Shown here piece by piece: positions 1 through 64,000 of a DNA stretch of 64,000 bases. How positions within the stretch are numbered: the stretch's first letter is position 1; the number at the start of each line of letters is the position of its first letter. The translations under genes and the position numbers were made by a program. The notes under the pieces were generated by a model that did not search any database, was not told the DNA's origin, and saw only the letters and a list, made by a program, of their open reading frames with translations. Source of the stretch: Pseudomonas alkylphenolica (lineage in GTDB: Bacteria; Pseudomonadota; Gammaproteobacteria; Pseudomonadales; Pseudomonadaceae); the NCBI RefSeq assembly GCF_000746525.1, contig NZ_CP009048.1:1276501-1340500 (forward strand). The letters run 5' to 3'.

Positions 1-70
1 GCGAGACACCCTTGAGCACATGGTGTTCGCCGTAGCGCTTGTGCAGATCTTCGATGGTCAGTTTGTACAT
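1..70 (-). CDS. aotP: Arginine/ornithine ABC transporter ATPase, N-terminus only
   Basis: This is the first 23 codons of a gene that runs off the left edge of the window. The visible peptide starts MYKLTIEDLHKRYGEHHVLK, the usual start of polar amino acid ABC transporter ATPases of the HisP/GlnQ type. It lies directly downstream of the AotO-like gene and is the last structural gene of an operon ordered aotJ, aotQ, aotM, aotO, aotP, as known in P. aeruginosa. The nucleotide-binding motifs themselves are outside the window, so the call rests on the N-terminus and on the operon position. Confidence 0.85.
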   Translation of the reverse strand, partial: MYKLTIEDLHKRYGEHHVLKGVS

Positions 71-97
71 GCGCAGGCTCTCAAAGGTGACTATGGC

Positions 98-1213
98 TCA
101 AGGCGATAACAGGTAACCGCTGCGGTAGGGCTGGCGGCCGGCCACATGCGCAATGACCATGCCGGCGGTAGCCATGCGCCGTAGCGAGCGGGCATACATG
201 AGTCCGGGCTGGACGTTGCGTACCGCGGTCACCCGGTCGCTGAGCGGGTCGATGACTTCGGCGATCAACTGGTCGGTCTCCAGGTACTGGCCCGGCTTGG
301 CGTGGAATACCAGCAAGCCGCCCAGCGGCGTGGCCACCGGTTCCACACCCGCCAACGGGGTTGCCGGGTACGACAGTGGCGGAAGGGTGCTCGCTTGGCC
401 TTCGATGGCGCCATATTGCGTCAGATAATCGAGAATCGCCGCGCAATCCTGTTCCGCCAGCGGGTGGCTGACATCGCCTTGGCCGCGCAATTCGACGGTG
501 ACCGAAAAGCTGCCTTGCGGGATCGGGAACTGTTTGCCGAAACGCTGCTGCAGCTGCCACCAGACCAGGGTGAAGCACTCATCGAAGGACTGCCCGCCCG
601 AATCGGTGGCGAGCAGGCTGGCCTGGGCGCCGAGGTAGCGCGACAGAGGCTCGACTTGCGGCCAGGCCTCAGGTGTCGTGTACAAGTGGGCGACGGCTTC
701 GAAGTCACAATGCAGGTCCAGCACCATCTCGGCATCGCAGGCCAGTCGCTGCAGGGTCAGGCGTTGCGACTGCAGCGGTGTGTGGACCGGGTGGGTATCC
801 AGGGCACGGCGCAGGCATTCGCGGATCAGGGCAATGTTGTGGTCCTGATCCTGGCTCAGGTGCGCTTCGATCTGATCGCCGATCTTGTCGCTCAGGTCGA
901 CGAAGTTGCGATTGAAATTCTCGCCACTCTGCAGCTCGAAGCGGCCCAGCGGCATATCCATCAGCACTTGTTCCAGGCCGACCGGGTTGGCGATCGGCAC
1001 CAGTACGATTTCGCGGCGCAGCAAGCCCTGGGCTTCGAGCTCGCCCAGGCGTTGCTTGAGGTGCCAGGCCACCAGCATGCCGGGCAGTTCGTCGGCGTGC
1101 AGCGAGGCCTGGATGTAGATCTTTCCGGCGCCCCGCGGGCCGAAATGGAAGCTGTGGATCTGGCGGGCGATCCCTGGAACCGGTGCCAGAATATCGTGGG
1201 TCGAGTGATGCAT
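98..1213 (-). CDS. aotO: AotO-like succinylglutamate desuccinylase/aspartoacylase family protein
   Basis: The 371-residue product belongs to the zinc-dependent AstE/AspA deacylase family. The expected ligands are visible: H39 and E42 in LHADELPG and H168 in DLHCDFE, plus the NFNRNF segment near residue 99. It is therefore probably a metal-dependent amidohydrolase and not merely a transport accessory. It sits 7 bp after aotM and before aotP, the place of aotO in P. aeruginosa, where the gene is co-transcribed with the arginine/ornithine transporter and has no firmly established role. A plausible inference is cleavage of an acylated amino acid that enters through this transporter. Confidence 0.85.
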   Translation of the reverse strand: MHHSTHDILAPVPGIARQIHSFHFGPRGAGKIYIQASLHADELPGMLVAWHLKQRLGELEAQGLLRREIVLVPIANPVGLEQVLMDMPLGRFELQSGENFNRNFVDLSDKIGDQIEAHLSQDQDHNIALIRECLRRALDTHPVHTPLQSQRLTLQRLACDAEMVLDLHCDFEAVAHLYTTPEAWPQVEPLSRYLGAQASLLATDSGGQSFDECFTLVWWQLQQRFGKQFPIPQGSFSVTVELRGQGDVSHPLAEQDCAAILDYLTQYGAIEGQASTLPPLSYPATPLAGVEPVATPLGGLLVFHAKPGQYLETDQLIAEVIDPLSDRVTAVRNVQPGLMYARSLRRMATAGMVIAHVAGRQPYRSGYLLSP

Positions 1214-1220
1214 ATCAGTC

Positions 1221-1931
1221 CTAGTGAGTCGGTCCTAGAAAAGCCAGCCAGCGCCGTTCGGCGAGGCGGAACAGGCCAACCAGAGCGAAGGTCACGCACA
1301 GGTAGATCAGTGCGGCGATACCGAACGACTGGAAGGTCAGAAACGTGGCCGAGTTGGCGTCGCGGGCGACCTTGAGCACATCCGGCACGGTCGCGGTGAA
1401 GGCAACTGTGGTGGAGTGCAGCATCAGGATCACTTCGTTGCTGTAGTAGGGCAACGAGCGGCGTAGCGCCGACGGCATGATGATATAAGCATAAAGTTTC
1501 CAGCCGCGCAGGCCATAAGCCTTGGCCGCCTCCACCTCGCCATGGTTCATGCTGCGGATCGCGCCAGCGAAGATCTCGGTGGTGTAGGCGCAGGTGTTGA
1601 GGGCGAAGGCGAGGATGGTGCAGTTCATCGCGTCACGAAAGAAGCTGTCGAGCAGCGGTTGCGCGCGCACGGCGGCCAGGCTGTAGATCCCGGTGTAGCA
1701 GATCAACAGCTGGATATACAGTGGTGTGCCACGGAACAGGTAGGTGTAGAACTGCACTGGCCAGCGGATCCAGAAACGCGGCGAGACGCGGGCGATGGAC
1801 AACGGTATCGAGACCACGAAGCCGATTGCCAGTGCGGCGGTCAGCAGCCACATGGTCATGGCCAGGCCGGTGATGTGCGTGCCATCGGTATAAAGAAAAT
1901 CGCGCCAGTATTGCTGCAGCAATTCGATCAT
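1221..1931 (-). CDS. aotM: Arginine/ornithine ABC transporter permease AotM
   Basis: The 236-residue protein is an inner-membrane permease of the HisM/GlnP type with about five hydrophobic segments. The cytoplasmic EAA loop, which contacts the ATPase, is visible around residues 128-150 (VEAAKAYGLRGWKLY). Its start codon overlaps the stop of aotQ by 4 bp, so the two permeases are translationally coupled and very likely form the heterodimeric channel. Substrate specificity for arginine and ornithine is inferred from the operon order. Nothing unusual is seen in length or composition. Confidence 0.9.
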   Translation of the reverse strand: MIELLQQYWRDFLYTDGTHITGLAMTMWLLTAALAIGFVVSIPLSIARVSPRFWIRWPVQFYTYLFRGTPLYIQLLICYTGIYSLAAVRAQPLLDSFFRDAMNCTILAFALNTCAYTTEIFAGAIRSMNHGEVEAAKAYGLRGWKLYAYIIMPSALRRSLPYYSNEVILMLHSTTVAFTATVPDVLKVARDANSATFLTFQSFGIAALIYLCVTFALVGLFRLAERRWLAFLGPTH

Positions 1932-2656
1932 CGGATGGCCTCCCGGGTGCCGACGTTGTAGCGGCGTTCCAGCCAGCGCAGAACGATGTTCGAGGCGCTG
2001 GTGATAAGCAGATAAATAAAGGCTGCGACCATCAGGAAGTAGAACAGCTGGTAGCTGCTCTTGCCGGCATCCTGGGCGGCCTTGACCAGATCAGCCAGGC
2101 CGATGATCGAGACCAGGGCGGTGGCCTTGAGCATGACCATCCAGTTGTTGCCGATGCCGGGCAGGGCGAAGCGCATCATTTGCGGGAAAACCACGAAGCG
2201 AAAGCGCTGCATACGCTTGAGGCCATAGGCGGTGGCGGCCTCGACCTGGCCGCGGGGCACGGCAAGGATCGCACCGCGGAAGGTCTCGGTGAAGTAGGCA
2301 CCGTAGATGAAACCCAGGGTGATCACGCCCGCCGCGAACGGGTCGATTTCAATGTATTCCCATTCCATGTAGTCGGTGAGCGTCGTCAGCCAGGTTTGCA
2401 GGCTGTAGAAAATCAGCAGCATCAGCACCAGGTCGGGGACCCCGCGGATCAGCGTGGTGTAGGCCTGGGCGATCAGGCGCAGCGGGCGCACTGGCGAGAG
2501 CTTGGCGCTGGCGCCGAGCAGGCCCAGGCCAACGCTGACCAATAGCGACATGAAGGATAATTTGATGGTCATCCAGGTGCCCTGCAGCAGCAAAGGGCCG
2601 AAGCCCTTCAGGCTGAAGGCCGAGAGTCCCAGAAACTGCAACAGGTCTTCGAACAT
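1928..2656 (-). CDS. aotQ: Arginine/ornithine ABC transporter permease AotQ
   Basis: The 242-residue HisQ-type permease is the partner of AotM. It shows the EAA loop (QVEAATAYGLKRMQRFRF) and five or so membrane segments, as usual for the family. It follows the binding-protein gene after an 88-bp gap that holds a paired REP element. That element could form a stable mRNA hairpin and so protect the aotJ message, giving the usual excess of binding protein over permease. The last effect is inferred from known REP behaviour. Confidence 0.9.
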   Translation of the reverse strand: MFEDLLQFLGLSAFSLKGFGPLLLQGTWMTIKLSFMSLLVSVGLGLLGASAKLSPVRPLRLIAQAYTTLIRGVPDLVLMLLIFYSLQTWLTTLTDYMEWEYIEIDPFAAGVITLGFIYGAYFTETFRGAILAVPRGQVEAATAYGLKRMQRFRFVVFPQMMRFALPGIGNNWMVMLKATALVSIIGLADLVKAAQDAGKSSYQLFYFLMVAAFIYLLITSASNIVLRWLERRYNVGTREAIR

Positions 2657-2678
2657 GTAAGCAACCTATGCCAATGGC

Positions 2679-2743
2679 TGTGGGAGCGGGCTTGCCCCGC
2701 GATGAGGGCGGAACTTCCTCGCGGGGGCAAACCCGCTCCTACT
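2679..2743. repeat. Paired REP element
   Basis: Two inverted copies of the Pseudomonas REP sequence face each other (tgggagcgggcttgccccgc, then cgggggcaaacccgctccta). The pair sits between aotJ and aotQ inside the transcribed region, where it can fold into a hairpin. Confidence 0.9.
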
Positions 2744-2744
2744 G

Positions 2745-3527
2745 TTATTTGCCGCTGTAGAGGTTCAGATCACCGAAGTGTTTTTTCTGGATCTCGGCAT
2801 AGGTACCGTCATCGTGTAACGCTTTGATACCTTTGTTGATCAGGTCCTGGAGCTCTTTGTTACCTTTTTTGATACCCACCGCGGTCTTCGACGGTAGCAA
2901 TTCGCTTTCTACCGGTGCGCTGACTTCATAGCCTGCACCCTGGGGCGACTTGAGAAAGCCCAGTTCAGCCTGGAGCATGTCCTGAATGGAAGCATCCAGA
3001 CGGCCGGAGGTCAGGTCGGCATAGACCTGGTCCTGGTTCTGGTAGGCCTGGGTCTTGACCCCGGCTTTGTCCAGCACGGCCTTGGCGTAGGCCTCCTGGA
3101 TGGTGCCTTGCTCATAGCCGACTGTCTTGCCTTTGAGCGAAGCCGGATCGGCGCTCAGTCCGGAACCTTTTTTGTACACCAGCGAAGTCGGGCCGGAGAA
3201 CAGTTCATTGGAGAAGTCGATGACTTTTTCCCGCGCCGGGGTGACGGTCATGGACGAGATCACCCCGTCGAATTTGTTGGCCTTGAGGCCCGGAATCATG
3301 CCGTCGAAATCGCTCTCGACCCACTTGCATTTGACCTTGAGCTCGGTGCAGATGGCGTTGCCCAGATCAATGTCGAAGCCCACCAGGCTGCCGTCGGCGG
3401 CCTTGGATTCAAACGGGGCATACGACGGATCGACGCCGAAGCGCAGCTCCTTGTATTCCTTGGCCAGGGCATTGCCCGCAGCCAGACACAGTGCAAGTGC
3501 AGAAAACGTCAGCCATGCTTTTTTCAT
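2745..3527 (-). CDS. aotJ: Arginine/ornithine periplasmic binding protein AotJ
   Basis: The 260-residue product is a periplasmic solute-binding protein of the lysine/arginine/ornithine type (SBP family 3). The first 22 residues are a Sec signal peptide ending in LAAGNALA. The mature domain carries family motifs such as RFGVDPSYAPFES and GFDIDLGNAIC. It is the first gene of the aot operon and would deliver basic amino acids to AotQM. Its exact ligand preference cannot be read from sequence alone. Confidence 0.9.
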   Translation of the reverse strand: MKKAWLTFSALALCLAAGNALAKEYKELRFGVDPSYAPFESKAADGSLVGFDIDLGNAICTELKVKCKWVESDFDGMIPGLKANKFDGVISSMTVTPAREKVIDFSNELFSGPTSLVYKKGSGLSADPASLKGKTVGYEQGTIQEAYAKAVLDKAGVKTQAYQNQDQVYADLTSGRLDASIQDMLQAELGFLKSPQGAGYEVSAPVESELLPSKTAVGIKKGNKELQDLINKGIKALHDDGTYAEIQKKHFGDLNLYSGK

Positions 3528-3629
3528 TGTGTGTCCCTGGATTTGTAACCTAGTGGGGTGGCACTGGGCCGTTACCGGCCAGTGCCTGACATCACAATGA
3601 CAGCAATTTTCACACCATATTCTCGCAGT

Positions 3630-3715
3630 GTAGGAGCGGATTCATCCGCGAAGGACTGCATAGCAGCCCCTTGTCTGGGGCAGCGACCCATTCGCGGATG
3701 AATCCGCTCCTACAG
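3630..3715. repeat. Paired REP-like element, second subtype
   Basis: An inverted pair (taggagcggattcatccgcg, and its reverse complement about 50 bp later) separates aotJ from the cytochrome gene. The stem differs from the cgggcttgccccgcg type seen elsewhere in the window, so two REP subfamilies are present. Confidence 0.85.
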
Positions 3716-3725
3716 AGGCAAGCCT

Positions 3726-5774
3726 TTAGTAGCGCGCATCCATCGGCTTGCCGCCGTTGGGCCAGTCCTTGACCTTGTCCGGGAAGTCCGGTCGCGGCTG
3801 CTGCGAGAACCAGGCGGCAACGTCCACCGCTTCCTGGTCGCTCAGGCCACCCTGGCCCAGGGGAAAGCGCTCATGAAAGCCGATCGGCATGTTGCGTTTG
3901 ACGAATGCGGCAGCCGTGTAGGTGCGCGCCATACCGGCGCCGATGTTGAAGGACTGCTCGCCCCACAGTGGCGGGAACACCAGGCTGCCATCCGCGCGGG
4001 CCAGACCCTGGCCATCGGCGCCGTGACACACCGCACATTGTTTGACGTAGACCTGTTGGCCGTTATCGAGGTCGGGCTTGATCGCTGGATCGATCTTGCC
4101 AACACCACGTCCAGCCACTTTGTCGCCGGGCTGGGTGTTGTTTTTCATCCACTCGAAGTAGGCGACCATGGCCTGCATGTCAGCGGACTGTGGCGGAATC
4201 GGCTTGCCGTTCATGGAGCGGCGGAAGCAGCCGTTGATGCGCTCTTCCAGGGTAATCACCTTACCGGCGCGCGGCGCGTATCCGGGGAAAAACGCCGACA
4301 CGCCAACAAAGGGCGAACCATCGGCCACGGTACCGGCGTTGAGGTGACAGCTTGTGCAATTGAGCGCATTGCCGACGTTGTCCGGCAGCAGTTCCTTAGT
4401 CTGCAGGTGCAGGCGCATGCCGCGGATCACCTGGTCGGCATTGGCGGCGGCGAGCAGGTCGGCCAGGCGCGGGGTCTCGAAGGCAGTCGAATCGGTGGTT
4501 TGCGGGTTGAGCTGACCGCGCAGTTTTTTCACCTGTTCCGGAGTGACCGCTGAACTGTTGTTGCCCCAGCGGCTGCGCACGAAACTGAGGATTTCGGCGA
4601 TTTCCTGATCCGATAAACGCGCGAAACCGGGCATGGTGTAGGTCCGCGAGTGGGTGGCGGTCTGCGCGGTTTCCCAGCCAGTCAGGGTGATGTGCAGCAG
4701 CGAGGTCGGGTCGCTGGAGGCGATGCTCGGATTACCGGCCAGTGGCGGGAACATGCCGGGTACGCCCGCGCCGTCGGTGCGGTGGCAGTCGCTGCAGAAC
4801 TGGGTGTAACCCAGGCCACCCCGGCTGCTGAACAGATCGGCCGGTGGCGCGGCCGGCGTCAGTGCCACGGCAGGCATGGGCAGGTCGTTTTCGCCCGGCG
4901 GCAGGGATTTGAGGTAGCTGGCGATGGCGGTCAGATCGGTATTACTGAAATGCTGGGTGCTGTGGTGAATCACGTCGGCCATGTTTCCGGAGACCGTGGC
5001 GAAGCGGTTCTGTCCGGTTTTGAGCAATTGTACGGTGTCTGGCACCGTCCACAGATTGCGCAGGCTCAGGGCGCGCCAGTGCTCGACGGTTTCCCCGGCG
5101 AGGAAGTGCTTGCCACTGCTGTCGGTGTCACTCATGGCCTTTTCCTGGAAGGCGATGCCGCGCGGGGTATGGCAGGCGCCACAATGGCCCAGGCCCTGCA
5201 CCAGATAGGCGCCGCGATTGATCAGCGGATCGCGGTCCGGGTCGGGTTCGAACGGTTGATTATCGACAAACGCCCAGTTCCAGAATGCCAGCCCCCAGCG
5301 CATGTTGAACGGCCAGCTCATGTCCGCGGCCTGGTTGGACTGGCTGATCGGCTCCACCGCTTGCATCAGGTAGGCGTACAGCGCCTGCATGTCCTCCTCG
5401 CTGATTTTGGCGTAGGACGGGTAGGGCATGGCGGGATACAGATGGGTGCCGTCGGCGCTCACCCCTTCGCGCATGGCCTTGTCGAACTGCTCGAAGCTGT
5501 AACGCCCGATACCGGTTTCCGGGTCCGGGGTGATGTTGCTTGAGTAGATCGTGCCCATGGGCGTCTTCAGTTGCAGCCCACCGGCCATCAACGGACCTTG
5601 CGGGGCGGTGTGGCAAGCGATGCAGTCACCGAGCTGGGCAACATAGCGGCCACGTTCGAGCAGTGACTTGTCGGTGGTTTCAGCCGCTGCCATGTCTGGC
5701 TCACTGGCGTGAAGGGCGGGTATCAGCAGCAACGTCGTGGCGCACAGGGCCAGGCGTGAAAGTACGGAAGCCAT
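3726..5774 (-). CDS. Five-haem cytochrome c: AdhB-like triheme part fused to a TsdA-like diheme part
   Basis: The 682-residue protein has a signal peptide (about residues 1-23) and five CXXCH haem sites at 51-55, 198-202, 327-331, 473-477 and 580-584. Residues 30-410 resemble the triheme cytochrome subunit of periplasmic alcohol/gluconate dehydrogenases. Residues 445-682 resemble thiosulfate dehydrogenase TsdA: the motif ERINGCFRRSMNG (C516) follows the fourth haem, and the equivalent cysteine is the distal haem ligand in characterised TsdA enzymes. The fusion suggests electrons from a thiosulfate- or polysulfide-type site passing through the triheme arm to the respiratory chain. No catalytic dehydrogenase subunit is adjacent. 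It is clearly longer than either parent family. Confidence 0.8.
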   Translation of the reverse strand: MASVLSRLALCATTLLLIPALHASEPDMAAAETTDKSLLERGRYVAQLGDCIACHTAPQGPLMAGGLQLKTPMGTIYSSNITPDPETGIGRYSFEQFDKAMREGVSADGTHLYPAMPYPSYAKISEEDMQALYAYLMQAVEPISQSNQAADMSWPFNMRWGLAFWNWAFVDNQPFEPDPDRDPLINRGAYLVQGLGHCGACHTPRGIAFQEKAMSDTDSSGKHFLAGETVEHWRALSLRNLWTVPDTVQLLKTGQNRFATVSGNMADVIHHSTQHFSNTDLTAIASYLKSLPPGENDLPMPAVALTPAAPPADLFSSRGGLGYTQFCSDCHRTDGAGVPGMFPPLAGNPSIASSDPTSLLHITLTGWETAQTATHSRTYTMPGFARLSDQEIAEILSFVRSRWGNNSSAVTPEQVKKLRGQLNPQTTDSTAFETPRLADLLAAANADQVIRGMRLHLQTKELLPDNVGNALNCTSCHLNAGTVADGSPFVGVSAFFPGYAPRAGKVITLEERINGCFRRSMNGKPIPPQSADMQAMVAYFEWMKNNTQPGDKVAGRGVGKIDPAIKPDLDNGQQVYVKQCAVCHGADGQGLARADGSLVFPPLWGEQSFNIGAGMARTYTAAAFVKRNMPIGFHERFPLGQGGLSDQEAVDVAAWFSQQPRPDFPDKVKDWPNGGKPMDARY

Positions 5775-5852
5775 TGCATATTCCTTTAGTCACCCGGCCT
5801 GGGTGGTCCCTTGGGCGCAGGTGTGCAATCGTTTTTATGATTCATCAGGCAG

Positions 5853-5878
5853 CACTGGGAACGAGGCTCGTCCCAGTG
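5853..5878. terminator. Hairpin between cytochrome and acylase genes
   Basis: An 8-bp inverted repeat (cactggga ... tcccagtg) lies in the 186-bp gap, and a second hairpin (gcagccgg ... ccggctgc) lies at 5923-5946 just after the acylase stop. Neither has a long T run, so the assignment as terminators is tentative. Confidence 0.4.
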
Positions 5879-5960
5879 TTGTTGTAGAGGATTTGCAGGC
5901 GGGTACAGTTGATGTGGATCAGCGCAGCCGGCATTGCACCGGCTGCGGGGTGCGAGAGGA

Positions 5961-8408
5961 TTACTTGCCCGGCACCAGGGTCAGACGCTTGCTGCCATAG
6001 GCGCGGTCGAAGTTTTGCGGTTGCAGCGGCAAACTCATGTAACGGCCCTTGAACCAGGCGTCCAGGCCATCGGCAAAGTGCGGGCTGGCCGGGTTGCCGG
6101 ACTGGCCGCTGCTGCTCTGCAGTTGCAGTGGTTCGATCTGGCCGAAGTCCACCACCATGCGCAGCGACGGCGCCAGCTGGGCGTTGAAATCCTTGCCCCA
6201 GGCATAGGGCGCAAGGTTCAGGGTGCTGTGGTCGCCGCCGCTGGCCTGCGGGCCACGGCTGACGGCATCACCCAGGCCATGGAAGGTCGCTGCCGGCCAG
6301 CGGTACTGGTGCAGCTTGCCCCATTGCCAGGCGCGACGGTCATTGCCCAGTTGCGCTTCACCGGCAGTGACTGCTGCAGCCAGGCTGCGGGCGAGGATCG
6401 CTGGTTTGTCTTCTTGCTGCGCGGTGCGCTGGTCGTTCCAGAACGGGCTGTCTTCACGGCCGAGCAAATGATCGGCCTGTGCCGAGTAGGACAACCGCGC
6501 ATTACCGACGAAGGCCTGCCAGGTCGCCGAAGATTCCGGGCCGAGCTCATCGAGGAAGGTCAGTTTCGCGCTTTCCTGCAGGAACAGTTCATACAGGGTG
6601 GCGTCGGCCGAGGTGGTACTCAGGCGGCCATCGAAGGCCATCAGCCGCGTATAGGCTTCACGGGCCTTGCTGCGCTGATCGCCGGGCAACGCGTCGATCG
6701 CCTGTTTCAGCGGCTGAGCCATGCCGGGTGCTTCGAACATCTGCTTGAGTTTGGCGGCGAACAGGGTGGTCTGGTCGTTTTGCATGGTGATCAGGCTGCG
6801 GCTGTCATGCTTGCCGTTAGCGGCCAGCTGCCCCAGGCGCTCGGCGCGCTCGGGGTAGTACCAGCTATTGGACAACTGCATGCCGTACCCTTTGGGCACG
6901 CTGCGCTGGTTGGCATTGCCAAGCCAGCCCTGCGGCGGGTCCTGATCGTAAGGGTGGAGCATCGGGTCGGCGTAGCCATCCCAGTCGTAGCGCCCGTCCC
7001 AGCCCGGCGAAGGCAGCAGCCCCTGGCCTTCACGACGGTTGGGGAAGCGGCCGCTGACCTGCCAGCCGATGTTGCTGGCGTCGGCGAAGACGAAGTTCAG
7101 CGCTGCGGCGCCGATTTCGCGGGTGTTGTCGAAGGCACGCTCGACGTTCTGCGCCCGTGACAGGTTGAAAAATGCATCCAGGCTCTGGTCGCCCTTGAGC
7201 TGTGGCAGTTGCAGGGCCAGGCCCAGGCCCAGGCTGGCGTTCTGCGTCTGGCCGAGCAGCGTGCCATGACGGGTGTCGTACAGGGTTTCGCGCTGTGGGC
7301 GCTGGCCCTTGACGAAGAAGGTTTCGTTGCGCGCCAGGGCTGGCAGCCATTTGCCGTCGGCCTGGTACATCAGGCGGCTGCCTTCGCGTTTAAGGCGTTC
7401 CAGGTACAGGTCCTGGTTATCGGCCATGACCGCGCTGGCACTCCAGGCCAGTTTGCCGTTGTAGCCGGAAAGCAGCAGTGGCAGGCCGGCAATGGTGACA
7501 CCCGCGGCCTGGTATTTAGGTGCGCGGATCTGCACCGGCGTCATTGCCCAGGCCCCGAGGGTGTCGCTGGCCAGCAGGCTCTTGCCGCTACGGCTGCGTT
7601 GCGGGGCAATCGCCCAGTTGCTGGAACCGGCTGTGCCCAACAGGTTGAGGGCAGCCAACTGTTCGCTGGCGGCGCTCAGCGGTGCCAGCCCGGTCAGCGC
7701 GTTGCCCAGGCTCAGGCCTTTGAGCTTGTCGGCTTCAGCTGTCGGCAGGGGTTCGTCAGGGTAGCTGGGCAATAACCACGGCAGATTGTCGCTGCCGACT
7801 TTCTGCGCCAGGGTCAACGCAGCAAGTTCTTCCTGCAGGTTGACCGACTGGCTGAAGTTGTACAGGCAGAAGATCAGTGCCGAGTCTTCAGGCTTCCAGT
7901 ATTCCGGGCGGTAGCCGCTTTGCGCCAACGGCGCCGGGAGCCGGTCGCGGTAGCGGAACAGGTAGGCGTTGACGCCACGGGCATAGACTTCAAAGAAGCG
8001 CTTGAGGCGTGGCGAGGCATCGGCGTAAAGCTGGTTGGCGGTCTGTTTCAGGTTGGCGCCACGCATCAGCCGGTCGACTTCCAGCACATCCGGGCCGGCA
8101 ATCTCGGCCAGGCGACCCTGGGCCAACAAGCGCATGCCGACCATTTGCCCGATGCGGTCACCGGCATGCACATAGCCCAGTGCGAACAGGGCGTCGTGGA
8201 AGTTGCTGCTTTCGATCAACGGCATGCCCATGGCATTGCGTCGTACCGAGACGTTCTGCGCCAGGCCTTTAAGGGGTTGTACGCCGCTGGCCGGTGGCAC
8301 GCTGTCGCGGTAGCCGCCCATCTGGCAGCCGCTCAGGGCAAGCACGCCGAACACCGCTGCGGCTACGCCGAACCGGGGGAGGAAAGGGGGGAAGGCTGGC
8401 GCGGCCAT
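5961..8408 (-). CDS. Lipoprotein of the penicillin acylase family (Ntn hydrolase)
   Basis: The 815-residue protein starts with a lipoprotein signal (LALSGC, lipidated C28). It belongs to the penicillin acylase / acyl-homoserine lactone acylase superfamily of self-cleaving N-terminal nucleophile hydrolases. The cleavage site is visible at G261/S262 in [12 protein letters not shown], so the mature enzyme would be an alpha chain of about 230 residues and a beta chain of about 550 residues starting with the catalytic serine. Known relatives in pseudomonads include PvdQ and QuiP, but these are not lipoproteins of this form. The substrate, perhaps an acylated amine or signal molecule, is unknown. 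It is the last gene of the ychJ-LEA-SEC-C cluster in this orientation. Confidence 0.8.
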
Positions 8409-8518
8409 GGTCGGGCTCCTGCAGGGCGTGGCGTCTAAAAGGCGCTACGTTAGTGAGCCCGACCACGCCATGCAAGCGGGGCACAGCCTTTATTTTTCAG
8501 GCTGTTCAAAGGCCACTA

Positions 8519-8719
8519 TCAGGCCCCGTGGCACTTTTTGAACTTCTTGTTGCTGCCGCATGGGCACGGGTCGTTGCGGCCGACGTCCTTCAGGGCGTTG
8601 CGCACCGGCTCCTGGTGACCGTGGTTGCAGTGCGGACCGTGAACATGGCCGTGGTCATGGTCGTGATGATCATGATCGTGGTTGCAGTCAGGGCCATGGA
8701 CATGGGGTTGTTGAGTCAT
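8519..8719 (-). CDS. Small His-rich SEC-C metal-binding protein
   Basis: The 66-residue product has a C-terminal SEC-C zinc motif ([17 protein letters not shown]), the motif found at the end of SecA. It is preceded by an unusually His/Asp-rich stretch (about residues 6-36) with two repeats of the form HVHGPxCNH. The histidines suggest zinc or nickel binding or storage. The stop of the upstream lipoprotein gene is 6 bp away, so the two are co-transcribed. Similar small SEC-C proteins are common next to ychJ in pseudomonads; their role is unknown. Confidence 0.8.
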
Positions 8720-8725
8720 TGCGGG

Positions 8726-9196
8726 TTACTCCGGTAAAAGATCGCCGGGAATTATCTCACCACTGCGCGACAAGTGCAGTTCGCGGGCGAAGAATAATCC
8801 GCTGTTGAGCTCACCATCGAGGCGGTAGCGCAAGGGAAGGTCAGTGTTTTTGAGCATTTTCGCCAACGGTTTGACCTGCTTCCAGAGGTTGGTGCGCACG
8901 GGGATCTTGAAGGTCCGCCGGGCATGTCCACCGACACTTCTCCACAGGCTTTCCTCCCCCTCGACCAGTAACAGATCGTTCAGGTGCACGGTGTAACTCA
9001 GGTAGCGGATGAACAGGCGTCCGTCGTTGGGGTTGTCGACGCGTACATGAAGGACGAATTCTTGCTCCAGCAGGTGCATCTTGACCGCTTCGACCTTGAC
9101 CAGGCGAACCTCGGGATCGCGGTAGTCACTGTCCAGCCAACTGGCACACCCGGTCAGTTGCAGTATCAGAAAGCTGAGTAGCAACAGACGGGTCAT
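8726..9196 (-). CDS. LEA type 2 family lipoprotein
   Basis: The 156-residue product starts at the methionine just before a short lipoprotein signal (LLLLSFLILQLTGC). A start 33 bp further upstream is open but would bury the signal peptide and would read into the displaced end of ychJ. The mature part has the LEA14/water-stress pattern (VRVDNPNDGRLFIRYLSYTV), a single immunoglobulin-like beta sandwich. It was probably co-transcribed with ychJ before element A separated them: the displaced ychJ stop lies only 5 nt upstream of this start. The present promoter would have to lie inside element A. Confidence 0.8.
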   Translation of the reverse strand: MTRLLLLSFLILQLTGCASWLDSDYRDPEVRLVKVEAVKMHLLEQEFVLHVRVDNPNDGRLFIRYLSYTVHLNDLLLVEGEESLWRSVGGHARRTFKIPVRTNLWKQVKPLAKMLKNTDLPLRYRLDGELNSGLFFARELHLSRSGEIIPGDLLPE

Positions 9197-9202
9197 TGGC
9201 GT

Positions 9203-9240
9203 TAGCTCCCCAGGTAACTGGCGCAGCACTTCTTGATGTT
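9203..9240 (-). pseudogene. Displaced original 3' end of ychJ (element A junction)
   Basis: Read on the minus strand, this stretch encodes NIKKCCASYLGS followed by TAA, which matches the C-terminus of the intact YchJ ([11 protein letters not shown]) 11 kb away. The stop is 5 nt before the LEA lipoprotein start. It is best explained as the chromosomal 3' end of ychJ that was pushed away when element A integrated. Confidence 0.75.
9223..9236. other. Attachment site of element A, distal end
   Basis: The 14-bp sequence gcagcacttcttga recurs as gcaacacttcttga at 20253-20266, inside the intact ychJ 3' end next to the large serine recombinase gene. Ten bases are identical and the sites are 11,030 bp apart in the same orientation, as expected for the two hybrid sites of an integrated element. 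Confidence 0.7.
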
Positions 9241-9346
9241 ATGCAACAAAACACTACTAGCATGCAGTTCCATTCTCGAACTCTCCTGTGCAGACACTGT
9301 TGAGGGTAGGGCGGTACAGCTAGAGGAGTCTAGTATCGGCTGAAAC

Positions 9347-9544
9347 TCAGCCGGCTGGCTGCCCGAAGTACTCCCTGATCTTCTCTAGCACAGATTCAGG
9401 AGCTACAAAGCTGATTTTCCCCTCCACAAGCTTGACCTCAGTCTGAGCAAGCTCTGTTTCGTCAAGGAAGCCTGCAAGCTTCTCTTGCGTGAGCCGCACG
9501 ACTCCAGCATTAAGGTCAAAATTTCCACTTCGACGGATAGGCAT
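9347..9544 (-). CDS. Small protein of unknown function
   Basis: The 65-residue product starts at the methionine of MPIRRSG, preceded by GGGGAG at suitable spacing; an upstream in-frame start adds 11 residues but has no visible ribosome binding site. The sequence is soluble and mildly acidic (LTQEKLAGFLDETELAQTEV). No family was recognised. It is the last gene at the distal end of element A. Confidence 0.5.
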   Translation of the reverse strand: MPIRRSGNFDLNAGVVRLTQEKLAGFLDETELAQTEVKLVEGKISFVAPESVLEKIREYFGQPAG

Positions 9545-9680
9545 TGTCGCTGTACTCCCCGATGGATGAGCCTTCAATGTAACAGTATTTGCTATGCCAT
9601 TCTGGCACTGATGGCGGTTTGCAATGCTTGCGGATAACCTCGGTGAACTACAGATGGACGATAGCCGTTAAGGGGGCGTT

Positions 9681-10220
9681 ATGAGACAAAGCGAAGGGAA
9701 TTGGAACGAACAAGTTGCAGGTGCAGTGAACTCCTTGGCGGAAGAAATCAACGAGATCAAGAAGTTTCAGCAGGACTGTGAGCGGGACAAAGACATCGCC
9801 ATGATGATGCAGATGGCTGAAAAGCAGATGACGCAGGCCACCAGCTACACGAACCTGGTCTTAGTGGCTGGGTACGCCGGATACTTCGCGTTCTGGTCAA
9901 CACTGGTGACCAAGCTTCCAAGTTGGCTGTACGCTCTCAGCGGCCTGCTTGCTCTTCTATCCCTACTGCTTTTCATCTCATGGGAAGTGATCAAAATGAC
10001 GTGGGGCACAGTGCACCTTAACCGCATCAACAAAATGATTCTCAAGACAGTGCGTGGGCCGAATGTTCTGAAGATCATCGATGCTGCTTCATCCTCGCAC
10101 AATGTCAGGATCAACAGGCTGTGGCTGTGGTTCTTAGTGCCGACTCTCACATTTGGGATAGGTGCCGGATTGCTGTTGTTGGGGTACTTCGCTGTCGAGG
10201 TTTGGAAAACCGTTTTCTGA
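9681..10220 (+). CDS. Membrane protein of unknown function with N-terminal coiled coil
   Basis: The 179-residue product has a charged, probably coiled-coil N-terminus (about residues 1-50) and three strongly hydrophobic segments near 55-75, 80-105 and 150-175, with a basic loop between the second and third. No family was recognised. It is preceded by a GGGGG-type ribosome binding site. The gene after it starts 87 bp downstream on the same strand. Its position at the distal end of element A is typical for cargo, but no function can be given. Confidence 0.65.
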   Translation: MRQSEGNWNEQVAGAVNSLAEEINEIKKFQQDCERDKDIAMMMQMAEKQMTQATSYTNLVLVAGYAGYFAFWSTLVTKLPSWLYALSGLLALLSLLLFISWEVIKMTWGTVHLNRINKMILKTVRGPNVLKIIDAASSSHNVRINRLWLWFLVPTLTFGIGAGLLLLGYFAVEVWKTVF

Positions 10221-10307
10221 CTCGAACCCCAGACCCCGCGCCGCGAAAGGTGGGCACATTAAGCTCGTTTTGCATTTCAGGCTGGCAAAAATACAAGGGA
10301 GCAGACT

Positions 10308-10724
10308 ATGCCGACTATCTTCAATGAAATCATTCGCAATCGAGCCCAGAAGCTGGCTAAGGCTCACATTAAGCGGGCTTTGGACGACTTGAAGGGCGGC
10401 GGCCAGTTCAATTTCGAGGAGTGCCAACGAGAAATCCGTAACAGCTACTGGCAGCGGAAAAGCGTTAATTTCACATTCGATAACGCGTATGACGGCCCTT
10501 GGTCAGTGCTTGGAAGTGAGGATGCCATCAAGGGGTGGAGGAGGTTTGACATTCCGGCTTACCTGCAAGGCTGGCGAAACCAGATTGTGGCTCTGGCTTT
10601 CAATGGGTGGGTGAACCCGCGAGTGATTCAGCAGTACGGCTGGATTGATGAAGTGATGGGCCAGCAGTACATAAATGCCAAACACCAGCTTGACCAGTTG
10701 GATTGGGGGGGGCGCCCCCTATGA
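10308..10724 (+). CDS. Protein of unknown function
   Basis: The 138-residue soluble product (MPTIFNEIIRNRAQKLAK...) is rich in tryptophan and aromatic residues in its second half, for example GWRNQIVALAFNGWVNP. No family was recognised. It is preceded by an AAGGGAGCAG ribosome binding site and follows the membrane protein gene on the same strand, so the two may form a small operon. It ends in a run of eight G residues followed by GCGCCCCC. Confidence 0.6.
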   Translation: MPTIFNEIIRNRAQKLAKAHIKRALDDLKGGGQFNFEECQREIRNSYWQRKSVNFTFDNAYDGPWSVLGSEDAIKGWRRFDIPAYLQGWRNQIVALAFNGWVNPRVIQQYGWIDEVMGQQYINAKHQLDQLDWGGRPL

Positions 10725-11099
10725 CAAGAAAAGCCGGGTTGGATAACCGTGCCTCTTGCTTGGCAGGGGTAGGAAAACGGCAGCTTGTGGGCGTGACTCG
10801 GGCAAGCCTTTTTCTGGACAGACTCCAAATTCCCGCCGTGCAAAACGTCCTCATCCCTATGAAGCTTGATTTCTCTGGCCGAAATATAAGCTGGGGCGAT
10901 TGGCGTTTGAAAAGTGGGTTTTGTGCGAGAGGTGTTCAACGCTTTACGACTGGCCTAAGTAGATGCTGCCGAAATCTGAAAGTAATCTGGTGCCCGTCTG
11001 TAGTATGTGCTTGCTCCGTCAGCCTATAACGGCTGGAGGCCACGGAGTAAAAGGGCTAGAGGCGAATCCATTCCGGTAGAATGTCTACTTCTGGCCGTA
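10725..11099. other. 375 bp without a convincing gene
   Basis: An open frame on the plus strand crosses this stretch, but it has no plausible ribosome binding site and low-complexity composition. The only structure seen is a small hairpin (agcc/ggct with a 6-nt loop) at 11021-11034, which has a close relative on the other side of the recombinase gene at 12125. Confidence 0.5.
11020..11043. repeat. Hairpin repeat flanking the small recombinase, copy 1
   Basis: The sequence cagcctataacggctggagg followed by cca resembles cagcctaataggctggaggc at 12124. The two copies have the same orientation, about 1.1 kb apart, and bracket the recombinase gene. Confidence 0.45.
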
Positions 11100-11810
11100 T
11101 TAGAACGATACGCTGAGAGCCAGCATCAGGCGACGTACAGCAGTGGCGTTGAACTCGCTTCCCCTTGGGGTACGCAAGCCCTTCCTGTTCAGGCATTCAG
11201 CTACAGATTGAAGCGTGTTCACCTTGTCGTGCAGGCAGGATTTCAAGTGCGGCTCAATGTTCATTTGGTAGGTGTTGATCTTGCTCATGCGAATGTTGTT
11301 GGCTGCTGTAATGTCAGCCACTGCACGGCCTTTGGCTTGGGCTTCTGCACGATTAGCAACCTTTTGTTGTGCCACAACATCACCGGCATCTGCACGCCTC
11401 TGAAGTGATGCCAGAGCTTCCTTGGTACGGGTGGCAATGAACTCTCGTTCCTGCTGGGCGAGAGCAGCGAACAGGTGGAGTTGGAACTTATCTGCCTGTG
11501 GCATCGTGGCCACTTTGAAATCTACCTGTTCCATCAGTTGGGCAATGTGCAGCACGGAGCGGGAAAGACGATCCAGCTTGGCTACCAGCAACTGGGCGTT
11601 GTGCTGTTTACACATTGCCAGAGCTTTTGCACCTTCTGGACGATCTTCAGGGGCGAGCTTGCCCGATACCACGTCCACGAATTCACCAATGACATTCCAG
11701 TCGTTCGCTTGGGCTGCACGTAGGATGTAGTCACGCTGTGCTTCCAGACCCAGACCAGAGTCACCTTGGCTCTTGGTAGATACCCGAATGTAAGCAACAA
11801 CGTTTGTCAT
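11100..11810 (-). CDS. Small serine recombinase (resolvase/invertase family)
   Basis: The 236-residue product has the catalytic resolvase domain: the nucleophile serine S11 in YIRVSTKSQ, the arginine-containing KLDRLSRS motif and QQEREFIATRTKEAL. A C-terminal helix-turn-helix-like region of the Recombinase type follows (SVAECLNRKGLRTPRGSEFNATAVRRLM). It is far shorter than the element's integrase and may be a resolvase, an invertase or the remains of another mobile unit. Similar hairpin sequences lie on both sides of the gene, at 11020 and 12124. Confidence 0.85.
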   Translation of the reverse strand: MTNVVAYIRVSTKSQGDSGLGLEAQRDYILRAAQANDWNVIGEFVDVVSGKLAPEDRPEGAKALAMCKQHNAQLLVAKLDRLSRSVLHIAQLMEQVDFKVATMPQADKFQLHLFAALAQQEREFIATRTKEALASLQRRADAGDVVAQQKVANRAEAQAKGRAVADITAANNIRMSKINTYQMNIEPHLKSCLHDKVNTLQSVAECLNRKGLRTPRGSEFNATAVRRLMLALSVSF

Positions 11811-12325
11811 GATGATGGCCCGTCTGTGTGTGAGGGCACTTTATCAACTGTCATCAAGAATTGTCAATTGGGAAGACGTTCGTCAGTGCAAATGATATTT
11901 TCAAGTTATCCCAAATGACAAATGGACTACTGGGGATTTGCACCAAGGAGTATTCATTCGTTTGAAATCATCGTGCAGAAATAGCTGACAGAATGTCTAG
12001 CATCTGGTGGGCGAGCAATCTGGCACGCCTGTTTGAAAGCTTTCGCTCAATTTTCAAATTCCGCGACGGAGCGAGAGAAAGCGTCTCGCTAAGCAATAAC
12101 GGGTTTTCCCGGCTTGGCGTACTCAGCCTAATAGGCTGGAGGCTAATGAAATCAAGGGTTGGAGGATTTTTGGATGGAGTTGGCTGGTGACACACCTACA
12201 CTAATAACCTATGTTTAGTATGGGTATATTGATGGTTTTAGAGTGGTTAATCTAGGTCTGCTCGGTGGCGTAATCCCGGTATGTTCCGGTAGCTGTATCC
12301 GGTGCTTTGCATTTCCGTCGCATTT
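11811..12325. other. 515 bp without a convincing gene
   Basis: The stretch between the recombinase start and the 69-residue gene has short open frames only, none with a ribosome binding site. It is AT-rich next to the recombinase start, where its promoter must lie, and holds the second hairpin repeat. Confidence 0.5.
12124..12146. repeat. Hairpin repeat flanking the small recombinase, copy 2
   Basis: This is the partner of the repeat at 11020. Both contain an agcc/ggct stem followed by ggaggcya. Confidence 0.45.
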
Positions 12326-12535
12326 TTATAGAGAGCGTAGAGATTCGATCCCAGACGAGATTGCTTCGGCATTGGTGTCGAGAGTCGTGAGGGTGGCCAG
12401 CACGTTGTCATGTACGGTGGTTGACCCTCGCTGACTGATCCAAAGGGAGAGTTCTTCAAGTCCTGCCCTTAGGGCGTGTTGGTTGAGTAGCAGCAGTTCC
12501 AGCGTATCGGCTGTGACCAAGCGCTTATCTTCCAT
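12326..12535 (-). CDS. Small protein of unknown function
   Basis: The 69-residue product (MEDKRLVTADTLELLLLNQH...) is predicted to be mostly helical, with a Leu-rich N-terminal half. It follows the XRE regulator gene on the same strand after a 53-bp gap and is probably co-transcribed with it. Similar short proteins occur next to XRE-type genes in other pseudomonad accessory regions as far as I recall, but no function is known to me. Confidence 0.55.
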   Translation of the reverse strand: MEDKRLVTADTLELLLLNQHALRAGLEELSLWISQRGSTTVHDNVLATLTTLDTNAEAISSGIESLRSL

Positions 12536-12588
12536 GTGGGCTTCCTGATCGGTTGAGATTACGGCATCTGCATGGGCGTCAGAGCAGG

Positions 12589-12837
12589 TTAGAGCTCCAG
12601 TATGCCTTTCTCAAGTTCTTGCACTAGTTCGATAAGGCTGATTCCCAGAACCTTACATAGGTCGCGGAGCTGCACAATATCCAATCGACGTGTCCCGTTC
12701 TCAACGTCACTCATGAATGACTGGGGTCGACTCAGTGCCTTGGAGCAATCGACTTGGGTCAAGCCCGCCGCCTTTCTGTGCTTTCGTAGCAGATTCAGTA
12801 GGACTGTGTGTTCAGATCGATAGATCGTCTTCGGCAT
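12589..12837 (-). CDS. XRE-family helix-turn-helix regulator
   Basis: The 82-residue product is a single Cro/C1-type DNA-binding domain (about residues 10-70: LLRKHRKAAGLTQVDCSKALSR ... SFMSDVENGTRRLD). It has no partner domain. The divergent gene at 12950 is separated from it by a 112-bp region with a symmetrical operator-like sequence, so this protein probably represses itself and perhaps the divergent gene. Confidence 0.85.
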   Translation of the reverse strand: MPKTIYRSEHTVLLNLLRKHRKAAGLTQVDCSKALSRPQSFMSDVENGTRRLDIVQLRDLCKVLGISLIELVQELEKGILEL

Positions 12838-12872
12838 GGCTGGCTGGCTACAGATGGGTAGCCTCTCAACCT

Positions 12873-12906
12873 ATATCCGGTTTTCAGATATCTGAATTTC
12901 GGATAT
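12873..12906. promoter_or_regulatory. Nested palindromic operator of the XRE regulator
   Basis: A perfect 14-bp palindrome (ttcagatatctgaa, 12883-12896) is flanked symmetrically by atatccg (12873-12879) and its inverse cggatat (12900-12906). It lies between two divergent genes, 36 bp from the regulator's start codon. The layout fits a pair of dimer binding sites. Confidence 0.65.
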
Positions 12907-12949
12907 TCTGATTTACCTAGGTATGCCATCCACGAACCACGGATAGACC

Positions 12950-13135
12950 ATGAACGATCAGCTCTACTACCTGACCAGCCAGAAGAAGACAACGAACCAC
13001 ATCTTGCACCTGCTGATGTGCATCCCTACCTGTGGGTTATGGCTGTTCGTCTGGGGCATGAATATGCGTGCGAATGACTGGCACAATCGTAAGATCGACA
13101 AACAGATCAAGCAGATTCTGCAACGCAAGGCGTAG
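12950..13135 (+). CDS. Small membrane protein of unknown function
   Basis: The 61-residue product has one hydrophobic segment (about residues 18-36, HLLMCIPTCGLWLFVWGM) followed by a basic tail. It is transcribed divergently from the XRE regulator across the operator. The layout of regulator plus short hydrophobic protein recalls some toxin-antitoxin or superinfection loci, but this is inference only. Confidence 0.55.
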   Translation: MNDQLYYLTSQKKTTNHILHLLMCIPTCGLWLFVWGMNMRANDWHNRKIDKQIKQILQRKA

Positions 13136-13186
13136 ATTGATAGCCTATTAGGGAGGAAGGTCCAATCTTGCTACCCTTGCTTTCTA

Positions 13187-13199
13187 TAGTCCCGGACTA
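13187..13199. repeat. Intact copy of the IS21 target palindrome
   Basis: The sequence tagtcccggacta is a palindrome around a central C. An identical sequence 44 bp downstream was the target of the IS21-family element and is now split between its two ends (13231-13241 and 15862-15872). Confidence 0.7.
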
Positions 13200-13243
13200 T
13201 CTCGATCACCCGTGTAAGGTCTCGTCTATTTAGTCCCGGACTG

Positions 13244-13362
13244 CGGATTCCACGGTCATCTGGCCACCCATTCCATGAGCATCTGACCACCGATTCCACG
13301 CTGATCCGGCCACCCATTCCACGCGCATCCGGCCACTGATTCCACGGCCATCCGGCCACTCA
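13244..13362. repeat. Five tandem transposase-binding repeats at the left IS21 end
   Basis: About five degenerate 23-bp units of the form gattccacgnncatccggcc follow one another. Related units in the opposite orientation lie at the right end (15777-15860). Multiple terminal repeats of this type bind the transposase in IS21-family elements. Confidence 0.8.
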
Positions 13363-13430
13363 ACCGGGCAGGCAGCTACGCAGGATTTCTTCACTACCAT
13401 CGACCTCTTTTTCGAAGCAGAGAGGTCGTC

Positions 13431-14960
13431 GTGGAGCGTTTATCCATGCGTAAGATTCGCGAAGTACTACGTCTCAAGTTCGAGGTCGGACTATCAGCTC
13501 GCCAGATTGCGGTCAGCGTGCAGGTCGGTCGTGTCACCGTCGGCGACTACCTCAATCGTTTTGCCGCCAGTGGTCTCAGTTGGCCCTGTTCGTTGTCCGA
13601 TGCCGAGTTGGAGCAGCAACTGTTCCCGCCGGCCCCGGCGGTTGCCAGCGAGAAGCGGCCTTTACCCGATTGGGCATGGGTGCATGCCGAACTGCGCCGC
13701 CCCGGGGTGACCCTGGCGCTGCTCTGGCAGGAGTACCGCCTGAGCCAGCCGCAGGGCTTTCAGTACAGCTGGTTCTGTGAGCACTACCGGGCCTGGCAGG
13801 GCAAGCTGGACGTGGTGATGCGTCAGGAGCACCGCGTCGGCGAGAAGCTGTTCGTCGACTATGCCGGCCAGACGGTGCCGGTTATCGACCGCCACAGCGG
13901 CGAGATCCGCCAGGCGCAGGTGTTCGTCGCGGTGCTCGGCGCGTCCAGCTACACCTTCGCCGAAGCCACCTGGTCGCAGCAGCTGCCGGACTGGCTAGGC
14001 TCGCATACCCGTTGCTTCGCCTTCCTCGGCGGCGTGCCGGAGATCGTGGTGCCGGACAACCTGCGCAGCGCGGTGAGCAAGGCCCATCGTTACGAGCCGG
14101 ACATCAACCCCAGCTACCGCGACCTTGCCGAGCACTACGGAGTGGCGGTGGTGCCGGCGCGGGCACGCAAACCGCGCGACAAGGCCAAGGCCGAAGTCGG
14201 CGTGCAGGTGGTCGAGCGTTGGATCCTCGCGGCCCTGCGCAACCGTCAGTTCTTCTCCTTGGACGAACTCAACAGCGCCATCTCCGTGTTGCTGGAGCGG
14301 CTCAACCAACGCCCGTTCAAGAAGCTGCCGGGCTCGCGCCAGACGGCCTTCGACAGCCTGGATCGTCCGGCGCTGCGCCCCCTGCCGGAGCAACCCTACG
14401 TCTACGCCGAGTGGAAGAAAGCGCGGGTGCACATCGACTACCACGTCGAGGTCGATGGGCATTACTACTCGGTGCCGTATCAACTGGTGAAGAAGCAGCT
14501 GGAGGTGCGCCTGACGGCGCGCACCGTCGAGTGTTTCCACGCCAACCAGCGAGTGGCCAGCCACCTGCGCTCAATGCACAAGGGCCGGCACAGCACGCAG
14601 GCCGAGCACATGCCCAAGAGCCATCGCGAGCATGCCGAGTGGACGCCACAACGGCTGATCCGCTGGGCCGAGCAGACCGGGCCGAACACCGCCGGCGTGA
14701 TCCGGCACATCCTCGAACGGCGCATCCATCCGCAGCAGGGCTACCGGGCCTGCCTGGGCATCCTGCGCCTGGGCAAAACCCACGGCGAAGTGCGCCTGGA
14801 GTTGGCCTGCCGTCGCGCCATCAGCCTCGGCACGTGCAGCTACAAGAGCCTCGAATCGATCCTGCGCCAGGGGCTGGAGAACCTGCCGCTGGCCCAGCAG
14901 CACCTGCCCCTGCTGCCGGACGACCACGCCAACCTGCGCGGCCCCGGCTACTACCACTGA
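13431..14960 (+). CDS. istA: IS21-family transposase IstA
   Basis: The 509-residue DDE transposase has an N-terminal helix-turn-helix (about residues 8-45) and an integrase catalytic core with D143 (FVDYAG), D209 (VVPDNLRSAV) and E255 (KAKAEVGVQ). The GTG at 13431 has AGAGG upstream; an ATG at 13446 is an alternative start that gives MRKIREVLRLK, common in relatives. The stop is 17 bp before istB, and the two proteins work together in transposition. The frame is intact. Confidence 0.95.
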   Translation: MERLSMRKIREVLRLKFEVGLSARQIAVSVQVGRVTVGDYLNRFAASGLSWPCSLSDAELEQQLFPPAPAVASEKRPLPDWAWVHAELRRPGVTLALLWQEYRLSQPQGFQYSWFCEHYRAWQGKLDVVMRQEHRVGEKLFVDYAGQTVPVIDRHSGEIRQAQVFVAVLGASSYTFAEATWSQQLPDWLGSHTRCFAFLGGVPEIVVPDNLRSAVSKAHRYEPDINPSYRDLAEHYGVAVVPARARKPRDKAKAEVGVQVVERWILAALRNRQFFSLDELNSAISVLLERLNQRPFKKLPGSRQTAFDSLDRPALRPLPEQPYVYAEWKKARVHIDYHVEVDGHYYSVPYQLVKKQLEVRLTARTVECFHANQRVASHLRSMHKGRHSTQAEHMPKSHREHAEWTPQRLIRWAEQTGPNTAGVIRHILERRIHPQQGYRACLGILRLGKTHGEVRLELACRRAISLGTCSYKSLESILRQGLENLPLAQQHLPLLPDDHANLRGPGYYH

Positions 14961-14977
14961 ACACAAGGAATCCCACC

Positions 14978-15733
14978 ATGCTGCCCCATCCGACCCTGGA
15001 CAAGCTGCAAACCCTGCGCCTGCACGGCATGCTCAAGGCGCTGAACGAACAACTGAAAACCCCGGACATCGACAGCCTGAGCTTCGAGGAACGCCTCGGC
15101 CTGCTGGTCGACCGCGAGCTGACTGAACGCGACGACAAGCGCCTGAGCAGCCGCCTGCGCCAGGCCCGGCTCAAGCACAACGCCTGCCTCGAAGACATCG
15201 ACTACCGCAGCCCGCGCGGGCTGGATAAGGCGCTGATCCTGCAACTGAGCGGCGGCCAGTGGCTACGCGACGGCCTCAACCTGATCATCGGCGGCCCCAC
15301 CGGTGTCGGTAAAACCTGGCTGGCCTGCGCCCTGGCCCACCAGGCCTGCCGAGAAGGCTACAGCGTGCGTTACCTGCGCTTGCCGCGTTTGCTGGAAGAA
15401 CTGGGTCTGGCCCATGGCGACGGGCGCTTCGCCAAGCTGATGAGCAGCTACGCCAAGACCGACCTGCTGATCCTCGATGACTGGGGCTTGGCCCCGTTCA
15501 CCGCCGAACAGCGGCGCGACATGCTGGAGCTACTGGACGACCGCTACGGCCAGCGCTCGACCATCGTTACCAGCCAGATGCCGGTGGACAACTGGCACGA
15601 ACTGATCGGCGATCCGACCCTGGCCGACGCTATCCTCGACCGCCTGGTGCACAACGCTTACCGGATCAATCTGAAGGGTGAATCAATGCGCAAACGGACG
15701 CAGAAATTGACGACGCCAGCCAACCCGGACTAA
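14978..15733 (+). CDS. istB: IS21-family helper ATPase IstB
   Basis: The 251-residue AAA+ ATPase of the DnaC/IstB family has a Walker A motif at residues 106-113 (GPTGVGKT) and a Walker B around LLILDDWG near residue 165. The start was set at the ATG preceded by AAGGAA after the istA stop; a much longer open frame extends upstream but only overlaps istA. IstB selects the target and activates IstA in characterised IS21 elements. Confidence 0.95.
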   Translation: MLPHPTLDKLQTLRLHGMLKALNEQLKTPDIDSLSFEERLGLLVDRELTERDDKRLSSRLRQARLKHNACLEDIDYRSPRGLDKALILQLSGGQWLRDGLNLIIGGPTGVGKTWLACALAHQACREGYSVRYLRLPRLLEELGLAHGDGRFAKLMSSYAKTDLLILDDWGLAPFTAEQRRDMLELLDDRYGQRSTIVTSQMPVDNWHELIGDPTLADAILDRLVHNAYRINLKGESMRKRTQKLTTPANPD

Positions 15734-15896
15734 CAATGCCACCCCTGCGTCGCTGCGCTCCGACTGCCCGGCCGGATGGCCGTGGAACAGGTGGCCAGAT
15801 GGCCCTGGAATGCCTGGCCAGATGAGAGCGGACTGGGTGGCCGGATGGCGTGGAATCCGCAGTCCCGGACTATTTCCCCTCGAATCCGTTAGGTGA

Positions 15897-16595
15897 TCAA
15901 GCAGCGTTAGCCTGTCGGAGCAATGTGTAAGCACTGGTGCAATCATCGATGCAATCGAGCTCGGCTTGCAGTACGTCCCGAACCTGTGGGTTGTGCTCCA
16001 GGTACATCATCATTCCGTCCAGAGCATGTCGAGCACACTGGGCGATCAGTGAACCTTGAGACTTTCCAAGTCCTGTGGCGTTTCTTACAGCTGCGGTGCT
16101 GATATCTGGCATCTTCACAGCCGCGTACACGTGCTGAGGGCTAACGTTCAGCTTCCCTTTGCTCGCTTTGGCTACGGTGTAGCAGGCGGCCATCACGTAA
16201 TCCTCAACCCAATTTTGAGCGCGCAGATCATATAGATCGTGCTCAGGATGCACGTCAGCTAGTGCAATCAGGCGGTGGAGCGGGTTGTGCATGACAGTAA
16301 AAGGACGGGTCACGCTCTTCATCGTCGCAATTTTCTTCTGCGGCTCAGGTGGTGCATTCTGCGAATCGTTCGCTGCGGACAGCAATCGCAGTGCATCTTG
16401 GGATTGCTTAGAGCTCAAACAGGATTTTGAACCGCTGCTTACGGCCTCTGATTTGGGCTCTTGGATCGGGTCTGTAGGGGGCGTGAATGCATAGGAAACG
16501 TATTGCCCAATGATTTCTCCAGTATCTGTGCTGATGCAGTAATCATCGGTGCGGTGGGTGCTGATGTTGAAGTTCTGAGCGGGATTGAAAGCCAT
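15897..16595 (-). CDS. Protein of unknown function
   Basis: The 232-residue product has a low-complexity, probably disordered N-terminal half (about residues 1-100) and a helical C-terminal domain (NWVEDYVMAACYTVAKASKG ... ARHALDGMMMYLEHN). An excellent ribosome binding site (AAGGAGG) precedes the ATG. It is the third gene of a minus-strand series that starts with the large serine recombinase. No family was recognised. Confidence 0.65.
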   Translation of the reverse strand: MAFNPAQNFNISTHRTDDYCISTDTGEIIGQYVSYAFTPPTDPIQEPKSEAVSSGSKSCLSSKQSQDALRLLSAANDSQNAPPEPQKKIATMKSVTRPFTVMHNPLHRLIALADVHPEHDLYDLRAQNWVEDYVMAACYTVAKASKGKLNVSPQHVYAAVKMPDISTAAVRNATGLGKSQGSLIAQCARHALDGMMMYLEHNPQVRDVLQAELDCIDDCTSAYTLLRQANAA

Positions 16596-16691
16596 GGGAA
16601 TCCTCCTTGGGGTAAGTTCATTTCATGGGCGGTTGCCTCGGTATGTGGTTGGGCCGCAAGCGAGTACCAGCGGCCGTGTTCAGTGAAACTT

Positions 16692-17429
16692 TTAAGTTGA
16701 GAATCCAGTGGTTTCCCTACCTGCTGCTGCGTCAGCCCGAAGTCTGTCGGCGTAGTGGATCAGCGCTCGCACAACTTCTATGTGCACCACTCGTTCCTTC
16801 ATGTACCGCTGTAGGGCGTCATCGATCACATCTGCCTTCTTCTCCTGCCAAGCTTTGTGAGCTGATAAGGGGCAGGCAAAGCTGCCGAGGCGAATTTGCT
16901 TGCCATCAGCTCTGCAAAACGCCTGATACCCAACCCCTCGTACATGCTTAGTTACCCCTAGCGGCCACTTGCCACGGGTGGCTGCGGAGTCGGTTACGAT
17001 GAGGTTGAGATACGGGGGCACGTATCGACAGTGCTCCGGTCCATACACCTTGTTGCCGGGGCAAATCAGGTCTTTATCTAGGCACCAGCCTTCAACGTGG
17101 TTTTGATCGAACCACGCTTTAAACCCAGAGAAGCGGAGCCAATCAGGGTGTACTGAGCAACCGATATAAGTGGGGCAGCGAGCATGGGTTTTCTTGCCAT
17201 AGCCGCGATTTATCATAGCGTTCCACGCTGAATACTCTGGCTGTAGCCGTAGCTTACCGGTCTTGGGGTCACGGTAGGACGAGTGTCCGGGGAGGTCGTT
17301 AATCCCAACTCCACACACAAGCTTTCCGCTAACACTATCGTTGGCAGAGTCTGGGGTGGGGGTGGTGGGTTCAGACGGTTTGGCTTGGAAGGCCGGGGAA
17401 GTCAAATTCAAGTCGAGCGGGTATGGCAT
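16692..17429 (-). CDS. Phage-type DNA-binding protein, HNH/AP2-like region without a clear nuclease motif
   Basis: The 245-residue product contains a pattern seen in many phage proteins annotated as HNH- or AP2-associated: W-x2-M-x2-RGY, then CSVHPDWLRFSGFKAWFDQN, then LDKDLICPGNKVYGPEHCRY and VPPYLN. A typical HNH catalytic pair is not obvious, so it may bind DNA without cutting. The C-terminus (about 150-220) resembles an AP2-type DNA-binding fold (GYQAFCRADGKQIRLGSF ... AHKAWQEKKADV). A strong ribosome binding site (AGGAGA) precedes the start. The first 45 residues look disordered. Confidence 0.6.
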   Translation of the reverse strand: MPYPLDLNLTSPAFQAKPSEPTTPTPDSANDSVSGKLVCGVGINDLPGHSSYRDPKTGKLRLQPEYSAWNAMINRGYGKKTHARCPTYIGCSVHPDWLRFSGFKAWFDQNHVEGWCLDKDLICPGNKVYGPEHCRYVPPYLNLIVTDSAATRGKWPLGVTKHVRGVGYQAFCRADGKQIRLGSFACPLSAHKAWQEKKADVIDDALQRYMKERVVHIEVVRALIHYADRLRADAAAGRETTGFST

Positions 17430-17669
17430 GGATGTTCTCCTGTGTCAGTTCATTTCAATAGGCAATTCCTCTCGGTAGATGCCGGTGTAGTTTGGTGAAT
17501 CTCAGGCAGCACGATACCGACATCAATCGCTCAATAAGCGATGGGTGTTTTAGGCGTGTCTGGCTGAGTCGGAAATCTTACCTGAAGTTCAATTAGTTGT
17601 CAAGGCTTAATTGATGTGAAAGATTGAATTTGATCCATGTTAATAGTTGGCCGATTGCGAGCTTTCTGA

Positions 17670-18473
17670 TTATGAATGTTGGTTGTGGGTGATGTGCACA
17701 TCGTGAATGATGAAGTCGTCAAGGTGAATTTGTCGAGAATTTTTAGGCACGTAGAATCCATGCTTTTTCATATGGTCCATTACGGACTTTCCTGCGCTGT
17801 CGCAGTGTTTGAAGATGCTGTTGATTATGCTTCCAGTTTTGTCAGATGATCCGTATAGAAGTTTTATGTGTTCGGGTAGTAGATGGTTTTTGAAATAGCT
17901 TTCTTCTCGGTTGTTGAAAGCTGGGATTTTGCCCAGATCATGATCAACAATTATGCCAAGTCTTTTGCCTTTCAATAGGTTGTGGTTAAGAGAGGTTATA
18001 GCTAAATGCCAGCCAATCGGTTCAAATACACTGTTATCAGATTTCGTAGCAATCAAGAATGCTTTGTGAGGCTCTACAGAAAAAGGCATCTCCAATTCGC
18101 TTAGTTTCTTCTTTATTATGTATGAAGAGCAGACTCCAATGGCGTAGCCGTTATGTCTCTCTCGAAAGCCAGGGTCGCCGTAATAATTGGTGTCCACCGC
18201 CATTAAGTGATCAAAGTTTTTGACGAGCTGTGGCCACATGTCATCTAGATAAAACTCATTGCCTCCAATTGGGAAGGAGGAGACAACCTTGTCTTCCTTG
18301 GTGTCTCGCGGATGCGTAACCTTGTTGTAAACAGAGGTGGGGTCTAATTGGGGGATGGAGAAAAGTCCTGTCGCCGGATCAAATCTGATTGTCAACTCCG
18401 AAACTACATCCTTTGTTGTGCCGTATACCCATTCCGTACGTGGCTTTGGTGGAGTTCCTTTGTTCTTAGCCAT
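17670..18473 (-). CDS. Protein of unknown function, low GC
   Basis: The 267-residue soluble product is encoded by visibly AT-rich DNA compared with its neighbours and starts 44 bp after the large serine recombinase gene, so it is probably co-transcribed with it. Two hydrophobic strands carry acidic residues (HLMAVDTNYYG near 90 and LGIIVDHDLG near 175), which could be metal ligands of a nuclease-like fold, but no family was recognised. It is a typical candidate cargo gene. Confidence 0.6.
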   Translation of the reverse strand: MAKNKGTPPKPRTEWVYGTTKDVVSELTIRFDPATGLFSIPQLDPTSVYNKVTHPRDTKEDKVVSSFPIGGNEFYLDDMWPQLVKNFDHLMAVDTNYYGDPGFRERHNGYAIGVCSSYIIKKKLSELEMPFSVEPHKAFLIATKSDNSVFEPIGWHLAITSLNHNLLKGKRLGIIVDHDLGKIPAFNNREESYFKNHLLPEHIKLLYGSSDKTGSIINSIFKHCDSAGKSVMDHMKKHGFYVPKNSRQIHLDDFIIHDVHITHNQHS

Positions 18474-18517
18474 GCTTTAAGTCCTTCTCTAATATTCCTA
18501 GGTGGTAGGGTTACAGG

Positions 18518-20230
18518 CTATTCTTTAACGGTTCCGTGACGTGCTTTCCACATCGCCAGAAGCTCTGACGGTAGCTCATCCCAAGATTCAGTTTTGGCAA
18601 AGGTGGCTTCCACCTCGTTCAGGTCGCCTTGGATCACCTGAAGGTCGACATGCTCGTCGTGCATTGCTTCAAAACGGATGTTGCCGCCTTGGTGCATCAG
18701 GTAGAAGAGCAAGTTTGGTGATTCGGCACTGAACAGAGTGGGGATGGCGTTGTTCTTAGTGACCCAATACGTCTCGTCTGTTCTGCCGTTCTTGTTGACG
18801 AAGATGTAGAGGCCAAGCCTCTTGATGAGATTGTTAGCAGCTACCCGGCCTTCAAACGAAACGAGGTCCAGCTTCTTAAAGAAGTCGTCTTTGTTCATCA
18901 CCCTGTCAGATGCCAACTGCTCACTGATGGCTGCACACTCCGATTCAAGAGCACCAATCTCGGCTTCCAGTTCGTGTAGTAGCTTCGCAGTGATGCGGGA
19001 TGGGAACTCAGCGTGTGACGCTTCTGCATCGTCCTGACGCACTTTAAGAGATGCGATGCGGCCTTCTACAATATGCAAAGACTTCTGCAATCTGCCCGAG
19101 CTGTCCTGCACCAGCGACAGGCTGTCTACCTTAGGCAGCATCTCTTTAAATACTTCCTCGGTGCGTGGGGCGCTGATGATCCCGGCGTCACACAGTCCCC
19201 TAGTAACCTTGGAGCATTTGTAATACTTACGGCCACGTTGGCCTTGGAGGTGCATGGCGGCCCCGCATTTGTAGCAATTGAGGATACCTGCCAGCACGTT
19301 GAAATTGGTGGTGGTCTTGGTGACGGTGTGAGTTTTGCGAGACGATCTAGCAGCGTGGGCCAGGTAGTATTCATCCTCAGTCACTACGGAAGGGAAGTAG
19401 CCCTTGATCGGCTCTCCGTCGGGAGTTCTCTTGCCGTCTATGAAGATGTGAGGCTGGTACTCCCCGATGGTCGTCCGGCTGTCGAGGATATGTCGCACGG
19501 TCGAGAAGCCCCACAGGCCGGAGAAATTCTTTCTTCCTGCACTGAAAGCGGGTATGCCCTCCTGATTCAATGTGGCTGCAATGATGCGGGAGCCGTGGCC
19601 CTTTGTGGATAGGTCGAAGATGCGGCGAACAACGGCAGCCTTGTCAGGGTTGAGCACATAGCTATCTGGTGTCACATCGAGCCACAGCGGACGGAGTTTG
19701 CCCAAGGGCTTGCCAGTGGTGCGAGCCTCTTTCTGTTTCGCACGCCATGCAGAGGATACCCGGCCACCCTTGGTTGCCGATTCCTCATGTGCACGTGACA
19801 TTGAGATGATCGAGATGATCAGATCGAGTTCGTTGTATTCCTTGGTATACAGACGTTTGTCCACGCTTGTGTAGACGTTGATGCCCTTGGCCAGCAGGTC
19901 GAGGAATCTTGGAAGGGCGTCACGCACTCGTTCACGTGAAAGACGATCCAGCGATTCCACTACTAGATAGCTGCCGGGTGGGATTGTCCCGTCTTCCACA
20001 TAGCTCAGGAATCGGGCTAGCTCGCCAGTGTCGTCAAGGTGCTTGCCTTTGAAGGCCGAACGCCCTGCATCAAAGAATAGGTATTCTCTCGGGTCCGCCA
20101 GCTCTAAGCCGTTCTCATCGCAAAAGGCTTTGGCTGCCTTTACCTGTCTGGTGTAGCTGTCGCCTGCTGACTGCTTTGCACTACTGAATCTGATGTAGCT
20201 GAAAACCTTGCTCACGAGACAAACGCTCAA
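18518..20230 (-). CDS. Large serine recombinase, integrase of element A
   Basis: The 570-residue protein has a resolvase catalytic domain with the nucleophile S16 in YIRFSSAKQ and the ESLDRLSRE motif near 92-100. A Recombinase domain follows (about 165-290), then a zinc ribbon (C319, C322, C339, C347) and a coiled coil (about 375-445), the standard architecture of unidirectional phage-type integrases. The gene ends the element next to ychJ: its start is only 4 bp from the ychJ stop. It is the obvious candidate for the enzyme that inserted element A into the ychJ 3' end. Confidence 0.95.
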   Translation of the reverse strand: MSVCLVSKVFSYIRFSSAKQSAGDSYTRQVKAAKAFCDENGLELADPREYLFFDAGRSAFKGKHLDDTGELARFLSYVEDGTIPPGSYLVVESLDRLSRERVRDALPRFLDLLAKGINVYTSVDKRLYTKEYNELDLIISIISMSRAHEESATKGGRVSSAWRAKQKEARTTGKPLGKLRPLWLDVTPDSYVLNPDKAAVVRRIFDLSTKGHGSRIIAATLNQEGIPAFSAGRKNFSGLWGFSTVRHILDSRTTIGEYQPHIFIDGKRTPDGEPIKGYFPSVVTEDEYYLAHAARSSRKTHTVTKTTTNFNVLAGILNCYKCGAAMHLQGQRGRKYYKCSKVTRGLCDAGIISAPRTEEVFKEMLPKVDSLSLVQDSSGRLQKSLHIVEGRIASLKVRQDDAEASHAEFPSRITAKLLHELEAEIGALESECAAISEQLASDRVMNKDDFFKKLDLVSFEGRVAANNLIKRLGLYIFVNKNGRTDETYWVTKNNAIPTLFSAESPNLLFYLMHQGGNIRFEAMHDEHVDLQVIQGDLNEVEATFAKTESWDELPSELLAMWKARHGTVKE

Positions 20231-20234
20231 ATTG

Positions 20235-20708
20235 CTATGGTAGGTAATTGTGGCAACACTTCTTGAATTTCTGCCCGCTGGCGCATGGGCAGGCGTCGTT
20301 GCGTCCGGCTTTCAGGCCGACCGTCGGGTCGATGAAATACCAGTGCCCGTCATTCTGCACAAAGGCCGAACGCTCGCGATGGCTATGTTCGCCGTCATTA
20401 TCGTGCCAGCGGGCAGTGAAGGTGACGAAGGCATGTTCAGGCTTGCCGCCAAATACCTCGGCGCTTTCCACTTCAAGGCCCAACCAGGTGCTTTGCGCGC
20501 TCCAGGCGGCAATCGCGGCGCGGTCAAGGCCGGCCTGCTGCACAGGCAGGGTGGTGTTCACCAGGTAATCGATCAGCCCCAGCACATAGGCGCTGTAGCG
20601 CGAACGCATCAGCGTCTGTGCATCGGGGGCCGGATGCCCGGCGTGATAGTGTCCGCAACAGGCGTCGAGCAGATTACCGCTGCCGCAGGGACAAACCGAG
20701 ACACTCAT
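20235..20708 (-). CDS. ychJ: YchJ family protein (SEC-C, UPF0225)
   Basis: The 157-residue product has two zinc SEC-C motifs, N-terminal [13 protein letters not shown] and C-terminal [13 protein letters not shown], around an NTF2-like middle domain. The start chosen ([12 protein letters not shown]) is 4 nt after the old stop of the upstream gene remnant. The last dozen codons appear to come from element A, which replaced the original end now found at 9203-9240; the zinc cysteines are preserved. Element B borders the gene on the other side. The cellular role of YchJ is not known. Confidence 0.9.
20253..20266. other. Attachment site of element A, integrase-proximal end
   Basis: This sequence lies within the ychJ reading frame (codons for KKCC) and matches 9223-9236. 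Crossover within the shared cacttcttga would exchange the gene's last codons without breaking the frame. Confidence 0.7.
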
Positions 20709-20712
20709 TGTT

Positions 20713-20757
20713 TCACCACCAGTACTTGCCAAAATTTTGCGGATTGGCCCAGAACTG
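20713..20757 (-). pseudogene. Displaced original 3' end of the methyltransferase-like gene
   Basis: Read on the minus strand, this encodes [13 protein letters not shown] and a TGA that lies 4 nt before the ychJ start. It matches the C-terminus FWANPEMFGKYWW of the intact gene at 26963-27457. It is best explained as the chromosomal end left behind when element B integrated. Confidence 0.8.
20715..20756. other. Attachment site of element B, left
   Basis: The 42-bp sequence matches 26965-27006 at 37 positions, in the same orientation. Identical blocks at the ends are accaccagtactt and ttggcccagaact. Confidence 0.8.
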
Positions 20758-21029
20758 AGAGGGGCATGGTGGCAGGCCAAGCGTAGCGGGCTTCATAGAG
20801 GACCTCAATGGTTTCTGGTAACGCGATGGTGACAGTGTTGGTGACAGATGGCGAGCACGCAAGGCGTCTCGGTGTCCAATTCCCCCGGTCCAATCTGAAA
20901 CATGAGTAATCAGGGCCACATGGGTGGCACTTGGGTCGGGGCAGATTGAAATCAGATGGGGTGTATCGTAGCCTTGGTAGCGATTCGCGCAGTCACACCC
21001 GAATTCATATGGATATTGGACGTTAGGCG
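20757..21029. other. Non-coding left end of element B
   Basis: This stretch holds the arm repeats and no convincing gene. The promoter of the nucleotidyltransferase-DUF262 pair must lie in its right part; no strong sigma-70 match was picked out by eye. Confidence 0.4.
20827..20847. repeat. Arm-type integrase repeats, left end of element B
   Basis: Two direct copies of tggtgacag lie 12 bp apart (20827-20835 and 20839-20847). Three copies with the same spacing lie at the other end (26866-26897). Short direct repeats at both ends are characteristic of tyrosine integrase arm sites. Confidence 0.65.
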
Positions 21030-21605
21030 ATGAGTTACAGCAGTCTCGCGCAATTCTCAGAAGACATTTTTTCAAGTGATCCCAAAGAGCTAATAACTCG
21101 CTGGATCAATACTGAACAACCTCACGCTTTCGCATCCAATGAGGCATATAATGGATTTCGAGAAAAAATAGAGAGGGACTGGCCGCAGAGTGAAATGATT
21201 GCGGTTGCCGGTAGCGGAAACTGGCGATACAGCCTTAATCCAAAAAAGAATTTTGGTGAGTTTCATAAAGGTAGCGATATTGATGTTGTAGTGATAAGTC
21301 GAGAGTATTTCGAGCGTACCTGGCAAGAATTACGCACCATTCATAAGAAGCTCTGGATTCGGTGGACTTCTGATGAGCGTGCTGCTGTGATGCGCACGGG
21401 GCAGAATGTCTACTGTGGGTTTGCCTCTCCGAAATACATTCCCGAGCCCAGAAACTCTTATAGATTTGATTTTCTTAAGAAGTGCAATTCCTACTCCACT
21501 GGAGCTGTTGAGCACAGGGAAGTAAATCTAATGTTTTTCAAGTCTACTGAAGATGCAGTCGACTACTACTTGCGTGGCGTTCGTCTCGCGAAAGGAAAGC
21601 TCTAA
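21030..21605 (+). CDS. Nucleotidyltransferase-fold protein, candidate defence partner
   Basis: The 191-residue product has a polymerase-beta-like nucleotidyltransferase pattern: GSGNW at 61-65 and GSDIDVVV at 81-88, whose aspartates D83 and D85 would bind metal. The segment between the GS motif and the DxD is longer than in classical minimal nucleotidyltransferases. Its stop codon overlaps the start of the DUF262 gene (TAATG), so the two are translationally coupled and probably act together. The pair is AT-richer than the chromosome. Possible roles are nucleotide signalling or modification of a tRNA or protein; none can be chosen from sequence. Confidence 0.7.
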   Translation: MSYSSLAQFSEDIFSSDPKELITRWINTEQPHAFASNEAYNGFREKIERDWPQSEMIAVAGSGNWRYSLNPKKNFGEFHKGSDIDVVVISREYFERTWQELRTIHKKLWIRWTSDERAAVMRTGQNVYCGFASPKYIPEPRNSYRFDFLKKCNSYSTGAVEHREVNLMFFKSTEDAVDYYLRGVRLAKGKL

Positions 21606-22642
21606 TGGAATATGAAGTTAGCTTGCAAACTATTGCGTGGATAAACTCGCAGAGGAACGAAGAGAAGCTTGAGATTAGTGCTGCCTTCCAGCGGCGTGCT
21701 GTATGGCTTGAGCGTGAGCGGGCTGAGCTTATTGCGACTATTCTCGACGGCCTACCGTTTCCAGAGATCTATATTCATGTCGTCACTGATGCAGACAGTG
21801 GGAAACAAACCCATATTGTTGTAGATGGACAGCAGCGAACTACTTCGATTTTGATGTTCATTGATAATGAGTTTTCCCTTCCGTCAGGACGTACAGGGTC
21901 AGCAGCCTACTTTCGCGATCTTAGTGCCGAAACGAAAGAGAGGTTTTGGGACTATAAGGTCGTAGTTCGTAGCCTCAGGAAGACAAATGATGCTGAGATT
22001 CGTGACATTTTTGCACGTCTCAATACCAATAATATAACGCTAAATGACCAAGAGCTTCGGAATGCGAAGTATGTTGGTAAGTTTAAGCAGGCCGCTGAAC
22101 GCTTGGCAGATAACCCTCTCTTCGAAGACATGGGGCTTTTCACTGCTCGGGATATGCGAAGGATGCTTGACGTAGAGTTTGTGTCTGAGCTCCTGCTTCG
22201 GCTTACTATTGGTATTGTAAATAAGAAGGATTTGCTGGAAGAAACCTATGCCGCTTATGAGGAGGAGTTTCCAGGGGAGGCGCAGTATGAAACGGAGTTT
22301 ACAACGGCAATGTCTTTGATTTGGAGTGTATATGACGACTCCATAAAGGCGTCTTACAAATCAAGGGGTAACTTCTCGAGTATATTTGGTTGCTTTGTTG
22401 AGTATTACAGAGTTACTGGTCGAAGAGCATTTCTTCAGCCGCAGCTCGTTAAGGAGGTATTCAGCAGTTTCTTGAACGCGGTACGCAATAGAGAGTTTTC
22501 GGATGAAGCAGCGAACATTGAGATTTATCACGATGCTGTGTCTCGTGCGTCCTCTGACCGGTCACGTCGTGCACGTCGAGAGAACATTCTGAGCGAGCTC
22601 CTCGTTCAGGCAGGGGAGCTCAAACAGCCATTCAACCTCTGA
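21605..22642 (+). CDS. DUF262 (GmrS/ParB-like) protein, candidate defence effector
   Basis: The 345-residue product has the DUF262 hallmarks: FQRRAVW at 28-34 and VVDGQQRTTS at 72-81, where the DGQQR motif binds nucleotide in related GmrSD, BrxU and SspE proteins. It lacks a recognisable C-terminal HNH nuclease (DUF1524), so it is not a complete GmrSD-type enzyme. The helical second half (about 150-345) is of unknown function. It overlaps the nucleotidyltransferase gene by one base. Together they look like a two-gene anti-phage module carried by element B. Confidence 0.75.
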   Translation: MEYEVSLQTIAWINSQRNEEKLEISAAFQRRAVWLERERAELIATILDGLPFPEIYIHVVTDADSGKQTHIVVDGQQRTTSILMFIDNEFSLPSGRTGSAAYFRDLSAETKERFWDYKVVVRSLRKTNDAEIRDIFARLNTNNITLNDQELRNAKYVGKFKQAAERLADNPLFEDMGLFTARDMRRMLDVEFVSELLLRLTIGIVNKKDLLEETYAAYEEEFPGEAQYETEFTTAMSLIWSVYDDSIKASYKSRGNFSSIFGCFVEYYRVTGRRAFLQPQLVKEVFSSFLNAVRNREFSDEAANIEIYHDAVSRASSDRSRRARRENILSELLVQAGELKQPFNL

Positions 22643-22892
22643 TCAACATTCGGCTTGTGCTTTGTTTAGGCGAGCCATCATGTTGATGGCAGGCGGGCCA
22701 GCAGGTCATGCAAGGGGCATAGGCACCTTGACCACATCAGCAATGATGTCCAAAAGGTATGCTTGGCACTACGGATGACGGTAGCTATCCCAGGACAGCA
22801 ATGGTGGTCCTTATTGCCCGCCCGTGAGGTTCCCTATGGCGCCTGCGCGAGGGCCTACGGGGTAACCTGCGCGGGAATGATTGATTAGATGA

Positions 22893-22991
22893 TCATTCAG
22901 AAATTTTCTGTATTTTCTCAACGGGGCTTATGCCACAGCCAGCAGGCCAGATGGACAGCCACACAGACCACGTAGGCAGCCTGTAGTCCAT
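22893..22991 (-). CDS. Possible 32-residue peptide
   Basis: A short frame (MDYRLPTWSVWLSIWPAGCG...) starts 23 bp after the KilA-N gene stop, with AAGGAG placed 6 nt before its ATG. The Trp-rich N-terminus could sit on a membrane. Only the ribosome binding site and operon position support it. Confidence 0.35.
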   Translation of the reverse strand: MDYRLPTWSVWLSIWPAGCGISPVEKIQKISE

Positions 22992-23014
22992 GGGGTTCTC
23001 CTTGAGTTGTTGGT

Positions 23015-23764
23015 TCAGTAGTCCGGGGATGACGACTTGAGGTTCTCCTTGAGTCGCGCCTTGGCATCCCGCTGGGCTTTGTCCTTACGGGCTTTCACTT
23101 CGACCACTCGAAGGTTCACCGCTTCGGCGTTCTTACGGAGCCAATCCAGACCACGAGGCTTTACCCGCCATCCTTCACGGTTACCGAAGTCCGATGAGAC
23201 CTTCACAAAGGCGCCCACCACGAAGCCCTGAGGTTTTGGTCGAGGCGAACCCTCACGGGTCCCGAAGTCGTCCACGGGATACACAAAGTTGCCCATGGTG
23301 ACCAGAGCGTCCTGAGCGAGTCGAGGTTGTTGAATACCAGCCACACGGCAAGCCTCGGTCCATGTAAGACCAGCACCTCGGGCTTTCATGTCGAGGGTCG
23401 AAGCCTTGGGCATGTTGGCGTCTAAGAGGGCATCCTTACGGCGAAGCTCACGGACTGCACTGTTACGCATGGCGACGAAGGCGTCCACGACCATCACATA
23501 GAAGTCCAGAGAGCAAGCCATGGCATAGGCGATGGTCGCCCTCTCAGTTGCGTAAGAGCCACCACTATCACCGTGAACGGTATGCAGATTTGCACATCGG
23601 TCGAAGTAGTCCCGATCACGACCACGCCATTGAGCAGGTGGTTTTGTCAGGTCGGGTAAAGCCTTGTTGATTTCCGTGAGACTCCACAGGCCCTCAGCGT
23701 TTGGCTTGAAGGTGTGCCCTTCGATAACGATAGGCAGCAGGTCGGTTTGGTTGTTGGTCAGCAT
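23015..23764 (-). CDS. KilA-N domain phage protein
   Basis: The 249-residue product has a KilA-N DNA-binding domain at about residues 10-100 (GLWSLTEINKALPDLTKPPAQW ... is split here; key parts are SLTEINKAL, the AQWRGRD segment and GGSYATERATIAYAMAC). Such proteins in phages act as antirepressors or early regulators. The C-terminal half contains a duplicated motif (VDDFGTREG and SSDFGNREG) and a Lys-rich tail. AAAGGA precedes the ATG. It lies downstream of two phage-type promoters, in the same direction, so it may be expressed when a T7-like phage polymerase is present. Confidence 0.75.
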   Translation of the reverse strand: MLTNNQTDLLPIVIEGHTFKPNAEGLWSLTEINKALPDLTKPPAQWRGRDRDYFDRCANLHTVHGDSGGSYATERATIAYAMACSLDFYVMVVDAFVAMRNSAVRELRRKDALLDANMPKASTLDMKARGAGLTWTEACRVAGIQQPRLAQDALVTMGNFVYPVDDFGTREGSPRPKPQGFVVGAFVKVSSDFGNREGWRVKPRGLDWLRKNAEAVNLRVVEVKARKDKAQRDAKARLKENLKSSSPDY

Positions 23765-23914
23765 AGGGTCGATTTCCTTTTGTTCGCCCTCTGAGTCGCA
23801 CCCACGGACCAGCCCACAGACCCCGACAAGGGTGCTGGCGTGGCCTCAAAGGGCGAACAGAAGAACTGTGGATTGAATGCCCGTGCGTGGGCGAGATGGA
23901 GAGTTCGACTTTTC

Positions 23915-23946
23915 GGGGCTCTCGCAGGTGAAGCGGGTGGAGCCCC
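23915..23946. other. Hairpin between tiny phage-like genes
   Basis: A 7-bp stem (ggggctc ... gagcccc) with an 18-nt loop lies between the KilA-N gene and the 26-residue gene; a second short hairpin (ctaagg/ccttag) lies at 23981-23997. They could be transcript-processing or attenuation sites. Confidence 0.35.
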
Positions 23947-23997
23947 TGCCGCTCCCTCTCAGGTCGGTCTTACGGCGCACTAAGGGATTTCCTTAGG

Positions 23998-24078
23998 TCA
24001 GCTCAGGGTAATGCGGGTGATCATCGGGAAGGCCACAGCCTCGGTCTGGAGACCATCTAACTTGAAGTAGTAGCGCAT
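23998..24078 (-). CDS. Possible 26-residue phage-like peptide
   Basis: The frame MRYYFKLDGLQTEAVAFPMI... is preceded by a near-perfect ribosome binding site (TAAGGAGG, 5 nt before the ATG). Such very short genes with strong sites are typical of T7-like phage genomes. No function is known. Confidence 0.4.
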   Translation of the reverse strand: MRYYFKLDGLQTEAVAFPMITRITLS

Positions 24079-24215
24079 AGGGCCTCCTTAGAGATGGACT
24101 GAGAGAATAGGTATTATCATGGTCGCCAGACCAATCCATAACTTAGAGGTGTGCTTAAGAAAAACTTAAATATTAAGGATAATGATTTAATTAAAGATAA
24201 TAGTTATAGAGTTAC

Positions 24216-24347
24216 TCATTGAGCAATCTCTAAGATCTTTAAGGTAAAGGCCCCCGTGCAACTTGAGCAATACACGGTGGCCCCAATTCCGTGCAAGGTC
24301 TCTCTGCGGTGTCTACATGGACATCGAGTAACGAGTGACAATATCAA
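24216..24347 (-). CDS. Possible 43-residue zinc-ribbon peptide
   Basis: A TTG start at 24345-24347 follows AGGAGGGAG at good spacing and gives a peptide with CPC near the N-terminus and YCSSC about 20 residues later, a plausible four-cysteine zinc site. A longer frame from an ATG at 24515 exists, but that ATG lies inside a phage-type promoter and has no ribosome binding site. The TTG start makes this call tentative. Confidence 0.4.
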   Translation of the reverse strand: MILSLVTRCPCRHRRETLHGIGATVYCSSCTGAFTLKILEIAQ

Positions 24348-24506
24348 GCTGCGCTCCCTCCTACTGGAGCCAGACGCTGAAGGTCTGCTTACCGGGGAAC
24401 GGTTGAGCGCTTGGCGTGCCTCCCCGTGATGGGTGGTCGCACTGGTCGTCTCGGTCGTCTCGGTCGCCCGTGTAGGTGGGCGGTAGGGGGCCTTAGAGAT
24501 TGCCTC

Positions 24507-24529
24507 TGTAGCCATAGTGAGGGTTTCTG
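24507..24529 (-). promoter_or_regulatory. T7-like phage promoter, close to the phage gh-1 consensus
   Basis: On the minus strand the sequence reads cagaaaccctcactatggc then taca. It agrees at about 20 of 23 positions with the promoter consensus I recall for P. putida phage gh-1 (core aaccctcactrtggc). Phage-type single-subunit polymerase promoters are highly specific, so a chance match of this length is unlikely. Confidence 0.7.
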
Positions 24530-24569
24530 ACCCCGCAGAGATAGCACCTCAACCAAAGCCAAGGTTGTC

Positions 24570-24592
24570 TCTCTCAATAGTGAGGGTTAAAT
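24570..24592 (-). promoter_or_regulatory. T7-like phage promoter, close to the phage T3 consensus
   Basis: On the minus strand the sequence reads atttaaccctcactattgag then aga. It shares the continuous core ttaaccctcacta and the gaga initiation region with the T3 promoter, about 19 of 23 positions. It points the same way as the promoter 63 bp downstream. Confidence 0.65.
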
Positions 24593-24670
24593 AACCTCTT
24601 GTTGACATCCTTACGGATTTTAGGAGGGGAATAATTCAGTAAGGCGCGGGTGGACCGTATCTACCACGCT

Positions 24671-24728
24671 CCTACGCTCCCGGAGCAAGGCCAGGACCCA
24701 GCGAGTCGATTAGATTTCACGTAGGGGC
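24671..24728. repeat. Diverged dyad repeat, copy 1
   Basis: Starts ctcctacg and ends cgtagggg with 43 bp between; the interior shares blocks cagcgagtc and tagatt with the copy at 25345-25403. Each copy could fold into a large hairpin. Confidence 0.4.
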
Positions 24729-24795
24729 ACAGAATCGCTCAGGTCTCACAGCGGTCAGACTGACGCCTGTAGCAATGAGACCCAACGATGGGGAG

Positions 24796-24936
24796 TTACT
24801 CGTATTCAGACAAACAGTTAGCACACAGATCATGGCCTCCGACATCGGCAACTACAGGCCCGTTACCGCACTGGTCGCACTCATTGCCAAGGTCGTCGTC
24901 GTTGTCTTTCTCATCGTCAAGATCAAACTCGTTCAT
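24796..24936 (-). CDS. 46-residue zinc-ribbon protein
   Basis: The product has an acidic N-terminus (MNEFDLDDEKDNDDDLGN) followed by a two-pair cysteine motif, CDQCG and CANCL, spaced 18 residues apart, a clear small zinc ribbon. GAGGAG lies 7 nt before the ATG. It is not long enough to appear in routine gene calls. Acidic small zinc proteins in phages can bind host polymerase or nucleases; this is inference. Confidence 0.6.
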   Translation of the reverse strand: MNEFDLDDEKDNDDDLGNECDQCGNGPVVADVGGHDLCANCLSEYE

Positions 24937-25019
24937 ATGGTCTCCTCAAAGTAAACGGAAAGGTTAACTCGCAGCGCTGTGTTGGCCTACCGGCAAGGGG
25001 TAGTCCCCAAATCGCGTTT

Positions 25020-25250
25020 CTACCTTCTGGCTTTGTTCTCTTTATTGGAAGCGTAGGCACCTATACCTCCTGAAACGACAATCAGGACTGCGTTTGCCCA
25101 AAGAGGAATATCTGCAAACTGGTCACCAGAGTTAATCAACGGACCATTGTGGAAAAAGCCCCCTACAAAAATCCCAATTAATAGGTAGGCCATTCCACTG
25201 AACACGACCCATTGGAAAAAATTAGCCCGTATTCCCTGTATGAATCTCAT
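25020..25250 (-). CDS. Small two-pass membrane protein of unknown function
   Basis: The 76-residue product has two hydrophobic segments (about residues 12-33 and 50-66) joined by a short loop with FFHNGPLINSGDQF, and a basic C-terminus (SNKENKARR). It lies on the same strand as the integrase and the tiny genes of element B. No family was recognised. Confidence 0.6.
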   Translation of the reverse strand: MRFIQGIRANFFQWVVFSGMAYLLIGIFVGGFFHNGPLINSGDQFADIPLWANAVLIVVSGGIGAYASNKENKARR

Positions 25251-25344
25251 GACATTCCTTGAAAATAGAGTGAGGTAGCTTTTTCAGTGAGCCATCATAT
25301 AACCACGCATTTCGCACGACCAGATAACTCCCTGCTCAGTGCTC

Positions 25345-25403
25345 CCTCCTACGCCCCAAAGGACAACACTTTGCCCCAGCAAGTCCCGTAGATTCCGCGT
25401 AGG
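25345..25403. repeat. Diverged dyad repeat, copy 2
   Basis: Starts ctcctacgc and ends gcgtaggag, a 9-bp inverted pair enclosing 42 bp, similar to the copy at 24671. It lies upstream of the small membrane gene and downstream of the integrase gene. Confidence 0.4.
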
Positions 25404-25460
25404 AGCGCGATACGGTAGTGGTCAAAGTGGGGGAATCTACCCACAACGGCAGACCTTTGG

Positions 25461-26933
25461 TTAACCCTTGAACGCCTTCACGAGCGCCTCATGGACCACC
25501 TTAACGGGCAACCGCTGGGTTCTCGCATAGAGGTCATTGGTGATGTTCCCTGCGCTATGCCCAGTGACAGCCTGCATGATGGCGTTTGGAATCACAGCGG
25601 CCTTCATGAGCCCCGAAATGGAGTGTCTCAGTGAGTGGAATGACAAGTCACCACCAGCCTTCAGCCCCAGAGGTTCCCTGAGTGCATCATTGAGCGGCCT
25701 ATTGAAGTAGTGTTCCTTCTGCTTGAACAGCCGACCTCCATTTGCATCGACCCACTCAAGGAAGGCCTCAAGGGAGAACCCATAGGCCCCATCGACCAGC
25801 GGAACGAGCCTCACAGAGAAGTCGTTCTTCAGGGTCTTGCCGCCGTTCTCATCCTTGTTGATGTCGATGACGGTGATGCCATCCACCTGCCTCACGTCCT
25901 CCTGGGTGAGCTGGTAAAGCTCCCCAATGCGAAGCCCTGTGAGGACTCCCAACGATATTGCCCAGCGCTTCCAATCGTCCACAGGTAGGCCATTGGCATG
26001 GGCCATGACAGTTGCAATCTGGTCCCGCGAGAACGGCTTACGGGTGCTCTCAGCGCCTCGTTCAATCTTCAGGCGATTGGCAAGCGAATACGGGATATAG
26101 GCATTGTCCTTGGCCCAATCCATCACCGTCATGAGTTGGCCCAGCAGCTTGTTGCTCGTCAGCGGCTTTCGGCCTTCAATCACCTTCGCCTTGAGGGTTG
26201 TCATGTCCTCTCTTGTATGGGTCCTGATGTCCAAGTCCCCGAGGAGGGCCGAGAGGGTCCGGCAGTTGGACGTCACGGAATTGAAAGTGGAAGCGGTTAC
26301 GTTGCCTTTGCGTTCAGCCAAAAAGAGCCCTGAGAGGGCCTCGAAGGTCATGGGCTCTTGAGCAACCGCAGGCGGTAATACAGATAGGGACGGGAAAGGG
26401 GCTACAGGCGTGCCACAAGATAGCTCCCCAATGATGTCCGTGAGTCCCTGAGGGCGACCATCCAGACGATCCTGAGCTGCCTTGAGCACTCGTTGACCCG
26501 TACCTATGGCCCGTTGCTGGCTCACATTGAACTGACCAAGCGAGGCAGCCTCAGCGAGATGGTTGCTCATCTGGTCGTAGAGTTCCATGTAGAGGCCCCG
26601 TGAGTCCTCGCTATGGCCCTGTAGGGCGTCCTCAGCGATCTCCTTGAGGCGCTCCTTGAGGTCCTCCCACGAAGCCTCAGGCTGGTCGAGGTGAAAGACA
26701 GCCAGTGTCTTGAGGATGTCCTTGGAGAACTGCATAGCGGTTGGCCTATCGGTGGAACGGAGAGAGATGGTGAGACTACGGGCAGAGCAGCCCCGAGGGC
26801 GAACCCTGAGGTAGTAGATGCCTGAGCGTCTGTAGTGCCAGACAGAGAGCGCCTGAAAGGGTCGCTGGTGACAAGGCTGGTGACAGGGTGGTGACACTTG
26901 GCCTTGCTCTGGCATAGCTTGGATAGCGTTCAT
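25461..26933 (-). CDS. Tyrosine recombinase, integrase of element B
   Basis: The 490-residue phage-type integrase shows the full catalytic set: R335 (TGLRIGEL), K369, H433 and R436 (FHSLRH), H459 (TGHS) and the nucleophile Y469 (DLYAR). A SAM-like core-binding domain covers about 195-290; the N-terminal 190 residues form an arm-binding and linker region. Three TGGTGACA repeats lie within its first 25 codons. It begins 32 bp from the right attachment site, as usual for an element integrase. The frame is intact. Confidence 0.95.
   Translation of the reverse strand: MNAIQAMPEQGQVSPPCHQPCHQRPFQALSVWHYRRSGIYYLRVRPRGCSARSLTISLRSTDRPTAMQFSKDILKTLAVFHLDQPEASWEDLKERLKEIAEDALQGHSEDSRGLYMELYDQMSNHLAEAASLGQFNVSQQRAIGTGQRVLKAAQDRLDGRPQGLTDIIGELSCGTPVAPFPSLSVLPPAVAQEPMTFEALSGLFLAERKGNVTASTFNSVTSNCRTLSALLGDLDIRTHTREDMTTLKAKVIEGRKPLTSNKLLGQLMTVMDWAKDNAYIPYSLANRLKIERGAESTRKPFSRDQIATVMAHANGLPVDDWKRWAISLGVLTGLRIGELYQLTQEDVRQVDGITVIDINKDENGGKTLKNDFSVRLVPLVDGAYGFSLEAFLEWVDANGGRLFKQKEHYFNRPLNDALREPLGLKAGGDLSFHSLRHSISGLMKAAVIPNAIMQAVTGHSAGNITNDLYARTQRLPVKVVHEALVKAFKG
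26866..26897. repeat. Arm-type integrase repeats, right end of element B
   Basis: Three direct copies of tggtgaca (26866, 26878, 26889) spaced 12 and 11 bp apart lie inside the 5' end of the integrase gene and match the two copies at 20827-20847. Binding there could also repress the integrase gene. Confidence 0.65.
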
Positions 26934-26962
26934 GGTTACGTAAGCCCTTGATATTCATGGGT

Positions 26963-27457
26963 TTACCACCAGTACTTCCCAAACATTTCCGGGTTGGCCC
27001 AGAACTTGGCATTGAGCCAGTCCGGGACCTGCTTGTATTCACGTAGATCATAGGTGAACAGGCTCAGGACCTGATCATCGCGCTGAAATTTTTCGTTGGC
27101 TTGCAGGGCCAGGGCGAAGAAATCGGTGTCTTGCCAGCCGCAGGCGCTCAGGTCGGCCAGCACTGCCACGCGGCTGGCATTGAGGTTGCGGATGCCGCCG
27201 AGCAACTGCAGACCATCGCGCTTGGGCAGGTGCTCCAGGCAATCGACCAGCAAGGCTAGATCAAAGCGCTGAGCGGCCAAGTCCGTAGGTAAAGGTCCCG
27301 GCTTGGTCTGGGCAATCTCCACGTGCGGGTGTGCCTGGACAAAGACGTCCAAAGCCGGAAAACGCGTGCCGACCAGTAATAAACGTTGCGGTAGATGGTG
27401 TTCAAGCAGCGCCGCCAGGGCTTGCTGCGGGGTTCGTTGGGAAAATCCGTCAATCAT
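26963..27457 (-). CDS. Methyltransferase-like protein (DUF6231-type), target gene of element B
   Basis: The 164-residue product has a degenerate Rossmann pattern (RLLLVGTRFPALDVFVQ ... LALLVDCLEHLPKRDG ... AVLADLSA) resembling class I methyltransferases but lacking a clear glycine-rich SAM loop. I associate it with DUF6231, with moderate certainty. Its last 14 codons are supplied by element B, so the protein differs from the ancestral one only slightly (NPEMFGKYWW against [10 protein letters not shown]). It was originally followed by ychJ after 4 nt. Confidence 0.7.
   Translation of the reverse strand: MIDGFSQRTPQQALAALLEHHLPQRLLLVGTRFPALDVFVQAHPHVEIAQTKPGPLPTDLAAQRFDLALLVDCLEHLPKRDGLQLLGGIRNLNASRVAVLADLSACGWQDTDFFALALQANEKFQRDDQVLSLFTYDLREYKQVPDWLNAKFWANPEMFGKYWW
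26965..27006. other. Attachment site of element B, right
   Basis: This is the integrase-proximal copy of the 42-bp repeat (see 20715-20756). It encodes the C-terminus of the methyltransferase-like protein. Confidence 0.8.
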
Positions 27458-27617
27458 CGGGAATCCTCGGTCAGATGCGTCAAGACTAACGATCTCGGGC
27501 CGTCAGGCATAGAGGCTGACAGCCGCATCATGGCTTATTGCTGGCGGAGTCGGTTTGTGCGGTCTTTACTCCCATAGCATCGGTTTTAAACCGATTCCCC
27601 CAAGGAGACGCAACAAA

Positions 27618-28304
27618 ATGAGCATAGTACGCACAGCATTACCTCTGGTTCTGCTAACCAGCGTCTTAACTGGTTGCGCAGGTTTGCAAAAAACTGACTG
27701 GCCGATATGTGCTGCCGTCGGGGGTGTAGGCGGCGCGGGATTGGGCGCTATAGAAAGTTCAAGCTGGGCTGGCTGGGGTGCATTGCTTGGCGCTGGCTTG
27801 GCGGCAGGCTATTGCTGGGCCCACGGCGATGGTGATGAAGATGGTGACGGCGTACCGGACAGCCGTGACAAGTGCCCGGGTACCCCGCGTGGCGTTCAGG
27901 TCGATGCCAATGGCTGCCCACCAGCGCCTGTGGTCGAAGAAGCGGTCGTGGTCAAGGAAGAGGTCATCGTCATTCGCGACGTTCACTTCGAGTTCGATTC
28001 TGCCCGGTTGACGCCAGCCGACAAGGAACGCCTGAATACCATTGCGACCCGCCTGAAAAACGAGGCGCCGACGGCCAGACTGAGTGTCACCGGTCACACC
28101 GACAGCGTCGGTCGCGATGCCTATAATCAGAAACTCTCGGAGCAACGTGCCCAATCGGTCACCGACTACCTGGTCAGCAGCGGAGTGCCGCAAGCCAGCT
28201 TTGTTTCGGTGCAGGGTGCAGGCGAGTCGCGGCCGGAAGCCGACAATGCGACCGCTGAAGGGCGGGCCATGAACCGCCGTGTGGAGATTCGTATCCAGCG
28301 CTGA
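27618..28304 (+). CDS. OmpA-family lipoprotein with calcium-binding type repeat
   Basis: The 228-residue product starts with a lipoprotein signal (LLTSVLTGC) and has a glycine-rich segment (about 38-70). An acidic thrombospondin-3-like repeat follows (DGDEDGDGVPDSRDKCPGTP), then an OmpA-like peptidoglycan-binding domain (about 118-228, TGHTDSVGRDAYNQKLSEQR and AMNRRVEI). The chosen ATG follows AAGGAG; a longer frame upstream would hide the signal. A perfect palindrome (atcggttttaaaccgat, 27579-27595) lies just before the ribosome binding site. A paralogue follows directly, so the pair arose by tandem duplication. Confidence 0.85.
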   Translation: MSIVRTALPLVLLTSVLTGCAGLQKTDWPICAAVGGVGGAGLGAIESSSWAGWGALLGAGLAAGYCWAHGDGDEDGDGVPDSRDKCPGTPRGVQVDANGCPPAPVVEEAVVVKEEVIVIRDVHFEFDSARLTPADKERLNTIATRLKNEAPTARLSVTGHTDSVGRDAYNQKLSEQRAQSVTDYLVSSGVPQASFVSVQGAGESRPEADNATAEGRAMNRRVEIRIQR

Positions 28305-28311
28305 AGCGCAA

Positions 28312-28346
28312 CTGGCCTGCGGCTTGAGAAGTGCCGCAGGCCAGTC
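28312..28346 (+). terminator. Strong hairpin after the first OmpA lipoprotein gene
   Basis: A stem of about 13 bp (actggcctgcggc ... gccgcaggccagt) is followed by a short T-rich stretch (ctttactcc). It probably acts as an intrinsic terminator or attenuator. A second dyad (ctgtgtgaccgg ... ccggtgacacag) follows at about 28354-28383, just before the next gene. Confidence 0.6.
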
Positions 28347-28394
28347 TTTACTCCTGTGTGACCGGTAGACGCCGGTGACACAGGAGCAATTCCC

Positions 28395-29105
28395 ATGAGT
28401 GTTTTCTCCAAGGCCGCAGTACCGGTGCTGGTGACTGCAAGCCTGATCTCCGGCTGCGCCACCCACAGCGATGGCAGCGCCCCACTCAATCAAAGGACCT
28501 GGCCAGTCTGCAGCCTGCTTGGCGGTTTGTTAGGTGGCGGGCTGGGGGCTATCGAAAGTTCTGCCTGGGCAGCCGGTGGCGGTGTTGCCGGGGCCATTGC
28601 CGGCGGCCTGATCTGCTATGCCCAGGACGGTGACGAGGACGAAGATGGTGTATTCGACCGCCGCGATCGTTGCCCTGATACGCCGGCCAACACGCCGGTC
28701 AGCCACACAGGTTGCCCACTCCCGCAATATCCGGTCGCCGACAAGGCAGCGCCCGAGCCTGAAATCATCACCCTCAATGACCAGGGCTCGGTGATGTTTG
28801 CCTACGATTCCGCCGAACTGACCAGTAGCGCCCATAGCCAGTTGCAGGGGTTGATGAGCAAGCTCAATGCGCCCGGTGTGACCAGCGTCAAGGTGATCGG
28901 TCATACCGATAGCCAAGGTTCGGATGCCTATAACCAGACGCTTTCCGAGCGGCGCGCCAGCAGCGTCGCCGAGTACCTGATCAGCCAGGGCCTGGCACCC
29001 TCGAAAGTGACCAGCCAGGGCCGCGGTGAAAGTGAACCGATTGCCGACAATGAGACTGACGCCGGGCGCGCGCAGAACCGCAGGGTAGAACTGCACCTCA
29101 ATTGA
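28395..29105 (+). CDS. OmpA-family lipoprotein, paralogue
   Basis: The 236-residue protein has the same plan as its upstream neighbour: lipoprotein signal (SLISGC), Gly-rich segment (LLGGLLGGGLGAIESSAWA), acidic calcium-type repeat (DGDEDEDGVFDRRDRCPDTP) and OmpA-like domain (IGHTDSQGSDAYNQTLSERR ... AQNRRVEL). It would anchor the outer membrane to peptidoglycan from the periplasm. The two copies have diverged considerably outside the motifs. Confidence 0.85.
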   Translation: MSVFSKAAVPVLVTASLISGCATHSDGSAPLNQRTWPVCSLLGGLLGGGLGAIESSAWAAGGGVAGAIAGGLICYAQDGDEDEDGVFDRRDRCPDTPANTPVSHTGCPLPQYPVADKAAPEPEIITLNDQGSVMFAYDSAELTSSAHSQLQGLMSKLNAPGVTSVKVIGHTDSQGSDAYNQTLSERRASSVAEYLISQGLAPSKVTSQGRGESEPIADNETDAGRAQNRRVELHLN

Positions 29106-29200
29106 ACCTGCCTCTGGTGCGCGGCAGTGCCAGCCGTTACTGTTGCAGGCGATGCCAGGGCTTCTGGCATCGCCTAAAAAAATAACAGCAGGGGGCGCGT

Positions 29201-29476
29201 ATGAAGGGCTTACTGGGGCTGGGCAAAGCCCTGACGGTAGTGTTCTGGTGGGTGGTGCTGGTGAATCTGCTGATTCCCCAGGAATTCCCCTTCAATCGAT
29301 TGATCGCTCTGGCCGGCGCTGCATTGTTCGGGCTGCACCTGCTGGAAGTGCTGTTTTTCAATGGCCGCCTGCGTGGGCGCAGCCATCGCTGGTTTGACCG
29401 CTTGCAAATCCTGCTGGTCGGTATCTTTCATGTCCTTTCGATTCCCGCGCCCCGTCAGGAGACTAAACATGCGTAA
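29201..29476 (+). CDS. DUF1145 family inner-membrane protein
   Basis: The 91-residue product has three hydrophobic segments and the conserved LxxGKxLTxxFW and FHLLEVLFF-like patterns (here LHLLEVLFFNGRL) of DUF1145. Function is unknown. The stop overlaps the start of the collagen-like gene (ATGCGTAA), so the two are coupled. Confidence 0.8.
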   Translation: MKGLLGLGKALTVVFWWVVLVNLLIPQEFPFNRLIALAGAALFGLHLLEVLFFNGRLRGRSHRWFDRLQILLVGIFHVLSIPAPRQETKHA

Positions 29477-30227
29477 GTTGGTCTTGCTGGCTGCATTGTT
29501 CAGCCCCCTGGTGCTGGCGGAGTCGATCAGTGTCGCGCCGCACTCGATGCTGCGTTTGCCGAATAAATCCAGTGTCGTGCACCTGCAGCGTCTGCACGTG
29601 GCCGATGCCGCAACGCTGCTGTTGCCGGCCAGTCTGGTCGAACTGAAAGTGGACGAGCTGCAGCTGGGGCAGGAGGCACGCATTGCCATTGCCCCGGCCG
29701 AGAGCACATTACGCGTTGAAGTGGCGCGGGCACAGCTGGGCGAGGGCAGCCAGATCGCTGCGCGTGGCGCTCCGGGTACTTATGAGCGGGCGGCGCTGGC
29801 CGGGCGCAACCTTGAACTGCAATTGCGTGCCGTGCAGGCGCCGTTGCTGGCGATTGATGCCCGCGGAGGTGCTGGGGCGCCGGGATACGTCGGGCTTGAC
29901 GGGGCCAATGGCAAGGCTGGTGGATGCACATGGGGCCAGGCAAGCCGTGGTGCCAATGGTGATAACGGTGGCGATGGCCATGATGGCGCGGCGGGCGGTC
30001 GGGTACGACTGGCGCTGCCGGCGGACTTTCCCGCAGAACGGATCAAGGTCCAGCTCGACGGCGGGGCGCCAGGCGTAGCGGGTGCTGCGGGCAAGCCGGG
30101 AGCAGGGGGCGCGAGCAAGGGTTGCCTGGTCTACCGGACGGCTGCGGGCGCACCCGGTAAGCCAGGCGTTGCCGGTCAGCCAGGATTGGCGGGCAATGCC
30201 GGCGAGCTGATCCTGCAGCGCTTGTAG
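29469..30227 (+). CDS. Secreted collagen-like glycine-repeat protein
   Basis: The 252-residue product has a signal peptide (about 1-17, ending LVLA) and a beta-rich N-terminal half. The C-terminal half is dominated by Gly-x-y repeats (GAGAPGYVGLDGANGKAGG, GANGDNGGDGHDGAAGG and GKPGVAGQPGLAGNAG). Two cysteines in the repeat region could form a disulfide. The collagen-type repeats suggest an extended surface or periplasmic protein. It overlaps DUF1145 by 8 bp. The function is unknown; the start was set at the overlapping ATG before the signal peptide. Confidence 0.75.
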   Translation: MRKLVLLAALFSPLVLAESISVAPHSMLRLPNKSSVVHLQRLHVADAATLLLPASLVELKVDELQLGQEARIAIAPAESTLRVEVARAQLGEGSQIAARGAPGTYERAALAGRNLELQLRAVQAPLLAIDARGGAGAPGYVGLDGANGKAGGCTWGQASRGANGDNGGDGHDGAAGGRVRLALPADFPAERIKVQLDGGAPGVAGAAGKPGAGGASKGCLVYRTAAGAPGKPGVAGQPGLAGNAGELILQRL

Positions 30228-30239
30228 GTGTAATTGTCG

Positions 30240-30309
30240 GTGGGAGCGGGCTTGCCCCGCGATTGCGCTCTGTCAGCCACACGCATCGCGGGTCAAGCCC
30301 GCTCCCACT
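30240..30309. repeat. Paired REP element
   Basis: Inverted copies of gtgggagcgggcttgccccg lie between the convergent collagen-like and CopD-like genes. Confidence 0.9.
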
Positions 30310-30318
30310 GGTTGTGCG

Positions 30319-30783
30319 TTACACCAGCAGGCGCGTAGTTGCCACTAGCACCACGGCAATCCCGAGCAACAGGTTGATCCCCACCAAGCGACGAATCTTG
30401 CCCAGCACCACCGCGCCCGTCGGCCAGTCTTGCGCCTGCACCGCTTTGCGCAACTCCGGCAGCAGCAACGACTGGACACGAATGAACAGCGCGATCATCG
30501 CAATAGCGCCGCCAATCATCACCTGTACATAGCGCGGTGCCGCGTCCAGGCCGGCAAAACGCAGGTGCAGCATGCCTATGCCGCTGATCGCCAGGACCGC
30601 GATGGCTACCCAGACCCACACGAAAAAACGCTGAAACACTTCTATCCAGAGGCGCAGACGCTCAGGCCCTTGAAGGGCTGCAACCGCCGCAGGCCGCAGG
30701 ATCAGCCAGGCGAAGAACATCCCGCCGACCCATACCAGGGCGGCCAGGACGTGCAGGCTATAAGGAAGGGTAAAGGCGCTCAT
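30319..30783 (-). CDS. CopD-family inner-membrane protein
   Basis: The 154-residue product has four hydrophobic segments and the CopD-type opening LHVLAALVWVGGMFFAWLIL, with a conserved histidine in the first helix. Relatives are linked to copper handling or are simple membrane proteins of unknown role. The start was set at MSAFTLPYSLHV; upstream extension has no ribosome binding site and would overlap the promoter region of the divergent dinG. Confidence 0.8.
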   Translation of the reverse strand: MSAFTLPYSLHVLAALVWVGGMFFAWLILRPAAVAALQGPERLRLWIEVFQRFFVWVWVAIAVLAISGIGMLHLRFAGLDAAPRYVQVMIGGAIAMIALFIRVQSLLLPELRKAVQAQDWPTGAVVLGKIRRLVGINLLLGIAVVLVATTRLLV

Positions 30784-30880
30784 CGGGATCTCCATTCGGC
30801 GCAAAGGGCAATAGCGGGGTATGATAGCGACCCAATCGAAACACTGAAAATTTATCCAGCCCTTCGGGCGCCCCGACACC

Positions 30881-33025
30881 ATGATCAGCAACGAACTCAA
30901 AACCACGATTCAGGGCGCCTATTCGCGTTTTCTCGAAGCCAAGAGCCTCAAGCCTCGCTACGGCCAGCGTCTGATGATCGCCGAAGTGGCCAAGGTGCTT
31001 GGCGATATCGCCTGTGACGATGAAGGTCGGCGCGCCGGCGATCCCGCCGTGGTGGCGGTCGAGGCCGGTACCGGTACCGGCAAGACGGTTGCCTATAGCC
31101 TGGCCTCGATTCCCGCTGCCAAGGCCGCCGGCAAGCGTCTGGTGATCGCCACCGCGACGGTAGCCCTGCAGGAGCAGATCGTCTTCAAAGACCTGCCCGA
31201 CCTGATGCGCAACAGCGGCCTGAACTTCACCTTCGCCCTGGCCAAGGGGCGTGGTCGCTATCTGTGCCTGTCCAAGCTCGACCTGTTGCTGCAGGAGGGC
31301 CATGCACAATCGGCCACTGCGCAGCTGTTCGAGGAAGAGGGCTTCAAGATCGAGGTCGACGAAGCCAGCCAGAAGCTGTTCACCAGCATGATCGAGAAGC
31401 TTGCCGGCAACCGCTGGGACGGCGACCGTGACAGCTGGCCGCAAGCCCTGGAAGACCAGGACTGGGCACGCCTGACCACCGACCACAGCCAATGCACCGG
31501 CCGCCATTGCCCGAACTTTGGCCAGTGCACCTTCTACAAGGCCCGTGAGGGCATGGGTAAGGTCGATGTCATCGTCACCAACCACGACATGGTCCTGGCC
31601 GACCTGGCCCTGGGCGGTGGCGCGGTGTTGCCTGATCCGCGCGACACCATCTATGTGTTCGACGAAGGCCATCACCTGCCGGACAAGGCCATTGGCCATT
31701 TCGCCCACTACACCCGTCTGCGTTCCACCGCCGACTGGCTCGAGCAAACCGCCAAGAACCTGACGAAGCTGCTGGCCCAGCACCCTTTGCCGGGCGACCT
31801 GGGCAAGCTGATCGAGCAGGTGCCGGAACTGGCGCGGGAGATCAAGGCCCAGCAACAGTTCATGTTCAGCGCCTGTGAGCAGGTGGCCGATTTCCGTCCC
31901 GGCGAAGATATGGAGGGCCGCGAGCGGCCGCGTCACCGCTTCGAGGGCGGTGTGGTGCCCGAGCACATGCGCGAGATGGGGATCGAGCTGAAGAAGGGCT
32001 TCTCACGCCTGACCGATCTGTTCACCCGTCTGACCGAATTGCTTAAAGAAGGTATGGATGCCGAGGTCAATATCGGTATTGCCAGCCATCAGGCCGAAGA
32101 GTGGTACCCGTTGTTCGGCAGCCTGTTGATGCGTGCCCAGGGCAACTGGGAGTTGTGGACCGCCTTCACCGCAGAAGACCCGGAAGACAGCCCGCCCATG
32201 GCCCGCTGGTTGACCCTGGCCGAGAGCGGGGCGCTGTTCGACATCGAGGTCAATGCCAGCCCGATCCTCGCGGCTGAAATGCTGCGGCGCAATCTGTGGA
32301 ACGTTGCCCATGGTGCGCTGGTTACCTCGGCAACCCTGACCGCACTGGGCAAGTTCGATCGCTTCCGCATGCGCGCCGGTCTGCCCAAGGATGCGGTCAC
32401 CAGCGTTGTGCCCAGCCCTTTCCATCATGTCGATGCCGGTGTGTTGCGGGTGCCGGACTTGCGTGCCGACCCTCGGGACGCGGCGGCACACACCGCGGCG
32501 ATCATTCGTGATCTGCCGGAGCTGGTTGAAGGTTCGCGTGGTTCGCTGGTGCTGTTCTCTTCGCGCAAGCAGATGCAGGACGTGTTCGATGGCCTGGATC
32601 GCGACTGGCGCAAGCAGGTGTTCATCCAGGGCAACCTGTCCAAGCAGGAAACCCTGAACAAACACAAGGCGCGTGTCGATGGCGGCGATTCCAGCGTCCT
32701 GTTCGGCCTGGCAAGCTTTGCCGAAGGCGTCGACTTGCCGGGCGCCTACTGTGAGCACGTGGTTATTGCCAAGATCCCCTTCGCGGTACCGGATGATCCG
32801 GTCGAGGCGGCCCTGGCCGAGTGGATCGAAGCGCGTGGCGGCAACCCGTTCATGGAAATCGCCGTACCAGACGCTTCGCTGCGCCTGATCCAGGCCTGCG
32901 GCCGCCTGCTGCGTACCGAAGAGGACCGCGGCACTATCACCCTGCTGGACCGACGTGTGGTCACCCAGCGCTACGGTAAGGCTATTCTCAATGCCTTGCC
33001 GCCGTTTCGACGGGAAATTTCCTGA
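30881..33025 (+). CDS. dinG: ATP-dependent DNA helicase DinG
   Basis: The 714-residue helicase is of the XPD-like superfamily 2. Walker A lies at 63-69 (GTGTGKT), the four iron-sulfur cysteines at C129, C205, C210 and C216, the DEAH-type box as DEGH at 261-264, and the C-terminal ACGRLLRTEEDRG motif near 670. DinG unwinds R-loops and helps replication pass transcription. The length and all motifs are normal. It is divergent from the CopD-like gene. Confidence 0.95.
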   Translation: MISNELKTTIQGAYSRFLEAKSLKPRYGQRLMIAEVAKVLGDIACDDEGRRAGDPAVVAVEAGTGTGKTVAYSLASIPAAKAAGKRLVIATATVALQEQIVFKDLPDLMRNSGLNFTFALAKGRGRYLCLSKLDLLLQEGHAQSATAQLFEEEGFKIEVDEASQKLFTSMIEKLAGNRWDGDRDSWPQALEDQDWARLTTDHSQCTGRHCPNFGQCTFYKAREGMGKVDVIVTNHDMVLADLALGGGAVLPDPRDTIYVFDEGHHLPDKAIGHFAHYTRLRSTADWLEQTAKNLTKLLAQHPLPGDLGKLIEQVPELAREIKAQQQFMFSACEQVADFRPGEDMEGRERPRHRFEGGVVPEHMREMGIELKKGFSRLTDLFTRLTELLKEGMDAEVNIGIASHQAEEWYPLFGSLLMRAQGNWELWTAFTAEDPEDSPPMARWLTLAESGALFDIEVNASPILAAEMLRRNLWNVAHGALVTSATLTALGKFDRFRMRAGLPKDAVTSVVPSPFHHVDAGVLRVPDLRADPRDAAAHTAAIIRDLPELVEGSRGSLVLFSSRKQMQDVFDGLDRDWRKQVFIQGNLSKQETLNKHKARVDGGDSSVLFGLASFAEGVDLPGAYCEHVVIAKIPFAVPDDPVEAALAEWIEARGGNPFMEIAVPDASLRLIQACGRLLRTEEDRGTITLLDRRVVTQRYGKAILNALPPFRREIS

Positions 33026-33106
33026 CCCCCGGGGATCATTGCTCCGGGGCGTTGTCTATGTCTCAGTTCAAGGCCCGCAAGGGCCCTCAAGGAGAGCTCC
33101 AGCCCT

Positions 33107-35362
33107 ATGATTCGCCGTACCTTGCCTGCTGTCTTCGCACTGTTGTTCAGCACACCGCTGCTGGCCGGGCAACAGACGCTGTTCAGCTTTGTGCGCCCGG
33201 CCGCCGTGGTCAACGTGGTGACCGAAGATGCCAGCTTGCCGCAATACAACGCAGAGCAGACGGCCGAGGGTGAGGTATTGCGGCGTGTGGTGTTCAACCC
33301 GGTGCAGCGCCCCAGCCTGCGGCTGAGCCCGCAAACCGGTGTCTGGGACTGGTCGGCGGCCACAGCCCTGACCTTGCGCCTGCAAAGTGGCATGGACTGG
33401 CCGTTGACCGTGGATGTCACGGTGTTGAGTGGTGACGGCAAGACCCTCACCAGTCGTATCGACCTGCCCGCCGGGCCGGCACAGACGGTATGGGTGCCAC
33501 TGACGGCCAGCTCGCCACTGAGCCAGGGCATGCGTGCCGGACCACCGATGCCCTGGGTGCATGAAGGCCAGCGCTGGGTGCTGACCGGTAGCAGCGGCGC
33601 GCTGGACTTGAAGCAAGTGGTGTCGGTGACCTTGTCGATGAACAAGCCCAATGTCGCTCAGAGCCTTTTGATTGAACGCGTTGGCATTCAGGACGACGAC
33701 CAGCTGCAAAAGGCTGCGTATACCGGTTTGATTGATGGCTATGGCCAATCAACCCGCGGCCGCTGGCCGGAAAAAATCGTCAGCGATGACCAGCTCAAAG
33801 CCGCCGCGACCCGTGAACAGCAGCAACTCAAGGGCTGGCTGGCTGAACGCACTCAGTTGCCGCGCGACAAGTTTGGCGGCGTGACAACAGGACCTGGCTT
33901 CGATGTCAAGGGCTTCTTCCGTACCGAAAAACGTGATGGACGCTGGTATCTGGTCACCCCTGAAGGCCATCCGTTCTACTCGCTGGGCGTCAACACCGTG
34001 GCAGCCGACGGCGGCCGCACCTACGTAGCCGGACGCGAGTCGATGTTTACCGCCTTGCCGCAAGCGGGTGAGCCACTGGCGCAGTTCTATGGCGAAGGTA
34101 ACAACAACGACGGCAACGGCTCGGCTAGCGGGCGCAACTTCAATCAGGGGCGCTGGTTCGACTTCTATGCCGCCAACCTTGAGCGTAGCCATGGCAAACC
34201 CTGCACGCCGGTCGCGGCGACTGCCACCACGGCAGCAGTGGACTGCCCAGTGCCGGCGCTGGACCTCAAGCGCTGGCAGGGACATACCCTCGACCGTCTG
34301 CAGGCCTGGGGCTTCAATACCCTGGGTAACTGGAGCGAGCCGGCCTTGGGGCAGGCCAACCGTCTGCCTTATACCTTGCCGTTGTCGATCGTCGGCGATT
34401 ACACCAGCATCAGCACCGGGATGGACTGGTGGGGGCGTATGCCCGATCCGTTCGACCCGCGCTTTGCCATGGCCACCGAGCGTGCCGTGGCCATCGCTGC
34501 CCGTGACCACCGTGACGATCCTTGGCTGATCGGCTATTTCGCCGACAACGAACTGGCCTGGGCAGCTCCTGGGGATGACCCCAAGGCCCGTTACGCCCTG
34601 GCTTATGGCACCTTGCGCCTGACCACCGACGTGCCGGCAAAACGGGCGTTCCTCAAGCAGTTGCGCGACAAATACCGTAACCAGGCCGGGCTGTCCAAAG
34701 CCTGGGGGATTGATCTGCCAGCGTGGGAGTTGATGGAAGACCCTGGTTTCGAGCCGCCGCTGCCGAGCGCGGAACACCCCGAGATCGAAGCCGACTTCAA
34801 GTACTTCCAGAAGGTTTTTGCCGAAACCTACTTCAAAACCATCGCGGACTCGCTCAAGTGGCATGCGCCCAATCACTTGCTGCTGGGCGGCCGATACGCG
34901 GTCAGCACACCTGAGGCGGTGGCGGCCTGTGCCGAGTTCTGTGACGTTCTGAGTTTCAACTTCTATACGCCCAAACCCCAGGACGGCTACGACTTCAGCC
35001 AGCTCAATGCCCTGGACAAGCCGGTGCTGGTGTCGGAGTTCCAGTTCGGCTCACGTGACCGCGGGCCGTTCTGGCCAGGGCCTATGGAAGTGGCCAAGGA
35101 AGAAGGGCGCGGTCCGGCCTATGTGGCGTTCGTCAAGGCAGCCCTGGCCGAACCGTCGATTGTCGGCGTGCACTGGTTCCAGTACCTGGATCAGCCTGCC
35201 AGCGGGCGCTTGCTCGATGGCGAGAACGGTCACTTCGGGCTGGTGGGTATCACCGACCTGCCATTCCAGGGTTTTGTCGACAGTGTGCGTAAGAGCAATC
35301 TGCAAGCACAGGAGCAGATCGGCAAGGCAGGCGTCAGCGAAAACACCTCAAAAGCCCCGTAG
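33107..35362 (+). CDS. Agarase/beta-galactosidase-like glycoside hydrolase, exported
   Basis: The 751-residue product has a signal peptide (about 1-21), a beta-sandwich-like N-terminal part (about 25-195) and a clan GH-A catalytic barrel. The likely acid/base glutamate is E482 in ADNELAW and the nucleophile E644 in LVSEFQFGSRD. The family is often annotated beta-agarase (GH50-like or GH42-like). The natural substrate in a soil pseudomonad is unknown; a self-made or plant galactan is possible. No sugar transporter or regulator is adjacent. Confidence 0.75.
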   Translation: MIRRTLPAVFALLFSTPLLAGQQTLFSFVRPAAVVNVVTEDASLPQYNAEQTAEGEVLRRVVFNPVQRPSLRLSPQTGVWDWSAATALTLRLQSGMDWPLTVDVTVLSGDGKTLTSRIDLPAGPAQTVWVPLTASSPLSQGMRAGPPMPWVHEGQRWVLTGSSGALDLKQVVSVTLSMNKPNVAQSLLIERVGIQDDDQLQKAAYTGLIDGYGQSTRGRWPEKIVSDDQLKAAATREQQQLKGWLAERTQLPRDKFGGVTTGPGFDVKGFFRTEKRDGRWYLVTPEGHPFYSLGVNTVAADGGRTYVAGRESMFTALPQAGEPLAQFYGEGNNNDGNGSASGRNFNQGRWFDFYAANLERSHGKPCTPVAATATTAAVDCPVPALDLKRWQGHTLDRLQAWGFNTLGNWSEPALGQANRLPYTLPLSIVGDYTSISTGMDWWGRMPDPFDPRFAMATERAVAIAARDHRDDPWLIGYFADNELAWAAPGDDPKARYALAYGTLRLTTDVPAKRAFLKQLRDKYRNQAGLSKAWGIDLPAWELMEDPGFEPPLPSAEHPEIEADFKYFQKVFAETYFKTIADSLKWHAPNHLLLGGRYAVSTPEAVAACAEFCDVLSFNFYTPKPQDGYDFSQLNALDKPVLVSEFQFGSRDRGPFWPGPMEVAKEEGRGPAYVAFVKAALAEPSIVGVHWFQYLDQPASGRLLDGENGHFGLVGITDLPFQGFVDSVRKSNLQAQEQIGKAGVSENTSKAP

Positions 35363-35501
35363 CAAAGGCGTGGCGGCCTGAGGCAAGCGAATTGCCTCGG
35401 GCCCGCAGGACGACGCTCTGTCCAGTGTCTGTTCCCAAAACCGCCGCAGGCTGAAACAATGCACGCCATTTTCGATAGCAGTATGCGCGGGGAGCGGCTG
35501 G

Positions 35502-36647
35502 GTGCAGATTCAGGGTCATTACGAGCTTAAGTTCGAAGCCGTGCGCGAGGCCTTTGCGGCGCTGTTCGACGATCCTCAGGAGCGTGGCGCGGCGCTGTGT
35601 ATCCAGATTGGCGGGGAAACCGTCGTTGACCTCTGGTCCGGTACCGCCGACAAGGACGGCGCCGAGGCCTGGCACAGCGACACCATCGCCAACCTGTTTT
35701 CCTGTACCAAGATGTTTACCGCGGTGACGGCGTTGCAACTGGTGGGTGAGGGCAAGTTGGCCCTGGATGTTCCGGTTGCGCGTTACTGGCCGGAGTTTGC
35801 CCAGGCTGACAAGCAGGCGATTACCCTGCGCCAGTTGCTCAGCCACCGGGCCGGGGTACCCGCACTTCGCGAGCTGATGCCTGCAGAGGCATTTTACGAC
35901 TGGCAAACCATGGTTCAGGCGCTGGCTGCCGAGGCGCCCTGGTGGACGCCTGGCACTGCTCATGGCTATGCGGCTATCACTTATGGATGGCTGATCGGTG
36001 AGTTGATTCGACGCGCCGACGGTCGCAGCCCTGGCGAGTCGATCGTAGCCCGTACTGCGCGCCCGCTGGGCCTGGATTTTCACATCGGCCTGGCTGACGA
36101 GCAGTTCCACCGGGTCGCGCATATTGCCCGAGGCAAAGGCAACATGGGCGATGAGGCGGCCCAGCGCCTGCTTCAGGTGACCATGCGTGAGCCTCAGGCG
36201 CTGTCCACTCGCGCGTTTACCAACCCGCCCGGCATGCTCACCAGTACCAACAAGCCGGAATGGCGGCGGATGCAGCAGCCGGCGGCCAACGGCCATGGCA
36301 ATGCCCGCAGCCTCGCCGGTTTTTATGCCGGTGTGCTCGATGGCAGCCTGCTGGAATCGGAGCTGCTCGACGAACTGACCCGTGAGCACAGCCTGGGCCA
36401 GGACAAGACGTTGCTGACCCAGACCCGGTTCGGTCTGGGTTGCATGCTCGACCAACCGACCGTGGCCAACGCCACCTTTGGTCTGGGCAGTAAGGCCTTT
36501 GGTCACCCGGGCGCCGGCGGCTCTGTTGGTTTTGCCGATCCGGAGTACGATGTGGCCTTTGGTTTTGTCACCAATACCCTGGGCCCTTATGTATTGATGG
36601 ACCCGCGTGCCCAGAAGCTGGTGCGTGTCCTGGCAACCTGCCTTTGA
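35502..36647 (+). CDS. Serine hydrolase of the class C beta-lactamase/esterase family
   Basis: The 381-residue product has the SxxK catalytic motif (S67-C-T-K70) and a downstream tyrosine motif (HGYAAITYGW, about 150-160), placing it with EstB-type esterases and penicillin-binding-protein-like hydrolases. It starts with GTG, preceded by GGGGAG. No signal peptide is seen, so it is probably cytoplasmic and hydrolyses short-chain esters. Substrate unknown. Confidence 0.85.
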   Translation: MQIQGHYELKFEAVREAFAALFDDPQERGAALCIQIGGETVVDLWSGTADKDGAEAWHSDTIANLFSCTKMFTAVTALQLVGEGKLALDVPVARYWPEFAQADKQAITLRQLLSHRAGVPALRELMPAEAFYDWQTMVQALAAEAPWWTPGTAHGYAAITYGWLIGELIRRADGRSPGESIVARTARPLGLDFHIGLADEQFHRVAHIARGKGNMGDEAAQRLLQVTMREPQALSTRAFTNPPGMLTSTNKPEWRRMQQPAANGHGNARSLAGFYAGVLDGSLLESELLDELTREHSLGQDKTLLTQTRFGLGCMLDQPTVANATFGLGSKAFGHPGAGGSVGFADPEYDVAFGFVTNTLGPYVLMDPRAQKLVRVLATCL

Positions 36648-36746
36648 TCGGTTAGCCCCAATGTTACCTGAACCCTTTGTCTATTCTGGCTTCCAAGGAT
36701 TAGCGCAAATGGGCGGAATTTCTTTCATTTTCATGGTGTATCACTG

Positions 36747-37718
36747 ATGTCTTCACATAAAACCTTAGCTATCGCCCTGTGCCTGGCCATGACCGGCTGT
36801 GCTCAGCACTCCCCGAAAGGTGCGGCCGACAGTGGCATCGACTGGTGGCCCTTCGGCTCGGCCAAGGTTGCCAACCAGGAAGTGAAGGAAGTGGTTGTCG
36901 AGAAAGTCGCCAAGGCCGATGCCAAGTCCGAGAGCAGCAGCCGCTGGTGGTGGCCGTTCGGTGACAGCGACAAGGCCAAGGTTGCGGCCGTGCCGAAGAT
37001 TGACCACAAGGCCACCCAGGCCTGGCTGGACAGCTACGAACCGCGCCTGCGTGAAGCAATCAAGGACAGCAAGTTTGAACTTGAGCGCCGTGAAGACGTG
37101 CTGGTCGTCACCGTACCAGTAGACAGCTCCTACAACCCGGATCGTCCGGCCATGCTTCTGCCGGTCACCCTCGGCCCCATCACCCGTGTAGCCAAAGCGA
37201 TCGAAACCGATAAGCAGACCGCCGTACTGGTGCTCGGCCATGCTGACACCAGCGGTGCCACCGCCGGCAATCAGAAACTCAGCCAGGAGCGCGCCCAGTC
37301 GGTAGCAGCTATCTTCCGCCTCAGTGGTCTGGAGCGTGATCGCCTGATGTTGCGCGGCATGGGTTCGGAAATGCCACGTGCGGCCAACGACAGTCTGCAG
37401 GGCCGTGCTCTGAACCGTCGGGTAGAACTGGTGCTGACCCCGCAAAACACCATGGTCGCGTTGCTGGCCAAGTACAAGCAGCCGACGCCGAGCCCGGCCG
37501 AGCTGGTCGCGGTGCAGGATGCCAAGGCCCCGGTCAAGGCCGCGGTGAAGCCTGCCGCCAAGGCTCCGGTGAAGAAAGCCAGCACCAGCAAAAAAGCCGC
37601 CCCGGCCAAAGCCACGACCGCCAAGAAGAAAGCCCCGGCAGCCAAACCCGCAGCTAAGAAGCCTGCGCCTGCTGCCAAGAAAGTGGCCGCCAACACCAGC
37701 CCTGCGAAGACCAACTGA
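36747..37718 (+). CDS. OmpA-family lipoprotein with Lys/Ala/Pro-rich C-terminal tail
   Basis: The 323-residue product has a lipoprotein signal (CLAMTGC), a Trp-containing linker with a repeated WWPFG motif (residues about 33 and 68), an OmpA-like domain (about 125-240, LGHADTSGATAGNQKLSQER and ALNRRVEL) and a strongly basic tail of AKKAPAK-type repeats (about 265-323). The tail resembles histone H1-like or nucleoid-type sequences and could bind DNA, LPS or polyanionic cell-wall polymers. It is the third OmpA-domain lipoprotein in the window. The start is 18 bp short of pdxH's neighbour only at its 3' side. Confidence 0.8.
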   Translation: MSSHKTLAIALCLAMTGCAQHSPKGAADSGIDWWPFGSAKVANQEVKEVVVEKVAKADAKSESSSRWWWPFGDSDKAKVAAVPKIDHKATQAWLDSYEPRLREAIKDSKFELERREDVLVVTVPVDSSYNPDRPAMLLPVTLGPITRVAKAIETDKQTAVLVLGHADTSGATAGNQKLSQERAQSVAAIFRLSGLERDRLMLRGMGSEMPRAANDSLQGRALNRRVELVLTPQNTMVALLAKYKQPTPSPAELVAVQDAKAPVKAAVKPAAKAPVKKASTSKKAAPAKATTAKKKAPAAKPAAKKPAPAAKKVAANTSPAKTN

Positions 37719-37736
37719 TCGTCAAGGAACGCAGCA

Positions 37737-38384
37737 ATGACCAAGACCCTGGCCGATATGCGCCGCGATTACACCCGTGATGGCCTGGCGGAAGCCCAGG
37801 CCCCGGACCAGCCTTTCGCATTGTTTCGCCAATGGTTCGACGACGCGGTTAAGACCGAACAGCCGCCGGTGGAAGCCAATGCCATGACGTTGGCAACGGT
37901 AGACGCCGATGGCCGTCCGCATTGCCGGATCCTGTTGCTCAAGGGCCTGGATGATCAGGGTTTTACCTTCTTCACCAACTACGACAGCGCCAAGGGCCAG
38001 CAACTGCAGGCCAATCCGTATGCGGCCATGACGTTCTTCTGGCCGGCCCTGGAGCGTCAGGTGCGGATCGAAGGCAAGGTGGTCAAGGTCACGCCCGAAG
38101 AGTCGGACGAGTATTACCAGGTGCGCCCGTTGGGTAGTCGCCTGGGGGCTTGGGCCTCACCGCAAAGCCAGGTGATTGCTGATCGCGCCGAGCTGGAAGG
38201 GTTGGTCAAGGCCACCGAACAGCGTTTCAGCGATACCCAGCCGCATTGCCCCGAGCACTGGGGTGGTTACCGTTTGCTGCCTGAACGAATCGAGTTCTGG
38301 CAAGGGCGTGCCAGCCGCCTGCACGACCGTCTCAACTACCGCCTGCAACAAGGCAACTGGCTGCGTGAGCGTCTGGCGCCCTAA
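37737..38384 (+). CDS. pdxH: Pyridoxine/pyridoxamine 5'-phosphate oxidase
   Basis: The 215-residue FMN enzyme oxidises pyridoxine or pyridoxamine phosphate to pyridoxal phosphate. Family motifs are clear: [22 protein letters not shown], cut here at [13 protein letters not shown] and [18 protein letters not shown], and the C-terminal [11 protein letters not shown]. Length is typical. It follows the OmpA lipoprotein gene by 18 bp and its end overlaps the next gene (opposite strand) by 4 bp. Confidence 0.97.
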
Positions 38385-38617
38385 TCGGCCCGGTAAGCGG
38401 CGGCCTCGCGTTCCAGCCAGGTCGCCAGCTCGGCGCGTTTGATCTTCTGTGCCTTGGCATTGTCCAGACATTCAAGCATGTAGGCTTTCTTGACTTCGTC
38501 CGTACCGGCCATGGACAGCGCCAGGTCGCGGTCCATCCAGCGGCGGATGCGCACATACAACCACCAGTGAAAATACAGACCAGCCAGAGTCGTGATGACG
38601 ACGATGAAGTAATCCAT
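38381..38617 (-). CDS. Small membrane-anchored protein of unknown function
   Basis: The 78-residue product has one N-terminal membrane helix (about 3-24, [20 protein letters not shown]) and a charged cytoplasmic tail. The start was set at MDYFIVV; an upstream in-frame start adds 28 residues without a ribosome binding site. Convergent with pdxH. Confidence 0.7.
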
Positions 38618-38762
38618 GTCTATCCTTGCGCTAAAGGTTTTCAGGCTGCATCGGTGACACAGGCTGTATGGAAGCTGAATGGAATCAATTTTACCCCGCA
38701 TCGGTCGTGACAGTCGTCAATGCGCGGAGTCTAATGAACACCTGTCTTATGGAGGTCATCCT

Positions 38763-39227
38763 ATGCGTAAATCTGTTTTGCTGGTTGCCAGCTTCACCAC
38801 CATGTCGCTGCTGCTCACCGGTTGTGCCTCGAGCCTGACCGGTGATTCCTACTCGCGTGACGAAGCTCGCCGCGTGCAAACCGTGCGCATGGGAACCATC
38901 GAAGCGCTGCGGCCAGTGAAAATCGAAGGCACCAAAACGCCTATCGGTGGTGGTGCTGGTGCCGTTGTCGGTGGTGTAGCGGGTAGTGCTATCGGCGGTG
39001 GCCGCGGCAGTATCGTTGCCGCGGTGATTGGTGCCGTGGCCGGTGGCCTGGCAGGCTCTGCCGCTGAAGAAGGTCTGACCCGTACCCAGGGCGTTGAGAT
39101 TACCGTACGTGAAGACGACGGCAGCATGCGTGCCTATGTACAGGCGGTCCAGGAAAACGAGATTTTCCGCGTTGGCGAGCGTGTCCGGATCATGACCGTA
39201 GACGGTACCAGCCGGGTCAGCCACTGA
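38763..39227 (+). CDS. Glycine-zipper outer-membrane lipoprotein, SlyB-like
   Basis: The 154-residue product has a lipoprotein signal (SLLLTGC) and a glycine-zipper segment (about 60-105, with repeated GGxxG) of the SlyB/RickA 17-kDa antigen type. The C-terminal part (EGLTRTQGVEITVREDDG) matches SlyB. Such proteins stabilise the outer membrane and are often controlled by PhoPQ. The ATG follows GGAGG. A strong terminator follows. Confidence 0.85.
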   Translation: MRKSVLLVASFTTMSLLLTGCASSLTGDSYSRDEARRVQTVRMGTIEALRPVKIEGTKTPIGGGAGAVVGGVAGSAIGGGRGSIVAAVIGAVAGGLAGSAAEEGLTRTQGVEITVREDDGSMRAYVQAVQENEIFRVGERVRIMTVDGTSRVSH

Positions 39228-39248
39228 TAATTAAGCTGCAAAAAGAAA

Positions 39249-39282
39249 ACCCCGACTCGGCAGTGCCGGTCGGGGTTTTTTA
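39249..39282 (+). terminator. Intrinsic terminator after the SlyB-like gene
   Basis: The stem ccccgac ... gtcgggg encloses a small inner stem and is followed by six T residues; an A run precedes it, so it may serve nhaA on the other strand too. Confidence 0.9.
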
Positions 39283-39296
39283 TTGCCTGGGACGGA

Positions 39297-40475
39297 TCAG
39301 GCGGCGGCTGCCTTGCGGCTCGCCAGTGCGGTGACGCCGTAGCCGATCAGGGCGGCGAGGATAGACCCGGTAAGAATGCCCATGCGGTCCATGCCGGCGT
39401 ACTCGCTGCTGCCCGGAACAAAGGCCAGCGAGCCAACGAACAGGCTCATGGTAAAGCCGATGCCGCAAAGGATAGCCACGCCCAGCACCTGGCCCCAATT
39501 GGCCCCTCCAGGCAAGGCGGCCAAGCCCAGCTTGACCGCGATCCAGGTAAGACCGAACACCCCTACGGTCTTGCCCAGCAACAGGCCGATGGCAATACCC
39601 ATTGGTACGTAGTGGGTGAAGCTTTCCAGGGTTACCCCGGCCAGCGATACCCCGGCGTTGGCGAACGCGAACAGCGGCAGGATGCCGTAAGCCACCCAGG
39701 GGTGCAGGGCATGTTCCAGCGTCAGCAGCGGCGAAGGTTCGGCGTTGCGTGTACGCAATGGAATGCACAGAGCGAGGGTGACCCCGGCGAGGGTGGCGTG
39801 GACACCGCTTTTGAGTACACAGACCCAGAGGATCAGGCCGATCACCATGTACGGGCCGAGTTTGACCACCCCGAGCCGGTTCATCGCGATCAGCGCCAGC
39901 AAGCAGGCGCCGGCCAGCATCAGCGACAGGCTCGATAGTTCACCGGAGTAGAACAGCGCAATGACAACGATTGCGCCCAGGTCATCGATAATTGCCAGGG
40001 TCATCAGGAACAACTTGAGCGACACCGGCACGCGCTTGCCCAGCAGCGCCAATACGCCCAGGGCAAAGGCGATGTCGGTGGCCATGGGAATGGCCCAACC
40101 GGCAACGGCGGCCGGGTTGTCCTTGTTCAGGAACCAGTAGATCAGCGCCGGTACCACCATGCCGCCAATGGCGGCAGCACCCGGCAGGACGATCTGCGAA
40201 GGCTTGGACAGGTGACCGTCGATTATCTCGCGCTTGACCTCAAGGCCGATCAGCAGGAAGAACAGGGCCATCAGGCCGTCGTTGATCCACAGCAGCAAGG
40301 GTTTGGCGATTTTCAGTGCGCCGATCTGGGCGACCACAGGTACATCCAGCAAGCCGTTGTACAGGTATGACAAGGGCGAGTTGTTGATGATCAGGGCCAA
40401 GGCGGCAGCAGCAATCAGCAATAGACCGCTGGCCGCTTCCAACTGAAAGAAACGTGTGAAGGTGCTTCGCAGCAA
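39297..40475 (-). CDS. nhaA: Na+/H+ antiporter NhaA
   Basis: The 392-residue inner-membrane protein exchanges sodium for protons. The two adjacent aspartates of the ion-binding site are visible in [11 protein letters not shown], and the family motif [13 protein letters not shown] lies near 74-86. About 11-12 membrane segments are present. The 220-bp upstream region is AT-rich and contains a short agggggacaccct dyad, not assigned to any known riboswitch. Confidence 0.95.
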
Positions 40476-40695
40476 GGGCGCTCTCCATCCTGAGGATTCC
40501 GATAGGGGGACACCCTACCTTGTGAGGATATGCATTAAAACAAAAACTATATTCTTTTTTATTATAAGCTGTAACTAACCTGGCCAAGGCAGCCTAGCAG
40601 TTGGGCGGGAATATTTTGCCTGGCTGTATCTGTTGGAGATGTAGGGACTTTCTTAACATGCTCCCTTATAAATTGATCTTTTTCGGGACTGGACC

Positions 40696-41790
40696 ATGAA
40701 CGATCACCGCCAGTGGGCACGTGAAGCAATCCGTATCATCGAGGCTGACTTCCAGCGCAGTGCCGACACACACCTGATCCCGCTGCCCTTGCCGGGTTTT
40801 CCCGAGGTCGAGCTGTACTTCAAGGACGAATCCAGCCACCCCACCGGCAGCCTCAAGCATCGCCTGGCGCGGTCGCTGTTTCTCTATGCCCTGTGCAATG
40901 GCTGGCTACGTCCGGGGGCGCCGGTGATCGAAGCCTCCAGTGGCTCGACGGCAATCTCCGAAGCCTACTTCGCGCGCCTGCTCGGTCTACCCTTTATCGC
41001 CGTGGTGCCCGCCAGTACCTCTCAGGAAAAGATTGCCCAGATTGCGTTCTACGGTGGTCAGAGCCATCTGGTGAATGACCCTACGCAGCTCTACGCAGAA
41101 TCCGAACGTCTGGCGCGGGAAACCGGTGGTCACTTCATGGACCAGTTCACCTACGCCGAGCGCGCCACCGACTGGCGTGCCAACAACAATATTGCCGAAT
41201 CGATCTTTACCCAGATGCGTTTCGAACGGCATCCCGAGCCTGCCTGGCTGATTTCGAGCCCGGGCACCGGCGGCACTACCGCGACCCTCGGGCGCTATGT
41301 GCGCTATCGCCAGCATGCCACCCGGGTGCTGTGTGCCGATGCCGAGCGCTCGGTATTTTTCGACAGCTATACCAGTGGCGACCGCTCGTTGTTGCTCGAT
41401 TGTGGATCACGAATCGAGGGCATTGGCCGGCCACGGGTAGAAGCCTCGTTTCTGCCTCAGGTGATCGACGCCATGATCAAAGTGCCTGATGCACTGTCAC
41501 TGGCGGCCATGCATTACCTGGCTGAACGCCTGGGGCGTCGGGTGGGCGGTTCGAGCGGTACCAACCTGATCGGTGCGCTGATGGCGGCACGGCAGATGCA
41601 AGCGGCGGGGGAGGCGGGATCAATCGTGGCGATTCTGTGTGATGGCGGCGATCGATATGCGACCACCTATTACGACCAGGACTGGCTGGTAGCGCAGGGG
41701 TATCAGTTGCAGGGATTGGTCGATGCGGTTACAGCCTGTGTGGAACGGGGCGAGGCTTTGCCTGAGACGGTATTGCGCGCGGGGATTTGA
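40696..41790 (+). CDS. PLP-dependent cysteine synthase/cysteine desulfhydrase-like enzyme
   Basis: The 364-residue protein is of the fold-type II PLP family. The cofactor lysine is K54 in GSLKHRLA, the phosphate loop is [13 protein letters not shown] (about 192-204), and EASSGSTA (about 79-86) binds substrate. It is longer and distinct from CysK/CysM and resembles Cds1-type cysteine desulfhydrases, which release H2S, pyruvate and ammonia from cysteine. The substrate is not proved by sequence. Confidence 0.8.
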
Positions 41791-41794
41791 AGTG

Positions 41795-41860
41795 CATCGC
41801 GGGGCAAGCCCGCTCCCACAGGTTTGGAATACTCCTGTGGGAGCGGGCTTGCCCCGCGAT
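41795..41860. repeat. Paired REP element
   Basis: Inverted copies of atcgcggggcaagcccgctc lie between two convergent genes, 15 bp apart. Confidence 0.9.
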
Positions 41861-41867
41861 TGCTCTA

Positions 41868-43481
41868 TCAGCCTTCCAGGCCCAGCATACTGCGAGCCAC
41901 CGCCTCGGCAATGCGAATCCCGTCGACACCCGCCGACAGAATGCCACCGGCATAACCTGCACCTTCACCTGCCGGGAACAGGCCCTTGAGGTTCAGGCTC
42001 TGCAGGCTGGCATCACGGGTGATACGCAGCGGCGATGAGGTACGGGTTTCGATACCGGTCAACACCGCGTCATGCAGGTTGTAGCCCTTGATCTGCCGAT
42101 CGAAGGCCGGCAAGGCTTCACGGATGGCTTCGATGGCGAAGTCCGGCAGGCTCGGGGCCAGGTCGCCAAGATTGACGCCGGGCTTGTACGACGGCTCGAC
42201 ACTGCCCAGGGCGGTGGATGGCCTGCCGGCGACAAAGTCACCGACCAGCTGTGCCGGCGCCTGGTAATTGCTGCCGCCCAGTACATAGGCATGGGCTTCA
42301 AGCTGTTCCTGCAACTCGATGCCTGCCAGCGGACCGCCTGGATAATCCTGCTCCGGGGTGATACCGACGACGATGCCAGAGTTGGCATTGCGCTCGTTGC
42401 GCGAGTACTGGCTCATGCCATTGGTGACTACCCGGCCCGGCTCGCTGGTGGCCGCGACCACGGTGCCGCCCGGGCACATGCAGAAACTGTAGACCGAACG
42501 GCCGTTCTTGGCGTGGTGCACCAGTTTGTAATCCGCCGCGCCCAGTTTCGGGTGCCCGGCGTATTTGCCCAGGCGAGCCTGGTCAATCAGCGATTGCGGG
42601 TGTTCGATGCGGAAACCGATGGAGAACGGTTTGGCTTCCATGAACACGCCGCGCGCATGCAGCATGCGGAAAGTGTCACGGGCGCTGTGGCCCAGTGCCA
42701 GGACCACATGGCGCGAGTGCAGTTGTTCACCGCTCTGCAACACCACGCCGTTGAGCTGGCCATCGTCCATCAGCAAATCGGTAACTTTCTCTTCGAAGCG
42801 TACTTCGCCGCCCAGCGCCTGGATCTCGTGGCGCATGTTCTCGACCATGCCGGTCAGGCGGAAGGTGCCGATGTGCGGCTTGTTGACGTAGAGGATCTCT
42901 TCCGGCGCGCCGGCTTTGACGAACTCGTGCAACACCTTGCGGCCGTGGTGCTGCGGGTCCTTGATCTGGCTGTAGAGTTTGCCGTCGGAGAAGGTACCGG
43001 CGCCACCTTCACCGAACTGTACGTTCGACTCGGGGTTGAGCACGCTTTTGCGCCACAGGCCCCAGGTATCCTTGGTGCGCTGACGCACTTCCTTGCCGCG
43101 CTCGAGGATGATCGGCTTGAAGCCCATTTGCGCCAGCAGCAGGCCGGCGAAAATCCCGCACGGACCGAAGCCGACCACGATGGGGCGCTCTTGCAGGTCG
43201 GCAGGGGCCTGGCCGACCACCTTGTAGCTGACATCCGGCGCGACATTGACGTTGTGATCGTCGGCGAACTTGTGCAGCAGCTCGGCTTCGTTGCTGACGT
43301 TCAGGTCGATGGTGTAGATGAACAGCATTTCGCTGTTCTTCTTGCGCGCATCATAGCTGCGCTTGAACAAGGTGAAGTCCAGCAACTGGTCGTCGCTGAT
43401 CCCCAGGCGTTGCACGATGGCCTCGCGCAGGGCTTCATCAGGATGATCCAGCGGCAGCTTCAGTTCGGTGATTCGTAACAT
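41868..43481 (-). CDS. FAD-dependent oxidoreductase (COG2509 type)
   Basis: The 537-residue product has an N-terminal domain of about 95 residues and then a Rossmann FAD site (VVGFGPCGIFAGLLLAQMG) and a second glycine-rich motif near the C-terminus (AGEGAGYAGGILSAGVDG). The family is widespread and uncharacterised. The start was set at MLRITELKL; an upstream in-frame ATG adds only 8 residues. No partner gene is adjacent. Confidence 0.85.
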   Translation of the reverse strand: MLRITELKLPLDHPDEALREAIVQRLGISDDQLLDFTLFKRSYDARKKNSEMLFIYTIDLNVSNEAELLHKFADDHNVNVAPDVSYKVVGQAPADLQERPIVVGFGPCGIFAGLLLAQMGFKPIILERGKEVRQRTKDTWGLWRKSVLNPESNVQFGEGGAGTFSDGKLYSQIKDPQHHGRKVLHEFVKAGAPEEILYVNKPHIGTFRLTGMVENMRHEIQALGGEVRFEEKVTDLLMDDGQLNGVVLQSGEQLHSRHVVLALGHSARDTFRMLHARGVFMEAKPFSIGFRIEHPQSLIDQARLGKYAGHPKLGAADYKLVHHAKNGRSVYSFCMCPGGTVVAATSEPGRVVTNGMSQYSRNERNANSGIVVGITPEQDYPGGPLAGIELQEQLEAHAYVLGGSNYQAPAQLVGDFVAGRPSTALGSVEPSYKPGVNLGDLAPSLPDFAIEAIREALPAFDRQIKGYNLHDAVLTGIETRTSSPLRITRDASLQSLNLKGLFPAGEGAGYAGGILSAGVDGIRIAEAVARSMLGLEG

Positions 43482-43587
43482 GGCAGGGTCCAGTATCCCG
43501 GCCATGAACGGCCGGCGGCTTTACACAAACCGCCAAGTATAAGCTGTTCGCCGCCTTTGCAGGCAGGATTAACGCGGGCGCCGATGA

Positions 43588-44262
43588 TCAGTCGTTGCGT
43601 GAGCCGCCGTAGTAGGCGCAACCGCGCAGGGTCTGGCCGTTCACTCGCAGCTCGGCGCTCAGGTGGCTGACTGCACCACTCATGGTGTCGACGCAGCGTT
43701 GCGGAGCGACCCAGAGATCGACACGCTGACCGTTGGCTTCGGTGCTGAGGCTGAAGCGTCCATCAGGCAATTGTTCTTCCAGGAACGGCACGGCCAGTTC
43801 CGGCACGCCCGGGCGCGTCAGGACCATGCCCTTACCGCTGGCCTTGAGGTCCCAGTCCGGCTCGTTGCCGTGTGCACGCACGGTCAGGCGCTTGAAGTTG
43901 GGATCACTGCAGGCGCTGCTGGAGTTCTCGACCCGATACAGGCGCTGGACATTCAATTGCCCGTCGCTGCCGGCTTTCTGGCCGGCGGAAAGGTTACCGC
44001 TGATGTCCGCGAACAGCGTGCCCGGTTCGCCAGCCAGGGCGGCGGCTTCCTGCAACACACCGGTATTGCCGCTATCGAAGACGGCAAAATGGCGATTTTC
44101 TGTACATGGCTTGAACAACAGCTGGCCGCCCTTGGCAGTCAATTCGCCCTGCATCCGGGTCATGCCTGCGGTAGAGGCTGCCTGCGGTTTTTCCGCCAGC
44201 ATCTGGCAGCCGGCGAACAGCGGCAACAGGGCGACAAGCAACAACGAAGGGGCGGCACGCAT
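43588..44262 (-). CDS. COG3650-like periplasmic lipoprotein
   Basis: The 224-residue product has a lipoprotein signal (LLPLFAGC) and a C-terminal domain with HGNEPDWDLKAS, the pattern of COG3650/META-type heat-shock lipoproteins. Four cysteines in the mature part may form disulfides. The start was set at MRAAPSLL just before the signal. Function unknown. Confidence 0.75.
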   Translation of the reverse strand: MRAAPSLLLVALLPLFAGCQMLAEKPQAASTAGMTRMQGELTAKGGQLLFKPCTENRHFAVFDSGNTGVLQEAAALAGEPGTLFADISGNLSAGQKAGSDGQLNVQRLYRVENSSSACSDPNFKRLTVRAHGNEPDWDLKASGKGMVLTRPGVPELAVPFLEEQLPDGRFSLSTEANGQRVDLWVAPQRCVDTMSGAVSHLSAELRVNGQTLRGCAYYGGSRND

Positions 44263-44332
44263 CAAGCAAACTCCAGGGTCTCTACCGAAAGGTGCCGCCA
44301 CGTTACGCAGGCTGGACGCCGATCACAAGGCC

Positions 44333-44932
44333 TCAGCCGACATGATAGGTCTGGCCGGTTTGCAGGCCCTCGACGCTCTTGGCATAGGCCAGCGCCACAT
44401 CCGCCGCCGGTACCGGTTTGAACCCGCGGAAATACGGGGCGTAGGCCGGCATGGCTTCGACCAGTACGTTGGGGCTGATCGAGTTGACCCGCAGGCCACG
44501 GGGTAACTCGATGGCTGCCGCTTTGACGAAGGCATCAATGGCGCCGTTGACCAGGCTGGCCGAGGCGCCGGTACGGATCGGGTCGTGGCTGGTGATGCCA
44601 GTGGTGAAGGTGAACGAGCCACCGTCGTTGATGAACTCGCGACCGATCAGCAGCAGGTTGACCTGGCCCATGAGCTTGTCGTTCAGGCCCAGGGCAAAGT
44701 GTTCTGCAGTCATCTCGTCCAGCGGCGCGAAGGTGACATTACCGGCTGCGCAGACCAGGGCATCGAAACGCCCGGTTTTTTCGAACAGGCGGCGAATCGA
44801 GGCGCTGTCGCTGATATCCACTTGATAGTCGCCGCTGCTGCGGCCGATGCGCACCACTTCATGACGTTGCTCCAGCTCTTTGGCTACCGCCGAACCGATG
44901 GTGCCGTTGGCGCCGATCAACAGGATTTTCAT
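44333..44932 (-). CDS. Short-chain dehydrogenase/reductase, atypical active site
   Basis: The 199-residue protein has the NAD(P)-binding GANGTIGSA motif at its N-terminus and the NAG-like CAAGN. The usual YxxxK catalytic pair is not visible; the corresponding position reads GASASLVNGAIDAFVKA. It may be an atypical reductase or a regulatory NAD(P)-binding protein. The start was set at MKILLIGANG. It is divergent from a LysR regulator 108 bp away, which probably controls it. Confidence 0.85.
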   Translation of the reverse strand: MKILLIGANGTIGSAVAKELEQRHEVVRIGRSSGDYQVDISDSASIRRLFEKTGRFDALVCAAGNVTFAPLDEMTAEHFALGLNDKLMGQVNLLLIGREFINDGGSFTFTTGITSHDPIRTGASASLVNGAIDAFVKAAAIELPRGLRVNSISPNVLVEAMPAYAPYFRGFKPVPAADVALAYAKSVEGLQTGQTYHVG

Positions 44933-45040
44933 TGAACCGTTCCTCACAGGTTGTTGGGGACAAGGCTCAAGTCTAGGGTGGATTTTTTTGCGGATAAGCG
45001 TGCTAATAGGCAACCTTTGGTTTTCATCTGGAAACAATCA

Positions 45041-45949
45041 ATGAGCGACCTGGATGATCTGGCGGCCTTCGCCGTGTTGATGGATGTCGGCAGCTTCACC
45101 CAGGCCGCGCAACAACTGGGGTGGAGCAAGGGGCAGCTGTCCAAGCGCATCAGTGCTTTGGAGGCCAGTCATTCGGTAAAGCTGCTGCACCGCACCACGC
45201 GGCGTCTGAGTTTGACCGCAGCGGGTGCCATGTTGCTGCCCCAGGCCCAGGCATTGGTGCGGCAAATGGAGGGGGCGCGTCAGACTTTGGCCATGCTCAA
45301 GGACGAACTGGCTGGCCCGGTGCGCATCACCGTACCGGTGTCGCTAGGCGAGACCTTCTTCGAAGGCTTGCTGCTGGAGTTCGCCGTCGACTATCCGGAT
45401 CTGCAGGTGGAACTGGAGCTGAACAATGGCTACCGGGATCTGTTGGCGGAGGGCTTCGATCTGGCGATTCGCACCGAGGTCCAGGACGATGCACGATTGG
45501 TTGCGCGCCCGCTGTTGGCCATGCAGGAACTGACCTGCGCCAGCCCTGCCTATCTGCAGCGCCAGGGCGAACCGCACATGCCAGCTGAATTGAGCGCTCA
45601 TCGCTGTTTGCTCAACAGCCACTACAGTGGGCGGGAAGAATGGTTGTATCACCACCAGCATGAGCTGCTGCGGGTGCAGGTCGCCGGCAGCTTTGCCAGC
45701 AATCACTACAGCCTGCTGAAGAAAGCTGCATTGCTCGGCACCGGCATCGCCAGGCTACCTTCCTACATGGTGCATGCGGAGCTTGCCGACGGCCGCTTGC
45801 AGTGGTTGCTGCGTGACTACCAGACCCGCAGTGTGCCGTTGTTTCTGGTGCATCCGTATCAGGGCCGGATGCCCAGAAGAGTCCAGGTACTGGCCGACTA
45901 CCTGCTGCGCTGGTTCAAGCGCAGCAGCCAGGCGTTGCAGACGCTGTAG
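45041..45949 (+). CDS. LysR-family transcriptional regulator
   Basis: The 302-residue protein has an N-terminal winged helix (about 1-60, FAVLMDVGSFTQAAQQLGWS) and a substrate-binding domain. It is transcribed away from the SDR gene, the usual layout for LysR control of a neighbour. The start was set at MSDLDDLAAF; the inducer is unknown. Confidence 0.9.
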   Translation: MSDLDDLAAFAVLMDVGSFTQAAQQLGWSKGQLSKRISALEASHSVKLLHRTTRRLSLTAAGAMLLPQAQALVRQMEGARQTLAMLKDELAGPVRITVPVSLGETFFEGLLLEFAVDYPDLQVELELNNGYRDLLAEGFDLAIRTEVQDDARLVARPLLAMQELTCASPAYLQRQGEPHMPAELSAHRCLLNSHYSGREEWLYHHQHELLRVQVAGSFASNHYSLLKKAALLGTGIARLPSYMVHAELADGRLQWLLRDYQTRSVPLFLVHPYQGRMPRRVQVLADYLLRWFKRSSQALQTL

Positions 45950-45952
45950 GGA

Positions 45953-46198
45953 TTACATCTTGTTGTCGTGCTTTTCACCTTTCATCATTTTGTCGTCTTT
46001 GCCCATCATGTTTTTGTCCATCTTGTCTTTGCTCATGTCCATCTTGTCGTCGGCCATGTGCTTATCCATTTTCATGTCCTTTTCCATGCTGGCTTCCTTG
46101 TCCATTTTCATGTCTTGGGCGGCATGCACGGTCGGCAGGAAGGCCAGGCTCGAACCGAGGCTGAGGATGAGGGCGGCGGCGCCGATGGTTTTGTTCAT
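45953..46198 (-). CDS. Exported Met/Lys/Asp-repeat peptide
   Basis: The 81-residue product has a signal peptide (about 1-26, ending VHA) and a mature part made almost only of Met, Lys and Asp in MDKxM-type repeats. Methionine-rich periplasmic peptides can bind copper or silver; acidic Lys-rich repeats may instead give a disordered stress protein. The start was set at MNKTIGAAAL. It lies downstream of livF but behind a terminator. Confidence 0.75.
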   Translation of the reverse strand: MNKTIGAAALILSLGSSLAFLPTVHAAQDMKMDKEASMEKDMKMDKHMADDKMDMSKDKMDKNMMGKDDKMMKGEKHDNKM

Positions 46199-46291
46199 GG
46201 TGGGACTCCAGTAGGTTAGAAGGGCGAGTGCCACTGGCTGTGGCTCACCTGCAGCACTAGAGTCCGCTGCCCGGGAGGCGTTACAGCGGGC

Positions 46292-46319
46292 AAGAAAAAA
46301 GGCCCGTAGGCCTTTTTTC
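46292..46319. terminator. Bidirectional intrinsic terminator after livF
   Basis: The stem aaggcc/ggcctt extends through aaaaaggcccgtaggccttttt, giving a U-tail on both strands. It separates livF from the Met-rich peptide gene. Confidence 0.85.
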
Positions 46320-46336
46320 GATTGCGCTGCAGAAGG

Positions 46337-47038
46337 TCAACCGCCCAGGTAGGCGTCGCGGACCTTGGGATCGGTCAGCAGTGCTTCCCCGGTGCCCTGC
46401 ATCACCACCCGGCCGTTTTCCAGCACATAGGCACGGTCGGCGACTTTCAGGGCCTGGTTGGCGTTCTGCTCGACCAGGAACACCGTCACGCCATCACGCC
46501 GCAGTTGCTCGATGATGTCGAAGATCTGCTGGATGATGATCGGTGCCAGGCCCAGCGACGGCTCGTCCAGCAACAGTAGCTTGGGCTTGCTCATCAGCGC
46601 CCGGCCAATCGCGAGCATTTGCTGCTCGCCACCGGACATGGTGCCGCCACGCTGGCTAAAGCGCTCTTTCAAGCGTGGGAACAGTTGCAGGACTTTGTCC
46701 ATCTGCTCCTGATAGTCGCCCTTGTTGGTGAAGAAGCCGCCCATGGCCAGGTTCTCTTCCACGGTCAGGCGGGCGAACACCCGGCGACCTTCAGGAACCA
46801 CGGCAATGCTCTTGCGCATGATGTGCGAGGAGGGCTGGCCGACCAGCTCTTCACCCAGGTACTTGATGCTGCCGCTGTGAGCCTGGGGCGAACCGCACAG
46901 GGTCATCAGCAGGGTCGACTTGCCGGCGCCGTTGGCGCCGATCAGGGTGACGATCTCGCCCTGGCGGATCTCGACGTTGACGCTGTGCAGCGCCTGGATC
47001 TTGCCGTAGAACGTGGAAACGTTTTCGAACTGCAGCAT
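46337..47038 (-). CDS. livF: Branched-chain amino acid ABC transporter ATPase LivF/BraG
   Basis: The 233-residue ATPase has Walker A (GANGAGKSTL), the signature MSGGEQQ and Walker B (LLLLDEPSLGL). It is the last gene of the liv/bra operon and overlaps nothing downstream. The livG stop and this start are directly adjacent. Confidence 0.95.
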   Translation of the reverse strand: MLQFENVSTFYGKIQALHSVNVEIRQGEIVTLIGANGAGKSTLLMTLCGSPQAHSGSIKYLGEELVGQPSSHIMRKSIAVVPEGRRVFARLTVEENLAMGGFFTNKGDYQEQMDKVLQLFPRLKERFSQRGGTMSGGEQQMLAIGRALMSKPKLLLLDEPSLGLAPIIIQQIFDIIEQLRRDGVTVFLVEQNANQALKVADRAYVLENGRVVMQGTGEALLTDPKVRDAYLGG

Positions 47039-47802
47039 TTACGCTTCCCCCAGGTAAGCTTTGATCACATCAGGGTTGTCGCGGATCTGCTCCGGCGTAC
47101 CGTCGGCCAGGGGAGTGCCCTGGTTGATCACGACGATATGGTCGGAGATGCTCATGACCAGCTTCATGTCGTGCTCGATCAGCAGCACCGTGACGTTGTG
47201 CTCTTCGCGCAACAGGCTGATCAGCGCCTTGAGGTCTTCGGTCTCTTTCGGGTTCAGGCCGGCCGCCGGTTCGTCGAGCATGATGATCCGTGGGCGGGTC
47301 ATCATGCAGCGGGCGATTTCCAGGCGACGTTGCTGGCCGTAGGCAAGCGTGCCGGCTGGACGGTTGGCGAACTCGAGCAGGTTGACCTTCTCCAGCCAGT
47401 ACCGTGCGTACTCTTTCGCTTCGTGTTCACTGCGGCGGAAGGACGGGGTCTTGAGCAGGCCGGCGAGGAAGTTGGTATTCAGGTGCCGGTGCTGGGCGAT
47501 CAGCAGGTTCTCCAGCGCGGTCATTTCCTTGAACAGGCGCACGTTCTGGAAGGTCCGCACCACGCCCTTGCGGGCGATCTCGTGACCGGCCAGGCCCTGG
47601 ATCGGTTGACCATCGAGCAAGATAGTGCCGTCACTGGGCTTGTAGAAGCCGGTCAGGCAGTTGAACACCGTAGTCTTGCCGGCACCGTTGGGGCCGATCA
47701 ACGCCACGACCTGTTTTTCCTTGACGGTCAGGGCCACGCCGTTGACCGCCAACAAGCCGCCGAAGCGCATGCTCAGGCCGCTGACTTGCAGAATTTCGCG
47801 GC

Positions 47803-47806
<4 letters not shown>
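47039..47806 (-). CDS. livG: Branched-chain amino acid ABC transporter ATPase LivG/BraF
   Basis: The 255-residue ATPase has Walker A (GPNGAGKTT), the YGQQRRLEI signature and Walker B ([11 protein letters not shown]). It pairs with LivF to energise the transporter. Its start overlaps the livM stop by 4 bp. Confidence 0.95.
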
Positions 47807-49055
<1,249 letters not shown>

Positions 49056-49059
<4 letters not shown>

Positions 49060-49979
49060 ACTTTTTCAACCTCCGGACGGCCGAGGATGCCGGTCGGACG
49101 GAACAACAGCACCAGAACCAAAAGACCGAAGGCCACCACGTCCTTGTACTGGTCGCCGAAGATGTCGGCGCCAAAGGCTTCAGCCACCCCCAGCACCAGC
49201 CCGCCGAGCATCGCGCCCGGAATACTGCCGATGCCGCCCAGCACCGCCGCGGTGAAGGCTTTCAGGCCTACCAGGAATCCGGCGTTGGGGTTGATCACGC
49301 CGTACTGCATGCTCAGCAGTACCGCCGCCACAGCCGCCAGAGCGGCACCGATGACGAAGGTCAGGGCGATGATGTTGTTGGTGTTGATACCCAGCAGGTT
49401 GGCCATCTTGATGTCTTCGGCGCAGGCGCGGCAGGCGCGGCCCAGGCGGGAACGGGAGATGAACAGGGTCAAACCGGTCATGGCCACTAGCGTGACGACG
49501 AAAACCAGGATCTGCATGTAAGAGATCAGCACTTCCTCTGCGCCGCCTGGGCCGAAGGAGATACTCCCCGGGATCAGGTTGGGGATGGACTTGTCCTTGG
49601 AGTCCTGGGATAGCAATACGGTGTTCTGCAGGAAAATCGACATACCGATGGCAGAAATCAGCGGGATCAACCGGTTGCTGTTACGCAAGGGGCGGTAGGC
49701 GACCCGTTCGATACTGTAGCCATAGGCACTGGTTACGAAGATCGTGGCGACGAAGGCGACGGTCATCAATATCGGCAGTGAATCGATACCCATCATGGCC
49801 AGCCCGGCAAGGGCAATGAAGGCCACGTAGGAACCGATCATGTAAACCTCGCCATGGGCGAAGTTGATCATTCCAATGATGCCGTAAACCATTGTGTAGC
49901 CAATGGCTATCAAGGCATAGGTGCTGCCAATGGTCAGACCATTAACCAGCTGTTGGAAGAAGTGATAGATCTCAGGCAT
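49056..49979 (-). CDS. livH: Branched-chain amino acid ABC transporter permease LivH/BraD
   Basis: The 307-residue permease has about eight membrane segments and the motif [20 protein letters not shown]. It is the first gene of the permease-ATPase block and forms the channel with LivM. A 228-bp gap with a terminator-like hairpin separates it from the binding-protein gene. Confidence 0.95.
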
Positions 49980-50159
49980 TACAGCGCTCCTAAAAACCTG
50001 ATACGCATTTCACTGGTGGGGCTGCCCCCGGCCTGGCCTTGTGGTCTTGAGCCACTTCGACACCGGCAACTGCCAGCGAACCGCTGGTGACGGTTTTAAG
50101 ATTTTCAGGTGAACCTGCTCCCGGATCGCGGGAATCAGGCCCATGAACCTCGTAAAACA

Positions 50160-50185
50160 AAGCCCACTGCTCGCACAGTGGGCTT
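50160..50185 (-). terminator. Attenuating hairpin between braC and livH
   Basis: The stem agcccactg ... cagtgggct lies just after the binding-protein stop. It probably ends most braC transcripts and so keeps the binding protein in excess over the membrane components. Confidence 0.75.
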
Positions 50186-50207
50186 GTAGTCATGTAGTCA
50201 GACGGGA

Positions 50208-51335
50208 TTACTGAGGGGAAACTTCGGTTTTAGGTTTGCCGAAATGCCATTCGTAGACCACGAATTTGAAGTCTTTCAGGTCGCCCTTGTCGTCGTACGA
50301 CAGGTCGCCAGTCGGGGTCTTGAAGGTACCGGCGTGAATGGCTGAAGCCACTTTGTCGGTGTCTTCGGATTTGGCAGACTTGATGCCCTCGGCGATCAGC
50401 TGGACAGCGGAGTAGGCCGGGAACACGAACGGGCCGCTCGGGTCCTTGCCATCGGCCTTGATGGCGTCAACGATTGCCTTGTTCGCAGGATCGGCGTCGA
50501 ACGACTTCGGCAGGGTTACCAGCAGGCCTTCGGAGGCGTTCTGGGCGATTTGCGAGATCGAGTCGTTACCGACACCTTCTGGGCCCATGAACTTGGCTTT
50601 CAGGCCTTTTTCCTGGGCTTGGCGCAGGATCAGGCCCAGCTCTGGGTGGTAGCCGCCGTAGTAGACGAAGTCGACGTTGGCTTGCTTGAGCTTCTGGATG
50701 ATCGAGGAGAAGTCTTTGTCACCGGCGTTCAGGCCTTCGAAGACGGCAACCTTGGTGCCTTTGCCTTCCAGGGTCTGCTTGACCGCGGTGGCGATGCCTT
50801 CACCGTATTGCTGCTTGTCGTGCAGGACGGCAACCACTTTCGGTTTGACGTGGTCGGCGATGTAGTTACCGGCGGCTGGACCCTGGGCGCTGTCCAGGCC
50901 AATGGTGCGGAAGACCAGTTTGTAACCGCGGCTGGTGATTTCCGGGCTGGTGGCAGCCGGGGTGATCATGATCACGCCTTCGTCTTCATAAATGTCGGAG
51001 GCGGGCTGGGTGGAGCTGGAGCACAGGTGGCCGACTACGTATTTGACGCCGTCGTTGACCACTTTGTTGGCTACGGCTACGGCCTGTTTAGGGTCGCAGG
51101 CATCGTCGTATTCTTTGGCTTCAAGCATCTTGCCGTCAACGCCGCCCTTGGCGTTGATGTCTTTGATCGCCTGCTTTGCACCGACGAACTGCATGTCGCC
51201 GTACTGAGTAACCGGACCGGTTTTCGGGCCGGCGATGCCGATCTTGATGGTATCGGCTGCAAACGAATGGCTGGCAACCCCGGCCAGTACCATTGCGGCA
51301 AACAGCTTGGAAATCTGCTTAGTAGCCTTACTCAT
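50208..51335 (-). CDS. braC: Branched-chain amino acid binding protein LivK/BraC
   Basis: The 375-residue periplasmic binding protein has a signal peptide (about 1-26, ending HSFA) and the type 1 SBP fold, with motifs IGIAGPKTGPVTQYGDMQ and VGHLCSSSTQPA. It supplies leucine, isoleucine, valine and perhaps alanine to LivHM. The long upstream region is described separately. Confidence 0.95.
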   Translation of the reverse strand: MSKATKQISKLFAAMVLAGVASHSFAADTIKIGIAGPKTGPVTQYGDMQFVGAKQAIKDINAKGGVDGKMLEAKEYDDACDPKQAVAVANKVVNDGVKYVVGHLCSSSTQPASDIYEDEGVIMITPAATSPEITSRGYKLVFRTIGLDSAQGPAAGNYIADHVKPKVVAVLHDKQQYGEGIATAVKQTLEGKGTKVAVFEGLNAGDKDFSSIIQKLKQANVDFVYYGGYHPELGLILRQAQEKGLKAKFMGPEGVGNDSISQIAQNASEGLLVTLPKSFDADPANKAIVDAIKADGKDPSGPFVFPAYSAVQLIAEGIKSAKSEDTDKVASAIHAGTFKTPTGDLSYDDKGDLKDFKFVVYEWHFGKPKTEVSPQ

Positions 51336-51656
51336 AGTGCTCCACTCATTCTGTTGTAATTTTTATAGTCCTGCGGCCAGAGCTTGAGGACCGGAGTGCT
51401 CCGATTTTGCCCTGGCAACTGTACCGGTACAGTGTAGAGCGCTGCTTCGTCGCTTGAAAAGCAGGCCCGCTGGGGCAAATTCGGCGCGTGTCGCTTAATT
51501 GACAGAAACTTACAAGAAAGCGGCTTGGTCTTGCCCTGATTCCCGTGGCAATCCTTCGCTTTCAAGTCCTTTTCGATCAATTACTTATTTGAAACCGGGT
51601 TTTTCTGCAAAAATACCGACCTCTTACAGTAGTCGAATTATTTCTGGCAGGAACCC
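51336..51656. other. Divergent promoter region of braC and a DUF2288 gene
   Basis: The 321-bp gap holds no gene. It contains a perfect 16-bp palindrome (actgtaccggtacagt) at 51418-51433, 83 bp upstream of the braC start, which is the best operator candidate. Confidence 0.5.
51418..51433. promoter_or_regulatory. Perfect palindrome upstream of braC
   Basis: The sequence actgtaccggtacagt is fully symmetrical. The spacing (ctgt-n6-acag) does not fit LexA. The binding regulator is unknown. Confidence 0.45.
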
Positions 51657-51962
51657 ATGACTGATCAACCAAGCACCCTCTATGCCAAACTGCTCGGCGA
51701 GACCGCAGTAATCGAGTGGAAAGCCCTGGAGCGTTTTTGGGCCAAAGGTGACCTGATTTGGGTCAGCGAGCACCTGGACCTGATCGAAGTTGCACAGGCA
51801 ATGGCCGAGAACCGCAGCGAAACCTTCGCTGCATGGCGCAATGCTGGCACTGTTGGCCCGCTGTCTGCCGAGCAAGCGCTAGACCTTCAGAGCCGCGATC
51901 CAGAGATCTGGGCGGTGGTGGTTTCGCCGTTTATTGTGATTCAGGAAAAGAAAAAAGCCTGA
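51657..51962 (+). CDS. DUF2288 family protein
   Basis: The 101-residue soluble product has the family core AKLLGETAVIEWKALERFWAKG (key residues W18 and W28) and WVVVSPFIVIQ-like end (here AVVVSPFIVIQEKKK). Function unknown. An ATG preceded by GGCAGGA was chosen. Confidence 0.8.
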   Translation: MTDQPSTLYAKLLGETAVIEWKALERFWAKGDLIWVSEHLDLIEVAQAMAENRSETFAAWRNAGTVGPLSAEQALDLQSRDPEIWAVVVSPFIVIQEKKKA

Positions 51963-52078
51963 GCGCGCCCCAGATTGGTGCGTGAAAACAAGCAGCGAGG
52001 AGATTTTGGTGCGCGGGACTGTTCAGCGAGGGTGGCTGTTGGTAACAGTTGAGTGTGCTTAACGTTAACGGTAACAGA

Positions 52079-52136
52079 TCGCGGGGCAAGCCCGCTCCCA
52101 CAGGATTACCTGTAGGAGCGGGCTTGCCCCGCGATG
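52079..52136. repeat. Paired REP element
   Basis: Inverted copies (gcggggcaagcccgctccca and the reverse) lie between the DUF2288 gene and the tubulin-like gene. Confidence 0.9.
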
Positions 52137-52143
52137 CTTCTGA

Positions 52144-54327
52144 TCAGTAATCCACTTTTCCAGTATGACTGTTCAGCGAAATCACCCGGGTCTTGCCGAT
52201 CCGGTGACGGAAGATTTCGCGCAGGTACTTCACTGCCTTCTTCACGCATTCGCGCGACAGTCGAATGTCATTGATCGAGACGAACTTGCTCTTGTCGTTG
52301 ATCAGCTCGCGGTACTTCTTCTCGTACATCGGCTTTATCGCGTACCAGTTGGTATCGAGGATTTTCGCCGGGTTTTCGAATTCATTGAGCAGATCATCGA
52401 TGCGTTCTTCATCGAAGGTATCGCTGGTGATGAACTCCAGGATGGCGTTGTCCAGGGTGTCGTCGAAACGGTACGGGTTACGCGCAAAGCAGCGCTTGAT
52501 GAAGGCCACGATCAAGGTCAGGAAGTCGTCCGACAGGCATGGGCTCTTGGCGATCAAGGTAGTCAGCGACAGGTTCGCCGAAGCGCCGATCACCAGGGCA
52601 TAGCGCTTGAGGGTGGTGTTGGGGAACAGGCTGTTGAGGTGGGTCTTGAGCCGGTTCAGGTCCATGTACGAGAGTTTGTAGTCCTTGGGCAGGGAGACGA
52701 TCGACACCACCGACGAACAGTTCTTGAAGAAGTGCAGGTCGTGCAGGGCCGCCGCGTCATAACCGGAGGCCTTGTACTGTTCCAGCGCTGCGCGATAGCG
52801 CTTGGACTCGATCGGCAACAGGCTGATGCCTTCGATCGCCTGGGTCACCTTGTTGAAGTGCGGCAGGTCGATGGAGCGGAAGAACAGGTCGTCGATGTTC
52901 AGACGCGGCTGGTCCTTCTCGAACACTTTGAATTTATCCGAATTCGGTGACGGCTGTTCCGGTACTACGGACTCCGCGTAGGCAATGGCTACGGGGCCGG
53001 CCAGGCTCATGAACAGGTCGTTGGCATCCAGGCGAATGGTTTCGCCGATGTCGATGCCGGCACGACGGAAGTAGTTCTGGTCGTAGTCGGTAGTCACCGC
53101 CTGGGCGGTCAGGATGTTGAAGATCTGCTGGGAGATGTACTGGTTGGCGTGCTTTTCCATGGCATTGACATCAATGTTCTGGATGTTGCCGTCATCATTC
53201 TCTTCGGCGTAACGCATGATGTCGTTGGAAATCAGCATCATCGCGTTCCACGGGCGGATGCGCCCCATGACGCTGGCTTCGCTGCTGTCTTCATTGTCGA
53301 AGTTATAGGAGAAGTCCCATTCTTCGGACAGGTACTTGCACAACAGGCGTCCGGCGTTGATGTGCAAAGCCTCGGACATTTCGCTGCGGTGATCGGAAAT
53401 GTTCGGCAGTACGCAGATGCCGCTGGTGAAGATCGGTTCGAAGACGAACGAGTGTCCGCTCTTGCCGTCGTTTTCGTCGGCCGGCTTGGTGTCGAAGGTC
53501 TTGTTCATGTACGAGTACTGCTGGGCCAGGCCGAACTCCGAGGCCATGCCCGAACCGGTACCACCACCGGCGCTGAAAATGTAGAAGTACAACCGCGACT
53601 GGTTGGCCTTGATCCCGCAGGAGTCGATCAGATACGAGTGGATCAGTTTCCAGTCGGCGCTGGAAAAACGATGGGTTTCCTTGTTGAGGATGATCTTGGC
53701 CAGGTACTGGCCGAGGATCGGCGCGTTACCGGCGCCCCCGGCATGGACTTCCGAGAGGTCCATGATCTTCATCTTGCTGTAGTCGCGGATGAAGCCGCTT
53801 TTTTCACCCTTGCGCGAGAAGCGGATACGACCGGCAATGTCTTTGTCCAGGTCGCCCAGCATTACCAGCGGCTCAACCAGGAACACCGGCTTGCTGCCCT
53901 TGTTCTGTACCAGGCGCAGATTGTTGCGGATCCAGCGTGCGGGGCTGTAGGTGGGCTCGCTGCCGGTGCGGTCTTCGTTGTTGAATTCGTTGAGATAGAA
54001 GGTGCGGGCGTTGTATACAAGTTCGGCGACATCGAGGGCGATGTTCGAGCCGCAACGGCCCAGGCCGATCAGGCAGACCGACGGGAACTGCTGATCCAGG
54101 CGTAGCTGGCTATCGTCTTCGACGTGGACACTGGGCGGAAACACCAGATCACGCAGGCCGTCGAGGTTGTCGAGGATGCGCTGGATATCGGGCTCGGTGA
54201 AATACAGGTACTGCTGCGGGTTAAGCGTTCGCGGGCTGTAGAATTCTCTGGGCCCTGGAGCGCTGAACGCGGGAGTGGGTGAAGTCAGCTCGGAAACCGC
54301 GTTGGCAGAAGTAGTCTTGGAGGTCAT
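52144..54327 (-). CDS. Large tubulin/FtsZ-superfamily protein
   Basis: The 727-residue product has a tubulin-type GTP-binding domain: GLGRCGSN at 88-95 and the tubulin signature GGGTGSG at 254-260. It is much longer than FtsZ, with an extra C-terminal half of unknown fold. Family members of this type (Tubulin-like, PF13809 as I recall) are found scattered among bacteria and are not cell-division FtsZ. It may polymerise. No partner gene is adjacent. Confidence 0.8.
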   Translation of the reverse strand: MTSKTTSANAVSELTSPTPAFSAPGPREFYSPRTLNPQQYLYFTEPDIQRILDNLDGLRDLVFPPSVHVEDDSQLRLDQQFPSVCLIGLGRCGSNIALDVAELVYNARTFYLNEFNNEDRTGSEPTYSPARWIRNNLRLVQNKGSKPVFLVEPLVMLGDLDKDIAGRIRFSRKGEKSGFIRDYSKMKIMDLSEVHAGGAGNAPILGQYLAKIILNKETHRFSSADWKLIHSYLIDSCGIKANQSRLYFYIFSAGGGTGSGMASEFGLAQQYSYMNKTFDTKPADENDGKSGHSFVFEPIFTSGICVLPNISDHRSEMSEALHINAGRLLCKYLSEEWDFSYNFDNEDSSEASVMGRIRPWNAMMLISNDIMRYAEENDDGNIQNIDVNAMEKHANQYISQQIFNILTAQAVTTDYDQNYFRRAGIDIGETIRLDANDLFMSLAGPVAIAYAESVVPEQPSPNSDKFKVFEKDQPRLNIDDLFFRSIDLPHFNKVTQAIEGISLLPIESKRYRAALEQYKASGYDAAALHDLHFFKNCSSVVSIVSLPKDYKLSYMDLNRLKTHLNSLFPNTTLKRYALVIGASANLSLTTLIAKSPCLSDDFLTLIVAFIKRCFARNPYRFDDTLDNAILEFITSDTFDEERIDDLLNEFENPAKILDTNWYAIKPMYEKKYRELINDKSKFVSINDIRLSRECVKKAVKYLREIFRHRIGKTRVISLNSHTGKVDY

Positions 54328-54526
54328 TTTGCGCCATTTGCCTGGGGGTGGGTGGCTGTTCTAGTAGATATCATAGAGCCATCACTGGATAAGTTTCGCG
54401 ACTGTATCAGTGCGCATTTGGCGTGAGCGATAGGGGTCTGCCCTAGTGCTATAGGAGTTTTCCTTGCCACGCCTGCAAACTGAATCGTCCAATCTTTCAA
54501 CTTCTTTAATCTGCCTGGAGCTGTTC

Positions 54527-55414
54527 ATGAGCACTGCACGTCCTTCACTGGGGTTTGCCGGAATCGGTCTGATGGGATTGCCGATGTGTCGGCGCTTGTT
54601 GGCGGCGGGGTATCCGTTGACCGTCTGGAACCGTTCGCCGGACAAGTGTGCAGCGCTGGTCGAGGCGGGCGCGCGGCAGGTGGAGACCCCGGCCGAGCTG
54701 TGTCAGGCGGCTGATCTGGTGCTCTTGTGCCTGGCCGATACGGCGGTGGTGCGTGAGGTGGTGTTCGGTCCCGAAGGTGTGGCCAAGGGGGCCAAGGCCG
54801 GGCAGTTACTGGTGGATTTCTCCAGCCTGGAGCCGACCGCGACCCGGGAGATGGCCGCGGAACTGGCTGCGCTCAGTGGCATGAGCTGGCTCGATGCGCC
54901 GGTCTCAGGTGGCACGCCAGGGGCCGAGGCGGGCAGTCTGGCGATCATGGTCGGCGGAGATGCGCCAGACCTTGAACGCGTGCGCCCGGTGCTGTTGACC
55001 CTCGGCCAACGGGTTACCCATATGGGCCCGGTCGGGGCAGGGCAGGTAACCAAGGCCTGCAACCAGATGATCGTGGCCTGCAACGCTTTGGTGATTGCCG
55101 AGGTGGTGGCGCTCGCCGAGCAATCCGGCGTCGATGCCAGCCTTATTGCTGAAGCCCTGGCTGGTGGCTTTGCCGATTCCAGGCCGTTGCAGATTCTGGC
55201 ACCGCAAATGGCGCAGAGCTGCTTCGAACCGGTCAAATGGCATGTACGTACCTTGCTCAAGGATCTGGATACAGCAGTGAAATTCTCGCGCGAACAGGGT
55301 TCGGCAACGCCGCTCAGTGGCCTGGCCGCGCAGCTGATGCGCCTGCACGGAAGTCAGGGCTATCTGCAAAAAGATCCGGCGACATTGATCGATCTGTACC
55401 GGCGTAAGGATTGA
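54527..55414 (+). CDS. NAD(P)-dependent 3-hydroxyisobutyrate dehydrogenase-like oxidoreductase
   Basis: The 295-residue protein is of the beta-hydroxyacid dehydrogenase family: GFAGIGLMGLPMCRRL at the NAD(P) site, DAPVSGGTPGAEAG for substrate binding, and the catalytic lysine in GAGQVTKACNQM. Substrates of relatives include 3-hydroxyisobutyrate and tartronate semialdehyde. The start was set at MSTARPSLG. Its 3' end overlaps the convergent diguanylate cyclase gene by 101 bp. Confidence 0.85.
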   Translation: MSTARPSLGFAGIGLMGLPMCRRLLAAGYPLTVWNRSPDKCAALVEAGARQVETPAELCQAADLVLLCLADTAVVREVVFGPEGVAKGAKAGQLLVDFSSLEPTATREMAAELAALSGMSWLDAPVSGGTPGAEAGSLAIMVGGDAPDLERVRPVLLTLGQRVTHMGPVGAGQVTKACNQMIVACNALVIAEVVALAEQSGVDASLIAEALAGGFADSRPLQILAPQMAQSCFEPVKWHVRTLLKDLDTAVKFSREQGSATPLSGLAAQLMRLHGSQGYLQKDPATLIDLYRRKD

Positions 55415-57590
55415 AGCTGACCAGCGACGACTCATCGCGTTGATCAAGCTGACTGAGGATGGCGCGTAGCTCACCCAAGGGTACCGGGTGGCTGAGCAGA
55501 TAGCCCTGGGCAAAGTCGCAGCCCTGCTGGGCGAGGAACTGATACTGCTCGATGGATTCCACACCTTCGGTGATCACCTGCAGGTGCAGGGTATGGGCCA
55601 TGACGATGATTGCCTGGACAATCTCCATATCCTGTCGGCAGCGTGGCACATCCTGAATGAAGGAGCGATCAATCTTCAGGGTGTCCAGAGGCAGGCGCTT
55701 GAGATAGGCCAGCGATGAGTAGCCAGTGCCAAAGTCATCGATCGACAGCGAGACACCGAGGGCGCGAATGTCCTTGAGCAGGGCGATGGTGCTGTGAATG
55801 TTGCCCATCAGCGCGTTTTCGGTGACTTCCAGTTCCAGCTGACCGGCTGAAAGCCCGGCCTGCTGCAGGGCGTCCTCAACCTCTCTGACCAGTGTTTCAC
55901 GACCGAGGGTCAACGCCGAGCAATTGACCGTGACCTTCAATTGGCCATAACCATGACGATTAAGTTGCGCCAGGTCTTCACAAGCATGGCGTAGCACCCA
56001 CAGATCAAGGTCGGCGATCAGGCCGTTGGCTTCGGCAATGCCAATGAAACGCTCCGGGCTGAGCAAACCGTGCTGCGGATGTTGCCAGCGCACCAGGGCT
56101 TCAAGTTTGGCCACCTGACCGGTGTGCAGGTCGAAAATCGGCTGGTAGTGAATACGCAGGCCCCGCTCTTCGAGCAGGGCAATGCGCAGCTCTTCTTCCA
56201 GTTGCAGCTCCAGCGTGGCGCGGGTCTTGAGGCTGCTATTGAAGAAATTCAGGCTGTTACGTCCGCAGCCTTTGGACTGATACAGCGCCAGATCGGCATT
56301 CTTGAGCAGTTCATCACAGCTGCGGCCGTCGTCGGGGAAGACGCTGATACCAATGCTGGTGGTCATGACCATGCGCCGTCCGGCCAGGTCGATCGGCTCT
56401 TTCATTTTTTGCATGATGCGTTGGGCAAGGTGCCGGGCTTCTTCGCGGCTGCTCAAGGCAGTCAGGATGCAGAACTCGTCACCACCAAAGCGGGCCACTA
56501 CGTCCTGGCTACGGGTCGCCGCCTTGATGTAGCCGGCAATGACTTTGAGCAGCTCATCGCCGGCATCGTGACCAAGGCTGTCATTGATTCGTTTGAAATG
56601 GTCGATATCGAGGAACATCACCGCCAGCATGCCTTCATTGGTGGTCTGTTCGACCAGGCGCTCGGCAAACACCTGATTGAAGCCGCGCCGGTTGATCAGG
56701 TTGGTCAGGGCGTCGTAATGAGCGGCCTGCTGCAGCGACACCCGCGCCTGATCCAGCTGGCTGAGCAGGACATTGACCCGGCGCAGGTCGTGCTCCTTGC
56801 TTTGCAGTTTCTGGTCGGAGAGGGCGGCACTGATACTGCTGGCGCTGACCAGCAGGGTGATGAAGGCAATGGTCAGGCCCAGTTGCAGGTTGTTGTCGGC
56901 ACCTGGCAGGACCACCACCGCGTCGTTGGGGATAATCAGGGTCATGCCCGCCATACCGGTGAAGTGGGTGGCGAATATGCCGCCGGCCATCAGCAGGCTG
57001 GCCGCGTATTTGAGCAACAGATGAAGGGTGCCGCTGCCATAGCGAAAGTAGCGAGCCAGCAACAGGGCCAGCAGGCTGGTGATGATGGCAACTGCAATCG
57101 AGGCGGCGAACATGTCCGGACGATAGAATTGTTCGGCGTTGGAGCGCATCGCGGACATGCCGATGTAATGCATCGCAGCGATACCCAGGCCGATGCAGGT
57201 GGCGGCCTGGAGGAAATGGCGGACACGCAGGTCATTGCGGCCCAGGGTGTTCATCGCCAGCCAGCCGGCGAACAGCATGACGATCAACGACAAGCCTGTC
57301 AGGGCGAAGTCGTAGTGGAGCTCAATGGGCGCCTGGAAGGCCAGCATGCTGATGAAATGCAGGGCCCAGACACCACCGGCCAGGCAGCAGGCGCCGAGCA
57401 GACGCCATTGGCGCTGGGCCACGGGCTGCTCTACATGATTCAGGCGTTCAGCCATGCTCAAGGTGGCGAAGCTGCCTGCGCCAGCGACCAGAAAGGCAAG
57501 TACGACCAGGTAAGGGTTGTACTGGCACTCTAGAATGATCTGTCCGTTTGCCGGAAGATCGACGAGCATCTGTAGCCCCAGCCACTCCAT
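55314..57590 (-). CDS. MHYT-GGDEF-EAL cyclic-di-GMP protein
   Basis: The 758-residue protein has an N-terminal MHYT sensor of seven membrane segments with motifs LHFISM (78), MHYIGM (140) and THFTGM (208), which may sense oxygen, CO or NO through copper. A GGDEF domain follows (GGDEF at 369-373, inhibitory RxxD site at 360-363) and then an EAL domain (EAL at 497-499). Both catalytic motifs look intact. The C-terminal 33 residues are encoded antisense to the end of the oxidoreductase gene. Confidence 0.9.
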   Translation of the reverse strand: MEWLGLQMLVDLPANGQIILECQYNPYLVVLAFLVAGAGSFATLSMAERLNHVEQPVAQRQWRLLGACCLAGGVWALHFISMLAFQAPIELHYDFALTGLSLIVMLFAGWLAMNTLGRNDLRVRHFLQAATCIGLGIAAMHYIGMSAMRSNAEQFYRPDMFAASIAVAIITSLLALLLARYFRYGSGTLHLLLKYAASLLMAGGIFATHFTGMAGMTLIIPNDAVVVLPGADNNLQLGLTIAFITLLVSASSISAALSDQKLQSKEHDLRRVNVLLSQLDQARVSLQQAAHYDALTNLINRRGFNQVFAERLVEQTTNEGMLAVMFLDIDHFKRINDSLGHDAGDELLKVIAGYIKAATRSQDVVARFGGDEFCILTALSSREEARHLAQRIMQKMKEPIDLAGRRMVMTTSIGISVFPDDGRSCDELLKNADLALYQSKGCGRNSLNFFNSSLKTRATLELQLEEELRIALLEERGLRIHYQPIFDLHTGQVAKLEALVRWQHPQHGLLSPERFIGIAEANGLIADLDLWVLRHACEDLAQLNRHGYGQLKVTVNCSALTLGRETLVREVEDALQQAGLSAGQLELEVTENALMGNIHSTIALLKDIRALGVSLSIDDFGTGYSSLAYLKRLPLDTLKIDRSFIQDVPRCRQDMEIVQAIIVMAHTLHLQVITEGVESIEQYQFLAQQGCDFAQGYLLSHPVPLGELRAILSQLDQRDESSLVSFNPYAGTDRSMSPDLFADSPDFRAGASAARPGH

Positions 57591-57744
57591 AGCCTGCCTC
57601 TTTGTCGAGTTTTCACTCGTCCCCCAAAAGCCTGTCTGGAGACTGTTCTGCAGGAGTATAGGAAGAGGGCACTAACCCATGCGGATTAATGGCACTTTGA
57701 CTTCTACGATTTGGGTATTGGGGTAATAGCGGGGGGTTCTAAAG

Positions 57745-57812
57745 CATCGCGGGGCAAGCCCGCTCCCACCAGGATTACATCAATCATGGTGGGAGCGGGC
57801 TTGCCCCGCGAT
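57745..57812. repeat. Paired REP element
   Basis: Inverted copies of tcgcggggcaagcccgctcc lie downstream of rapA. Confidence 0.9.
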
Positions 57813-57826
57813 GAGATCGACTGGAT

Positions 57827-60673
57827 TTACCCGGCGACCAACACCCGGATCGCTTCCAGGCGCAGCGCAGCTTTATCCAGCATCGCCAGGCCTTGTTCAC
57901 GTTGCTTGCGCACCGCGTCGATCTCGCTGTCGCGCACGCTCGGGTTGACCGCTTGCAATGCGGTCAGGCGTGCCAGCTCTTCGTCGGTTTCCGCCGCCAG
58001 GCGACGCTGCGCTTCGGCAACACGTTCGGCGTGGCGCGGCATGATCTTGGCTTCACCACTGTTGATCCGTGGCGTCAGCACATCGCGCTGGGCCTGGATG
58101 AACTTGTTGGCGCTGGCCTTCGGCACGCTCTCGAGCTGGTCGTTGAGGGTTTCGAACGATACGCGCGAGGCCAGGTCGTTGCCGTTCGTGTCGAGCAGGC
58201 AGCGCAGTGCCGCCGGTGGCAGGTAACGGCCCAGTTGCAGGGCACGCGGAGCGACCACTTCGCTGACGTACAGCAGTTCGAGCAGCACGGTGCCGGGTTT
58301 GAGTGCCTTGTTCTTGATCAGCGCCACCGCGGTGTTGCCCATCGAACCGGACAGCACCAGGTCCATGCCGCCCTGGACCATCGGGTGCTCCCAGGTAATG
58401 AACTGCATGTCTTCGCGAGACAGCGCCTGGTTGCGGTCGTAGGTGATGGTGACACCTTCGTCGTCGCCCAGCGGGAAGCTGGCGTCGAGCATTTTTTCGC
58501 TCGGCTTGAGGATCAGGGCGTTTTCCGAGTGGTCTTCGCTGTCGATGCCGAAGGCGTCAAACAGGGTTTCCATGTAGATCGGCAGAGCGAACTGATCGTC
58601 TTGCTCAAGGATCGCCTCGACCAGGGCCTGACCTTCGCCAGCGCCACCGGAGTTGAGCTCCAGCAGGCGGTCGCGACCGCTATGCAGCTCGGCTTCCAGG
58701 CGCTCACGCTCGGCGCGGGCCTCATCGACCAGAACTTGCCATTCACCGTCGTCACCACTTTCGAGCAGTGGCAGCAGGCGTGGGCCGAACTGATGTTGCA
58801 GGGCGTTGCCGGTCGGGCAGGTGGCGAGGAAGGCGTTCAGTGCCTGGTCGTACCATTGGAACAGGCGCTCTTGCGGGCTGTTCTGCAGGTACGGTACATG
58901 CAGTTCGATGGTGTGCTTCTGGCCGATACGGTCGAGACGACCGATACGCTGCTCGAGCAGGTCAGGGTGGGCAGGCAGGTCGAACAGCACCAGGTGATGG
59001 GCGAACTGGAAGTTGCGGCCTTCACTGCCGATTTCCGAGCAGATCAGCACTTGCGCGCCGAATTCTTCGTCAGCGAAGTAGGCGGCGGCACGGTCACGTT
59101 CGAGGATGCTCATGCCTTCATGGAACACCGTGGCCGGAATCCCGGAACGTACGCGCAGGGCGTCTTCCAGGTCCATGGCGGTTTCGGCGTGGGCGCAGAT
59201 CACCAGAACCTTGACCCGCTTGAGCATCTTCAGGGTGTCGATCAGCCAGTCGACCCGAGGGTCGAAGCGCCACCAGCGTTCTTCTTCGTCAGTGTCGCCC
59301 TGAGACTGGAACGCCACCTCAGGGTACAGTTCGGCGTGTTCGCCAACCGGCAGCTCCATGTATTGATCGGGGCTTGGCAGCGGATAAGGGTGCAGATTGC
59401 GTTCCGGAAAGCCCTGAACGGCGGCACGGGTGTTGCGGAACAGTACGCGGCCGGTACCGTGGCGATCGAGCAGCTCGCGAATCAAGCGCGCGCTGGCCTG
59501 GGTGTCGCCGTCGTTGACCGCGGCGAGCAGGGCTTCGCCTTCGGCACCGAGGAAGCCTTCGATGGTGGCGTGGGCTTTGGCCGACAGGCGACCTTCGTCC
59601 AGCAGCTCCTGTACCGCTTCGGCGACCGGGCGATAGTGCTCGCTTTCGGCACGGAAGGCCGCCAGGTCATGGAAACGGTTCGGATCGAGCAGGCGCAGGC
59701 GCGCGAAGTGGCTGTCCTGGCCCAGTTGCTCAGGGGTTGCGGTCAGCAGCAGGACACCAGGAATGACCTGGGCCAGTTGCTCGACCAGACCATACTCAGG
59801 GCTGACCTGCTCTTCATGCCAGACCAGGTGATGGGCTTCGTCGACTACCAGCAAGTCCCAGCCGGCGGCGAACAGTGCGTCCTGGGCTTTTTCGTCTTCG
59901 GTCAGCCATTCCAGGGCGACCAGCGCCAACTGGGCATCTTCAAACGGGTTGCTGGCGTCGCTTTCGATAAAGCGCTCGGCGTCGAACAGCGCTACCTGCA
60001 GGTTGAAGCGGCGGCGCATCTCTACCAGCCACTGGTGCTGCAGGTTCTCCGGCACCAGGATCAGCACACGGCTGGCACGGCCCGAGAGCAACTGGCGGTG
60101 GATCACCAGGCCGGCCTCGATGGTCTTGCCCAGGCCCACTTCATCGGCCAGCAGCACCCGTGGGGCAATACGGTCGGCGACTTCGCGGGCGATATGCAGC
60201 TGGTGGGCGATAGGTTGGGCGCGGGTGCCGCCCAGGCCCCACAGCGCGGATTGCAACTGGCGGCTGGTGTGTTCCAGGGTGTTGTAGCGCAGCGAGAACC
60301 ACGGCAACGGGTCGATCTGTCCGGCGAACAGGCGGTCGCTGGCCAAGCGGAACTGGATGAAGTTCGACAGTTGGGTTTCCGGCAGCGTGCAGGCCTGGTT
60401 CTGCCCGTCGAGCCCGTGGTAAACCAGCAGGCCGTCGACGTCATCGACCTCGCGAACGGTCAGTTTCCAGCCTTCGAAGTGGGTGATCTGGTCACCGGGC
60501 GAGAAGCGCACCCGGGTCAGGGGCGCATTGCGCAGGGAGTACTGGCGGGTGTCGCCAGTGGCCGGGTAGAGCACGGTCAACAAGCGGCCGTCCTGTGCCA
60601 GAACGGTCCCCAGACCTAGCTCGGCTTCGCTGTCGCTGATCCAGCGTTGCCCCGGTTGATACTGCTGCGCCAT
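57827..60673 (-). CDS. rapA: RNA polymerase-associated ATPase RapA (HepA)
   Basis: The 948-residue Swi2/Snf2-family protein recycles RNA polymerase. It has N-terminal RNAP-binding Tudor-like domains, Walker A ([14 protein letters not shown]), DEAH box ([10 protein letters not shown]), the helicase motif [20 protein letters not shown] and the C-terminal regulatory region. The start was set at [11 protein letters not shown]. Length is typical. A long antisense open frame covers it and is a shadow. Confidence 0.97.
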
Positions 60674-60874
60674 ACTGCCTGACTCCCGCTTTGAAAAGCC
60701 GACTATCTTAACGGATAGGACTGTGCAGACCAAAGAGTCTAGCAATATCAGCGACAAAAACCGCTGCAGCTATACTTCGAGCCAGTGCTTGCTGTAATCA
60801 GCCCCTCATATTCTTGCTTGTTGGCTCAAGGCCTCTGTTGGCTAGCCGACACAGTGGCGACAGGAGATCTGCCC

Positions 60875-61204
60875 ATGCTGCCGCCCATCATTCCGCTTAG
60901 TGCTGCACCCGTGACATCGCAACTGGACCCGGTCAAGCCGACCCCCGACATCAAGCCGGTGGTGCCTGCGCAGCCAACGTCCAGTGAAGGGGCGATCGAC
61001 CTGAAACACCGCGACCCGGAAAAGTCGGCGCTGTTGCTGCGTGAAGAGCAGCGACGCCACCAGGGCCGACGCCAGTCGGCCAGAGACGACGAGCTCTACC
61101 AGCCGTTGCCGGGAGATGAAGTCAACGCTGACAACACCGTGCCCGTTGCGCCACTGATGGGTGAACAGTCGCGTCAGGGGCTGTTGGTGGATATCGAAGT
61201 CTGA
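60875..61204 (+). CDS. Small Pro-rich protein of unknown function
   Basis: The 109-residue product is rich in Pro, Gln and charged residues and probably disordered. The start was set at MLPPIIPLS, preceded by AGGAG; an upstream start 90 bp earlier has no ribosome binding site. It is divergent from rapA. Confidence 0.6.
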   Translation: MLPPIIPLSAAPVTSQLDPVKPTPDIKPVVPAQPTSSEGAIDLKHRDPEKSALLLREEQRRHQGRRQSARDDELYQPLPGDEVNADNTVPVAPLMGEQSRQGLLVDIEV

Positions 61205-61283
61205 GCGTGCAGTGCTGTCACTGGTCAGCGCAGGCAACAGCCTTCATTATGAACGGATCGCAGTCCGCTTCCTGAGTCAGACC

Positions 61284-61445
61284 ATGAGCCAAGATGACAA
61301 CCTGATCGACCTCGGTGCCGAACGCGCCCGGCGGGTCCACGACCTCAATGAAAAACGCCTGAACGAAGTACGCCAGGCGTTTGAACAGGCCATGCCGCTG
61401 GGCAAGGCCAAGAAAAAGCCCAAGGGCAAACCCAAGAAGCGTTGA
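61284..61445 (+). CDS. Small basic-tailed protein of unknown function
   Basis: The 53-residue product begins MSQDDNLIDLGAERARRVHD and ends in a Lys-rich tail (KKKPKGKPKKR). The helical, basic sequence suggests nucleic acid or ribosome binding. Found in many pseudomonads as far as I recall; function unknown. Confidence 0.65.
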   Translation: MSQDDNLIDLGAERARRVHDLNEKRLNEVRQAFEQAMPLGKAKKKPKGKPKKR

Positions 61446-61579
61446 AAACTTGATGCAGGTCAAGCCTGCACCCGCCTTGCGCGCCCGGTTCCGGGCGCTA
61501 TTGACCTCGGTCAATTTCCTTTCGCCATCCATTGGTTACCTTGAGCCCATCAGACAGGTGCAGGCAAATGGAGGCCGAC

Positions 61580-61696
61580 ATGTTCTTCGATAATGTGGTT
61601 ATCGCTGGAGTCATTACAGTCGGCCTGATGCTGCTGTTCTTTGTCGGATTCGGAATTTTCATCTGGAAGGACTCGAACAAGCGCAAACAGCGCTGA
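61580..61696 (+). CDS. ccoM: CcoM-like single-helix subunit of cbb3 oxidase
   Basis: The 38-residue peptide MFFDNVVIAGVITVGLMLLF... has one membrane helix, a FIWKD motif at its end and a basic tail. This matches what I recall of CcoM, the small subunit found in the P. stutzeri cbb3-type cytochrome oxidase. The ATG at 61580 has GGAGG 5 nt upstream; an ATG 12 nt earlier has none. The gene stands alone, far from any cco operon in the window. Confidence 0.55.
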   Translation: MFFDNVVIAGVITVGLMLLFFVGFGIFIWKDSNKRKQR

Positions 61697-61727
61697 TTCT
61701 TCCGGTACACGAGCACGCAAGGCATTT

Positions 61728-61754
61728 AGGGCGACTTCGGTCGCCCCTTTTTTT
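61728..61754 (+). terminator. Intrinsic terminator after the CcoM-like gene
   Basis: The stem gggcgac/gtcgccc with a ttcg loop is followed by seven T residues. Confidence 0.9.
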
Positions 61755-61787
61755 GTCCGCAAGAAACCTTTCCGCTGCACTGGACTT

Positions 61788-61809
61788 TTATTAGTTAGCT
61801 AGCTAATAA
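61788..61809. promoter_or_regulatory. Palindromic operator upstream of the FUSC gene
   Basis: A 22-bp dyad with half site ttattag and inner tagcta is broken at only one base pair. It lies 66 bp before the FUSC start. The form fits a MarR-family operator, but no marR gene is seen nearby in the window. Confidence 0.55.
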
Positions 61810-61874
61810 TCTGTTCCTGATTCTTTCACCTCATCCTGTCTATCGTTACAACACAGTCAGCCAAGGTTCGTCCC

Positions 61875-63863
61875 GTGCCCATCACTTTGCAGGCCCTGTT
61901 GGCGCCGAACAAACTCGCCGTGCAATTTGCCATCAAGACTTTGCTGGGCGGTGGCCTGGCCTTGTGGCTGGCACTGCGCTGGGGGCTGGAGCAACCGGCC
62001 TGGGCACTGATGACGGCCTTTATCGTTGCCCAGCCCTTGTCGGGCATGGTTTTGCAAAAAGGCCTGGCGCGGCTGTTCGGGACCCTGGTCGGCACGGCCA
62101 TGTCAGTGCTGTTCATGGGGCTGTTTGCACAGACGCCCTGGTTGTTCCTGTTGGCTTTGGCGCTGTGGCTGGCCTTGTGCACCGCTGGCTCGACCATGCT
62201 GCGCAGCGCCTGGGCTTATTCGTTCGTGTTGGCCGGTTACACCGTAGCGATCATCGCCTTGCCGGCGATCAATCATCCGCTGGCGGTGTTCGACCAGGCC
62301 GTGGCGCGCTGTACCGAGATCTGCCTGGGGATTATCTGCGCCACGGTGACCAGCGCCTTGCTCTGGCCCATGCGCGTTGAACAACAGCTAGGGGGGCAGG
62401 CGCGCCAGGCATGGCTCAGTGGTTTACAGGCGGCCAGCGCGACCCTGACCGGTGAAGCTCAGGCGCGCAAGGGCTTGCTGGAAATTCTCGGGCGCATCGT
62501 TGCCGTCGACGCCCAGCGTGAACATGCCTGGTTCGAAGGGCGTCTTGGCCGAGAGCGTGCCAGGGCAATCCGCGGATTGAGTCAGAAATTGCTGATTCTC
62601 CTGCGCATCGCCCGCTCGGTGCGGCGGCAGTGGCAACAGCTGGATGAAGCCCAGGCGCTACATCTGCAACCTTGGCTTGATGAGGTGCATGATGCCCTGG
62701 CCGCACCCGATCAGGCCGGCCTGTCACGCCTGCGTCAACGGGTCTGGGATGCGGCGCACGATGACAGTATCAGCTCGGCCGAACATTATTGTCTGGCACG
62801 CCTGACCTTGCTGCTGGACAACGCCATGGCCGCGACCCTGGCTCTACGCGCGGTGGAGGAGGGCAAGGCACCCGCGGATGTCCCCGACAGCCTGGCCGCG
62901 CATCGTGATCTGCCGCTGGCACTGTTGTTCGGTTCGCGCAGTGCCCTGGCTTTTTTGGCCATGGCCGGTTTCTGGCTGGCCACCGCCTGGACCGCGGCTC
63001 CTGGCGGCCTGGTGCTGACCTGTGTGGTCTGCAGCCTGTTTGCCAGCCGTGAGAACGGCGCGCAGATCGGTATGAGCTTTCTGCGTGGGATTCTGCTGGC
63101 CATGCCCGTGGCGTTTGTGGTCGGGCAGATCCTGCTGCCGCAGTGGAGCGGCTTTCCCATGCTGTGCATGGCCATGGGCGTGCCGTTGTTCTTTGGCGCA
63201 TTGGGCATGGCCAACCCGCGTATTGGGGCGACCGCCACGTCCTACTGCCTGCATTTCATCGTCCTGGTAGCGCCACTCAATGCCATGAGCTTTGAGGTTG
63301 CGACCTTTCTCAACAGTGCCCAGGCCATGCTGATCGGCGTGGGGGCGGCGGTGCTGGCGTTCAAACTGTTGGTGCTGCGTAATCCGGCCTGGCACGGACG
63401 CCGCCTGCGCGCCGCGACCCAGAACGACCTGGTGCGCTTGACCCGCCGTGAGCTGCGCGGTGCCGATACCTGGTTCGGTGGGCGTATGGCCGACCGTTTG
63501 TTGCAGCTGGCGCGGCATTACTCGGCATTGACCGAGCAGGAGCGCGGCCGTTGGGATGATGGCGTACATGGCCTGGATATCGGCGATGAGCTGTTGCACC
63601 TGCGCCACTGCCTGGCTGTTGCCCGCGCGCCGCTGGCAGGCGCCGACCGCGAGTATCTGCAGCAACTGGAAGCGGTGCTGGCACGAGGCCCGGCGCCGGG
63701 AAGAGGCCAGCGCCTGAATGCCGCCAGTGCCGCGTTCATCGAGGTCCTGCAACGCCAGCCTCCCAGCGATCCGATACGCCTGGCGGTGGGGGCGGTGTTG
63801 CAGTTGCAGCGCAGTTGGGGCAAATGGTGCCGTCGACAGGAGGAAATTCATGGGGTTGCGTGA
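61875..63863 (+). CDS. FUSC/AaeB-family aromatic acid exporter
   Basis: The 662-residue inner-membrane protein has two blocks of about six membrane segments each (about 15-165 and 350-510) with cytoplasmic domains after each, the layout of AaeB/FusC transporters that export aromatic carboxylic acids or fusaric acid. It starts with GTG. It overlaps the DUF1656 gene by 14 bp; an HlyD-type adaptor would be expected beyond the window edge. Confidence 0.9.
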   Translation: MPITLQALLAPNKLAVQFAIKTLLGGGLALWLALRWGLEQPAWALMTAFIVAQPLSGMVLQKGLARLFGTLVGTAMSVLFMGLFAQTPWLFLLALALWLALCTAGSTMLRSAWAYSFVLAGYTVAIIALPAINHPLAVFDQAVARCTEICLGIICATVTSALLWPMRVEQQLGGQARQAWLSGLQAASATLTGEAQARKGLLEILGRIVAVDAQREHAWFEGRLGRERARAIRGLSQKLLILLRIARSVRRQWQQLDEAQALHLQPWLDEVHDALAAPDQAGLSRLRQRVWDAAHDDSISSAEHYCLARLTLLLDNAMAATLALRAVEEGKAPADVPDSLAAHRDLPLALLFGSRSALAFLAMAGFWLATAWTAAPGGLVLTCVVCSLFASRENGAQIGMSFLRGILLAMPVAFVVGQILLPQWSGFPMLCMAMGVPLFFGALGMANPRIGATATSYCLHFIVLVAPLNAMSFEVATFLNSAQAMLIGVGAAVLAFKLLVLRNPAWHGRRLRAATQNDLVRLTRRELRGADTWFGGRMADRLLQLARHYSALTEQERGRWDDGVHGLDIGDELLHLRHCLAVARAPLAGADREYLQQLEAVLARGPAPGRGQRLNAASAAFIEVLQRQPPSDPIRLAVGAVLQLQRSWGKWCRRQEEIHGVA

Positions 63864-64000
63864 GTGGGCGCTGGGTGGTGTGTTGCTCAGCCCGTTTTTG
63901 ATTTACGTGGTGTTGGCCCTGGTGCTGACCGCGGCCGTGCGCCTGCTGCTGCGCCTGACCCCGTTGGGGCGTTGGGTCTGGCATGAGGCGTTGTTCGATT
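63850..64000 (+). CDS. DUF1656 (AaeX-like) membrane protein, partial
   Basis: The visible 50 residues (MGLREWALGGVLLSPFLIYV...) contain a membrane helix and match the small DUF1656 proteins found between FUSC and HlyD genes in aromatic acid efflux operons. The gene runs off the right edge. AGGAAA precedes the ATG. Confidence 0.85.
   Translation, partial: MGLREWALGGVLLSPFLIYVVLALVLTAAVRLLLRLTPLGRWVWHEALFD

What the first reader, a model, noticed from the sequence alone, without database searches (positions are those of the whole stretch)
24507..24592. Two T7-like phage RNA polymerase promoters inside an integrated element
Two sequences on the minus strand share aaccctcacta, one agreeing at about 20/23 positions with the gh-1 consensus and one at about 19/23 with T3. 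They point toward tiny genes and KilA-N. No polymerase gene is in the window, so an infecting T7-like phage would have to supply it, or they are relics. If active, the element would be switched on by infection, as a satellite or a defence island would be.
Basis: partly seen in the sequence, partly recalled or inferred. Interest (0 to 1): 0.8.

Follow-up and report, generated by a model that had tools for sequence, protein, structure and literature searches.

The report
Satellite parasitising T7-like Pseudomonas phages
A small piece of DNA sitting in a Pseudomonas chromosome carries the start signals and what look like the packing signals of T7-like viruses, and belongs to a family of about 6.5 kb hitchhikers that most likely wake up, copy themselves and travel only when such a virus infects the cell.

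Summary
The two promoters are real: their shared 11-mer occurs only twice in the 5.76 Mb genome, both here, and the scores are as claimed. They lie in a 6.25 kb integrated element whose flanking genes are adjacent in 12 of 12 congeners examined. Related elements, found through another gene, carry such promoters too: 45 matches in 27 elements, all on one strand, none in 304 kb of flanks. Those 27 and this one all carry a sequence resembling the start of the T7-like phages' terminal repeat, probably the packaging site. Many encode an HK97-fold capsid protein (10 of 20 loci chosen by the KilA-like gene). Beneath the promoters lies a covarying structured RNA, then an AT-rich stretch. No T7-type polymerase was found in this genome. 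Best reading: satellites of T7-like phages, switched on by the invader's polymerase. This copy has lost the capsid genes by deletion and its junction is the least phage-like of the set, so its own mobility is doubtful. Ten literature searches listed no such satellite.

The parts
20700..20756 (.). right attachment repeat (attR); carries the original 3' end of the DUF6231 gene
   Evidence: 57-nt direct repeat, 82% identical to 26950-27006; empty site in 12 of 12 other genus genomes
21030..21605 (+). nucleotidyltransferase-domain protein, 191 aa; cargo
   Evidence: PF01909 E 1.7e-4; PADLOC 'Cyclase' only E 0.0056
21605..22642 (+). DUF262/GmrSD_N protein, 345 aa; defence-like cargo
   Evidence: PF03235 E 2.7e-23; PADLOC NsnA E 7.6e-37, PD-T4-2_A E 1.6e-19
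22816..22969 (-). sequence resembling the T7-like phage right-end junction (start of terminal repeat), probable packaging/terminase site; diverged in this copy
   Evidence: profile from 24 other satellites: E 1.2e-24; profile from three annotated phages alone: 22931-22826, E 1.9e-5 in the 64 kb window, from 12 phage junctions E 7.5e-7; the satellite profile hits gh-1 37101-37196 across its annotated repeat start at 37143, E 1.1e-17; best identity to a phage junction only 0.56
23015..23764 (-). KilA-N/antirepressor-like protein, 249 aa (weak assignment)
   Evidence: phrog_129 E 3.4e-5, phrog_2812 E 3.1e-5; matches in 26 of 398 genus genomes, own included
23998..24078 (-). deletion scar: start of gene gA joined to the last codons of the capsid gene at GATGGTCTC (24057-24049)
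   Evidence: blastn of the two halves to L100 7248-7329 and 9193-9316
24163..24243 (.). AT-rich stretch, lowest G+C (0.21 over 80 nt) of the element, 323 and 386 bp downstream of the two promoter cores
24220..24482 (-). conserved structured RNA under the promoters (12 distinct family sequences)
24507..24529 (-). T7/gh-1-type phage RNA polymerase promoter P1
   Evidence: 20/23 to gh-1; genome-unique 11-mer; 23 nt identical to sites in T7-like viral loci
24570..24592 (-). T7/T3-type phage RNA polymerase promoter P2
   Evidence: 19/23 to T3; close to the PPPL-1 promoter at 40410
24796..24936 (-). 46-aa ORF with two CxxC pairs, possible zinc ribbon
   Evidence: the ORF listing; motif read by eye, not tested
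25020..25250 (-). 76-aa ORF, possibly membrane protein (by eye)
   Evidence: the ORF listing; no Pfam or PHROG match at E 0.01
25461..26933 (-). tyrosine integrase, 490 aa
   Evidence: PF00589 E 1.5e-13; the only DNA matches of the element in 50,697 phage records are 214-230 bp stretches, 72-73% identical, of integrase genes in 4 records (phages 3MF5 and phTUNSv/m); protein 45.8% identical to that of 3MF5
26950..27006 (.). left attachment repeat (attL), 3' end of the DUF6231 gene
26963..27457 (-). DUF6231 host gene, integration target
   Evidence: PF19742 E 4.3e-49

Best explanation
The element is a phage satellite whose helpers are T7-like phages (Studiervirinae related to gh-1, PPPL-1, 3MF5). 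Shown from sequence: (1) it is integrated at the 3' end of the DUF6231 gene and carries a tyrosine integrase related to those of integrase-bearing T7-like phages; (2) it carries promoters of the T7/gh-1 class and no polymerase; (3) it carries a sequence resembling the helper's right-end junction; (4) many family members, not this copy, encode an HK97-fold capsid protein on the strand these promoters read. Inferred: when a T7-like phage infects, its polymerase reads the satellite; the satellite excises and is copied by the phage replisome, the structured transcript running into the AT-rich stretch serving as primer or origin, somewhat as at the T7 primary origin (two promoters plus an AT-rich region, recalled); the phage terminase cuts the concatemers at the junction copy; the DNA is packed into a capsid, satellite-made in capsid-bearing members and helper-made here, with the helper's portal and tail. 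Cargo such as TIR, SIR2 and DUF262 proteins may repay the host in defence. This copy is a capsid-deleted member with DUF262/NTase cargo between the junction and attR.
Against: No experiment and no packaged DNA were seen. This copy lacks gA, C5 and the capsid gene C6. Its junction has the lowest best identity to any of 14 phage junctions (0.56; L125 0.57, others 0.62-0.78) and was not found by blastn with the phage right ends, only by profiles and by a direct gh-1 comparison (68% over 104 bp, E 1e-6). Its promoters lack the upstream TTTAAA. Five of 20 KilA-selected loci show no promoter at 10/11, and three show no integrase match (some are cut by contig ends). Only 10 of 20 have C6. The RNA is found in only 9 of 28 elements, so it cannot be the only origin. 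Promoter variant and junction type do not pair up as a strict helper match would predict. That the matched junction is the terminase site rests on the gh-1 repeat annotation and general knowledge of T7 packaging.
Confidence: 0.85

Rival explanations
1. This particular copy is a dead satellite: it once moved with T7-like phages but lost its capsid genes and is now kept, if at all, for its cargo, the promoters being remnants. (Compatible with the family being satellites.)
For: Capsid deletion scar; least phage-like junction; promoters weaker than the family consensus upstream.
Against: Integrase and KilA-like genes are open; both promoters keep AACCCTCACTA exactly; the junction is still recognised by a phage-only profile; other elements without C6 but with promoter and junction exist (L083, L088, L094, L099), so lacking a capsid gene need not mean immobility.
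Confidence: 0.45
2. An infection-triggered defence island: the invading polymerase switches on anti-phage genes of the element.
For: Defence-like cargo: DUF262 here, SIR2 in L094, TIR in L095; promoters that only an infecting T7-like phage could use.
Against: Here the promoters read the strand opposite to NTase/DUF262; in the family they precede C5-C6 (9 of 27 within 400 bp) or the RNA; junction copy, capsid gene and uniform size serve transfer, not defence alone.
Confidence: 0.12
3. A decayed T7-like prophage: an integrase-carrying T7-like phage integrated and lost nearly everything.
For: Integrase related to that of Warsawvirus; promoters and right-end junction of T7-like phages.
Against: Of 16 proteins of 3MF5 only the integrase matches around the element. 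The same layout recurs in 27 elements of 6.37-6.69 kb with a capsid protein that the 3MF5 capsid does not match, which decay would not produce repeatedly.
Confidence: 0.04
4. Chance matches to short promoters.
For: Promoters are short; the window holds 64 kb.
Against: Genome-unique, tandem and same-strand; 45 to 0 strand bias and 0 in flanks across the family.
Confidence: 0.005

Closest known systems
cf-PICI (capsid-forming phage-inducible chromosomal islands)
   Different: Here no terminase, portal or neck genes were recognised; elements are about 6.5 kb; activation appears tied to T7-type promoters. cf-PICI gene content is recalled; passages of PMC11389934 say that they produce their own capsids.
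PICMI (phage-inducible chromosomal minimalist islands, Vibrionaceae)
   Same: About 6 kb, satellites of virulent phages, with a cargo defence gene; capsid-less members such as the window copy resemble them most in economy (PMC10803314: outline, abstract and passages).
   Different: PICMI sits next to fis, depends on AlpA and a primase and has no capsid-remodelling gene; here DUF6231 and other sites, T7-type promoters, junction copy, a capsid gene in many members.
Mulch/Flayer satellites of Streptomyces
   Same: Satellites that encode encapsidation machinery but lack key replication genes (PMC10690885, abstract and outline only).
   Different: Unrelated hosts; no phage-polymerase promoters are mentioned in what I saw.
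Plasmids given a T7 packaging signal
   Same: A passage states that the signal lets plasmids enter T7 particles independently of the T7 genome (PMC9981461, passages); the satellites appear to do so naturally.
   Different: Engineered plasmids, not integrated elements.
T7 primary replication origin (tandem promoters plus AT-rich stretch)
   Same: Promoter followed by the lowest-G+C stretch of the element.
   Different: Here about 320-390 bp lie between them and form a structured RNA; T7 layout recalled, not tested.

Membership tests
phage satellite (general) | integrated element with own integrase and att sites | tested here: met
   att repeats, integrase, empty site 12 of 12
phage satellite (general) | lacks a complete set of virion and replication genes | tested here: met
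   16 proteins of 3MF5 searched, only integrase found; the 10 proteins scanned show no portal, tail, terminase or polymerase family
phage satellite (general) | carries signals that exploit a helper | tested here: met
   promoters and junction copy, by sequence only
phage satellite (general) | mobilised by a helper phage | not testable with these tools
   needs infection experiment
cf-PICI | own capsid gene | tested here: not met
   Window copy: deleted; no C6 match in G000. Other family members have it (30 of 398 genus genomes)
cf-PICI | own terminase and head-completion genes (recalled) | tested here: inconclusive
   none recognised with 3MF5 terminase and portal as queries; unrelated versions not excluded
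PICMI | integration next to fis | tested here: not met
   here DUF6231/YchJ
PICMI | AlpA regulator | tested here: inconclusive
   not among the Pfam matches of the ORFs scanned; small ORFs not all scanned
T7-like prophage or remnant | T7-like polymerase, replication or structural genes | tested here: not met
   exception in the wider family: L102 carries a gp16-like gene

The most novel reading that the evidence does not exclude
An undescribed class of phage satellites keyed to T7-like virulent phages at the level of transcription. The invader's own single-subunit RNA polymerase is the induction signal, a structured RNA transcribed only by that polymerase primes satellite replication (or acts on the helper or on packaging), and the satellite DNA is cut from concatemers at a copy of the helper's junction and, in capsid-bearing members, packed into small capsids that the satellite encodes.
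Probability: 0.5. Interest if true: 0.92.

Novelty: new variant of a known kind. Interest (0 to 1): 0.87.

Why it matters
T7-like phages are classic virulent phages. I recall no satellite of theirs, and ten searches of the held library listed none described as such (one search was aimed at T7 plasmid packaging; some lists were capped, e.g. 15 of 91; no bioRxiv collection is held). If right, the phage RNA polymerase, a textbook takeover tool, doubles as the alarm that wakes a chromosomal parasite. A capsid protein that the listed named homologues call hypothetical, uncharacterised or Ig-like (120 listed of 227 and of 282) gets a function. A structured RNA without a Rfam match gets a test bed. 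Defence genes in Pseudomonas get a transfer route by virulent phages. It is testable with the laboratory pair gh-1 and Pseudomonas putida.

Tried and rejected
Tried without result. Helper-specific co-adaptation: promoter variant and junction type did not pair up. Element or RNA region against phages by ordinary blastn: only the integrase and promoter cores; the junction needed sensitive settings. Direct blastn of phage right ends did not find the window junction. Rfam: 0 matches at gathering score. Sequence search of solved structures with the capsid alignment: nothing below E 0.4. Viral contigs for the RNA motif: 9 stretches matched, 1 a real relative (L103). Viral contigs for the capsid protein: 5 loci, judged from contig names to be predicted proviruses rather than virions. 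tRNAs in the window or 20 loci: none, bar one doubtful call in L097. VEIME and tycheposon papers: one not held, the other not looked up, so not read.

Rejected. The 99-aa ORF as a gene: matches are split by a frame change in L100 and the region covaries as RNA. An early flank count of 2 promoters and one flank hit of the junction profile came from a slicing slip with L145, whose element starts at base 1; recounts gave 0.

Dropped rows. Of 41 loci gave att-defined elements; 14 were left out (cut by contig ends, no long integrase match, or no repeat found). A 6-7 kb filter removed none: all 27 best repeats gave 6366-6688 bp; a few of these repeats are only 13-19 bp. Of 29 places, 20 were read in full. 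Elements without C6 (L083, L088, L091, L093, L094, L099, L102; 6.2-12.9 kb) are not in the counts of 27.

Full report
1. The observation. The shared 11-mer occurs twice in the 5.76 Mb genome, both here, 63 bp apart on one strand; the reversed control occurs 0 times. Twenty-three bases of P1 are identical to sites in six viral loci that encode T7-like proteins; they were fetched with 15 of those bases, and of the 51 loci so fetched 29 encode T7-like proteins and 22 show none. P2 closely resembles the promoter behind the large terminase gene of phage PPPL-1.

2. The element. A 57-nt direct repeat (82%) at 20700-20756 and 26950-27006 brackets 6.25 kb inserted at the 3' end of a DUF6231 gene. In 12 of 12 other genus genomes examined, DUF6231 and YchJ are adjacent; in one genome of the order DUF6231 was found without YchJ beside it, and in five none was found. 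The genus is Pseudomonas: L100 comes from a genome of the same genus, and its capsid gene and contig length are those of L112, a Pseudomonas sp. MN1F record. The integrase has the element's only DNA matches among 50,697 phage records, short stretches in 4 records of T7-like integrase-bearing phages (Warsawvirus for the two fetched). A T7-type polymerase was not found in this genome or in six other carriers, while the phage control was (the 14 named control genomes had none).

3. The family. The KilA-like gene has matches in 26 of 398 genus genomes. Twenty of the 29 places were read over up to 19 kb: 17 of 20 have an integrase of this kind, 15 of 20 a promoter at 10/11 or better, and of 16 T7-like phage proteins only the integrase matches, except a gp16-like protein in L102. 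A second entry was a 333-aa core protein, C6: present in 10 of those 20 loci, in 36 loci of named genomes and 5 of viral contigs, and in 30 of 398 genus genomes. Of the 41 loci, 27 gave elements with both ends defined by repeats, 6366-6688 bp long. They hold 45 promoter matches with at most one mismatch, all on the strand of the capsid gene; 26 of 27 have at least one. Five hundred permuted motifs gave a mean of 1.5 and a maximum of 15. The flanks, 304 kb read on both strands, hold none. The consensus of 47 sites (window's two included), TTTAAAAACCCTCACTATGGC, extends beyond the word used to find them, most clearly upstream (72-83% per column at TTAA; downstream 43-74% at TGGC). Nine of 27 elements have a promoter within 400 bp before C5, the gene in front of C6. 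One subgroup uses CCCTCACAANAACAGGGA, a variant that recurs in 4 viral loci with T7-like genes, two of them on one 41.8 kb contig.

5. The junction. Right ends of gh-1, PPPL-1, 3MF5 and phTUNSv match satellites at one place near attR; with the gh-1 end 23 of 28 elements matched there at E up to 0.06, the window not among them. In gh-1 the match (37101-37196) spans the annotated start of the terminal repeat, 37143. The core reads AGAATCTGACAGAAAAATCTGA...CACCT...CCCCCGTAGG. A profile from 24 satellites finds 28 of 28 elements, four of them held out (L116, L128, L129, window), 114-441 bp from attR in the 27 and 2059 bp from it in the window, where the cargo sits between. The reverse test, profiles made of phages alone, finds 25 of 28 (three annotated phages) and 26 of 28 (12 phage junctions, placed with the satellite profile), the window at 22931-22826 with E 1.9e-5 and 7.5e-7, and nothing in 304 kb of flanks at E up to 1. 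The satellite profile finds 17 of 20 KilA-selected loci, some identical to training elements, and 12 viral loci with T7-like genes at one place each. Reading it as the terminase site is inference from that position.

6. The RNA. Downstream of the promoters in the window and 11 other distinct sequences lies about 250 nt of strongly conserved DNA. The window version folds with z -3.4. The consensus fold of 7 sequences has 56 pairs: 23 cells with changes on both sides against 8.3 in shuffles (0 of 500 reach it) and 1-6 in slid controls; one of the five measures, further pair types, is not above shuffles (182 of 500 reach it). Five sequences not used to derive the fold, counted with the window row (which was), give 15 against 4.8 (0 of 500) and 0-3 in slid controls; further pair types 23 of 500. 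Shuffles do not remove relatedness. All 12 have a T7-type promoter at a similar distance upstream, worst case 7 mismatches of 21, each matched by at most 1.3% of base shuffles; three of the 12 have 2-3 mismatches in the 11-mer core. The AT-rich minimum follows 321-353 bp after the promoter in most sequences that carry both (323 and 386 in the window). Only 9 of 28 elements carry the RNA (strong matches), so other members must manage without it.

7. This copy. The window lost gA, C5 and C6: sequence of the gA start continues into the C6 end at GATGGTCTC. Between the junction copy and attR sit DUF262 and nucleotidyltransferase genes on the other strand. Other members carry a TIR protein (PADLOC TIR-TM E 1e-74) or a SIR2 protein. 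The window junction has the lowest best identity to phages of the 28 (0.56; next 0.57).

8. Mechanism and confidence. Shown by sequence: integration, promoters, junction resemblance, capsid fold in family members, RNA covariation, no polymerase found. Inferred: activation by infection, use of the RNA as primer or origin, cutting by the phage terminase, packing with the helper's portal and tail. Members without C6, such as this one, would need helper capsids. The uniform size of capsid-bearing members suggests a packing limit. Contigs about as long as an element are common among the capsid homologues (11 of the 135 listed have a longest contig of 6.3-6.7 kb, against 2 at 5.9-6.3 and 3 at 6.7-7.1; hand count), and L145 is a 6428-bp contig with 13 bp of its att core at both ends: hints of free forms, no more.

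9. Literature. Known satellite families are named in PMC11389934 (passages): P4-like, PICI, cfPICI, PLE, PICMI, VEIME, tycheposons, and Mulch/Flayer. PICMI (PMC10803314) is nearest in size; in its main text 'podovir' and 'autographivir' occur 0 times and 'RNA polymerase' once, for its own primase. Ten searches listed no satellite of T7-like phages using phage promoters; I saw titles and abstract starts, some lists were capped, most subscription papers and preprints are not held, and the VEIME and tycheposon papers were not read, so novelty is provisional. PMC12458937 (passages) concerns other satellite-like elements.

Noticed in passing
L102:2087-14987: A larger element (about 12.9 kb by its att repeats) with the junction copy and a promoter also carries a 1348-aa relative of the T7-like internal virion protein gp16 (43.6% to 3MF5): a satellite with an ejection protein?
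   Followed up: partly
window 18518-20230: A 570-aa serine recombinase (phrog_95 integrase, E 1.8e-73) lies just left of the YchJ gene: a possible second mobile element next to the satellite.
   Followed up: no
L142 (Streptomyces sp. IBSBF 2953, 5970-bp contig): Much of a satellite (part of the integrase, KilA-like, C5, C6, junction) on a short contig of an assembly labelled Streptomyces; probably Pseudomonas contamination.
   Followed up: no
L116 and L145 (Pseudomonas sp. ANT_H4): One strain holds two different satellites, one in a 58 kb contig and one as a separate 6428-bp contig with att core at both ends.
   Followed up: partly
L052:39455-40963 (phage 3MF5): T7-like Warsawvirus phages carry an integrase of the satellite type at their right end; direction of transfer between phage and satellite is open.
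   Followed up: no
L094:10951-13512 and L095:12666-13493: Cargo of sister elements at the same att site: SIR2-domain protein and TIR-domain protein (PADLOC TIR-TM E 1e-74).
   Followed up: partly
P0043, P0044 and other C6 homologues: A subset of the capsid-like proteins has a C-terminal BIG2 Ig-like domain, named only 'Ig-like' or 'BIG2 domain-containing' protein where named.
   Followed up: no
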